This document shows, piece by piece, positions 1-32,713 of a stretch of DNA of 32,713 bases. The number at the start of each line of letters is the position of its first letter. Within the stretch, counting starts at the first letter, position 1. A program made the translations under genes and the position numbers. Source of the stretch: a virus; IMG/VR virus record IMGVR_UViG_3300043431_000595, positions 1 to 32,713 of that record. One strand, written 5' to 3'. A model generated the notes under the pieces. The model saw only the letters and a list, made by a program, of their open reading frames with translations, was not told where the DNA came from and searched no databases.

Positions 1-2
1 CA

Positions 3-218
3 GGGCAGCCCGTTTTTCTGCTCACTCGTGGCAAAAAGCCACCGCGCATCTTCACTAACTTATCCAAGATGTGCCGCATTTTAGTGGCAGAAGGCGAAGT
101 GGTTGACTTTCCAAGCTACTCGCAGCTCAATAAGCGGATTAGCTTGGAACGACAAAGCAAGACGGAATTTGAGTTCCCCATTAGCGTTTACAAACTATCT
201 ATTATCATTACGGAATAA
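3..218 (+). CDS. 3' end of an unidentified gene (5' truncated by window edge)
   Basis: An open frame runs in from the left edge and stops at TAA 216-218, giving 71 residues (beginning GQPVFLLTRGKKPPRIF, ending SVYKLSIIITE). Codon use is like that of the neighbouring genes and there is no internal stop, so this is probably the C-terminal part of a real protein. I recognise no domain in it. Its last codons overlap the first copy of the 52-bp tandem repeat that follows, so the repeat begins inside the coding sequence. Confidence 0.6.
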   Translation, partial: GQPVFLLTRGKKPPRIFTNLSKMCRILVAEGEVVDFPSYSQLNKRISLERQSKTEFEFPISVYKLSIIITE

Positions 219-309
219 ATAAGCGTTATTTGTTCAAATCGCTAAAAAGTAAATAAACATTACGGAATAAATAAGCGTTATTTGTTCAAATCGCTAAAAA
301 GTAAATAAG
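206..309. repeat. 52-bp tandem duplication
   Basis: Positions 206-257 and 258-309 are direct tandem copies identical at 51 of 52 positions. Each contains GAATAAATAA-gcg-TTATTTGTTC, an inverted repeat with one mismatch, followed by AAATCGC. TTATTTGTTCaAAT resembles the TTATTTGTTCCAAAT sites near the recombinase at 2852-2962. The copies fill the space between the truncated gene and the CDS at 323, so a role as an operator or recombination site is possible but unproven. Confidence 0.85.
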
Positions 310-322
310 CAAATATAAAAAT

Positions 323-709
323 ATGCTACACGCCAAAAGCGACACGCAGACCATTCGCGCTGCCGCGCACTTAAAAGGCATCCCTTTCCGATGCCCCCAC
401 TGCCACGGGGAAGTGCGCGTCCGAACGGGCAGGAATGTCTCGCCCCACTTCTATCACCTTCGAGACACCTGCGAAATGTCTCGAAGTAACGAAAGTGGCT
501 ACCATCCGCTTTCCAATCTCTTATTATTGACCCACGCCGAAACCCATGCCTTAGAATCGCTGGTTCGGCACATGGGAAAAATGAGTGCGCGGATGCGCGG
601 TATGATGGACGCATTGACTTTTGATGGCGTTACGAACCATCGGAAACGCCTGATTGAAGGGCTAATCGCTTCGGGCTGGTGTTGGATTATTACGAATAGA
701 AAAATTTAA
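323..709 (+). CDS. small zinc-binding protein with CoiA-like N-terminal Cys/His motif
   Basis: A 128-aa protein. Residues 22-50 contain FRCPHC (C24, C27), a short stretch VRVRTGRN, then HFYHLRDTC (H42, H45, C50). This CxxC...HFxH layout resembles the zinc-finger part of CoiA-like competence and nuclease proteins, but the nuclease domain is absent, so only zinc binding is inferred. The C-terminal half is rich in Met, Arg and Leu and is probably helical. It starts 14 nt after the tandem repeat in an A/T-rich context and ends 5 nt before the PP-loop gene, so the two probably share a transcript. Function in the phage is unknown. Confidence 0.65.
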   Translation: MLHAKSDTQTIRAAAHLKGIPFRCPHCHGEVRVRTGRNVSPHFYHLRDTCEMSRSNESGYHPLSNLLLLTHAETHALESLVRHMGKMSARMRGMMDALTFDGVTNHRKRLIEGLIASGWCWIITNRKI

Positions 710-714
710 AAGAA

Positions 715-1566
715 ATGAAAGAAATAAATCTTCGCCCCGAAATCCTTGCCGCCGTCGAAAGACGTGCGGCATTCGCCCTGTCCATTTCGGGCGGCAAGGA
801 CAGTCAAGCAATGCTTGTAAGTGTCGTCCATTGGCTTCGCTCCATTGACTACCCCAATGAACTGTACTTCGCTATTCACGCCGATTTAGGGCGTATGGAA
901 TGGCAGATGACAGGCGCGTTTTGCGCCCAATTGTGCCACGATTTAGGCGTGAACTTGGTGACGGTTCGCCGCGAAAAAGGCGATTTGTTAGCGCGTTTTC
1001 AAGAACGCATGACGCAATTAGAGGGTACAGGAAAGCCATTTTGGGCAAGCCCGAAGGCGCGATACTGCACATCGGACTTGAAAACGCGCCCCATTGACAT
1101 GTTCTTGCGTCAATTTTCGGACGTGGTGAATGTCATGGGGATTCGAGCATCTGAAAGTGTTTCGCGGTCTAAAAAGCCGTGCATCGGGAAACGAGAGAGT
1201 ATTTCGACACGTGGGCGTGCGGCGTTGGATTGGAATGCTATTTTGGATTGGAGTACGCAGGATGTTTGGGCATCCTGCGGAAACTCCAATTTGGATTTGG
1301 CGTTGGCTCGAAATCATTACACGAAACTGGGTGAAATACCTAAATTTTGGAAATTTCACCCTGCTTACGCAATGGGGAACGACCGATTGAGTTGTGCCTT
1401 GTGTATCATGGGCTGCTTAAACGATTTGAAGAACGGCATTCGCCACAATCCCGAAATCGCCACTACATTGATTGAAATGGAAAACCGTAGCGGGTTTTCG
1501 TTTCAGCAGGGACGGAGTTTGGGCAATGTTAGGAGTTTGCTCGAAACGGAATTAAAATTGTTTTAG
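715..1566 (+). CDS. phosphoadenosine phosphosulfate reductase-family PP-loop protein
   Basis: A 283-aa protein of the adenine nucleotide alpha-hydrolase (PP-loop) superfamily. SISGGKDS at residues 23-30 is the ATP pyrophosphate-binding loop, and RYCTSDLKTRPI (Cys118) matches the conserved C-T-x-x-K-x-x-P region of PAPS reductase relatives. A second cluster, C227, C230 and C234 in SCALCIMGC, together with C118 could hold an Fe-S cluster or zinc, as in DndC-type relatives. Phages often carry such genes; proposed roles are nucleic-acid thiolation or sulfur metabolism. No dnd partners (DndB, DndD, DndE) are visible here, so a DNA phosphorothioation role cannot be claimed. It lies 5 nt downstream of the zinc-binding gene, in one operon. 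Confidence 0.85.
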   Translation: MKEINLRPEILAAVERRAAFALSISGGKDSQAMLVSVVHWLRSIDYPNELYFAIHADLGRMEWQMTGAFCAQLCHDLGVNLVTVRREKGDLLARFQERMTQLEGTGKPFWASPKARYCTSDLKTRPIDMFLRQFSDVVNVMGIRASESVSRSKKPCIGKRESISTRGRAALDWNAILDWSTQDVWASCGNSNLDLALARNHYTKLGEIPKFWKFHPAYAMGNDRLSCALCIMGCLNDLKNGIRHNPEIATTLIEMENRSGFSFQQGRSLGNVRSLLETELKLF

Positions 1567-1569
1567 AAA

Positions 1570-1683
1570 ATGACAATAAAACATATCTGTAAAAACCATT
1601 ATTTTCATCATCCGATGCTGCAAAATGGCAGCAATTGCCTATCTTTATTGGCTCTTGCGCCGTTTGGCGTTGCATCGAAATAA
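1570..1683 (+). CDS. possible 37-aa ORF between two genes
   Basis: An ATG 3 nt after the stop of the PP-loop gene opens a 37-codon frame (MTIKHICKNHYFHHPM to PFGVASK) that stops 12 nt before the next gene. The spacing fits a small operon member, but composition is unremarkable, no family is recognised, and a hairpin (TGCTGC-aaaatg-GCAGCA) lies within it. It could equally be an untranslated spacer. Confidence 0.25.
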   Translation: MTIKHICKNHYFHHPMLQNGSNCLSLLALAPFGVASK

Positions 1684-1695
1684 CCTAAAAGGATA

Positions 1696-2169
1696 ATGAA
1701 TAAAGAAGAATTGACCCCAGTAAACCTATTGCGCCTCCGTTTCCTGAACGATGCATCCATGTTATGCGGCAAGGAATACGGCGAAGGGTATTTAGAAGCC
1801 CTTGCGCACGTCGAAAAAATGATAGGAGAAGCCGAAGCCGAACCCGAACCATCGCTCTTAGAGCAGACGTGGTACAGCTATTTAGGCATTGCTTCGCTAA
1901 TACGCGACGACCCGAAAAAGCGATTGGTATTCATGCGTGAACTGCATACGGCGTATTTCGAGGCGATGCAAGCGGAAAACGCCGCACAAAAGTCTCTTGA
2001 AAGCGCAAAGCGGCAATCCGCCCTCATTCATGGGGCATACCATTATACGCATCGCGTACTGAATACAGGCGGTGACGGGTTCTGTTACGCGCTCGACGGG
2101 GTGACGCATGTCGTGACGCTCCGAACGACCATTCCTGTCATTGAATCGTGGAAACCCGATATTGAGTAA
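1696..2169 (+). CDS. hypothetical protein, mostly helical
   Basis: A 157-aa protein starting at ATG 1696 after AAAAGGATA. Residues 1-50 (MNKEELTPVNLLRLRFLND) and 75-115 (VFMRELHTAYFEAMQAENAA) look alpha-helical and the centre has an acidic EAEAEPEP stretch. I recognise no family. It is the last gene of the rightward accessory operon: its stop is followed at once by a strong terminator at 2172-2205 that also faces the convergent recombinase gene. Confidence 0.6.
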   Translation: MNKEELTPVNLLRLRFLNDASMLCGKEYGEGYLEALAHVEKMIGEAEAEPEPSLLEQTWYSYLGIASLIRDDPKKRLVFMRELHTAYFEAMQAENAAQKSLESAKRQSALIHGAYHYTHRVLNTGGDGFCYALDGVTHVVTLRTTIPVIESWKPDIE

Positions 2170-2171
2170 AA

Positions 2172-2205
2172 AAAGGCACGATAGATTGATTTCTATCGTG
2201 CCTTT
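2172..2205. terminator. bidirectional terminator between convergent genes
   Basis: A perfect 14-bp stem (AAAGGCACGATAGA at 2172-2185 with its complement at 2192-2205) and a 6-nt loop, flanked by A's on the left and T's on the right. It separates the + gene ending at 2169 from the - strand recombinase ending at 2244, so it can work for both. Confidence 0.85.
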
Positions 2206-2208
2206 CCT

Positions 2209-2244
2209 ATTTTACACCTATTATATATATAATAGGTGTAAAAT
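2209..2244. repeat. 36-bp perfect palindrome with ACACCTA...TAGGTGT core
   Basis: Arms ATTTTACACCTATTATAT and its complement meet without a loop. The palindrome ends at the last base of the recombinase gene. The same ACACCTA/TAGGTGT core recurs at 6787-6808 and 24837-24878, each time beside or as part of a terminator. It may be a second leftward terminator for the recombinase or a protein-binding site. Confidence 0.7.
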
Positions 2245-2831
2245 CAACCACCCTTCAAATACCTATCCAACGTACCCCGCGAAACCTTCAATCGCAATGC
2301 AATCTCCGTTTTCGTTGCGTTTTCCGATTGCATCGCCTCTATGATGCGGCGGTGGGTCGTGTTCGCTAATTTCGAGTAGCCTTTCGGCTTCCCCAGAATC
2401 TTCCCATTGAGAACGGCGGTTTTCTGCCCCGCCTTCGTTCGCGCCACTAAATCCGCTTTTTCCTTTTCGGCAGCAAAGGCAGCGAGCAACGTCATTAGGA
2501 GGGCGTGAAATTCGCTTTTCAATTCGTTTTGGTCCCGAATGACTCTAATCTTTACGCCCCGTTGCATCAATCCTGTGACCGTATGCAGTACGTCAATCGC
2601 ATCCCGACCGATGCGAGCCATTTCCGTAACGAGTAAGGTGTCCCCCTTTTTCAAGAGCGATAAGAGCTTCGATAGCACGGGGCGTTCTTGGGCAGGGATG
2701 CTGCCACTTGCACATTCGGAAAAGAATACAATTTCTGTATTCGTACCCTGAAAGGCGGATTCTATTTCATTGCGCTGATTCGCAATGTGAATGCTCTCAT
2801 TGGAGCCGCGTAAATAAGCGTATATTGTCAT
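2244..2831 (-). CDS. serine site-specific recombinase (resolvase/invertase family)
   Basis: A 195-aa protein, the normal length for small serine resolvases and invertases. The N-terminal catalytic domain starts MTIYAYLRGSNES: R8 and S10 are placed like the catalytic Arg and nucleophile Ser of the usual YxRVS motif, with Gly replacing the usual Val. EMARIGRDAIDVL (70-82) matches the second active-site Arg pair, and FAAEKEKADLVARTKAG (119-135) the E-helix. The C-terminal 40 residues form a DNA-binding HTH (TKTEIALRLKVSRGTLDRYL). It is the only - strand gene. Upstream of its start (2835-2962) lies an array of inverted sites that may be its own res or operator region. It could resolve multimers, invert a segment or move a cassette; no target is proven. 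Confidence 0.92.
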   Translation of the reverse strand: MTIYAYLRGSNESIHIANQRNEIESAFQGTNTEIVFFSECASGSIPAQERPVLSKLLSLLKKGDTLLVTEMARIGRDAIDVLHTVTGLMQRGVKIRVIRDQNELKSEFHALLMTLLAAFAAEKEKADLVARTKAGQKTAVLNGKILGKPKGYSKLANTTHRRIIEAMQSENATKTEIALRLKVSRGTLDRYLKGG

Positions 2832-2962
2832 ACATTACGTTATTTTGGTATTTGTTCCAAATAACGTAGTAAATATACACTATTTGGAACAAAAATAGTG
2901 TATATTTGTGCTAAATAATAGTGGTTTTATTTGTTCCAAATAATGCCCGTTATTTGGAACAA
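2832..2962. promoter_or_regulatory. array of four TTGTTCCAAATA sites upstream of the recombinase (res-like or operator region)
   Basis: Four copies of TTGTTCCAAATA(A) alternate in orientation: + at 2852-2864, - at 2881-2892, + at 2931-2943, - at 2950-2962. Sites 3 and 4 form a perfect 13-bp inverted repeat with a 6-nt spacer. Around site 2 lies a perfect 15-bp inverted repeat (2871-2885 and 2893-2907), and around site 1 an ACGTTATTT/AAATAACGT pair. Three successive inverted-repeat blocks over about 130 bp next to a serine recombinase gene is the layout of a res site, but a divergent promoter-operator region is equally possible. Confidence 0.7.
2901..2908 (+). promoter_or_regulatory. Bacteroidota-type -7 box, rightward
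   Basis: TATATTTG matches the TAnnTTTG consensus and lies inside the right arm of the 15-bp inverted repeat. TTG at 2884-2886 is the nearest -33-like element, but with a short 14-nt spacer. It would drive the gene at 3002 and be occluded by anything bound to sites 2 and 3. Confidence 0.45.
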
Positions 2963-3001
2963 CTTTTTTTAACTTTCATCAAAATTTCAAAAATTCAAAA
3001 A

Positions 3002-3223
3002 ATGGCTAAAAGTCCAGAACTAACGGCAAAATTGGCAGCACTGACTGCCCTATACGGCGAATACACCGCACATGAGTCGGGAGACTATGAAATTTCGTAC
3101 CGATTCGAGACCCCGACCGAACGCATTATTGTCGCATCGGATATTTTCAAGTATCCCCTGCGTTCCGTACGCACGGTGCAGAAATCGGATATTCCGAAAA
3201 GGGGAACAGTGATAGATGCCTGA
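3002..3223 (+). CDS. small hypothetical protein divergent from the recombinase
   Basis: A 73-aa protein starting at the A-rich AAAAAATGGCT (MAKSPELTAKLAALTALYGEY). An in-frame ATG at 2921 would add 27 residues encoded by the operator DNA, which look non-coding, so 3002 is preferred. The product has a helical Ala/Leu N-terminus and an IIVASDIFKYPL segment that could be a beta strand. I recognise no family. Lying divergent from the recombinase across a shared operator, it might be an accessory factor or regulator, which is inference only. A terminator follows directly. Confidence 0.55.
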   Translation: MAKSPELTAKLAALTALYGEYTAHESGDYEISYRFETPTERIIVASDIFKYPLRSVRTVQKSDIPKRGTVIDA

Positions 3224-3264
3224 AAGAAAAATGAATTATTTGGAAAAATAATTCATTTTTCTTT
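3223..3264. terminator. strong hairpin terminator
   Basis: A perfect 19-bp stem (3223-3241 and 3246-3264) with loop GGAA, A-rich on the left arm and T-rich on the right arm. It starts on the last base of the preceding stop codon and ends that transcription unit; its symmetry would also allow leftward termination. Confidence 0.8.
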
Positions 3265-3280
3265 TCACTACGCAGATAGG

Positions 3281-3305
3281 TTGCGCAGTAGGTATTGTAT
3301 CTTTG
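3281..3305 (+). promoter_or_regulatory. Bacteroidota-type promoter for the 50-aa ORF
   Basis: TATCTTTG at 3298-3305 is a full TAnnTTTG -7 box. The nearest TTG is at 3281-3283, a 14-nt spacer that is shorter than usual. The ATG of the following ORF lies only 9 nt beyond the -7 box, so its mRNA would be nearly leaderless. Confidence 0.55.
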
Positions 3306-3314
3306 TGGCGCGAG

Positions 3315-3467
3315 ATGAAAGCCTGTGTGGTGTCGGGGTATGTGATTGCGTCGACTACGGTTTACGCCCATTTGGAACAGAGTGGGAGAGGGACGCACGG
3401 GTTACGAAAATGGGTAGTCTCGAAGTACGGCAAGTCGCATCACGGCGGCGAACCGTGCGCTTTTTAA
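3315..3467 (+). CDS. 50-aa hypothetical protein on its own promoter and terminator
   Basis: The frame from ATG 3315 to TAA 3465-3467 encodes MKACVVSGYVIASTTVYAHL...KSHHGGEPCAF, 50 residues with basic residues, paired Cys at positions 4 and 48, and an HHGG motif near the end. It fits exactly between a -7 box 9 nt upstream and a terminator whose stem begins at 3464. A longer overlapping frame from 3281 runs through the terminator and looks like a shadow. No family recognised; a small regulator or peptide is possible. Confidence 0.5.
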   Translation: MKACVVSGYVIASTTVYAHLEQSGRGTHGLRKWVVSKYGKSHHGGEPCAF

Positions 3468-3503
3468 GGCTTTCTTTGAAAAAAGAGAGCCTTAATTTTT
3501 TTC
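3464..3503 (+). terminator. intrinsic terminator of the 50-aa ORF
   Basis: Stem TTAAGGCTTTCTTT (3464-3477) pairs with 3482-3495 with one G-T wobble and a 4-nt loop, followed by a run of eight T's. The stop codon of the 50-aa ORF lies inside the left arm. Confidence 0.85.
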
Positions 3504-3533
3504 CCCCAAAAAATAAATTAAAAAAACAGCGTC

Positions 3534-3599
3534 ATAACTTATTGATTATCAATGAGTTATATTTTACCCTGTCACAGATTCGCACTTTTTGGTAAAGTG
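3534..3599. promoter_or_regulatory. intergenic control region with two inverted repeats
   Basis: ATAACTTATTGAT (3534-3546) and ATCAATGAGTTAT (3548-3560) form a 13-bp inverted repeat with one mismatch and a 1-nt centre. About 20 nt further, GCACTTT-ttggt-AAAGTGC (3581-3599) is a second perfect 7-bp inverted repeat. Together with the operator-promoter at 3604-3634 they form a compact regulatory region, probably binding phage repressors or recombination proteins. Confidence 0.4.
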
Positions 3600-3603
3600 C
3601 CTA

Positions 3604-3634
3604 TTGCGAGGTACGTGAAATTCACGTACCTTTG
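3604..3634 (+). promoter_or_regulatory. promoter with a perfect palindrome between -33 and -7
   Basis: TTG (3604-3606), a 20-nt spacer and TACCTTTG (3627-3634) make a near-ideal Bacteroidota promoter. The spacer is filled by a perfect palindrome, AGGTACGTGA-aat-TCACGTACCT (3609-3631), which overlaps the -7 box; a bound dimer would block transcription. AAAGGAG and the two-codon frame ATG TAC TGA (3659-3667) follow, so the leader may hold a minimal upstream ORF. It probably drives the cassette of small genes from 3699 onward. Confidence 0.75.
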
Positions 3635-3698
3635 TATCATCAAAAGGAGATAAGGCAAATGTACTGAATAGCCTTTTGGAAAGCGACAAAAATATTAA

Positions 3699-3899
3699 TT
3701 AACACCGACTTATAAATGTTCTCCTTTTGCTTCGCTTAGAGCGAAAGTAAGTTACTTACCAATCGCCTGCAAATGTGGCGATTGTGATGACAGTACTTGG
3801 CTATGCTACTATTGCGGGCATAGCATGACGGGTCGCGTTGTGGGAGGGATTGATGACAATGGACAGCCTGTATGTTGTTCCGAAAAAAGGATTGAATAA
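3699..3899 (+). pseudogene. zinc-ribbon ORF without a normal start codon
   Basis: The frame is open from 3699 to TAA 3897-3899 and reads like protein: ACKCGDCDDSTWLCYYCGHS, then VVGGIDDNGQPVCCSEKRIE, with CxCxxC, CxxC and CC pairs typical of a small zinc ribbon. It resembles the C-terminal half of the protein at 4711 (CYKCGDNLT...GYICSPNC). There is no ATG, GTG or TTG in frame before ATG 3825, which would miss most cysteines. ATG 3716 is in another frame and would need a +1 shift before its TAG at 3737. It is therefore a decayed gene, a frameshifted gene or one with an unusual start. Confidence 0.5.
3700..3725 (+). repeat. shared leader motif, copy 1
   Basis: TAACACC, five variable bases, then ATAAATGTTCTCCT. 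The same 26-nt motif occurs at 3911-3936 and, with one change, at 4646-4671, inside the 78-bp repeats. Each copy precedes a small gene of the cassette, suggesting a common regulatory or recombination element. Confidence 0.7.
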
Positions 3900-3964
3900 C
3901 AAAAATTAAATAACACCATTTCATAAATGTTCTCCTAATTAGTGAGATGTATGGGGTGGAAAAA
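3887..3964 (+). repeat. 78-bp direct repeat, copy A
   Basis: Identical to 4622-4699 except for one base (T at 3928 region versus G in copy B). It carries the last codons and stop of the upstream ORF (RIE-stop), the shared TAACACC/GTTCTCCT motif, and the start of a leader peptide MYGVEK. The repeat pair brackets the two-gene module 3979-4634. Confidence 0.9.
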
Positions 3965-3982
3965 ATAAAAAATGAAAAATGA
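3947..3982 (+). CDS. leader peptide coupled to the gene at 3979
   Basis: ATG TAT GGG GTG GAA AAA... encodes MYGVEKIKNEK (11 aa) and its TGA (3980-3982) overlaps the ATG of the next gene as ATGA. A matching leader (MYGVEKFEKK) exists at 4682. The frame and the ATGA junction are kept although the DNA differs after the repeat ends, which favours real translation or coupling. Confidence 0.5.
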   Translation: MYGVEKIKNEK

Positions 3983-4419
3983 CAACAACGGTAGCAAAAT
4001 ACGAACAAAGCAGGCTTTTAAAACTGTATGCGCCCGCAATGTACACGGGGGAAACTTTTTATTCAATAAAAATCCTCACGCGCAAATGCGCTGAGGATAG
4101 AATAAAAGAAATAGGCGTTTACGCCGTCGCAGATGCTGCCGTAAAATACTGCCTAAAAAGACTAGGCGAACACGGAACAGTTCTACTGAATCTTGCGACT
4201 GGCAGGCTCGAAACCCTCGTGTTCACAAGTGTCGGCACGAGGGCGAACTATTACTCCCATCATATCACGCTCTATTCGTGGGACGACTGCCTTCCCTCTG
4301 CCTTCTCGAAAGAGGAGGTGAGGACTAAAAAAGCCTTCGCGGAGGCAATTGTATTTTATATGAAATATGATTTCAATTGGGAGTGTATTAACCGTCAATT
4401 CGACGAAATTTACGAATGA
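3979..4419 (+). CDS. hypothetical protein paired with an HTH protein (toxin-antitoxin-like arrangement)
   Basis: A 146-aa soluble protein starting MTTTVAKYEQSRLLKLYAP. The centre (GTVLLNLATGRLETLVFTS) looks like beta strands and the C-terminus (FAEAIVFYMKYDFNWECINRQFDEIYE) is helical and acidic. I do not recognise the fold. Its stop overlaps the start of the Xre-type HTH gene (ATGA at 4416-4419), as in many toxin-antitoxin or effector-regulator pairs, but no toxin motif is visible. The pair is flanked by the 78-bp direct repeats, so it could be lost or duplicated by recombination. Translation is probably coupled to the upstream leader peptide. Confidence 0.7.
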   Translation: MTTTVAKYEQSRLLKLYAPAMYTGETFYSIKILTRKCAEDRIKEIGVYAVADAAVKYCLKRLGEHGTVLLNLATGRLETLVFTSVGTRANYYSHHITLYSWDDCLPSAFSKEEVRTKKAFAEAIVFYMKYDFNWECINRQFDEIYE

Positions 4420-4634
4420 TAATAGGTAAGCAATTAGCGGCATTGCGCCGCGAAAAGGGGTTGACGCAATGCCAAATGGCAGCAGAATTGGGCAAGCCAT
4501 TTTCCAAGTCCGCCATTTCGGACTTGGAAAATGGTAGATACCATTTTTCTAAGCGGCTGGCAATTTACGCGGCTTATGTCGGGCTTAAGATTGAAACGGT
4601 TGCGGTTGAAGCAACCGTTTCAAGGATTGAATAA
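4416..4634 (+). CDS. Xre-family HTH transcription regulator
   Basis: A 72-aa protein that is almost entirely a helix-turn-helix domain: IGKQLAALRREKGLTQCQMA followed by AISDLENGRYHFSKRLAIYA, with the LTQ...A..SDLENG signature of Xre/Cro-C1 repressors. It overlaps the preceding gene by 4 nt. It probably dimerises and represses the cassette, and may act as the antitoxin-like partner of the 146-aa protein. Its last codons contain a 13-bp perfect hairpin (4591-4623) and the beginning of repeat copy B, so the end of the protein (SRIE) comes from the repeat. Confidence 0.85.
   Translation: MIIGKQLAALRREKGLTQCQMAAELGKPFSKSAISDLENGRYHFSKRLAIYAAYVGLKIETVAVEATVSRIE
4591..4623 (+). terminator. hairpin inside the 3' end of the HTH gene
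   Basis: TTGAAACGGTTGC (4591-4603) pairs perfectly with GCAACCGTTTCAA (4611-4623), loop of 7. It is coding (IETVAVEATVS) and has no T-run after it, so it may be an attenuator, an mRNA 3' end or an operator rather than a classical terminator. Confidence 0.5.
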
Positions 4635-4699
4635 CAAAAATTAAATAACACCATTTCATAAAGGTTCTCCTAATTAGTGAGATGTATGGGGTGGAAAAA
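4622..4699 (+). repeat. 78-bp direct repeat, copy B
   Basis: Second copy of the repeat at 3887-3964, one mismatch in 78 positions. It again starts in the final codons of the gene before it and ends within the leader peptide MYGVEK in front of the gene at 4711. Confidence 0.9.
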
Positions 4700-4714
4700 T
4701 TTGAAAAAAAATGA
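4682..4714 (+). CDS. leader peptide coupled to the gene at 4711
   Basis: Encodes MYGVEKFEKK (10 aa); its TGA (4712-4714) overlaps the ATG at 4711 as ATGA, the same junction as the leader at 3947. Confidence 0.5.
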   Translation: MYGVEKFEKK

Positions 4715-4911
4715 AAAGAAAATTTTCGGTAAAAACAAGAAATATCGCGGCGATTGAAGCTGCGCAAATCGGAAAATGTGAAGAAGAAGTAGCAATGCCA
4801 AAACATTGCTACAAATGCGGCGACAATTTAACCCGTCTGCTGCTTAGTGATGGGTATGGGTACATTTGTTCTCCTAATTGCGTGGACACCCGCAGTATTA
4901 CCGTTCAGTAG
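4711..4911 (+). CDS. small zinc-ribbon protein
   Basis: A 66-aa protein with a basic N-terminus (MKRKFSVKTRN), an acidic middle and CYKCGDN...GYICSPNC near the C-terminus: two CxxC-like pairs (CYKC and CSPNC) that should bind one zinc. It resembles the start-less zinc-ribbon frame at 3699-3899, suggesting two diverged copies. Position at the end of the cassette, behind a leader peptide, and before the terminator at 4966 shows it is the last gene of the unit. Small phage zinc ribbons often act as adaptors or inhibitors; the target is unknown. Confidence 0.65.
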   Translation: MKRKFSVKTRNIAAIEAAQIGKCEEEVAMPKHCYKCGDNLTRLLLSDGYGYICSPNCVDTRSITVQ

Positions 4912-4965
4912 TGATTTAGAGGTTTACGGTCATCCTTTTGAAAACCGTTTCTTACATTAGCATTG

Positions 4966-4999
4966 AAAAGCCCCTATGATTCATTTCATAGGGGCTTTT
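4966..4999. terminator. terminator, copy 1 of an inverted pair
   Basis: AAAAGCCCCTATGA (4966-4979), loop TTCATT, then TCATAGGGGCTTTT (4986-4999): a perfect 14-bp stem with A and T tails, so it can act in both directions. The 36-mer 4965-5000 is the exact reverse complement of 6743-6778; the two bracket the metallopeptidase-HTH gene. Confidence 0.9.
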
Positions 5000-5051
5000 G
5001 TCGCTTATTTACGTTGAGTTAAATCATTAACATATTATTAACACTCAAAAC

Positions 5052-5093
5052 GGAGAATTAATTATAATAATTCGCCGAATCGGTATATCTTTG
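5052..5093 (+). promoter_or_regulatory. promoter with nearby inverted repeat for the 532-aa gene
   Basis: TATCTTTG (5086-5093) is a consensus -7 box; no clear TTG is seen at -33. In its upstream half lies GGAGAATTA-attataa-TAATTCGCC (5052-5076), a 9-bp inverted repeat with one mismatch, a plausible binding site for the HTH domain of the gene product itself. The ATG follows at 5139. Confidence 0.6.
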
Positions 5094-5138
5094 TGACAGA
5101 TTTAAAAATAGTCGTAAATAATTAAAAAAGTAAAAAAA

Positions 5139-6737
5139 ATGTCAAAGTATATCGAAACAATCAAAACGGAATTAACGAGTTTTTCTAACCTCGAAAATGT
5201 GATTGAAGCAATCGCTTCTACCTTCGGAAAGGAGCTTTCCGTTGAAAAACAGATGAAAAAAATCTGCCTTCTAATTTCACGCATGTGCCCATGCGACCGA
5301 GTAGTGGTTTCGGTTGCGCCGAATAGTTTGGCGGCGAATTTCGCCGCCGCGATGTACACAAAATCAATAAACTCCAATTGTCGTATCACGCTGACGAATT
5401 TCGAGGAACACCAATGGTTCCCATTTTTCCATGAATTGGGACACCATTTGCACTTCGCGCAAAATGGCATTTACGGCGGTTTCGCGTCGAATGTGAAGCG
5501 TGAAGACAAGATGCGTCACGCAGACATCGAAAAACAGTGCGACGGATTTGCGGCATTGTGTTATGCGACGTTTTTCGATGAAAAAGAAGCTGCGGCGAAA
5601 TTTGATGAGGCTCAGTCGTATGCGTCGTTTTTTTACCGACTTCCCTTCACAACCGAAATGACGGCGCAACAAACGCGCTATGCGAAATTTTCGGTTATTG
5701 AAACACCTGCCATTGAAACGCCTGCCATTGAAACCGTTATTGAAACGCCTGTTATGCCGCAAATCGGCGCAACCCTAATATCTTCGCACAATGGTTTTAC
5801 TCGGGAAGCCATTGTCACCAAGAGAACCAAGACGCAAATTGTTTGCGTCTCGAATGGCAATACCGTTCGATTGAGAAACAATGAAACGGGGTCCAAATGG
5901 CAAGAAGTAGGCAGCACAGGACACCCACGCGATGAGTGGCGGCTTGCGGAAACGGTTGTTGAAGCCGTTGAAACAATTGAAACGCCTGCCATTGAAACGC
6001 CTGCCATTGAAACGCCAACCATCGAAACGGAACGCCTTGCGGCACTCACCGCCATCCGGAAAATGGCGCGTGAGCAAGCGTTGTACCCCGTGTACGATAT
6101 TTTTCAATATCGAAATGGGCAGAAAAAGCTCCTCCATTCCTTCAACGGGCTATTGGAATGGCTCGAAAAGTACCCTGAGTATTTTCGCTCCTATTCGCCT
6201 CGTTCTGGGCGCATCCTTGTAAGTGGTATGTTATACCGTATCGCGATTGTGGAAACACCAACCATTGAAACCATTGAAAAACCAGTGGTTTCCGTAAAAG
6301 CCGAACTTGCCGCACACCTCACGCCCTTCCTACCCGAATCGAAACGGGATTTAGCTACGGCGATTGGCATTCGCCCCCCATCCCTAAGTCGTGTTCTAAA
6401 TGGCGAGCAAATGTCTTTCGATACCCTCGAAAAACTCATGTCTGAACTCGGCATTGCGTGGAGTAGTGAGCCATTCATACACGTTTGGAACGCGAAAAAC
6501 ATGCTCACATTGGATGTGGATGCGATATTTTCACATTACCACGCCCGAAAACAGGACTTTACGCCCGTTTCTGCGTGGCAGGTATGGGATGTGTGTATTC
6601 CAACGTTGGATTGGCGGCAGGCAGATTCGGCGTTTGAAACAGGCGGTATTGAGTACCGATTCGTGAAACACGGCAGAATTCGCCTGTTGGCTTCCCTTGC
6701 GCCTTCGTGTGTGTTCCATTTACAAGTAATTGAATAA
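5139..6737 (+). CDS. ImmA/IrrE-like metallopeptidase fused to an Xre-type HTH through IETP-repeat linkers
   Basis: A 532-aa modular protein. Residues 1-150 read as an ImmA/IrrE peptidase: WFPFFHELGHHLHF with H98, E99 and H102 as the zinc site, then DIEKQCDGFAAL (E131, D135), like the conserved E..A(N/D)xFAA helix. Linker 187-203 repeats IETPA. Residues 209-270 form a small beta-rich domain (IVTKRTKTQIVCVSNGNTVRL). Linker 275-297 repeats IETPA again. Residues 305-370 form a third domain, followed by a third linker (370-383). Residues 388-440 are an HTH (KRDLATAIGIRPPSLSRVLNG), and a C-terminal domain runs to 532. In ImmA/ImmR switches the protease and its repressor are separate proteins; here both modules are in one chain, so self-cleavage or cleavage in trans as a switch is an attractive inference. 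Confidence 0.8.
   Translation: MSKYIETIKTELTSFSNLENVIEAIASTFGKELSVEKQMKKICLLISRMCPCDRVVVSVAPNSLAANFAAAMYTKSINSNCRITLTNFEEHQWFPFFHELGHHLHFAQNGIYGGFASNVKREDKMRHADIEKQCDGFAALCYATFFDEKEAAAKFDEAQSYASFFYRLPFTTEMTAQQTRYAKFSVIETPAIETPAIETVIETPVMPQIGATLISSHNGFTREAIVTKRTKTQIVCVSNGNTVRLRNNETGSKWQEVGSTGHPRDEWRLAETVVEAVETIETPAIETPAIETPTIETERLAALTAIRKMAREQALYPVYDIFQYRNGQKKLLHSFNGLLEWLEKYPEYFRSYSPRSGRILVSGMLYRIAIVETPTIETIEKPVVSVKAELAAHLTPFLPESKRDLATAIGIRPPSLSRVLNGEQMSFDTLEKLMSELGIAWSSEPFIHVWNAKNMLTLDVDAIFSHYHARKQDFTPVSAWQVWDVCIPTLDWRQADSAFETGGIEYRFVKHGRIRLLASLAPSCVFHLQVIE
5697..5750 (+). repeat. 15-bp tandem coding repeat, linker 1
   Basis: ATTGAAACGCCTGCC-type units repeated in frame encode IETPAIETPAIET followed by VIETP. 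The same unit recurs at 5961-6029 and 6246-6287, so the linkers probably spread by copying within the gene. Confidence 0.9.
5961..6029 (+). repeat. 15-bp tandem coding repeat, linker 2
   Basis: Encodes VETIETPAIETPAIETPTIE, nearly identical in DNA to linker 1. It joins the second and third domains of the 532-aa protein. Confidence 0.9.
6246..6287 (+). repeat. short coding repeat, linker 3
   Basis: Encodes IVETPTIETIEKPV and joins the third domain to the HTH. It is shorter and more diverged than linkers 1 and 2. Confidence 0.75.
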
Positions 6738-6743
6738 CGACTC

Positions 6744-6777
6744 AAAAGCCCCTATGAAATGAATCATAGGGGCTTTT
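6744..6777. terminator. terminator, copy 2 of an inverted pair
   Basis: AAAAGCCCCTATGA, loop AATGAA, TCATAGGGGCTTTT. Exact reverse complement of the terminator at 4966-4999 including the loop, located 6 nt after the stop of the 532-aa gene. Confidence 0.9.
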
Positions 6778-6786
6778 CGTGTTTTA

Positions 6787-6808
6787 TACACCTATATATA
6801 TAGGTGTA
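6787..6808. repeat. 22-bp perfect palindrome with ACACCTA...TAGGTGT core
   Basis: TACACCTATAT and its complement meet without a loop. It lies 9 nt after a terminator and about 90 nt before the promoter at 6880-6907. Same core as 2209-2244 and 24837-24878. Confidence 0.7.
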
Positions 6809-6879
6809 ACAAACCGCGCAATATCAGGCATTGCCGACACTTCATATTGCACACTTCTTTCCTTCGTACCCTGTCCTTT

Positions 6880-6907
6880 TTGCTTCCCCCGTCCCGACGT
6901 ACCTTTG
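6880..6907 (+). promoter_or_regulatory. Bacteroidota-type promoter for the 6.9-9.6 kb gene cluster
   Basis: TTG at 6880-6882, a 17-nt spacer and TACCTTTG at 6900-6907. The first ATG (mini-ORF 6934, MKKSLPLNYG) ends in a TGA that overlaps the start of the gene at 6959, so a 10-codon leader may feed ribosomes into it. The rest of 6809-6879 shows no gene. Confidence 0.7.
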
Positions 6908-6933
6908 CATCGTTATCACTCAATATCTATCAC

Positions 6934-6966
6934 ATGAAAAAATCTTTGCCTTTGAATTATGGATGA
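6934..6966 (+). CDS. possible 10-codon leader peptide
   Basis: ATGAAAAAATCTTTGCC encodes MKKSLPLNYG and stops 8 nt inside the next gene (ATGGATGA). It is the first ATG after the promoter at 6900. Such start-stop overlaps recur in this phage, but coding cannot be proven from ten codons. Confidence 0.35.
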   Translation: MKKSLPLNYG

Positions 6967-7240
6967 ATTAATCAGTTACCTTGTGAACTATGCGACCGAA
7001 CACGGCATTGCAGTCGTTATTTTCGGTAGCATTGCGTACTATTTCTACCAAGACAATGCGAAACTACGGAAAGAAATAGACGACTTGCGCAAGGAAGTAT
7101 TGAAATTGAGTAGTGAATACCACCATGAATTACTGAAGGTGGTGAAAGACTATAATAGCGGTTTGGGTACGAATAATTTCGTATTGAGCCGTGTGGAAAC
7201 CGTACTAGATGACGTAAAAAATCTATTGGAAAAGGAATGA
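6959..7240 (+). CDS. small membrane protein with coiled coil, holin-like
   Basis: A 93-aa protein: short N-terminal helix, one transmembrane segment (about residues 16-30, GIAVVIFGSIAYYFYQ), then a charged coiled coil (NAKLRKEIDDLRKEVLKLSS) and a C-terminal helix VETVLDDVKNLLEKE. One membrane span followed by a coiled coil is the architecture of BhlA/UviB- and XhlA-type phage holin-associated proteins, but the sequence does not identify a family with certainty. Its stop overlaps the next start (ATGA), placing it at the head of a tightly coupled operon. Confidence 0.6.
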   Translation: MDELISYLVNYATEHGIAVVIFGSIAYYFYQDNAKLRKEIDDLRKEVLKLSSEYHHELLKVVKDYNSGLGTNNFVLSRVETVLDDVKNLLEKE

Positions 7241-7317
7241 AACAATTTCTCAACAACTTAACCGCGTCGGAATGTCTTGAATTGTGGCTTTCCGTAGCAC
7301 AAGCCCTACAAGGATAA
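7237..7317 (+). CDS. 26-aa peptide overlapping both neighbours
   Basis: MKQFLNNLTASECLELWLSVAQALQG. The ATG overlaps the stop of the holin-like gene (ATGA, 7237-7240) and its TAA overlaps the methyltransferase start (TAATG, 7315-7319). Overlaps at both ends strongly suggest translation, either as a functional small protein or to couple the two genes. Confidence 0.5.
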   Translation: MKQFLNNLTASECLELWLSVAQALQG

Positions 7318-8072
7318 TGATACTCTCAAGAATGGGTAATAAAAGAGGTATTGCGCATAAGATTATACCCTATTTTCCAGCACACACGGCTTATGTTGAA
7401 TTGTTTTTTGGCGCAGGTGGCATTTTTTTCAATAAGTCGTTGGCGGAATACAATTTTTTAAACGATTTGGACGGCGATATAATCAATCTATATGATGTAA
7501 TCAAGCTCCGAAAAGAGGAACTTGTACACGAATTGACTCAAATGCCTATTCATCAAACCTTATTCAATCGGTGGGCGCGTGAGGGCGTAACGGAATCGGA
7601 TGATGTAATGAAGTCGGTACGGTTCATTTTTTTGTCCAATTTTTCGTATTTGGGCAAAATGGATACAATGCGTTTAAATTGCGACAACCCAAAAAAAATG
7701 ATTTTCGATAGGCTCGACGCGACCCAAAAAATGGTAGAAAATGCCTATTTTACGAATTGCGATTTTAGGCAAGTCTTAAAGAAAATCGCATTTAGGACCG
7801 AAAATCGAAAAAATGTTTTTGTGTACGCCGACCCTCCGTATTTGGGAACGACTGACAAGGCGTACCAAACAGGCGAAAAGTGGAAGGAAAGCGACACGAA
7901 AGACTTATTTGAATTACTTATGAATAGCGGCTTTAAATTTGCTATTTCTGAATTCGACAACCCTTTAATTTTGGATTTGGCAAAATTGCACAATTTAAAT
8001 GTTGTCGAAATTGAGGAACGCCGCAATTTAAAAAATCGGAAAACCGAAATTTTGATAACGAATTATGGCTAA
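7317..8072 (+). CDS. D12-class (Dam-like) adenine-N6 DNA methyltransferase
   Basis: A 251-aa enzyme from ATG 7317, which follows AAGGATA and fits the usual D12 N-terminus (GNKRGIAHKIIPYFP); an in-frame ATG at 7284 lies inside the preceding peptide. Motif I is VELFFGAGGIFF (28-38), the S-adenosylmethionine loop; motif IV is ADPPY (171-175), the catalytic DPPY of adenine-N6 methylases; FIFLSNFSYLGK lies between. The enzyme should methylate adenine in a short site; many relatives recognise GATC, but the target cannot be read from the sequence. No restriction enzyme is beside it, so it is probably an orphan protecting phage DNA. GATC is nearly absent from this window, which may be connected. Confidence 0.92.
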   Translation: MILSRMGNKRGIAHKIIPYFPAHTAYVELFFGAGGIFFNKSLAEYNFLNDLDGDIINLYDVIKLRKEELVHELTQMPIHQTLFNRWAREGVTESDDVMKSVRFIFLSNFSYLGKMDTMRLNCDNPKKMIFDRLDATQKMVENAYFTNCDFRQVLKKIAFRTENRKNVFVYADPPYLGTTDKAYQTGEKWKESDTKDLFELLMNSGFKFAISEFDNPLILDLAKLHNLNVVEIEERRNLKNRKTEILITNYG

Positions 8073-8161
8073 ATTGTAAGCCTATCCAACGATTAAGCGG
8101 CGAAGTGACGGCATTGCGGAAAAAGGTTGCGGCGTTGGAAATCAAAATCAATCATGTATAA
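8015..8161 (+). pseudogene. start-less coiled-coil frame after the methyltransferase
   Basis: A frame open from 8015 to TAA 8159-8161 ends with SGEVTALRKKVAALEIKINHV, a coiled-coil-like stretch resembling the C-terminus of the protein at 8278. It has no ATG; a GTG at 8105 would give only 18 residues. Its stop sits in ATGTATAA like those of the two small genes below, so it may be the remnant of a further repeat unit. Confidence 0.3.
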
Positions 8162-8285
8162 AGATATGCTCACTGAAATTGGATGTACCCTATTGTATTA
8201 CGGAAAATGCTTTTGCGCAGCGTATTCCATTCACCTTGTATCCGATTGGATTGTAAAACAAATTGATAAAAATAATCATGTATAA
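8154..8285 (+). CDS. 43-aa small protein ending in NNHV, overlapped by next gene
   Basis: MYKDMLTEIGCTLLYYGKCF...SDWIVKQIDKNNHV. It is Cys- and aromatic-rich with a modestly hydrophobic centre. It begins at the same ATGTATAAA sequence as the genes at 8278 and 8848 and its TAA overlaps the next start (ATGTATAA), giving an 8-nt overlap. Function unknown; a membrane peptide is possible. Confidence 0.45.
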   Translation: MYKDMLTEIGCTLLYYGKCFCAAYSIHLVSDWIVKQIDKNNHV

Positions 8286-8430
8286 ATCAATAATCCTTAT
8301 TGTATTATGCCTTCTCCCCTTCGTATTAGCGGCACAAAGCAGCCAATCGTACATAGATGCGAAGTGTCAAGAGCTTGCGAGCGACGAGGCAAGATATGAA
8401 GCGGAGTTGAAACGGATTCAGCGCGAAAAG
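8271..8430 (+). repeat. about 160-bp diverged direct repeat, copy 1
   Basis: Starts AATAATCATGTATAAATCAA and covers the overlap junction and the first 51 codons of the signal-peptide protein. It matches 8841-8997 at most positions, showing an ancient duplication of this gene. Confidence 0.8.
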
Positions 8431-8490
8431 GCGACATTGCGGAAAACGATTGCGGAGTTGGAAGCGAAAGAAAATTTGAAAAACAATTAA
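8278..8490 (+). CDS. exported small coiled-coil protein (paralogue 1), spanin-like
   Basis: A 70-aa protein from ATG 8278. Residues 1-19 (MYKSIILIVLCLLPFVLAAQ) form a clear signal peptide with an ALAA/VLAA-type cleavage end. The mature part is a short Cys-containing coiled coil (SYIDAKCQELASDEARYEAE, then LKRIQREKATLRKTIAELEA). An exported coiled coil near a holin-like gene resembles Rz-type spanin components, but no lipobox or inner-membrane partner is certain, so this is only a suggestion. It is closely related to the N-terminal half of the protein at 8848. Translation is coupled to the 43-aa ORF by the ATGTATAA overlap. Confidence 0.65.
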   Translation: MYKSIILIVLCLLPFVLAAQSSQSYIDAKCQELASDEARYEAELKRIQREKATLRKTIAELEAKENLKNN

Positions 8491-8503
8491 AAATTAATAA
8501 ATT

Positions 8504-8692
8504 ATGAAAGATTTAAAACTATTCAACGATTTTGCTAAGTCCATCGAAGCGGCGGCATTGTCACTAAAGGAGATTCAAACGGTGTTACGCCTGTTGGCAG
8601 CACGATTCCCAAAGCCTAAGAAATTGGCGAAACCAAAGGTTGCGAAGCCCGAAGTGGCGAAAACGGTGTCAAAATCAAAAGTTGGAAAGTAA
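8504..8692 (+). CDS. 62-aa protein with Lys/Pro/Ala-repeat tail
   Basis: MKDLKLFNDFAKSIEAAALS is an amphipathic helix, followed by RLLAARFPKPKK and a tail with AKPKVAKPEVAKTVSKSKVGK-like repeats that is strongly basic and probably disordered. Basic tails of this kind bind nucleic acid or acidic envelope polymers. No family recognised. It sits between the two exported paralogues. Confidence 0.5.
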   Translation: MKDLKLFNDFAKSIEAAALSLKEIQTVLRLLAARFPKPKKLAKPKVAKPEVAKTVSKSKVGK

Positions 8693-8711
8693 ACGTATTA
8701 TAAAAAGTAAA

Positions 8712-8855
8712 ATGAAGGAATTTGCGCTGTTTCAAATCATAGATTCCATAGGCATTGGCATTGTCTGTATCCTATGGCTTTTTGAACTCTATTTCGGAAC
8801 AGTTTCAAAGTTTTTGAAACATATTTCTGAATATTTAAAAAATAATCATGTATAA
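8712..8855 (+). CDS. 47-aa single-span membrane protein ending in NNHV
   Basis: MKEFALFQIIDSIGIGIVCI and the following LWLFELYFG form one transmembrane helix, then a short amphipathic segment (KFLKHISEYLKNNHV). Like the ORF at 8154 it ends in NNHV with its TAA overlapping the next ATG by 8 nt. Pairing of a one-span membrane peptide with an exported coiled coil suggests a two-component envelope or lysis module. Confidence 0.55.
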   Translation: MKEFALFQIIDSIGIGIVCILWLFELYFGTVSKFLKHISEYLKNNHV

Positions 8856-8997
8856 ATCAATCATCCTTATTGCATTGTGCCTTCTACCCTTCGCCCTCGC
8901 TGCACAATCGCAATCGTACATAGATGCGAAGTGCGCAGAATTGGCAAGCGACGAGGCAAGAGCCGAAGCGGAGTTGAAACGCATTCAGCGCGAAAAG
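8841..8997 (+). repeat. about 157-bp diverged direct repeat, copy 2
   Basis: Second copy of 8271-8430, with the same overlap junction and signal peptide; differences are mostly silent or conservative, so both copies seem to be under selection. Confidence 0.8.
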
Positions 8998-9186
8998 TCG
9001 AAGCTGAACGCAAATCGTGTGGAATTGAATATCCAATTGTATAACAAGCAATTGACCGATTTGGAACTCAAAAAAGCAGGCGATATTGCCAAAATAGAAT
9101 CCGATTATCTACGGTCAAAGGGTGAAATATTAGCCAAAATGCAGGTTGCAACGTCCGTTTCTATGAATCCATCTTGCACCCAATAA
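8848..9186 (+). CDS. exported coiled-coil protein (paralogue 2)
   Basis: A 112-aa protein whose first 50 residues nearly match the protein at 8278 (signal peptide MYKSIILIALCLLPFALAAQ, then SYIDAKC..LASDEARAEAE). The rest is a longer coiled coil (QLYNKQLTDLELKKAGDIAK) and a C-terminal tail with a second Cys (SMNPSCTQ). The two Cys residues could form disulfides in the periplasm. Likely role: virion-independent envelope or lysis function; not proven. Confidence 0.65.
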   Translation: MYKSIILIALCLLPFALAAQSQSYIDAKCAELASDEARAEAELKRIQREKSKLNANRVELNIQLYNKQLTDLELKKAGDIAKIESDYLRSKGEILAKMQVATSVSMNPSCTQ

Positions 9187-9196
9187 TTGCGCCTCA

Positions 9197-9574
9197 ATGA
9201 ATGCGTATCAATATTGTGCGCAATTGCGCATCACAGGCAAATTAAGTATTTCGCAGATGCTTAAAATGTTTCGGGCGCATGAGTCGGAGCGCACCCGATA
9301 TACCGTCGTATATATGCGCAGTACGCGCAATCGCGGTTCATTGGTCTTGATGACGATGGAATACGGGGCTTCGGACTATCACCGCAGTAAGAAAGCTCCG
9401 ACATCGAAGCTCGAAAAGGATGTGGCACACACGCCTTTTCGACTAAAAACGCATCGCAAGCGGCATGATGACGGCGGTTCTATCCCCATCACGGACGTAG
9501 ATGACCCCGAAAATGTCAAAACATTGATATTGTCCCACATTTTATTTGTGGAAACAATGAAAATCATAAATTAA
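9197..9574 (+). CDS. hypothetical protein upstream of the portal gene
   Basis: A 125-aa basic protein (MNAYQYCAQLRITGKLSISQ, then MKIIN at the end) with a TRYTVVYMRSTRNRGSLVLM strand segment and a His/Lys-rich centre. The stop is 2 nt before the portal-like gene, so it belongs to the same transcript. No family recognised; small basic proteins before portals include HNH nucleases and terminase small subunits, but no such motif is visible. Confidence 0.6.
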   Translation: MNAYQYCAQLRITGKLSISQMLKMFRAHESERTRYTVVYMRSTRNRGSLVLMTMEYGASDYHRSKKAPTSKLEKDVAHTPFRLKTHRKRHDDGGSIPITDVDDPENVKTLILSHILFVETMKIIN

Positions 9575-9576
9575 AT

Positions 9577-10932
9577 ATGGGTATAGAACATCGGCATCGA
9601 AAACACTTTTATTTTGAAGCTCCCGACGCGAAGGATACGAAACACCTGTTCGTAGTGAGCGAAGCCGCACCCACAGGACGCACGACGTTTGGAGCGTCCA
9701 AAACGGTGACGATACGCGGTACGGCGTATCAAGTGGCAGAATGGGGTGAAAATAATAACACGCCCTTTCTACGGCAGGAGTTGATTTGCGCGAATCACAT
9801 CGTTCCGCAAACGATGGTCACGGGGCGCAATGCCATTATGGGGAATGGCATTGAGGCTTACACGGTGGATACGGACGGTACAGAAACCGTCATTTCGGAG
9901 TTATCTGCCGAAATAGAGGACTTCCACGACCGCAATGATACGTATTTCCAAGCCTTGCTTGCCGCAGGGGATTTGGGTGGGAACGCTCAATTCGTCGTGC
10001 AATACACCCGTGATGCACAAGGTAAGATTTATGGGTTGAAAACGCACCGTTGCCTCTATATTAGGAGTGGTAAGGTCGTAGGCGGTGAAGAAGCACCTTA
10101 TTGGCTACTCAATGGCGGATGGGGAACGACAGGATTTAAAGCGGACGATACCGTTGTGATTCCGTATTATATTCTGTCGGAAATGCAAGACACCTTTTGC
10201 ATCCGCAAAGGCGACCCGTTGTTTGTCGACAATGCCTATTTCCGACCGTCGTGGGAAGGCTCTCGAAAGTGGATTGAAGTGTCCAACATGATACCCGCGT
10301 ACCACATCGCAAACTTTACGAACTCCCTGAATCCGAAATGGCACATTGAGTATCCGCACAATTTCTTTCACGATGCAAGGAAATACCCGGATATGAATGT
10401 GGTGTATGCCGACCCTGCTTTACTGAAAGAATACGATGAATACATTTTGGAACAACAAACCGCGTTTCAAAACTATGTGGTTTCCACGTTACAAGGCATT
10501 CAAAACGTGTCAGGCATGTTGTTTTCGGATTATGAGTACGATTTACATACGAAACTACCAATGGGCATTAAGATTACGTATCTGAAATCCGAAACCAATC
10601 ACGAAGCCTATGTGAAGCTTTCGAATGCGTCGGATATTGCGGTGGTCAGCGCGCAGGGGGTGAGTCCCGAAATTGCGGGATTGAAAATGAGTAATGCCAT
10701 GAGTGGGGCGAACTACAAGGAAGCATTGGGTATTTATCAGGCATTACAGCTACCATTATTGCAGAAATTCATTCTGGATGCTTTCTATCGTTTTCCGACA
10801 AGGATAAACGGATGGCAAATTGAATCTAAGGATAAAGACGGAAATAAAACGATGCGACGCATTCATTGGCGCATCAAAAACGTGTTCTTGGTGTCTTCCG
10901 ATGTGAAGAAAACAGGACAATTAGTACAATGA
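9577..10932 (+). CDS. probable portal protein
   Basis: A 451-aa protein of portal length. It has an N-terminal beta region, a long central part with LRQELICANHIVPQTMVTGR (typical of the portal wing/stem entry, where a region of unresolved chain adopts residues for binding), a helical stretch LKEYDEYILEQQTAFQNYVV, and late SNASDIAVVSAQGVSPEIAG followed by GANYKEALGIYQALQLPLLQ and FILDAFYRFP, matching the gamma-rich helices seen near portal C-termini of Bacteroidota phages. Position two genes before the terminase supports the call; the identification is by pattern only. Its TGA overlaps the next ATG. Confidence 0.6.
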   Translation: MGIEHRHRKHFYFEAPDAKDTKHLFVVSEAAPTGRTTFGASKTVTIRGTAYQVAEWGENNNTPFLRQELICANHIVPQTMVTGRNAIMGNGIEAYTVDTDGTETVISELSAEIEDFHDRNDTYFQALLAAGDLGGNAQFVVQYTRDAQGKIYGLKTHRCLYIRSGKVVGGEEAPYWLLNGGWGTTGFKADDTVVIPYYILSEMQDTFCIRKGDPLFVDNAYFRPSWEGSRKWIEVSNMIPAYHIANFTNSLNPKWHIEYPHNFFHDARKYPDMNVVYADPALLKEYDEYILEQQTAFQNYVVSTLQGIQNVSGMLFSDYEYDLHTKLPMGIKITYLKSETNHEAYVKLSNASDIAVVSAQGVSPEIAGLKMSNAMSGANYKEALGIYQALQLPLLQKFILDAFYRFPTRINGWQIESKDKDGNKTMRRIHWRIKNVFLVSSDVKKTGQLVQ

Positions 10933-11501
10933 TGACCGAATCCGAATTCTATGAAAAGCGGAATCAATTGGATTTGTCCGCTTTTTGGCAGTCGAAACTA
11001 CTAACGTATTCGCCTGTTGCCATTGCTTATTTAGAATCCTTGTGGGCGAAACGACCCGCACAATTAGAAGGATTGTCGGCGTTAGCGAAGCGAAAAGCGG
11101 AATTGTTCACCCTGCGGCGAACGGAACGGATGAAAGTGTTTCAAATTCCGTTCACGAAGGACAAGGATGGGGAACGTGCCATGCTGTCGAAACGCATTCA
11201 GGCGATTCAAGCCGACATAGAGAAAGTCAAGATTGCAGAACGGGATGGTCGGAAGGCGGGCGTGGTCAAAACGGTGCAAGTGAAACCCGAAATAAATAAG
11301 GAAAATTGGACCCTTGCCGAGCTAAAAGTGGAAAGAATGAGTTTGCACAATCGGATTTCTAAGAAACGGGCGCACCTTCGGGCGTTGGAAACGTCAGAGG
11401 CGGGTTTGGTTCGGGTTGCAGTGGCAAAGGAAACGTTGAACGAATTAGAAAAAAGCCTTCAAAACATTAATATATTCATCGAAAAATGCTTGAAATCGTA
11501 G
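10929..11501 (+). CDS. coiled-coil protein between portal and terminase
   Basis: A 190-aa protein starting at ATGATG 10929, which overlaps the portal stop (ATGA). An upstream in-frame start at 10866 would lie deep in the portal gene. It is highly charged and helical: RIQAIQADIEKVKIAERDGR, then LKVERMSLHNRISKKRAHLR and NELEKSLQNINIFIEKCLKS. No enzyme motif is visible. In phage operons such a protein could be a minor head component or assembly factor. Confidence 0.6.
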   Translation: MMTESEFYEKRNQLDLSAFWQSKLLTYSPVAIAYLESLWAKRPAQLEGLSALAKRKAELFTLRRTERMKVFQIPFTKDKDGERAMLSKRIQAIQADIEKVKIAERDGRKAGVVKTVQVKPEINKENWTLAELKVERMSLHNRISKKRAHLRALETSEAGLVRVAVAKETLNELEKSLQNINIFIEKCLKS

Positions 11502-12070
11502 TATCACAAAGAGAAATAGACTTGTTCAAAAAGGCATTGCGCGCCGATAAGATGCGTTTATGTGTCTCGAATCGCTATTTCGTACATTATCTGTCCAATG
11601 CCGAAACGAATTGTTTTAAGGCATTGGAGCTTGCTTTTTGCCTGCTGCCCGTCTGTACATCCACGATGGACTTGGTGCGGCACATTCGAGATAAGATACC
11701 GATGTATGAAAATTACAGCCAAGCGAAGGGATTAGCGGACTTGGTGACGTATGCGTATGGCGATGTTTTGAAGCAAAATAAGCGACTTGACAACCTAATA
11801 TATGTGCAATTTCAGCAAGCCTTAGCCGAAAAAGCGGCTGCCCTTGCGGAACGGAACCGAGACCCAAAAGTAATGGAGATTGCTTCCAAGATAGCCCAAC
11901 GGGCAGCCGAAGCAGGCGGTTACGACCGCCCGACCGAGCAAACCGAAGTGTCTAAGATACCTCAACTCATTGTGGTTACGAGCGATACAAGGGTCTTGAA
12001 GGCACAACAACAAGGCGACTCTGCGGATGAAACCGTGAAATACCTTGCCGATGGGACTGAAACACAGTGA
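11486..12070 (+). CDS. possible terminase small subunit
   Basis: A 194-aa protein overlapping the previous gene by 16 nt and the terminase large subunit gene by 20 nt. The N-terminal half is compact and helical (VSQREIDLFKKALRADKMRL), then a coiled region QQALAEKAAALAERNRDPKV and a polar C-terminal tail. Position directly before the large subunit and size fit a small subunit, but no HTH is obvious, so the assignment rests on context. Confidence 0.45.
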   Translation: MLEIVVSQREIDLFKKALRADKMRLCVSNRYFVHYLSNAETNCFKALELAFCLLPVCTSTMDLVRHIRDKIPMYENYSQAKGLADLVTYAYGDVLKQNKRLDNLIYVQFQQALAEKAAALAERNRDPKVMEIASKIAQRAAEAGGYDRPTEQTEVSKIPQLIVVTSDTRVLKAQQQGDSADETVKYLADGTETQ

Positions 12071-13556
12071 TTTGACCCAAATTCTATCGAATGTCAATCA
12101 ATTCGATAGAATGCCTGACCGTGCGATATGGATGCACACGGGGCAGGTAGATTTTGCGCTATTGCCGCATAAAACGAAGGTGCTTATTGCAGGTCGGGGT
12201 TGGGGAAAGTCCACCATGTTGGCATTCCAAATCTTCCTGTACCAACAGGAAATGCCAAAATCCAATGGTTTCCTTATTTCGCTTTCCATGACGCAATTGC
12301 GCAATGAGACAATGGGCGCGATTAAAGTGGTTTGGGACGGGATGGGTTTGGTGGAAGGGGTACATTATGTCATGTACCGACGACCGCCCGAACATTGGGA
12401 CGTGCCGTATATTGGAGTCAAGGATTATAAAGATGTGGTTTCGTTCAATAACGGTATGGTCTTGTGTCTCTACTCTGCCCGCAATGCCGAAACGCAATTG
12501 TCGGGTGGGAATAAGGATTGGGGCATCTATGATGAGGCGGGGCTTTATAATCGCAAAGCCTTTCATAAGACGGGAGCCAAAACCGTGCGCGGTAATCCGT
12601 TCCGTTATGCGTCGACATTCCACCATCAGAAAGTAATTGTCACCTCGCCGCCCCGCACCGCAGAAGGGGCTTGGGTGTTGGAATTTCGAGAAAGCGCGGT
12701 AAAATCGCCGCACTTAATTCACTTTTCCAAACGCACAGCAAAGGATAATCCGTACCTCACGAAGGCATGGCACGCCGAACAATTCGCGGCTTCGCCGATG
12801 GATTATGCGTTAGAAGTCGAGTGCGCGGACGGGATGGTACATTCGCAAGACAATTATTATTACTCCTTTGACCATGCGAAACATACTTATACGCCCGAAT
12901 ACACATGGCGATTCGGGCAGAAAGTGGAAACGAATTATCGTCCTGACGAGCCTTTTCACTTATCGTGGGATTTTGGAAGGTTTTCGGGCTGCATTGCTTT
13001 ACAAACCCGCGTGACAGATGTATCGTTGCGTCGAAACACCCACTACTTATTGAATCGGTACTTTACGGAACACTTAGAAAAGTATCCCCATGTCGTCAGG
13101 AAGTTCGTGAAACAATACGAACACCATCCGCATAAGACGGTGTACCTATACGGCGACCCAACAGGTGGGAATGTACAGGCGGGCGGCGATGACTTCTATA
13201 CCGACATTGGAAAGCTCCTTAGAGCCGAAGGTTGGAAGGTGATTCAAGTCGTGAAAGGCGAAAAGCAGGCATCCCTGCATCGAAATCGACGAAAAAGTAT
13301 CAATGAATTATTAGCAGAAACGAATCCGTTACGACCGATGCTAAGAATTAATCAGGAAGACGGGTATGATGTGATTATGTCGATTGGTCTCACGGATGCC
13401 GAAGATGACGACACGAAGGATAAGCGATTGGAACGCAATAAGAAGGCTTCGCAGCTACACGCGCCCCATTTTTCGGACATGCTCGACAATTTTTTAGAGC
13501 AATGGAGACCGCTAACGACCGTTCCGTTGGTGGGTGGCAGGAAGCGGTGGGGCTAA
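12051..13556 (+). CDS. terminase large subunit
   Basis: A 501-aa packaging motor from ATG 12051 (a TTG six bases earlier is possible). ATPase domain: Walker A AGRGWGKST (residues 47-55), Walker B GIYDEAG with D161 and E162, and the coupling region VIVTSPPRT. Nuclease domain: SWDFG (D307), YGDP (D369) and HFSDMLDNF near residue 480 are the RNase H-fold acidic residues that cut concatemers. It drives DNA into the prohead through the portal. Length and motif order are complete, with no frameshift. Confidence 0.93.
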   Translation: MGLKHSDLTQILSNVNQFDRMPDRAIWMHTGQVDFALLPHKTKVLIAGRGWGKSTMLAFQIFLYQQEMPKSNGFLISLSMTQLRNETMGAIKVVWDGMGLVEGVHYVMYRRPPEHWDVPYIGVKDYKDVVSFNNGMVLCLYSARNAETQLSGGNKDWGIYDEAGLYNRKAFHKTGAKTVRGNPFRYASTFHHQKVIVTSPPRTAEGAWVLEFRESAVKSPHLIHFSKRTAKDNPYLTKAWHAEQFAASPMDYALEVECADGMVHSQDNYYYSFDHAKHTYTPEYTWRFGQKVETNYRPDEPFHLSWDFGRFSGCIALQTRVTDVSLRRNTHYLLNRYFTEHLEKYPHVVRKFVKQYEHHPHKTVYLYGDPTGGNVQAGGDDFYTDIGKLLRAEGWKVIQVVKGEKQASLHRNRRKSINELLAETNPLRPMLRINQEDGYDVIMSIGLTDAEDDDTKDKRLERNKKASQLHAPHFSDMLDNFLEQWRPLTTVPLVGGRKRWG

Positions 13557-13608
13557 ATGTAAAAAGTGCAAAACATTGAAAATCAATATAATACATAAGG
13601 TTTAAAAT

Positions 13609-14481
13609 ATGATAGACGATAATTTCTATAAAACCTGTTTTCCCGCCCTAACGCCAAATCGCCCGAAACCCATCGTTGCGGATACCGATTTCGGTAGATT
13701 CGTAACGGGTGTTTCGGCAAGTTCGGACTTTGCCCCGTTCTTGACGGCGATGGAATTAGCCGCCGACCGTTACGTAATGCCCTACGTTGGTAGCGTCATT
13801 GAATCCCATTTAGCGAATCGCCACATTGAAAAGTTTTTCAAACGCGCCTTGTGTCATTACACGGTCGTGCATGGCTTAATAGATAGATTATTGACGATTT
13901 CAGAGGCAGGATTAGTGACGGCACAAGTACAAGGGGTGCAACAAATCGATATAACCCGTTGGAAAATTCGATTATATGCTGCTATTTGCGCGGCGGATGT
14001 GTGTTTGGATGCACTTCTTTCGGCACTTGCACCGATTGAACCCACAATCATACCCCGTTCCATCTTGGTTCAATCGCTTCGGGATGTGGAAGCGATTATA
14101 AACTGTGACGGTTCTTACCTCACTTATTGCGCCTTATTGCCATACATGGAACGCCGCGAAGCGATGCAAGTGGGTCGGGATACGACGCATCCGATGGCAG
14201 AAACGGCGATTCGGAACATCGCCGTAGCACAAGGCGCAATAGATTTTTTAGAAACGAATCCCGTTTTGCGATTCCCTCGCGGCATTCGCGTATTGTCGAA
14301 TATGGAACACAATAACAATACATCCGATGCACAAAATATTCGGAATCAAACGATTGCGCGGCAAATCGCCCAATTGAAAGAAACCATTCTATTGTGGGAA
14401 TCCAAGCTACAAGTGAAAGCCCGCAGCCCAATTAATGTGATTACGAATGGCAATGCGATAGGCATTCACCGAAAACGCTAA
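13609..14481 (+). CDS. virion protein, possibly DUF6712-like head-tail connector
   Basis: A 290-aa, mostly helical protein. SDFAPFLTAMELAADRYVMP near the N-terminus, an ITRWKIRLYAAICAADVCLD segment and a C-terminal LKETILLWESKL helix recall the DUF6712 family of Bacteroidota phages, which lies between terminase and tail genes and is thought to be structural. The match is by eye. It starts 52 nt after the terminase; the gap holds only A/T-rich sequence. Confidence 0.5.
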   Translation: MIDDNFYKTCFPALTPNRPKPIVADTDFGRFVTGVSASSDFAPFLTAMELAADRYVMPYVGSVIESHLANRHIEKFFKRALCHYTVVHGLIDRLLTISEAGLVTAQVQGVQQIDITRWKIRLYAAICAADVCLDALLSALAPIEPTIIPRSILVQSLRDVEAIINCDGSYLTYCALLPYMERREAMQVGRDTTHPMAETAIRNIAVAQGAIDFLETNPVLRFPRGIRVLSNMEHNNNTSDAQNIRNQTIARQIAQLKETILLWESKLQVKARSPINVITNGNAIGIHRKR

Positions 14482-14490
14482 TAATGAATT

Positions 14491-15354
14491 ATGGAATCAG
14501 AACCCTTAGAAGATTACGTATTCCCTGAAATGGAATACGAATTTTCGCTTAAAACGCCTACTAAACATTGGCAATTTAACTTCCCAAAAAGTTGGACGGA
14601 TATTGAAATGAAGCATCGTATTATATACGCGGGCTATTTGTGGCGATTTGAAACGGTGTATGCGTTGACTCGAATTGCGTTGCATTGGCTGAAAGCAAGA
14701 GGTGTTCCTGAAGCGATTTTGTTAAACAAACGCATTTTTACGAAAGACTATAAGTTGGATACGTGCGCCTATTTCCGTTGCTTGTGTTTTACAGACGATG
14801 CAACGGATGACCCGCCATTATTTGTAACCTTTTTGGCGAATGGCACGACCTATCAATTATTGTCCCCGCGTTTCACGAATGGCATTGTTCGGGAGTATCG
14901 CAAGGCAGATGACTTGTATAATCGCATCGTGAAAGGCGAAGACCGTTACCTTGAATTGATGGCTTGTTTGTGTCGTCCTGTCGTCAATGGCATCGCCTTG
15001 CCTCTACAATCCGATACCGACGTATTGAGTCGGAAAAAGGACTTTGAAGCCTTGAAACGAAATATTCTACCGTATCAATACGCAACGGTACATTATTATA
15101 AGGCAATTCGGCAATTTATATACGAAAAATGGGGTGGTGTGCTGTTTGCATCCCCTACCGACAATGCAACCGCGCCCCCCGAAAATAATTTGGGCTGGTG
15201 GAATTTGATTTATGCGGCGGCTGAAAATATTACGAAAGTCAATGAAGTAGAAAATCAGAACTTTCACCAGTTTTGCGCATGGTGGTATAAGAAAAAGTTG
15301 GATGACGATGTGTATAAACGGGTTATGGAAGGGAACGGATTGAAAACAGATTAG
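14491..15354 (+). CDS. hypothetical virion or assembly protein
   Basis: A 287-aa protein with an acidic N-terminus (MESEPLEDYVFPEMEYEF) and many aromatic residues. The C-terminal NNLGWWNLIYAAAENITKVN segment followed by FHQFCAWWYKKKLDDDVY recalls the end of tail assembly chaperone-like proteins seen in Bacteroidota phages, but the rest does not help. It lies 9 nt after the previous gene and 11 nt before the next. Confidence 0.45.
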   Translation: MESEPLEDYVFPEMEYEFSLKTPTKHWQFNFPKSWTDIEMKHRIIYAGYLWRFETVYALTRIALHWLKARGVPEAILLNKRIFTKDYKLDTCAYFRCLCFTDDATDDPPLFVTFLANGTTYQLLSPRFTNGIVREYRKADDLYNRIVKGEDRYLELMACLCRPVVNGIALPLQSDTDVLSRKKDFEALKRNILPYQYATVHYYKAIRQFIYEKWGGVLFASPTDNATAPPENNLGWWNLIYAAAENITKVNEVENQNFHQFCAWWYKKKLDDDVYKRVMEGNGLKTD

Positions 15355-15365
15355 AATAATATAGC

Positions 15366-15884
15366 ATGGATAAACTATTGGTTTTAGACGATTTAGAAAC
15401 CTATTTGCAAACCTTTGTCGGTCGTTGCGGCTTTCAATCCGTCGGGTACGGCGATTACCATGATATTCTTGCTGCCCTGAATCAAGGGCTAATAACCCCC
15501 TGTTTGTGGTTTGAAACGCATGAAGAAAGTATGATTTGGGACGCGGGACGGTTGTGCGAAGCCACGTTTCGCATGGTGATTATTGAAGGCGCGGTATCTA
15601 ACGTAGAAGATACGGTTGGCGTTCGGGCGTTGCACCGTGCCGCAAAAAGCCGTTTGTTGCCCCATTTGCACCGCACGGGTGAAGCCCAGCAAAATACGGT
15701 CTTGTACCAATTGGAAAAGGACGCGCATCGAAGGGATTTCACGGTGACGCTGCCCGAACCCTTGAAAGTGGAACGCAAGCATCCGAACGGTCCCGACTTG
15801 ATGTGTGGTGTGTATTTGGACGCAGTACGCATTCGTATTGTATCTCCTTTTCAAGAATTACAGGGTTCTTTTTTGGAAGGATGA
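15366..15884 (+). CDS. probable minor head-tail protein
   Basis: A 172-aa protein with mixed helix and strand. LDDLETYLQTFVGRCGF starts it; later FTVTLPEPLKVERKHPNGPD and GVYLDAVRIRIVSPFQEL read like the beta-rich half of small tail-terminator or connector proteins. Last gene of the unit starting near 9.2 kb; two hairpins follow. Function inferred only from position. Confidence 0.45.
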   Translation: MDKLLVLDDLETYLQTFVGRCGFQSVGYGDYHDILAALNQGLITPCLWFETHEESMIWDAGRLCEATFRMVIIEGAVSNVEDTVGVRALHRAAKSRLLPHLHRTGEAQQNTVLYQLEKDAHRRDFTVTLPEPLKVERKHPNGPDLMCGVYLDAVRIRIVSPFQELQGSFLEG

Positions 15885-15897
15885 AAATATTTTTAAG

Positions 15898-15932
15898 CGT
15901 TACAATTCATTGACAATCAATAAATTGTAACG
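15898..15932. terminator. hairpin after the 15366 gene
   Basis: CGTTACAATT-c-ATTGA pairs with TCAAT-a-AATTGTAACG across a 3-nt loop: 15 pairs and one mismatch. There is no long T-run, so it may work as a weak terminator or mRNA-stabilising end. Confidence 0.55.
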
Positions 15933-15933
15933 G

Positions 15934-15981
15934 ATTCATCCTATACCTACTATATGATTTATCATATAGTATAGGATGAAT
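15934..15981. promoter_or_regulatory. long imperfect hairpin ahead of the 15992 gene
   Basis: ATTCATCCTATA plus CTATATGAT pair with ATCATATAG plus TATAGGATGAAT; a 4-nt bulge (CCTA) is on the left side. The right arm reaches an ATG at 15980, so this candidate start would be hidden in the stem while ATG 15992 stays free. Could regulate translation or end the upstream transcript. Confidence 0.5.
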
Positions 15982-15991
15982 GTGGAAAAAA

Positions 15992-17482
15992 ATGTCACAG
16001 CTAATACAAATTATGAATATCGTACATAACTTACAAAAATACAACTTCGCAGGCATCCCCAACGATGTAACGTTCACCGTTCCCCCTGCGAATACGCTCC
16101 CCTATTCCTACTTTTCGTTCTCCATTCCCGAAGGGTACATGGGTATTGAAAATCAAGGGTTTACGCTATTTTTGGCAGGTCAAACCCTTGTTTTCACGAT
16201 GCGAAGCGGTACGGCAGCTACGGATATATCGTTGGGCATCGCGGGAACGGATTATGTGGCATCGGTGATGCACGACCTCATGCAGCATCCTGTGATTTCA
16301 CTGTATTGTACCGCGCATCGGATGACGGCATCCCGTTTTGAGTTGCGTTCTGCGGTCTTGTCGGATTTCGCGGTGACGGCATCGAATAGCCCCATTTCCA
16401 TTGTAAAATGGAATTACGTAGCGTATTCGCGGCGTATTGCTGTCGTACATTGCACGATTCAAGATGCGATTATTCCGTCGGAATTGTCTATCCTTCATAA
16501 CCAGGCACAATTAGGCTTAATGGAATTGGTACATTGCGAGCCGCTTGTGCCGAATCCTGCCGTTTACATTGGTGTTCAATCCCCTGTTACGCTTCGGATT
16601 CGATACGGGGCGAAGCAAAACGGCATCACAGAGCGATTGCAGACGACCGATGCGTATTCCTTCATTGCAGGTTCGGGGAACTCGAAATTGCTAAATCCTG
16701 CGATTTCGAGTAACATTTACATCGTTCCACTACACGATTACGAAGATAATCCTGTGTATGTGCATCATCGGCAGCCCAATTGGATGTATCTCTTTTGCGC
16801 CCGTAATATCGGTTCATCCTTCCCTTACGACCCGTACAATGCCGTGATTCAATTTCGATGTGTGTTTTCGGACGGTACGATGTACCGCGTGGTGGTGGAT
16901 GAGGAGATGAATTTCTCCATGTTGGAAGGCAATGTATATGTGTTGGGGTGTGGTTTAGAACAATTATATCCGTTGGATTTGTTGCGGCAACACACGCCGC
17001 AGGGTCAAGTGGTCGTACAATATTGGATAGAATTGGTTTCGTTGAATCGCGTAATGACCTATTTTTCACAAGGCTTTCACGTAGAGCAACGGTTTTTGCA
17101 CCCGTTGAACCAGACGACGTTTCTATGCTACGATAACGGTTGTGGCGGGTTTCAAACGGCATTCTTTTCGGGTACGGCGCAACGGACTGTGCAATCGGAA
17201 CGCAACGAATATCGAAACCCAAAAGGCGAACCCTATACACAAACGACCGCACAAATAGAGACATGGGATGTTTCTACGGGCTATTGGGATGATGAAAACC
17301 AATTGAAACGCTACTTTCGGCTGGTTAGCAGCCCCAAAACGTACCTTCTGGATTGGGATGTACCGACGGTAGAAGATAAGATTGAATTGCATTCTGTGTC
17401 TGTGAAAACCGATTCAGTCGGCTTGCCTGCGGATGCGTTTCAGTCCAATGCGTTTTCGGTACAGATGGAACGGCTTGTATAG
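15992..17482 (+). CDS. large beta-rich structural protein, probably tail or baseplate
   Basis: A 496-aa protein from ATG 15992, chosen because of its A-rich context and because the ATG at 15980 lies in a hairpin. It is rich in Tyr, Val, Asn and Pro, with many strand-like segments (PVISLYCTAHRMTASRFELR; NPVYVHHRQPNWMYLFCARN) and a TTFLCYDNGCGGFQTAFFSG motif in the C-terminal third. Composition fits a virion tail or baseplate component. No catalytic motif seen. A palindromic promoter region follows its stop. Confidence 0.55.
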   Translation: MSQLIQIMNIVHNLQKYNFAGIPNDVTFTVPPANTLPYSYFSFSIPEGYMGIENQGFTLFLAGQTLVFTMRSGTAATDISLGIAGTDYVASVMHDLMQHPVISLYCTAHRMTASRFELRSAVLSDFAVTASNSPISIVKWNYVAYSRRIAVVHCTIQDAIIPSELSILHNQAQLGLMELVHCEPLVPNPAVYIGVQSPVTLRIRYGAKQNGITERLQTTDAYSFIAGSGNSKLLNPAISSNIYIVPLHDYEDNPVYVHHRQPNWMYLFCARNIGSSFPYDPYNAVIQFRCVFSDGTMYRVVVDEEMNFSMLEGNVYVLGCGLEQLYPLDLLRQHTPQGQVVVQYWIELVSLNRVMTYFSQGFHVEQRFLHPLNQTTFLCYDNGCGGFQTAFFSGTAQRTVQSERNEYRNPKGEPYTQTTAQIETWDVSTGYWDDENQLKRYFRLVSSPKTYLLDWDVPTVEDKIELHSVSVKTDSVGLPADAFQSNAFSVQMERLV

Positions 17483-17492
17483 TGTCCTTTTC

Positions 17493-17518
17493 GGTACGGT
17501 GGGAACACCGTACCTTTG
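17493..17518 (+). promoter_or_regulatory. palindrome overlapping a -7 box
   Basis: GGTACGGTG-ggaa-CACCGTACC (17493-17514) is a perfect 9-bp inverted repeat whose right arm enters TACCTTTG (17511-17518). The layout copies the operator-promoter at 3609-3634. It starts 11 nt after the preceding stop, so it could instead be a terminator, but only three T's follow. No clear TTG at -33. Sequence 17519-17595 shows nothing else. Confidence 0.65.
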
Positions 17519-17595
17519 CACTGTGTTGAGCCTGTTTTTAGTTTGTGGAATGAATTTTTTTTGATTTTACGCCTTCAAAACACCCTTTTTTCATC

Positions 17596-18240
17596 ATGTA
17601 CGATATTGACCTTTTTTCCCTGCCCTATGGTACGCAATGCGACATCGCAAAGCGGGTAAGAAAGGTGTGTCTTGTAGCATCGGGAAATATAAAGTTCCCT
17701 TCGCACCATGCCCACAATCCCCAAGTCATGCACCAGCCCAAGAGTGCGTTACCCCACTTGTGGCATCCCGAAAAGCTCTTTCCGATTGGTTTTACGCCGC
17801 GCACGGCGGTCTTTCGAGAGTCGAAAACAAGGGATGTGCATGGGGACGTGTATGAACAATCGTTGGATTCGGAAACGAAAATCACGTATGAATCCGAAAC
17901 CTTTTGTAGCCGCTTGGAAAATCGGACGGTTCACGCCCTGTTATTGATGGGTAGTGAGGCACATCCTGTGGTGAAATGGGTATCGAAACTGCGATTACTC
18001 GACAAAACGGACTCCGAAAGCGGCGTACATGCGTGGCAATGGACAGGGAAAAGCTCCAAACGAGCCAATTACATCTCGAATCACCCTGCTTTCGTGGGTA
18101 CGAATCGCGTACTCATAGACTTTACGCCGTTGGCGAATAATCACCCCTATTTCGCAATCGCCATTGACCAATCGGGGCAACGGTGGTTGTGTTCGGGTTC
18201 GGTCACAGGGGAAATAAGTATGAAAAAATATAATCCATAA
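17596..18240 (+). CDS. hypothetical structural protein in the tail-fibre region
   Basis: A 214-aa protein (MYDIDLFSLPYGTQCDIAKR). The N-terminal third is rich in His and Pro (FPSHHAHNPQVMHQPKSALP) and the C-terminal part is beta-like (NRVLIDFTPLANNHPYFAIA; GQRWLCSGSVTGEISM). No family recognised. It is first in a unit of fibre-like genes behind the palindromic promoter, so a tail tip or fibre-connector role is likely but unproven. Confidence 0.5.
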   Translation: MYDIDLFSLPYGTQCDIAKRVRKVCLVASGNIKFPSHHAHNPQVMHQPKSALPHLWHPEKLFPIGFTPRTAVFRESKTRDVHGDVYEQSLDSETKITYESETFCSRLENRTVHALLLMGSEAHPVVKWVSKLRLLDKTDSESGVHAWQWTGKSSKRANYISNHPAFVGTNRVLIDFTPLANNHPYFAIAIDQSGQRWLCSGSVTGEISMKKYNP

Positions 18241-18254
18241 ATCATTGAAAATCC

Positions 18255-18692
18255 ATGATTGATATATCCGAATCCACCAATTTATCTCGACACAAGGGCT
18301 TAGAAAGCGATATTCTTGCCTTAGAAGGGTTGAGCCTCGTCACCATTGGGAAATGGTACTATTCGACGGATTGGGAAGCGGATAGCTCGAAATTATTGTC
18401 GGTCTTTCTCGGGGTGGCTTCCGATTGCCTCTTGAAAATCGGAACGGATAGTCTTCGCTTGGACACGCTGGAAAAACGGATGGATGGGTTTAAATCCGAC
18501 GCTTTCCACAAGCATATGCAAAATACCGCCTCCAACGAGTGGCATATTGTACACAATTTGCGCAAATATCCATCGGTGACGGTGGAAGATAGTGGCGGTA
18601 CTATCATTGAAGGCGATGTGGTCTATATGAATGAAAATGCATTGCGGATTGTGTTTTCCCTTGCTTTTTGCGGATGGTGCTATTGTAATTGA
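18255..18692 (+). CDS. short tail-fibre-type protein
   Basis: A 145-aa protein. The C-terminal segment EWHIVHNLRKYPSVTVEDSG followed by GTIIEGDVVYMNENALRIVF resembles a conserved distal motif of many phage tail fibres (WxIxHNLxKxPSVTVxDSxG...GDVxYxxxNxxxIxFS), which folds as a trimeric beta structure. The N-terminal half carries an amphipathic helix (DTLEKRMDGFKSDAFHKHMQ) that could trimerise. Function: likely adhesion or attachment of the tail tip. Confidence 0.65.
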   Translation: MIDISESTNLSRHKGLESDILALEGLSLVTIGKWYYSTDWEADSSKLLSVFLGVASDCLLKIGTDSLRLDTLEKRMDGFKSDAFHKHMQNTASNEWHIVHNLRKYPSVTVEDSGGTIIEGDVVYMNENALRIVFSLAFCGWCYCN

Positions 18693-18718
18693 TTGATAAT
18701 GAATGAATTGAAAAAAAC

Positions 18719-19993
18719 ATGTCAAGGCAGATATTAACGAATTTAGATTTTAAGGGCGTTTCGGAAATTCAAAACGCCCTCTTGCAACGGCTACCTTCGC
18801 CGCCCACCAACCCCGCCCCCGTCGAAGGTCGGTACTATTACGACTTGACGCTGAAAAAATACGGTTATTTCAACGGGGTGAAATGGGTCTATGACACGGA
18901 ATTAAAATTCTTAAACCAGCCTTATACGCGCTGGGAAAAAACGCAAGGCGGCGAACAGAATTTAACCATTTTGCCCGTCACGCCCACCGTAGAAGGGTTG
19001 ATGTCCGCCAATGATAAAGTTAAATTAAATGGCTCAACGGCAGTATCTTCGGCATCGACACTCGTTCAGCGCGATGCCGAAGGTTCTTTCGCGGTGAACC
19101 AAATCACCGCGACCCGCGTGACGGGACTCGTCCTTCCAACCCAAGGAAACGATGCGGCTTCAAAGGGGTACGTGGATGCCGTCGCACAGGGATTGGCAAT
19201 CAAGCAGCCCGTTCGTGTTGCGTCGGTTGCGCCTATCACACCGACAGGCTTGCAGACGATTGACGGGATTTTATTGGTTGCAGGTAACAGGGTTCTGCGG
19301 AAAAACGAAGCGGTAGCGGCAGATAACGGCATCTGGATTGCGTCCGCAGGAGCATGGACACGTTCATTGGATTGCAGCGTCGGCATGGCGGTTCGGTCGG
19401 TGTATGTGCTTGCGAGTGAAGGCATTACAAATAAGGAAATTGCCTATACGTGTATCAATGATGCGGGTGCGGATATTGTGGGTACGAATCCCTTGCAATG
19501 GGAGCAATTTTCGGGAACGGGTCAGATTGATGCGGGTGCGGGTCTAACGAAGACCAATCGGCAATTGAGCATTGGTGCTACGGATGCTTCTATCATCGTA
19601 GATGCGGATTCCATCCGCGCACGACCCGACAATGTGACCCTTGAAACGTCGGCAACGGGCTTGCAGGTGAAAGCCATGGGGATCAAAGCGGCGCATGTGC
19701 ATGCGGATATTGTAGGAACGGGATTAGCAGGCGGTGGAGGAAAACCCGTCTATGTCATTGGTTACACTCCTATACCTTCTGCACAAGTCGCTCGTTTTCA
19801 ATCCTTTATAACCACCATTGGCGGTGCAAAAGAGGTCACAATCGTTCACCCAATCCCCACAAAAAACTACTTGGTACAAGTGGATGATGCGCAAGGGAAT
19901 GTCATCGAATGCGATATTCGGAAAATGCCGAATGCAGTGGGCTTATTGGCGAATGGGGCGTTAGTTCAGGTAATTGTTCAAATAGTGGGTTAA
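18719..19993 (+). CDS. phage tail fibre protein
   Basis: A 424-aa fibre. N-terminus ILTNLDFKGVSEIQNALLQR and GRYYYDLTLKKYGYFNGVKW are typical of fibres that begin with a short capping domain. The middle contains NDAASKGYVDAVAQGLAIKQ, the KgYVDa signature found in many tail fibres, followed by beta repeats (GAGLTKTNRQLSIGATDASI). The C-terminus (KNYLVQVDDAQGNVIECDIR) is a beta-rich tip. It should trimerise and bind the host surface. A GATC site, rare in this window, lies at 19681. Confidence 0.82.
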   Translation: MSRQILTNLDFKGVSEIQNALLQRLPSPPTNPAPVEGRYYYDLTLKKYGYFNGVKWVYDTELKFLNQPYTRWEKTQGGEQNLTILPVTPTVEGLMSANDKVKLNGSTAVSSASTLVQRDAEGSFAVNQITATRVTGLVLPTQGNDAASKGYVDAVAQGLAIKQPVRVASVAPITPTGLQTIDGILLVAGNRVLRKNEAVAADNGIWIASAGAWTRSLDCSVGMAVRSVYVLASEGITNKEIAYTCINDAGADIVGTNPLQWEQFSGTGQIDAGAGLTKTNRQLSIGATDASIIVDADSIRARPDNVTLETSATGLQVKAMGIKAAHVHADIVGTGLAGGGGKPVYVIGYTPIPSAQVARFQSFITTIGGAKEVTIVHPIPTKNYLVQVDDAQGNVIECDIRKMPNAVGLLANGALVQVIVQIVG

Positions 19994-19995
19994 AA

Positions 19996-20598
19996 ATGGG
20001 TAAAAAGAAAAAAAAACAGGTGGTGGTGGCGCACACGGATCATTATGCAGGGGACGAGGAATGTATAATGATTCAGGATGGATGTACGGTCTTTTTGCCA
20101 AATGCAAGTGATTTCGACGGCAAGGAATACACCATCAAGGCGATGGGACACAGTTTTGTTAGACTCCAAGATGATTCGCCGACAAATCGCGAATTAGAGC
20201 ATTGTGAACTGCTGCATTGGGACGCTTTGTCGGTCTTCTCATACGATTCGGCATGGTGGATTGCGGGCGTTTACAGGCATTCTGCGACTATTCCACCACC
20301 ACCACCACCGCCGCCGCCACCACCACCACCACCACCACCACCACCGCCACCGTCTGGTATTTCATATTACCAAGACTTGGGGACTTCGTACAAGATATGG
20401 GCTACTTCATTCAGACTCTGGCAATCCCGAGTCACCGAAATTGTAAGGGTGACCATCGACGGGGAGTCTATTTCTGTTCCGATTGGAACAGAGAAAACCT
20501 TCAAAGGGGTCGTTATTTTTAATGGAAATGAAGGGTATTGTTTTTATACCGTCGACCCTAATGCCATGATTTTAGTGAATGTGGTAATAGCAATTTAA
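19996..20598 (+). CDS. fibre-like protein with 20 consecutive prolines
   Basis: A 200-aa protein from ATG 19996, 3 nt after the fibre stop. The first residues are strongly basic (MGKKKKKQVVVAHTDHYAGD). The N-terminal half (to residue 98) and C-terminal half (120-200, ending VDPNAMILVNVVIAI) are beta-rich domains. Between them lies an uninterrupted run of 20 Pro encoded by CCA and CCG codons at 20293-20352, which would form a stiff polyproline II rod about 6 nm long. Possible role: receptor-binding head held on a rigid spacer. Confidence 0.65.
   Translation: MGKKKKKQVVVAHTDHYAGDEECIMIQDGCTVFLPNASDFDGKEYTIKAMGHSFVRLQDDSPTNRELEHCELLHWDALSVFSYDSAWWIAGVYRHSATIPPPPPPPPPPPPPPPPPPPPSGISYYQDLGTSYKIWATSFRLWQSRVTEIVRVTIDGESISVPIGTEKTFKGVVIFNGNEGYCFYTVDPNAMILVNVVIAI
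20293..20352 (+). repeat. (CCA/CCG)20 proline-codon repeat
   Basis: Sixty bases of CCN triplets, mostly CCA with a CCG block at positions 6-8 and two CCG near the end. In-frame triplet repeats can change length by slippage, so spacer length may vary between isolates. Confidence 0.97.
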
Positions 20599-20630
20599 TT
20601 TTTTTAATTTTTTAATTTTTTAATTTTTTT
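20596..20630 (+). repeat. TTAATTTTTT low-complexity repeat
   Basis: Four A-A interruptions in a run of T's at a spacing of 8-9 bp, filling the space between two fibre-region genes. It may act as a slippery spacer or weak terminator; no stem is formed. Confidence 0.85.
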
Positions 20631-20633
20631 CAA

Positions 20634-21425
20634 ATGCAACAATTGATTATGCTGTTTCTCACAGCATTTACGGCTTTCTCGAATTCGGTTTACGATGCGT
20701 TCGGGCGAATGAGAGCCAAGCTAAGTGGGCAGATCAACGCGGTCTCGCAAATGGTCGGCGAATTGCAAGTATCTGTAAATCAACGTTTTACGGACGTAAA
20801 AGACCGTTTAGACGCGACTGTATTGACGATTTCAGAGGCTATTACATCCGCGAATGCGTACACCGATTCGGCGAAAACGGCATTGAACACCCGCATTGAT
20901 AATCTATCATTCTCTATTCGGGGTGCGGGCGATTATGGTGATGTGATGACCGACATCACGAACCAAATCGCCGAAGCGGAACAACGCGCCGAGAAACGAG
21001 CAAGCTTGTTATCTCGCGTCGGGGCGATGAAAACGCTTTTGCTGGCAGACTTCGTGGATTCCCCGACGGTAAATTTTACAACCTTGGGCTTTGTAACGCC
21101 TGAAGTGGGTGTGGTGACGACGCATCTATTGAAGGCGCAAGGGGTTTTGGGTTTGGCAGAGCAAGCGAAGACGTTGACAGATTTGCCGGGCAATCATGCG
21201 GATGTAGTGGCAGACCATGCGGACGAGGTGTACATTTCCTACGCCGCAGACGGTTCGGTTTCGGTTTCGGTTTTCAACTCGAATGATGCTTCGGTCACAT
21301 CGAATATCCTGGGCGTGCAGAATACGCACACCGAAGATATTAGCGGCTTGAAAGCGTTGGTTACACAAAGCAGCGCATTGTTCGAGACGCAGAAAGCACG
21401 CTTCGACGCATTGTTTGTGGACTAG
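20634..21425 (+). CDS. trimeric-fibre-like coiled-coil protein
   Basis: A 263-aa protein starting MQQLIMLFLTAFTAFSNSVY, a hydrophobic N-terminal helix, then a long coiled coil (SQMVGELQVSVNQRFTDVKD; ISEAITSANAYTDSAKTALN). The central part (ADFVDSPTVNFTTLGFVTPE; TDLPGNHADVVADHADEVYI) is beta-rich and is followed by another helix. The pattern resembles fibre stalks or chaperone-attached tail proteins. Followed directly by a strong terminator, so it ends the fibre unit. Confidence 0.6.
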   Translation: MQQLIMLFLTAFTAFSNSVYDAFGRMRAKLSGQINAVSQMVGELQVSVNQRFTDVKDRLDATVLTISEAITSANAYTDSAKTALNTRIDNLSFSIRGAGDYGDVMTDITNQIAEAEQRAEKRASLLSRVGAMKTLLLADFVDSPTVNFTTLGFVTPEVGVVTTHLLKAQGVLGLAEQAKTLTDLPGNHADVVADHADEVYISYAADGSVSVSVFNSNDASVTSNILGVQNTHTEDISGLKALVTQSSALFETQKARFDALFVD

Positions 21426-21434
21426 TGGCTCGGA

Positions 21435-21475
21435 AAGGCAACGTAAAAACTTTTACGTTGCCTTCTTTGCTGTTT
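21435..21475 (+). terminator. intrinsic terminator of the fibre unit
   Basis: AAGGCAACGTAAAA (21435-21448) pairs perfectly with TTTTACGTTGCCTT (21451-21464), followed by T-rich CTTTGCTGTTTTT. Starts 10 nt after the stop. Confidence 0.88.
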
Positions 21476-21513
21476 TTCTCATAATGAATCTTATGCTAAA
21501 CAGGGAAATATGC

Positions 21514-21562
21514 AATATGAAAATAGCCTACTTAGTGGTTCTAAGTAGGCTATTTTCATATT
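21514..21562. terminator. 22-bp perfect hairpin, probably bidirectional
   Basis: The arms 21514-21535 and 21541-21562 are exact complements (core AAAATAGCCTACTTAG) with loop TGGTT. A-rich left base and T-rich right base allow termination in both directions. It stands between the first terminator and the promoter of the next gene. Confidence 0.8.
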
Positions 21563-21567
21563 ACACT

Positions 21568-21605
21568 TTTATCGCATATCAAGAAAATTATTGACATGCG
21601 ATAAA
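21568..21605. promoter_or_regulatory. 10-bp inverted repeat upstream of the 21650 promoter
   Basis: TTTATCGCAT (21568-21577) and ATGCGATAAA (21596-21605) are exact complements 18 nt apart, about 20 nt before the -7 box at 21625; a plausible operator. Confidence 0.5.
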
Positions 21606-21624
21606 CAAATATACAAAAAAAACC

Positions 21625-21632
21625 TATCTTTG
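21625..21632 (+). promoter_or_regulatory. Bacteroidota-type -7 box for the 21650 gene
   Basis: TATCTTTG lies 17 nt before ATG 21650. No TTG at the usual -33 distance, so the upstream half is weak or an activator is needed. Confidence 0.6.
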
Positions 21633-21649
21633 CCCTAAATCCACATACC

Positions 21650-23449
21650 ATGCTGAATATCCGATGCCTGAATACAGGCTTGTATTACGACTTATACGAC
21701 GATACGGTACTATCCGTTTCAATGGAGTCCCCTGCTTACTTGGGCGGCGTGACCGAAGGAATGCCGATTCAAGGGCAATATGTGTATTCTTTCGATATGC
21801 CGATGAACACCCGTATCACAGGCTACACGCATCGAATACACGACCCGCGCCCGTTGGTTAAGGATTTGCCCGTCGAAATTATCGTTCAGGCACATTGGAA
21901 AAGTGCAGGGATTCCCCTATTTCGGGGACTATTATCGTTTATTGAGCCTGCCTTTCACCGCGTGACGGTTCAAATCGTCATTAATGGCTTGGCAGGGATT
22001 CGAGATATGCCGATGAATACGGCAGATTTGGGCGTGTTCCCCATGCTGCCGACGGGCGATTTGTACGCTCATATTCAAGATACAAGTTTCAATCCTTCGC
22101 GCCATGATTGGATATTTTACCCCGTGTGGAATTACGGGTTTGCGGGTGCAGAAAAGCCGTTCTTTACGCGAATGGCTTTTCAAAACGGTGCAGGTCTGCT
22201 TAGTGGGAGCTATCTCACGCCGCACCTGAAAGTAGATGCTGTATTACGGCGATTCTTTACGGGTTTAGGGTACGGGTTTCAAAATAATGTATTGGTTTCC
22301 AAAGAGTTATCTTGGCTCACGCTACTCAATAATTGCAGCATCAACGCCCCGACGGAAAACGATTTTGGTTCATTTGCAACGGAATATCCGTTGAATCGTT
22401 CCCTACCAAGTGCCGCCGCAAATGAATGGTTACGGCATTTAGTACGGCGTTTGGGTGGTGTTCTGTTGGTGAATGCCTTTGAAAACACCGTTATCCTCGA
22501 AAAATGGTCATCGGTACGCAATCCGAACCGTGTTCACAATTGGACAAATAAAGCCGTGAATCCCCAAGAAACACGCATAGAACGCATGGGTACGGACGCG
22601 ATTACGCACATAGAAGATGCGCTCTTTCCTTCCATCCTACCGAAAGACACGTATCAAGCGGCATTCTTTCGAGAGGGAACCGCACCGCCAGTACCCTCAG
22701 CTCCGAACCTGACGCAAGGGGTTTTCGCAATGAATAATCGTTCTTACTTCTGGCAGGAAACCATTTCACGCGGTGATTTCAACCGAAAACTCATTCACCG
22801 CACGTTATTAGGTGGTTTAGGGGGCGATTATCGGTATGAAACGGCATTGCCTACGGAAAAAGCAGGAGACGCGATGTATCAATCTCCGTACAATCAGGCA
22901 TTGATGACCCAAGTGCCTGTGGACGCGGTAAATGCATGGGATGACCCTATCCCAACGGAACGACACTTAATGCCGTCGGTCGTCTTGAAAGGCAATACGC
23001 CCCATACACAAGCTAAGGATTGGTCAGAGAATCAGAATATTCTATTGTTTTTTCGCGGAATGCAGGATTTTCAAGGCAATCCGTACCCGTTGGCAACGTG
23101 TGAGCGCATCGGATTCGATGGTTTACCCATTTCCATCGGTAGCACCGTACCCTTGACCGCGCCGAATGAATACGATTTCGCGCCTTATCCTGCACAGCAT
23201 CAATCCGATTGGCGCAATGGCGATTCTACATTGGAAAATGATTTGAAGGACAATTTGGCTTTCGTGATGGGGTGCCCGAAAGCCATTACACGGCATTTTC
23301 ATTTGTCATTGAAGGATATTCGCCAGTTTAGTTTTGTGGACGGTATCTATTGTGATAATATATTATACATCGTTGCCAAGTTGTCTTTCACGCTCTCGAA
23401 AAGGAAGGGGATGAGCGTTGCGGAAGCGACGTTGTTACCCAATCGTTAA
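21650..23449 (+). CDS. large baseplate or tail-hub-like protein
   Basis: A 599-aa protein. The N-terminus (MLNIRCLNTGLYYDLYDDTV) and repeated beta segments such as PVEIIVQAHWKSAGIPLFRG are followed by a long alternating strand region, and the end DGIYCDNILYIVAKLSFTLS then RKGMSVAEATLL fits hub or spike proteins in which a late beta domain is followed by a short helix. No lysozyme or peptidase motif is visible. It is preceded by its own promoter and followed by small genes. Role inferred from composition. Confidence 0.55.
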   Translation: MLNIRCLNTGLYYDLYDDTVLSVSMESPAYLGGVTEGMPIQGQYVYSFDMPMNTRITGYTHRIHDPRPLVKDLPVEIIVQAHWKSAGIPLFRGLLSFIEPAFHRVTVQIVINGLAGIRDMPMNTADLGVFPMLPTGDLYAHIQDTSFNPSRHDWIFYPVWNYGFAGAEKPFFTRMAFQNGAGLLSGSYLTPHLKVDAVLRRFFTGLGYGFQNNVLVSKELSWLTLLNNCSINAPTENDFGSFATEYPLNRSLPSAAANEWLRHLVRRLGGVLLVNAFENTVILEKWSSVRNPNRVHNWTNKAVNPQETRIERMGTDAITHIEDALFPSILPKDTYQAAFFREGTAPPVPSAPNLTQGVFAMNNRSYFWQETISRGDFNRKLIHRTLLGGLGGDYRYETALPTEKAGDAMYQSPYNQALMTQVPVDAVNAWDDPIPTERHLMPSVVLKGNTPHTQAKDWSENQNILLFFRGMQDFQGNPYPLATCERIGFDGLPISIGSTVPLTAPNEYDFAPYPAQHQSDWRNGDSTLENDLKDNLAFVMGCPKAITRHFHLSLKDIRQFSFVDGIYCDNILYIVAKLSFTLSKRKGMSVAEATLLPNR

Positions 23450-23474
23450 TTTAAAACATACTAAATTCAACTTT

Positions 23475-24221
23475 ATGCCTTTGCACCAAATTACTTTGCC
23501 TGTTTCCATTGCCACAAGAAAACGGATTGTACATGATTATGGAAACACATCCGTCATCGTGCTAAAACGTAAAACGTGGCTGTACAACATGGTTTCGCAA
23601 GTCGAAATTCCGACCGATGCGACCGAAGAAGGCGTTACCTTTCAATTCCATACGCACCGCGCAGGAACGGTCGCGCCTGCGCAAATCGCCATGCAATTAG
23701 ACCGTCATTACAACCAATTGCGCAATGAAGTCATTGCAACACACATTCAATTGAGTGATGATTTGTGGGTCATTACTCATGCGTTGCAAGTCTACAATGG
23801 CATGTTTGGCATTGAAACGGATGTGGATATTTCGTTAGAAACCATGCTAAAATCGTGGACGCGGTGGAAAGAAGCGAAAATGGAAAGAAAAACGATGCTA
23901 CGTTCCGAAAATGCACCCGAAGGTGTCCCTTGTTTTTCGGAACGTAGCATCGTTTCGGAATCGGATTTACATGGGTGCATTGAACGGTTTTTAGTGGCGC
24001 ACCGTCGAAAATTCCTAAAACGCACCCGTTGTCACGGCATCAATCCCGAAAAGGTATTCGAGTTAATTTGTCACATTTACAGGCTCGGCGGCTTTACGGA
24101 TGGTTTCACGGGGCTAATATTTGGAAAAGATGAATCCGTGTGCCGCAAAGCTGCCGAGCGATTCAAGTACCGCCTTATCGAATGGCTCAAACAAGGCATT
24201 GAACCGCCTACGTTATCATAG
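23475..24221 (+). CDS. hypothetical protein carrying an in-frame palindromic element
   Basis: A 248-aa protein from ATG 23475 (an earlier in-frame start would lie in the previous gene). It is mixed helix and strand, with a C-terminal helical region (RLGGFTDGFTGLIFGKDESV; CRKAAERFKYRLIEWLKQGI). A 66-bp perfect-armed palindromic element at 23890-23955 inserts 22 codons (starting KTMLRSEN, ending FSERSIVS) without breaking the frame. No family recognised. Confidence 0.55.
   Translation: MPLHQITLPVSIATRKRIVHDYGNTSVIVLKRKTWLYNMVSQVEIPTDATEEGVTFQFHTHRAGTVAPAQIAMQLDRHYNQLRNEVIATHIQLSDDLWVITHALQVYNGMFGIETDVDISLETMLKSWTRWKEAKMERKTMLRSENAPEGVPCFSERSIVSESDLHGCIERFLVAHRRKFLKRTRCHGINPEKVFELICHIYRLGGFTDGFTGLIFGKDESVCRKAAERFKYRLIEWLKQGIEPPTLS
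23890..23955. mobile_element. 66-bp palindromic element inside a coding gene
   Basis: Left arm 23890-23911 (core CGATGCTACGTTCCG) and right arm 23934-23955 are perfect 22-bp complements separated by 22 nt. Total length is 66, a multiple of three, so the reading frame is kept. The arrangement resembles the palindromic elements known to insert into genes of Rickettsia, but similarity of sequence is not claimed. A coding hairpin that serves in mRNA control is the alternative. Confidence 0.7.
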
Positions 24222-24251
24222 TTGTTTTATTCATCATTCAATATTTCAATC

Positions 24252-24593
24252 ATGGAATCAGAATCAGAACAATCCCGAAAACCCAAGTACACCCGCGTAC
24301 AAGAAGCGGCTTTTCAAAAGTTGTGGATTTGGAATTACCAACAACGTTTTCCAATTGCCTTGTATCCTTTGCTGCAAGATTTGGTTGCAGGCTTGAACGA
24401 CGCTTCGATTGAACGGTTGTTGCACATTGCGGAAACGTATTTTGAGGCGCAAGATACATTGCAAGCGGCGAAGCAAGCGAAATACCCTTTGGGCGGTTAT
24501 ATTACGGAGCCCAATCCATACCAAGAGTACCGTGAGCGATTTAAGGAGTTATTGGAAGTGCATTTGAATTCGGAGGAACGTCAAGGCAGGTGA
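24252..24593 (+). CDS. hypothetical acidic helical protein
   Basis: A 113-aa protein from ATG 24252 (MESESEQSRKPKYTRVQEAA), with helical segments FQKLWIWNYQQRFPIALYPL and LLHIAETYFEAQDTLQAAKQ. The codon usage is that of the phage. It lies 30 nt downstream of the previous stop and 4 nt before the next gene. No family recognised; it may be an assembly chaperone or scaffold helper given its place before the capsid gene. Confidence 0.5.
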   Translation: MESESEQSRKPKYTRVQEAAFQKLWIWNYQQRFPIALYPLLQDLVAGLNDASIERLLHIAETYFEAQDTLQAAKQAKYPLGGYITEPNPYQEYRERFKELLEVHLNSEERQGR

Positions 24594-24597
24594 TATA

Positions 24598-24813
24598 ATG
24601 GCGCGTGTGGAAAGATTCTGCGCATCCATGCCGCCACAAAAAGAGGTAGATTGTGAATCGGTAGCCCGCGCCCACAATGCGATTATGGACAGATTGCACA
24701 AGGCAGACCCTGCGCGGCGTGACCCGAAATTGGGTTACTTATCACCGCAATTGATGGAATCGGTGGAGCGTACCCTGTTTGAAAACCCGCTACCCGAAAT
24801 AAAGCGCAAATAG
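24598..24813 (+). CDS. 71-aa hypothetical protein before the capsid gene
   Basis: MARVERFCASMPPQKEVDCESVARAHNAIM continues into a basic C-terminus (ENPLPEIKRK). The stop is 23 nt before a strong palindromic terminator, so it ends the unit. Small size and Cys pair (C8, C19) give no function. Confidence 0.5.
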   Translation: MARVERFCASMPPQKEVDCESVARAHNAIMDRLHKADPARRDPKLGYLSPQLMESVERTLFENPLPEIKRK

Positions 24814-24836
24814 AACCCTTGACGTTCCGTTACCCG

Positions 24837-24879
24837 AAAGGACTTTGTTACACCTATATAGGTGTAACAAAGTCCTTTT
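24837..24879. terminator. 42-bp perfect palindrome acting as terminator
   Basis: The left half (24837-24857: AAAGGACTTTGTTACACC plus TAT) and right half (24858-24878) are perfect complements without loop, followed by T's. It separates the 24598 gene from the capsid unit and carries the ACACCTA/TAGGTGT core seen at 2209-2244 and 6787-6808. Confidence 0.8.
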
Positions 24880-24898
24880 CAATCCCACCATTCTCACG

Positions 24899-24906
24899 CA
24901 TCTTTG
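24899..24906 (+). promoter_or_regulatory. putative -7 box for the capsid gene
   Basis: CATCTTTG differs from TAnnTTTG only in its first base and lies 35 nt before ATG 24942. No clear -33 TTG is seen. Confidence 0.45.
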
Positions 24907-24941
24907 TATCGAAAATTTTCAAAACCCTTTTTCTTTTCGAC

Positions 24942-26996
24942 ATGCCTATTCACGAAGCTCCTAAGAAACTTAGTTTGAAACGCGCCTTCGCCGCCGCCCA
25001 AGAGGGGGTGGACATTGAGAACCGAATCATTCGCAATGCGGTGATGTCGCAAACGGGCGACGCAAAGGGGCATGGGCTTTCTGTGAACCTTGTGATGCTG
25101 CAAAAATTACTTTCCTTAGCCGACCCGAAAGGCGTGAAATCCAATTGGCAACATACGTGGGAAACGGCAGGTCGACATCTGGGTCGGTTCTTGAAACTTG
25201 CCGTTTCAAACAATCAATTGCGGGGGGATTTACAGCTCACGAAAAGGGAGCTAAGTGATTACTTGCCGGGTTTGCAAGGCACGGGAACGTATCTACTGAA
25301 CCAAGTAGCGGATGATGCCGACGTACTCATGTGTTCCATTGTATTTTCCGTAGCGTATTACTTTCAGACCGATGAAAATGGGAAGGAATACAAGGTGTGG
25401 CAATACAATGACGCAGGGGGTTGGGTGTCACCCAATTACGAAATGCCCATTTATGCGATGCCGTCCGAGTTTCATTCGTGTGATATTGTAGGCGAAGGGG
25501 CAGTGACAAATAGCATGTTCTCGAATTCGACGGGCGTGACCGAATTTGATAACGTCGGCTCACAAATGCAACGGATTGATAATCAAGTCATTAATTTTCA
25601 AAACATGGATAAAGAAGTAAAAGCAGGGGCAGAGACTCTTATTGCGGGTACGCCTTTTGCACCTGTGGAAACGGTAGCGGCAAGTGCGGAAACGCCCAAA
25701 AAGACCGAAGCGGGTTTATTGGAAGTGATTCGGAACTTTTTTAGCTCGAAGCCCGAAGCGGTGAAAGCGGAAGCGGCGGAAACGCCTGTTGTATCGGTTG
25801 AAACCGCACAAATCGTGCAATTGCAAACGCAAAATGCGGAATTGAGCCAAAAAATTGAGGCGTTTCAAATCAAAATCGCTGCTATGTCGAAAAAAGAAGC
25901 TGCACCGTTGGGGACTGTTACCCCTGCGCAGGGGGGAACGGTGACGAAATTAAGTTCCATGCCTGCGTCGAAAGCATTGAACGATGCGTTGAAATTTGGG
26001 ACGTTGGTTACGGCTGAAACGTTGGAAACGGCGATTAAGGAGGCGGCAGGCGTACAAGCGAAAGGCATTGCACACGAAGTATTCACGAATACGGGTACAT
26101 TGCGTTTTGTGAACAATATTCCGAAAGTGCGCACGAAACGGACGGAAGTGCGGATTGATGCAGAGGAGGATTTGCTACTCGAATACGTGAACGCTACGAA
26201 TAGCGAGCAATCGGGCAATTTGAAGTTGTCCAAACGGGTATCGAATGTCGGCACATTCAAGGTAGAGCATACGCTTGACCCTGAAAGCGAGCTAATCAAG
26301 GCGTACCGAGAATACTTAGGAGACAAAGGCTTGACAATGGACGATGTAAGCATCATTAAGTTCCTAATGATGAATTCTGGTCAGACTGCAAAATTGTCTA
26401 AGGAAATCGAATTAGCTTATTGGAATGGTAAGAAACAGGGTACGCCCGTTGGAAAACGGACGATTATGCAGCGTTTTGATGGCATTATGGAATTGGTGAA
26501 AAAAGGCGCGACCGTCACCGCAGAAAGACCGATTGCACCCGTAACCGTCATTCCGACAGGCGCAATGCCAAACAATGGTGAGACGACTTGGTACGAAAAC
26601 TTCTTTCGCAATGCACCGAGTTGGACAACGGATGAGCCATTAGCCATTATTACACAATCTTACGATGGTTTGACCTGTAATTATGGCGTGAAGTACAATG
26701 GACGCTCCTTTGAACGCGTAGACATTAAAAAAACAGGCAAAAAAGGATTGGTCTTCCATTTGGGCGGCGATGAACACACCGTCATACAGTTGCCTAAATT
26801 GGATACGCGCAATGGCTTATTGATGACACCATTGGACAATTTGGAGTACTTGTTTGACGAAGACTATTCGGCACAAACCTTTGAGACTCAAAAAATCAAA
26901 CATGAAGTGTGGTGTGCCATGAAGTTTAAGATGGGTGCGGATATTAAGGATTTGAAAAAGGTCGTGTGTAACGATATGTTTTTAATGCGTTCATAA
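24942..26996 (+). CDS. prohead protease-scaffold-major capsid fusion protein
   Basis: A 684-aa protein from ATG 24942 (the frame is open further upstream, but that part lies in the terminator). Residues 40-205 read as a capsid maturation protease: WQHTWETAGRHLGRF (H71), NNQLRGDLQLTK, DADVLMCSIVFSV (S132) and FHSCDIVGEGAVTNSMFS, matching the His, Ser and late D-x-V-x-x-x-A-T layout of prohead peptidases. Residues 205-345 are low-complexity with a coiled coil (VQLQTQNAELSQKIEAFQIK), like a scaffold or delta domain. Residues 345-684 resemble Bacteroidota phage major capsid proteins (LMTPLDNLEYLFDEDY; AMKFKMGADIKDLKKVV). Normally these are separate genes. Self-release of the capsid domain by cleavage near 340 is expected. 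Confidence 0.75.
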   Translation: MPIHEAPKKLSLKRAFAAAQEGVDIENRIIRNAVMSQTGDAKGHGLSVNLVMLQKLLSLADPKGVKSNWQHTWETAGRHLGRFLKLAVSNNQLRGDLQLTKRELSDYLPGLQGTGTYLLNQVADDADVLMCSIVFSVAYYFQTDENGKEYKVWQYNDAGGWVSPNYEMPIYAMPSEFHSCDIVGEGAVTNSMFSNSTGVTEFDNVGSQMQRIDNQVINFQNMDKEVKAGAETLIAGTPFAPVETVAASAETPKKTEAGLLEVIRNFFSSKPEAVKAEAAETPVVSVETAQIVQLQTQNAELSQKIEAFQIKIAAMSKKEAAPLGTVTPAQGGTVTKLSSMPASKALNDALKFGTLVTAETLETAIKEAAGVQAKGIAHEVFTNTGTLRFVNNIPKVRTKRTEVRIDAEEDLLLEYVNATNSEQSGNLKLSKRVSNVGTFKVEHTLDPESELIKAYREYLGDKGLTMDDVSIIKFLMMNSGQTAKLSKEIELAYWNGKKQGTPVGKRTIMQRFDGIMELVKKGATVTAERPIAPVTVIPTGAMPNNGETTWYENFFRNAPSWTTDEPLAIITQSYDGLTCNYGVKYNGRSFERVDIKKTGKKGLVFHLGGDEHTVIQLPKLDTRNGLLMTPLDNLEYLFDEDYSAQTFETQKIKHEVWCAMKFKMGADIKDLKKVVCNDMFLMRS

Positions 26997-27010
26997 ACCC
27001 TTGACACTCA

Positions 27011-27385
27011 ATGGCTACTCAAAATAAACCCGTTGTAACGCCCGAAGATTTCGAGGCGTTACAACTTGCTAACATCGCATTGGAAGGCAAGGTAATGCAA
27101 CTCAATGCTGCTTTGGAAGGCGCAAAGGCGCAATTGAAAGACCGTGAGAACGCGGTGGAGGCGCACCGTTCCACCATTGAGACCTTGCAAGAGGCAAGCG
27201 CGGAAAGCCAAAGCAGGGCAGTTCCAACGGAACGTCCCGTACTTTCCCCTGCGATTGACCCGTCGGATTGGCAACTCACGCAACGCATCTGTTGGAATGG
27301 AAAATCCATCGGAACGCCTGATTTGACACCTGATATAGTGGCATCGTTGCTTGCGACAGAAACACCTTTATTGAAACCGAAATAA
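27011..27385 (+). CDS. small coiled-coil virion protein
   Basis: A 124-aa protein starting MATQNKPVVTPEDFEALQLA with a coiled coil to residue 65 (ALEGAKAQLKDRENAVEAHR) and a compact C-terminal domain (SDWQLTQRICWNGKSIGTPD). It lies 14 nt after the capsid gene, at the position often taken by head decoration proteins or accessory scaffolds. Terminator follows at 27393. Confidence 0.5.
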   Translation: MATQNKPVVTPEDFEALQLANIALEGKVMQLNAALEGAKAQLKDRENAVEAHRSTIETLQEASAESQSRAVPTERPVLSPAIDPSDWQLTQRICWNGKSIGTPDLTPDIVASLLATETPLLKPK

Positions 27386-27392
27386 AAAATCC

Positions 27393-27438
27393 TTTTTTGT
27401 TTGTGGATTCCATAGAAATGGAATCCACAAGCAAAAAA
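27393..27438. terminator. strong hairpin terminator after the capsid unit
   Basis: Arms 27393-27413 and 27418-27438, 21 bp with one G-T pair, loop AGAA. T-run on the left arm and A-run on the right make it look more like a leftward terminator or dual-use hairpin, since the T-run following the right arm is absent. Confidence 0.65.
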
Positions 27439-27457
27439 CCTTCAAAATACTTGGATT

Positions 27458-28009
27458 ATGCCTGTAGTAGATTTATGCTGCCCCGACCTTGACAATATTG
27501 GACCCGTTTGCGGCAAGCCCGCCAAAGCAGGCATTCAATTGGTTATGGCGATTACGTGCGGCTCGAATGTGGATACGTTCCCGACACCTGTACGAAACGT
27601 TTACCCCACGAAACCCGTCTTGAAGACGGATAAGAAATGGAATACGATTGTATTCTCGAAAGAGGACTTATCCGCACCCGTCTCGAAGATGACCTTCGAC
27701 GGTAAAAATGAGACGAAAATGGCGGTCTTTGTACCGAAAATTGATGCAAACAAGTCGTTTACGCTCTCTGAATGGGTCGGCGAAGGCAAAATTATCGTTT
27801 TCCAAGACCACGACGAACAAACGCGGGTTTTAGGCGAAGTCGAAACGAAATGGGTGAGACAAATCAACGGGTGTAAGATTTCGTGTGACGAGTCGTATCA
27901 GGGTAAAAACGGTTATAAGCTCGACATCACCTTTGAGGATGGCAATGGCTTCCCGATGTACCTAGACCCGACTGCGGCAACGGCAATGAAATCGGATTTC
28001 AAAGTGTAA
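27458..28009 (+). CDS. probable tail tube or head-completion protein
   Basis: A 183-aa beta-rich protein (VDLCCPDLDNIGPVCGKPAK with three Cys near the N-terminus; GEGKIIVFQDHDEQTRVLGE; GYKLDITFEDGNGFPMYLDP). The alternating strands and position before the tape measure gene fit a tail tube protein, but no signature proves it. The stop is 3 nt before the next ATG. Confidence 0.45.
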   Translation: MPVVDLCCPDLDNIGPVCGKPAKAGIQLVMAITCGSNVDTFPTPVRNVYPTKPVLKTDKKWNTIVFSKEDLSAPVSKMTFDGKNETKMAVFVPKIDANKSFTLSEWVGEGKIIVFQDHDEQTRVLGEVETKWVRQINGCKISCDESYQGKNGYKLDITFEDGNGFPMYLDPTAATAMKSDFKV

Positions 28010-28012
28010 CCC

Positions 28013-28615
28013 ATGAATCCGAAATTACAATCGTTCATCCTTGCGGAAATGAAACTGTGGGCGCGGTTTTTCATCATGCGCCGACGCAAATTCTTAGAGG
28101 CGAAGCGATTGAAAGACACGGGAACGCTCATTAATTCTTTCGATAGCGAAACGCAGGCAAGGGGCGAAGCAATACAATGCCTATTAGCATTCGAGGATTA
28201 CGGACGCTATTTAGATATGAAAACGACGCGCCCAACGCAATTTGGACAGGCTTATGTGGATGCGCTGAAAGAATGGATGGAAGGACGGGCTTGGAAACAG
28301 GAAGCGATTGATGCCTACGTACATTGGCGCGGCTTGCGAAAAGTGCCGACGGATGTACTGAATAGCATCGCATGGGGCATTGCCATATCGCAGAAAGGCA
28401 AGCGCAAACAACGGTCTTGGTACTTGAAACCGCAAAAAAAGGCGGTGGAAGACCTTTTTGACCGTTTGGTCGTAGGGTTGCCAAGTGTTGCGATAGATGA
28501 AATTACAAGTGTTGTATTAGAGCAGGATGAAATCGGTGGCACAACGCGAGTCATTTACAGAAACGCAAACAATCGTTTCTATATTAACGACGCAGGCAAG
28601 CAAGTGAATTTGTAG
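28013..28615 (+). CDS. putative head-tail or tail-completion protein
   Basis: A 200-aa basic helical protein. LKDTGTLINSFDSETQARGE and the preceding MRRRKFLEAKRLK recall connector and tail-completion proteins that precede tape measure genes in Bacteroidota phages; the assignment is contextual. It lies 3 nt after the tube candidate; terminator at 28654 ends the unit. Confidence 0.45.
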   Translation: MNPKLQSFILAEMKLWARFFIMRRRKFLEAKRLKDTGTLINSFDSETQARGEAIQCLLAFEDYGRYLDMKTTRPTQFGQAYVDALKEWMEGRAWKQEAIDAYVHWRGLRKVPTDVLNSIAWGIAISQKGKRKQRSWYLKPQKKAVEDLFDRLVVGLPSVAIDEITSVVLEQDEIGGTTRVIYRNANNRFYINDAGKQVNL

Positions 28616-28653
28616 TGATTACGCAGAACGTTTAAAATATATTTTTCCATTCC

Positions 28654-28693
28654 AAAACGGGTCACGGGGTTTCAATCCGTGACCCGTTTTTTT
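28654..28693 (+). terminator. intrinsic terminator before the tape measure gene
   Basis: AAAACGGGTCACGG (28654-28667) pairs with CCGTGACCCGTTTT (28677-28690), loop of 9, followed by T's. A clear Rho-independent terminator; it implies a separate, unseen promoter for the next gene or partial read-through. Confidence 0.9.
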
Positions 28694-28706
28694 ATTTCAA
28701 AACACG

Positions 28707-31700
28707 ATGAGACAGGAACAAATTCAATTGGATATTCGCGTGACCGATGAAACAAGGTCGTTCCAACAGGCAATCGGCGCAACCAAAGAACTCCGAAACG
28801 CTTTCAATGAAGCGGATAAGGAAGTCCGAAAACAACAAAAGAGTGTGCAGGAACTCGAAAAGCAGCTTTCGGATGCGAATAAAACAGCATCGGAACGCAT
28901 TGCCATTGAACGGAAATTGACCGAAGCGCGTACCAAACTGACCGAAGCGACGGGACAATTGGATATGAAACTGAAAGCCGTTCTCGAAAGTGGCAAAGGG
29001 TTTCAAGGCATGGATTTATCGAATGTCGCACCGCGTGTGTTGGAAACGCGCCTGTCCCAAATCAATAGCTTATTGAAACAGCTCCCTGCGTCCATCCGCG
29101 AATCGTCACCCGAAGCACAAGCCTTAGTGCGCGAACACCAAGCCATTGAAAAACAAATTGTAGCGCAAAAGAAGGCATTACGGGGGGTCCAAGAAGCCAC
29201 AAAAGACGTGGAACGGGATTCGTTAGGTTTTCTGGGCAAATTAGTCATAGGCGTTATGGCAGCGCAACGGGCGATGTATATGCTGATGCAGCCATCGAAA
29301 TTGGCTTCGGAGATTGAAAGCACGAAAATTGCTTTGGAAACGATGCTGAATAGTAAGGTTAAAGCCAAAAAACTCATCAATGAAGTGGTGACATTGGCGA
29401 AGGATACGCCGTTTGAGACAAAACCGCTTGTGGATTATACGAAGCAATTGGTCAATGCCAATCTTGAAACGGCGAAGATTATTCCCACCCTAAAAAATAT
29501 CGGCAACGTCGCTTCAGGTGCAGGCATTGAAAATATGTCTCGTATTGTCACTACTTATACGCAAGTCGCAAGCATTGGCAAGTTGCAGGGGGATAATTTG
29601 AAAGAATTTCAGCAGCAAAACGTACCGATGTTACGCACGTTGGCAGAAATGCTGAAAATTTCGGAGTCGGCAGCGCGGAAACAAGTGGAAGAAGGGAAGG
29701 TGGGATTCGATTTGACAGAAAAAGCGTTTCAAAAGATGACCGCGCAAGGGGGTATGTTCCATAATATGATGGAGAAGCAATCCAAAACCGTCGAAGGATT
29801 GACCTCTACCCTAAAAGACAATTACGCCTTAGCAATGGCAGCCTTTGGCGAAGGATTGAACGACAAGCTAAAGGCTGTTTTAAAGGCGCTAATTGATGTA
29901 CAAGGCGGTTTGGATACGACGAAACTGAAAGAATGGGGGCAACGGGTGGGCGATGTGGTGATTTTCTTGAAAGATACGGTTCCGACGGTCACAAAAGTCA
30001 TTGCCTTGTGGGTCACGTTCAAGACCGTCATGGCAGTTTCGGATAGGATAGATGCGATGCGTACCGCTTGGGCGGCAACCAGTCAAGCCTTTTCCAATGC
30101 GCCCACTATTATAGAAGGTTTTAAAGACATGGCACGGGCGATGCTCGGACTGAAAAAGGCACAAGAGGGCGCGAATGTAGCGGCGGCAGCCAATCCTTAC
30201 GGTGCAATGATAGCCGTTCTAATCGCGGCAGCAGAAGGCGCGTACTTTCTGTATGAGAAACTCACTCAATTATCCGTTTCGGAGCAAGCGGTGGCGGATT
30301 CGATGACAGAACTCCAATCCAAAACCCGTGACCAAATCCAAACGAGTAAGGACTTATTCACCATTGCGGGCGATGTAACGGCATCGGAAGGTCAACGACA
30401 CGACGCGATGGTGAAGATATTGCACGATTATCCCCAATACTTAGGCGATATTAAGACCGAAACCCAATTGAAAGGCAACTTAGCGAAGGCACAAGATTTT
30501 GTGAATCAGAAGATATTGGAGCAGGGATTCGCAGAAGTCAAACGAGCCAAATTGAAGGAAATGGCGAATTCGATTGCGGATGCCGAAATGAAACTCCAAG
30601 AGGATAAGGATAAACGGGCGAAGTCGAGGGAGGATTATAAGGAATCCAGCTTTCTGGTGAAAATGTTCAAAGGAACGGGCGAAGGTTATGCCGATGAAAC
30701 TATTAAGGAGTCGGAACGGCAGGTGAAAGCGATGTACGCCCAAGCCGAAAAGTACAGCAAGGACGCTGACCCCATCTTTGCGAAAGTGGCAACGAATATG
30801 GGGAAAAATATTAAAACGTCTTTTTCCATCGCCCAAACGGAAATAGATAAGACCGAGAAGCTATTGAGTGGTGCGGTATCCATGGGTAATTACACGCTCC
30901 AAAAGGAACTGCGGGAACGCCTAATTCAATTACGCGCCGAAAAAGATAAGACCTACGCCGACCTAACGGCGATAGATACGGAACGGGTGCAAAAAAAGGA
31001 AATAGACGAAAAAGCGCAAAAAAAGGCTCAAAAAGACGCAAAAGATGCCATCAAGCACCTCAACGACCTTAGAAAGATTGCGCAGGATGAAACGGTGTTA
31101 CAGTACGAAGCCCAAAGTTTAGAGTTGACTGCGCGGTATCAAGACCGACAAATGACCAAACAGGACTTCGATAAACAGGATATTGAAATCGAAATCCACA
31201 AACTTGAAGCCGTTGTGAAGCTGCAAGAGGGTTACTTGGGACGCTTCAAAACCCACTCGAAAGAATGGGTAGAGGTGATGAAGGATAAGCAGAAAGCATT
31301 ACACGAGATTGAAAAAGCGAAGGAAAAGCAGGATAAGGCACTGAATGATGACCGAAAAGCACAGGAAGAAGCGGCAATTTTCGAGTACGAAAAGCAGGGT
31401 GTGGAATATGACATAATGCTCTCGAAACACCTGATTACGAAAGAGGATCATGCGAAACGGGAGTTACAGATTGAAATAGATAAAAACCGTGCCTTGATTG
31501 CCATTAATAGCGACTTCCTATCAAAGTTCAAAACGGGTTCCAAAGAATACTTAGCGACGCAAAAAGCCATTCTGCAAGAGGAACAACGCATTGCAGATGC
31601 GACCGTTAAGCTACGCCCAAAGGTAGAAGACGTAGCAACGATAGGCAAATACGGCGAAAAGACCGACTTCAAAGGTAAGAATACCTTAGAGACTCGAATG

Positions 31701-32660
31701 CGTGATGCCGTCGAAGGCGGCATGAAAGTCGAAACGGATGCCAATAAGCGCGGCAAATCTATCTTTGGGAAGGACTTAGAAATCAATGAAAAGGATGGAC
31801 AAATCTTAGAACGCAAGGTTCGGATGGTCTTGAATAAGGCGTTGGAACTCGAAATGAAAAAGGATGCGATACGGATTCAGTTCTTGAAAAAGGAAATGGA
31901 AACGAACGCAAAGGGTACCGATGCTTATGAGAAAGCCGCCAAAGAGAAAGAAAAGCTCGACAATGCGCAATTTAAGAACAAGGAACGGTTACACGCTTTC
32001 GAGCAGAAGATGTTGGCGCAAGGCAAGCAAGCCATGACAGAAGGGTTACAGTTGACGTTGGACATCTTAGGTCGGGATGCGAAGGCAAGGAAGGAGAATG
32101 CGGATAAGATTAAGCTGATTCAATCCGCACAAGTGGTGATTAGTGGCATATCAGAGGTTCAAAAGCTATGGGCAGGGTACGCGGATATGCCTGTCATTGG
32201 GCAGATTATCGCAGGCGTTTTGACCGCCATCGCCGTCGGTCGTACTGTGATGGCAGTGGATAAGATTCAATCTACGGAGTATTACGATGGGGGATACACT
32301 CACAAGGGTAGTGACCGAGCTGCCAAACCCGTCTTAGTGCATGGGAACGAATGGGTAGCCCCTGCATGGCAAGTACGGCATCCGCAGTACCAACCGATGA
32401 TTCAGGCGTTGGAAATGGGACGGCTTAGAGGGTACGCACAAGGCGGTTACATCAATACGACTCCCACCGCTTCAACGTTACCGAACTATTATACAAACGG
32501 AAGCAGCGATAAGATGATGCTTTCTTTTGTGACGGAAATCATCGGTTTGCGTTCCGATGTAGCCCATTGGAACACGAATCTCAATGCAACGGTCGTTCGA
32601 GACACAATGGAACGGGATGCGAAACGGGATGCGGCGACGCAACGAAGCGCGGCGTTATAA
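28707..32660 (+). CDS. tail tape measure protein
   Basis: A 1317-aa protein. N-terminal coiled coil (NEADKEVRKQQKSVQELEKQ), then the tape-measure N-terminal domain (NSKVKAKKLINEVVTLAKDT; LVNANLETAKIIPTLKNIGN), hydrophobic stretches (FLGKLVIGVMAAQRAMYMLM and AANPYGAMIAVLIAAAEGAY) that could insert in the cell envelope, a long charged helical rod to about residue 1150, another hydrophobic stretch (GQIIAGVLTAIAVGRTVMAV) and a Gly-rich end (YYDGGYTHKGSDRAAKPVLV; LRGYAQGGYINTTP). At the rough rule of 0.15 nm per residue the tail would be near 200 nm long, fitting a siphovirus-like tail. No lysozyme or peptidase motif is seen inside. Confidence 0.9.
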   Translation: MRQEQIQLDIRVTDETRSFQQAIGATKELRNAFNEADKEVRKQQKSVQELEKQLSDANKTASERIAIERKLTEARTKLTEATGQLDMKLKAVLESGKGFQGMDLSNVAPRVLETRLSQINSLLKQLPASIRESSPEAQALVREHQAIEKQIVAQKKALRGVQEATKDVERDSLGFLGKLVIGVMAAQRAMYMLMQPSKLASEIESTKIALETMLNSKVKAKKLINEVVTLAKDTPFETKPLVDYTKQLVNANLETAKIIPTLKNIGNVASGAGIENMSRIVTTYTQVASIGKLQGDNLKEFQQQNVPMLRTLAEMLKISESAARKQVEEGKVGFDLTEKAFQKMTAQGGMFHNMMEKQSKTVEGLTSTLKDNYALAMAAFGEGLNDKLKAVLKALIDVQGGLDTTKLKEWGQRVGDVVIFLKDTVPTVTKVIALWVTFKTVMAVSDRIDAMRTAWAATSQAFSNAPTIIEGFKDMARAMLGLKKAQEGANVAAAANPYGAMIAVLIAAAEGAYFLYEKLTQLSVSEQAVADSMTELQSKTRDQIQTSKDLFTIAGDVTASEGQRHDAMVKILHDYPQYLGDIKTETQLKGNLAKAQDFVNQKILEQGFAEVKRAKLKEMANSIADAEMKLQEDKDKRAKSREDYKESSFLVKMFKGTGEGYADETIKESERQVKAMYAQAEKYSKDADPIFAKVATNMGKNIKTSFSIAQTEIDKTEKLLSGAVSMGNYTLQKELRERLIQLRAEKDKTYADLTAIDTERVQKKEIDEKAQKKAQKDAKDAIKHLNDLRKIAQDETVLQYEAQSLELTARYQDRQMTKQDFDKQDIEIEIHKLEAVVKLQEGYLGRFKTHSKEWVEVMKDKQKALHEIEKAKEKQDKALNDDRKAQEEAAIFEYEKQGVEYDIMLSKHLITKEDHAKRELQIEIDKNRALIAINSDFLSKFKTGSKEYLATQKAILQEEQRIADATVKLRPKVEDVATIGKYGEKTDFKGKNTLETRMRDAVEGGMKVETDANKRGKSIFGKDLEINEKDGQILERKVRMVLNKALELEMKKDAIRIQFLKKEMETNAKGTDAYEKAAKEKEKLDNAQFKNKERLHAFEQKMLAQGKQAMTEGLQLTLDILGRDAKARKENADKIKLIQSAQVVISGISEVQKLWAGYADMPVIGQIIAGVLTAIAVGRTVMAVDKIQSTEYYDGGYTHKGSDRAAKPVLVHGNEWVAPAWQVRHPQYQPMIQALEMGRLRGYAQGGYINTTPTASTLPNYYTNGSSDKMMLSFVTEIIGLRSDVAHWNTNLNATVVRDTMERDAKRDAATQRSAAL

Positions 32661-32713
32661 GCCCTCTCATATATGACATTTTTTGCGGGGTGGCAAATGC
32701 CGTTTCTCTAATC

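Follow-up and report, generated by a model that had tools for sequence, protein, structure and literature searches.

ImmA, IrrE and CapP cut Xre repressors, and peptidase-repressor pairs or fusions provide protease-based switching of mobile elements, defence systems and toxin systems. In a 2009 survey, peptidase and Xre domain were fused in more than half of the COG2856-Xre cases (Makarova et al.), and in the same year the LexA analogy for these fusions was published, as was the proposal that they act on Xre antitoxins (Makarova et al.). VapB52 (Rv2515c) of M. tuberculosis, the only one among the fusions found that is reported to cut itself, is an HTH-M78 fusion whose self-cleavage with ssDNA was shown in 2026 (PMC13273310). 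Its HTH is N-terminal, an FR site and a cysteine switch come after it, and the protein binds a PIN toxin; the FR directly after the HTH is its proposed cleavage site (PMC13273310). IrrE and CapP share the order peptidase, HTH and GAF, with the family's own HTH. Specifically, in IrrE/PprI of Deinococcus the N-terminal zinc peptidase is directly followed by an HTH that is part of the family fold and by a GAF-like end, and the region where ssDNA binds PprI holds the HTH subdomain normally found after the peptidase. ImmA/ImmR of ICEBs1 and TnSmu1 likewise combine a peptidase and an Xre repressor as a mobile-element switch, but as two separate proteins, unlike the fusion described here.

We analysed a virus record of 32.7 kb (the window, that is, the full stretch of 32,713 nt) in which a single gene encodes both modules. 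Its product probably serves the phage as a regulatory metallopeptidase of ImmA/IrrE (COG2856/M78) type and inactivates an Xre-type repressor, either its own HTH module or another's. A peptidase-Xre fusion as such is not new and is common in Bacteroidota; what is unusual here is that the peptidase leads the chain, with the Xre HTH near the C-terminus, and that the family HTH subdomain, the cysteine switch and the FR motif were not found. Judged from its sequence, the protein represents a known fusion type in divergent and rearranged form. The host of the virus most likely belongs to Bacteroidota, because the nearest match of TerL is Polaribacter phage Leef_1 (25% identity) and those of the Dam methylase are Cellulophaga phage phi10:1 (43%) and a Bacteroidetes MAG (51%). 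A second record of the same virus (L002/G001), which carries an additional upstream primase, is 99.96% identical across the 10.4 kb overlap compared and encodes a 100% identical fusion protein.

Domain layout of the fusion protein

The gene and its parts are as follows:

5139..6737, + strand: fusion-protein ORF, 532 aa, 60.2 kDa
5139..5693, + strand: ImmA/IrrE (M78, CapP-like) zinc peptidase region, residues 1-185, from CapP, phrog_2439, phrog_87 and M78 profile matches
5430..5447, + strand: HELGHH, residues 98-103, from the M78 profile alignment and then IrrE through the family
5526..5552, + strand: IEKQCDGFA helix, residues 130-138 (M78 profile iEkfCn, IrrE 3dte IETLCN)
5694..5750, + strand: linker 1, VIETPAIETPAIETVIETP, residues 186-204, 15-bp tandem repeat
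5751..5963, + strand: segment 2, residues 205-275, no family match, low-confidence model
5964..6032, + strand: linker 2, AVETIETPAIETPAIETPTIETE, residues 276-298, 15-bp tandem repeat
6033..6248, + strand: segment 3, residues 299-370, basic (pI 10.1), alpha/beta, no family match
6249..6281, + strand: linker 3, VETPTIETIEK, residues 371-381
6339..6455, + strand: Cro/CI (Xre)-type HTH core, residues 401-439 within an HTH segment of residues 382-441 (PF13443 E 1.5e-5, PF01381 E 8.1e-5)
6462..6734, + strand: C-terminal segment, residues 442-532, no family match

The reading frame contains no in-frame stop, as against 9-30 stops in each of the other five frames. Metallopeptidase and repressor-type HTH had been placed in one chain by the first-pass annotation, and the chain indeed bears a peptidase signature as well as the HTH: neither of the two outcomes preset against that view, no peptidase fold near H98-H102 or no HTH at 388-440, came out. 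Its count of five apparent domains is reasonable: besides the peptidase and the HTH there are two middle segments and a C-terminal one.

In the peptidase part, the matched core spans residues 20-139, and the best profile match to that stretch is PADLOC CapP (E 1.2e-6). The HTH-M78 fusion family phrog_2439 was matched with E 6.9e-7 by the whole fusion protein as query, and the phrog_87 metallo-protease with E 6.5e-4. Pfam M78 (PF06114) gave E 0.021 over residues 1-185 with 15.1 bits, below the gathering cut-off of 22, a score by which the peptidase part would be a divergent M78 member at best. Additionally, an M78 profile was built from 21 aligned HTH-M78 fusions of Bacteroidota, restricted to the peptidase region of the 17 members in which HEXXH is intact; the N-terminus of the protein scored 27.0 bits against it, compared with 9.4 for the best among 5000 shuffles, and hhalign gave a probability of 96%. 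A Pfam SrfB match to residues 22-98 fell below cut-off and was set aside.

HELGHH (residues 98-103) with a downstream EKQCDGFA helix (131-138), as first reported, corresponds to the HEXXH and the third-ligand E in an ExxC/A-N/D-xFA helix of ImmA/IrrE peptidases. Specifically, IEKQCD aligns to the family's iEkfCn and the family to IETLCN of IrrE, whose Glu is E113, a zinc ligand (PMC5552922, PMC7848106), so that H98, E99, H102 and E131 align with H82, E83, H86 and E113 of IrrE. H98 and H102 are therefore predicted zinc ligands, E99 the predicted catalytic residue and E131 the predicted third zinc ligand, and by these alignments to the M78 profile and from the family to IrrE all four catalytic or ligand positions are intact. 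On the other hand, the M78 match extends no further than residue 139, leaving residues 140-185 unaligned, and neither the family's LLxP nor the C-terminal HTH subdomain that follows the peptidase core in ImmA/IrrE proteins was found there. Cysteines lie at 43, 50, 52, 81, 134 and 141 with none in 103-130; because no Cys stands between H102 and E131, the cysteine switch of the ssDNA-switched CapP and VapB52 peptidases is absent. With respect to CapP/CapH of CBASS, the match is confined to the peptidase part of CapP and leaves out its HTH and GAF parts (positions 110-242), and no CBASS gene was recognised in the window.

This divergent M78 core, with neither LLxP nor HTH subdomain, fits a reading in which the peptidase part cuts nothing and serves as a sensor or for interaction, the protein being an ordinary HTH regulator, in analogy to Rir of S. 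thermophilus, which blocks a repressor without cutting it despite its HEXXH (PMC7907104). We consider that reading improbable: the four positions are intact here, and it is among the 21 Bacteroidota relatives that some show YELGH, with the first His changed to Tyr.

The Xre-like HTH noted near residue 400 was located by PF13443 and PF01381, both of which score at or above the curated cut-off, and this Cro/CI HTH is distinct from the peptidase family's own HTH. Compared with IrrE, which shares the N-terminal zinc peptidase, an HTH, a C-terminal domain and the same HEXXH and E ligands, the fusion carries a separate Cro/CI HTH about 260 residues away, beyond two extra segments and linkers. Compared with VapB52, in which a single chain likewise holds an IrrE-type peptidase together with an Xre-like HTH, the HTH of the fusion lies near the C-terminus, FR and switch are lacking, and no PIN partner was found. 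The Bacteroidota fusions of the phrog_2439 type unite the same two domain types in one ORF, but in the opposite order; their junction is a direct [FY]R, and repeat linkers are absent from them. Thus the protein shares with the COG2856-Xre fusion regulators an Xre HTH and an M78 peptidase in one chain, and departs from their sequence of N-terminal HTH, [FY]R junction and peptidase, the order being reversed.

In 198 Bacteroidota genomes, the count of single ORFs matching both parts of the HTH-M78 fusion profile was about 45, all of them HTH-first by construction of the profile. A layout with the peptidase first and the Xre HTH last was seen at none of the six M78 loci read, a small sample of the 33 obtained from a 60-genome search. 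Whole-protein and single-domain homologue searches of viral contigs, phages, plasmids, genome contigs and 395 Bacteroidota genomes returned only the second record of the same virus, the rest being at chance level, and a search with the pattern IETPxIETPxIET likewise matched this virus only. Relatives with the same domain order, for which the first-pass annotation had called, were thus absent from the collections searched except in the same virus, and apart from that virus the protein appears to be an orphan in them. AlphaFold runs made without an alignment reached a mean pLDDT of about 44 for both protein halves; fold matches were therefore given no weight and discarded as evidence (the best-probability PDB match of the peptidase half was PprI, at 0.08). 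In the low-confidence model, HEXXH and E131 lie on successive helices.

Linkers, middle segments and possible cleavage in cis

For the activity, DNA binding, substrate and trigger of the fusion protein, we infer the following working. Made from its own transcription unit, the protein would combine the peptidase and the Cro/CI HTH with two or three small domains on flexible IETP tethers. The HTH, possibly aided by the basic segment 3, would hold it at phage or host operators. The peptidase would be activated during infection or DNA damage and would then cut an Xre-type repressor. The target may be the HTH-bearing part of the same chain or a neighbouring copy; alternatively it may be a different repressor, for example the 72-aa Xre protein whose gene lies 500 bp upstream. 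In each case the cleavage would change transcription. Cleavage in cis and in trans appear about equally likely.

Three IETP-type linkers join the parts as initially described, with exact IETP units in linkers 1 and 2 and VETPTIET in linker 3. The 15-bp tandem repeat unit that codes for them is ATTGAAACGCCTGCC. Linkers 1 and 2 have 38 nt in common (97%), in frame and 279 bp apart; recombination between them would therefore delete segment 2 cleanly. No FR or LR dipeptide occurs in the IETP linkers, the sole FR of the protein is at residue 349, ahead of the HTH, and no FR motif follows the HTH, where [FY]R stands in 17 of the 21 canonical fusions aligned. Because an FR-type site is lacking by comparison with VapB52 and the 21 fusions, the IETP linkers look like tethers rather than a substrate; of the two roles first offered for them, this comparison favours that of tethers.

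These observations bear on a strict one-protein switch, in which the peptidase would cut its own chain, in the linker or the HTH, and free the DNA-binding part. The idea itself is not new, because of the LexA analogy of 2009 and the self-cleavage of VapB52, and the long flexible tethers could let peptidase and HTH meet in cis. We nevertheless regard it as doubtful for this protein: besides the missing FR after the HTH and linkers free of FR or LR, the domain order is reversed and there is no cysteine switch. What the first-pass annotation had envisaged, a peptidase and HTH acting as a switch within one protein, is thus plausible on the precedents of VapB52 and the LexA analogy, and its proposals of the linkers as substrate and of a nearby repeat as operator (see below) are weakly supported. 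Were it such a switch, the fusion would show in compact form how a protease switch can be built into one protein. More specific still, and rather improbable in our view, is a self-cleaving one-chain phage switch of new layout, with an N-terminal IrrE-type peptidase, repeat-encoded linkers, swappable domains and a C-terminal Cro/CI HTH, which would include a trigger that works without the family HTH subdomain or a cysteine switch, and in-frame repeats that permit domain loss and gain. A reversed, linker-strung fusion that lacks the known ssDNA-sensing parts would be a test of how far control in this family needs them.

The middle segments have no copies elsewhere in the window. The low-confidence model of segment 2 is a small all-beta barrel, with weak matches to phage proteins of 69-80 aa. 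Both middle segments are foreign to ImmA/IrrE proteins and the linkers appear modular, as would suit a small polyvalent-type effector, that is, a zincin with unrelated small domains that is processed or injected early and acts against the host instead of regulating phage genes; among the domains of polyvalent proteins in phages and plasmids, zincins occur most often and probably carry out the processing of these proteins (PMC5512222). However, no polyvalent or LPD-type Pfam domain was matched in the segments, the peptidase matches the M78/CapP type and the HTH is of repressor type, and the gene lies in an early region and not beside virion genes, all of which makes an effector of this sort quite unlikely.

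The gene's flanks and a candidate partner in trans

The following features surround the fusion gene:

4416..4634, + strand: separate 72-aa Xre-type HTH protein (PF13560 E 2e-10; weak CapH E 0.003)
4966..4999, no strand: symmetric terminator-like hairpin upstream of the fusion gene
5051..5077, no strand: imperfect palindrome, proposed operator, 10/12 pairs
5086..5093, + strand: TATCTTTG, candidate Bacteroidota -7 box, fits TAnnTTTG, 46 nt before the ATG
6744..6777, no strand: terminator hairpin downstream of the fusion gene

Because no TTTG -33 box accompanies TATCTTTG and the -7 motif is not enriched in the window, it is only a candidate promoter. The inverted repeat originally read as an operator at 5052-5076 is present (5051-5077), but 16% of AT-matched 50-nt windows pair as well and the window holds no second copy, so that it stands at the level of the AT background as a single copy and its role as operator is not borne out. 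Since terminator hairpins flank it, the fusion gene is insulated on both sides, and with these hairpins and its own candidate promoter it looks like a self-contained, moron-like unit. The two strong hairpins are exact reverse complements over 36/36 nt including loop and flanks (4965-5000, 6743-6778); such a perfect inverted repeat in an invertase-carrying phage could reflect a past inversion or insertion of the fusion gene. A lysogeny switch is without direct support, because no integrase was found in the window, just one small serine invertase. Rfam RNA and tRNA searches returned nothing.

The 72-aa Xre gene, about 500 bp upstream and not weighed as a target in the first-pass annotation, encodes a candidate trans partner or substrate; its HTH has no detectable similarity to that of the fusion. 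It matches HTH_31 and, weakly, CapH and HipB-type models, and its ORF overlaps a 146-aa ORF (3979-4419) by ATGA, a toxin-antitoxin-like layout (3979-4634). The fusion may thus be the trans protease of a three-part module and cut the 72-aa protein, its own HTH merely bringing it to the same operators, in keeping with the 2009 proposal for COG2856-Xre fusions. We hold this to be a possibility on the unlikely side: DdrO is cut in a C-terminal domain that the 72-aa protein lacks, profile searches matched ORF 3979 to no toxin, and the peptidase gene, 0.5 kb distant, forms its own unit beyond an intervening terminator.

Other features of the window

A repeated leader with TTCTCCTAATTAGTGAGATGTATGGGGTGG occurs at 3690-3725, 3887-3972 and 4622-4707; it is complete before ORFs 3979 and 4711, and the 3690 copy is shorter, comprising the first part. 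Additionally, ACACCTAT occurs six times in the window (0.48 expected), always as inverted pairs that form three palindromes (2209-2244, 6781-6814 and 24837-24878), two of which directly follow a strong terminator hairpin; these palindromes are candidate binding sites of a phage regulator. A 23-nt inverted repeat (22/23; 1960-1982 and 2317-2339) lies in frame in both ORF 1696-2169 (EAMQAENA) and the serine invertase gene 2244-2831 (EAMQSENA). Inversion at this repeat would exchange both C-termini in frame; the orientation in the second record of the virus is the same. The gene at 715-1566 encodes a PAPS-reductase/DndC/SspD-like protein (Pfam E 9e-16, PADLOC DndC 9e-10), possibly for DNA modification or nucleotide metabolism. 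The genes 8263-8490 and 8848-9186 are tandem duplicates whose starts resemble signal peptides; their DNA is 85% identical over 167 nt. Finally, a perfect 52-bp direct repeat is present in two copies at 206-308, upstream of ORF 323-709, and an aligned locus (IMGVR_UViG_3300044806_000641) starts within the second copy.
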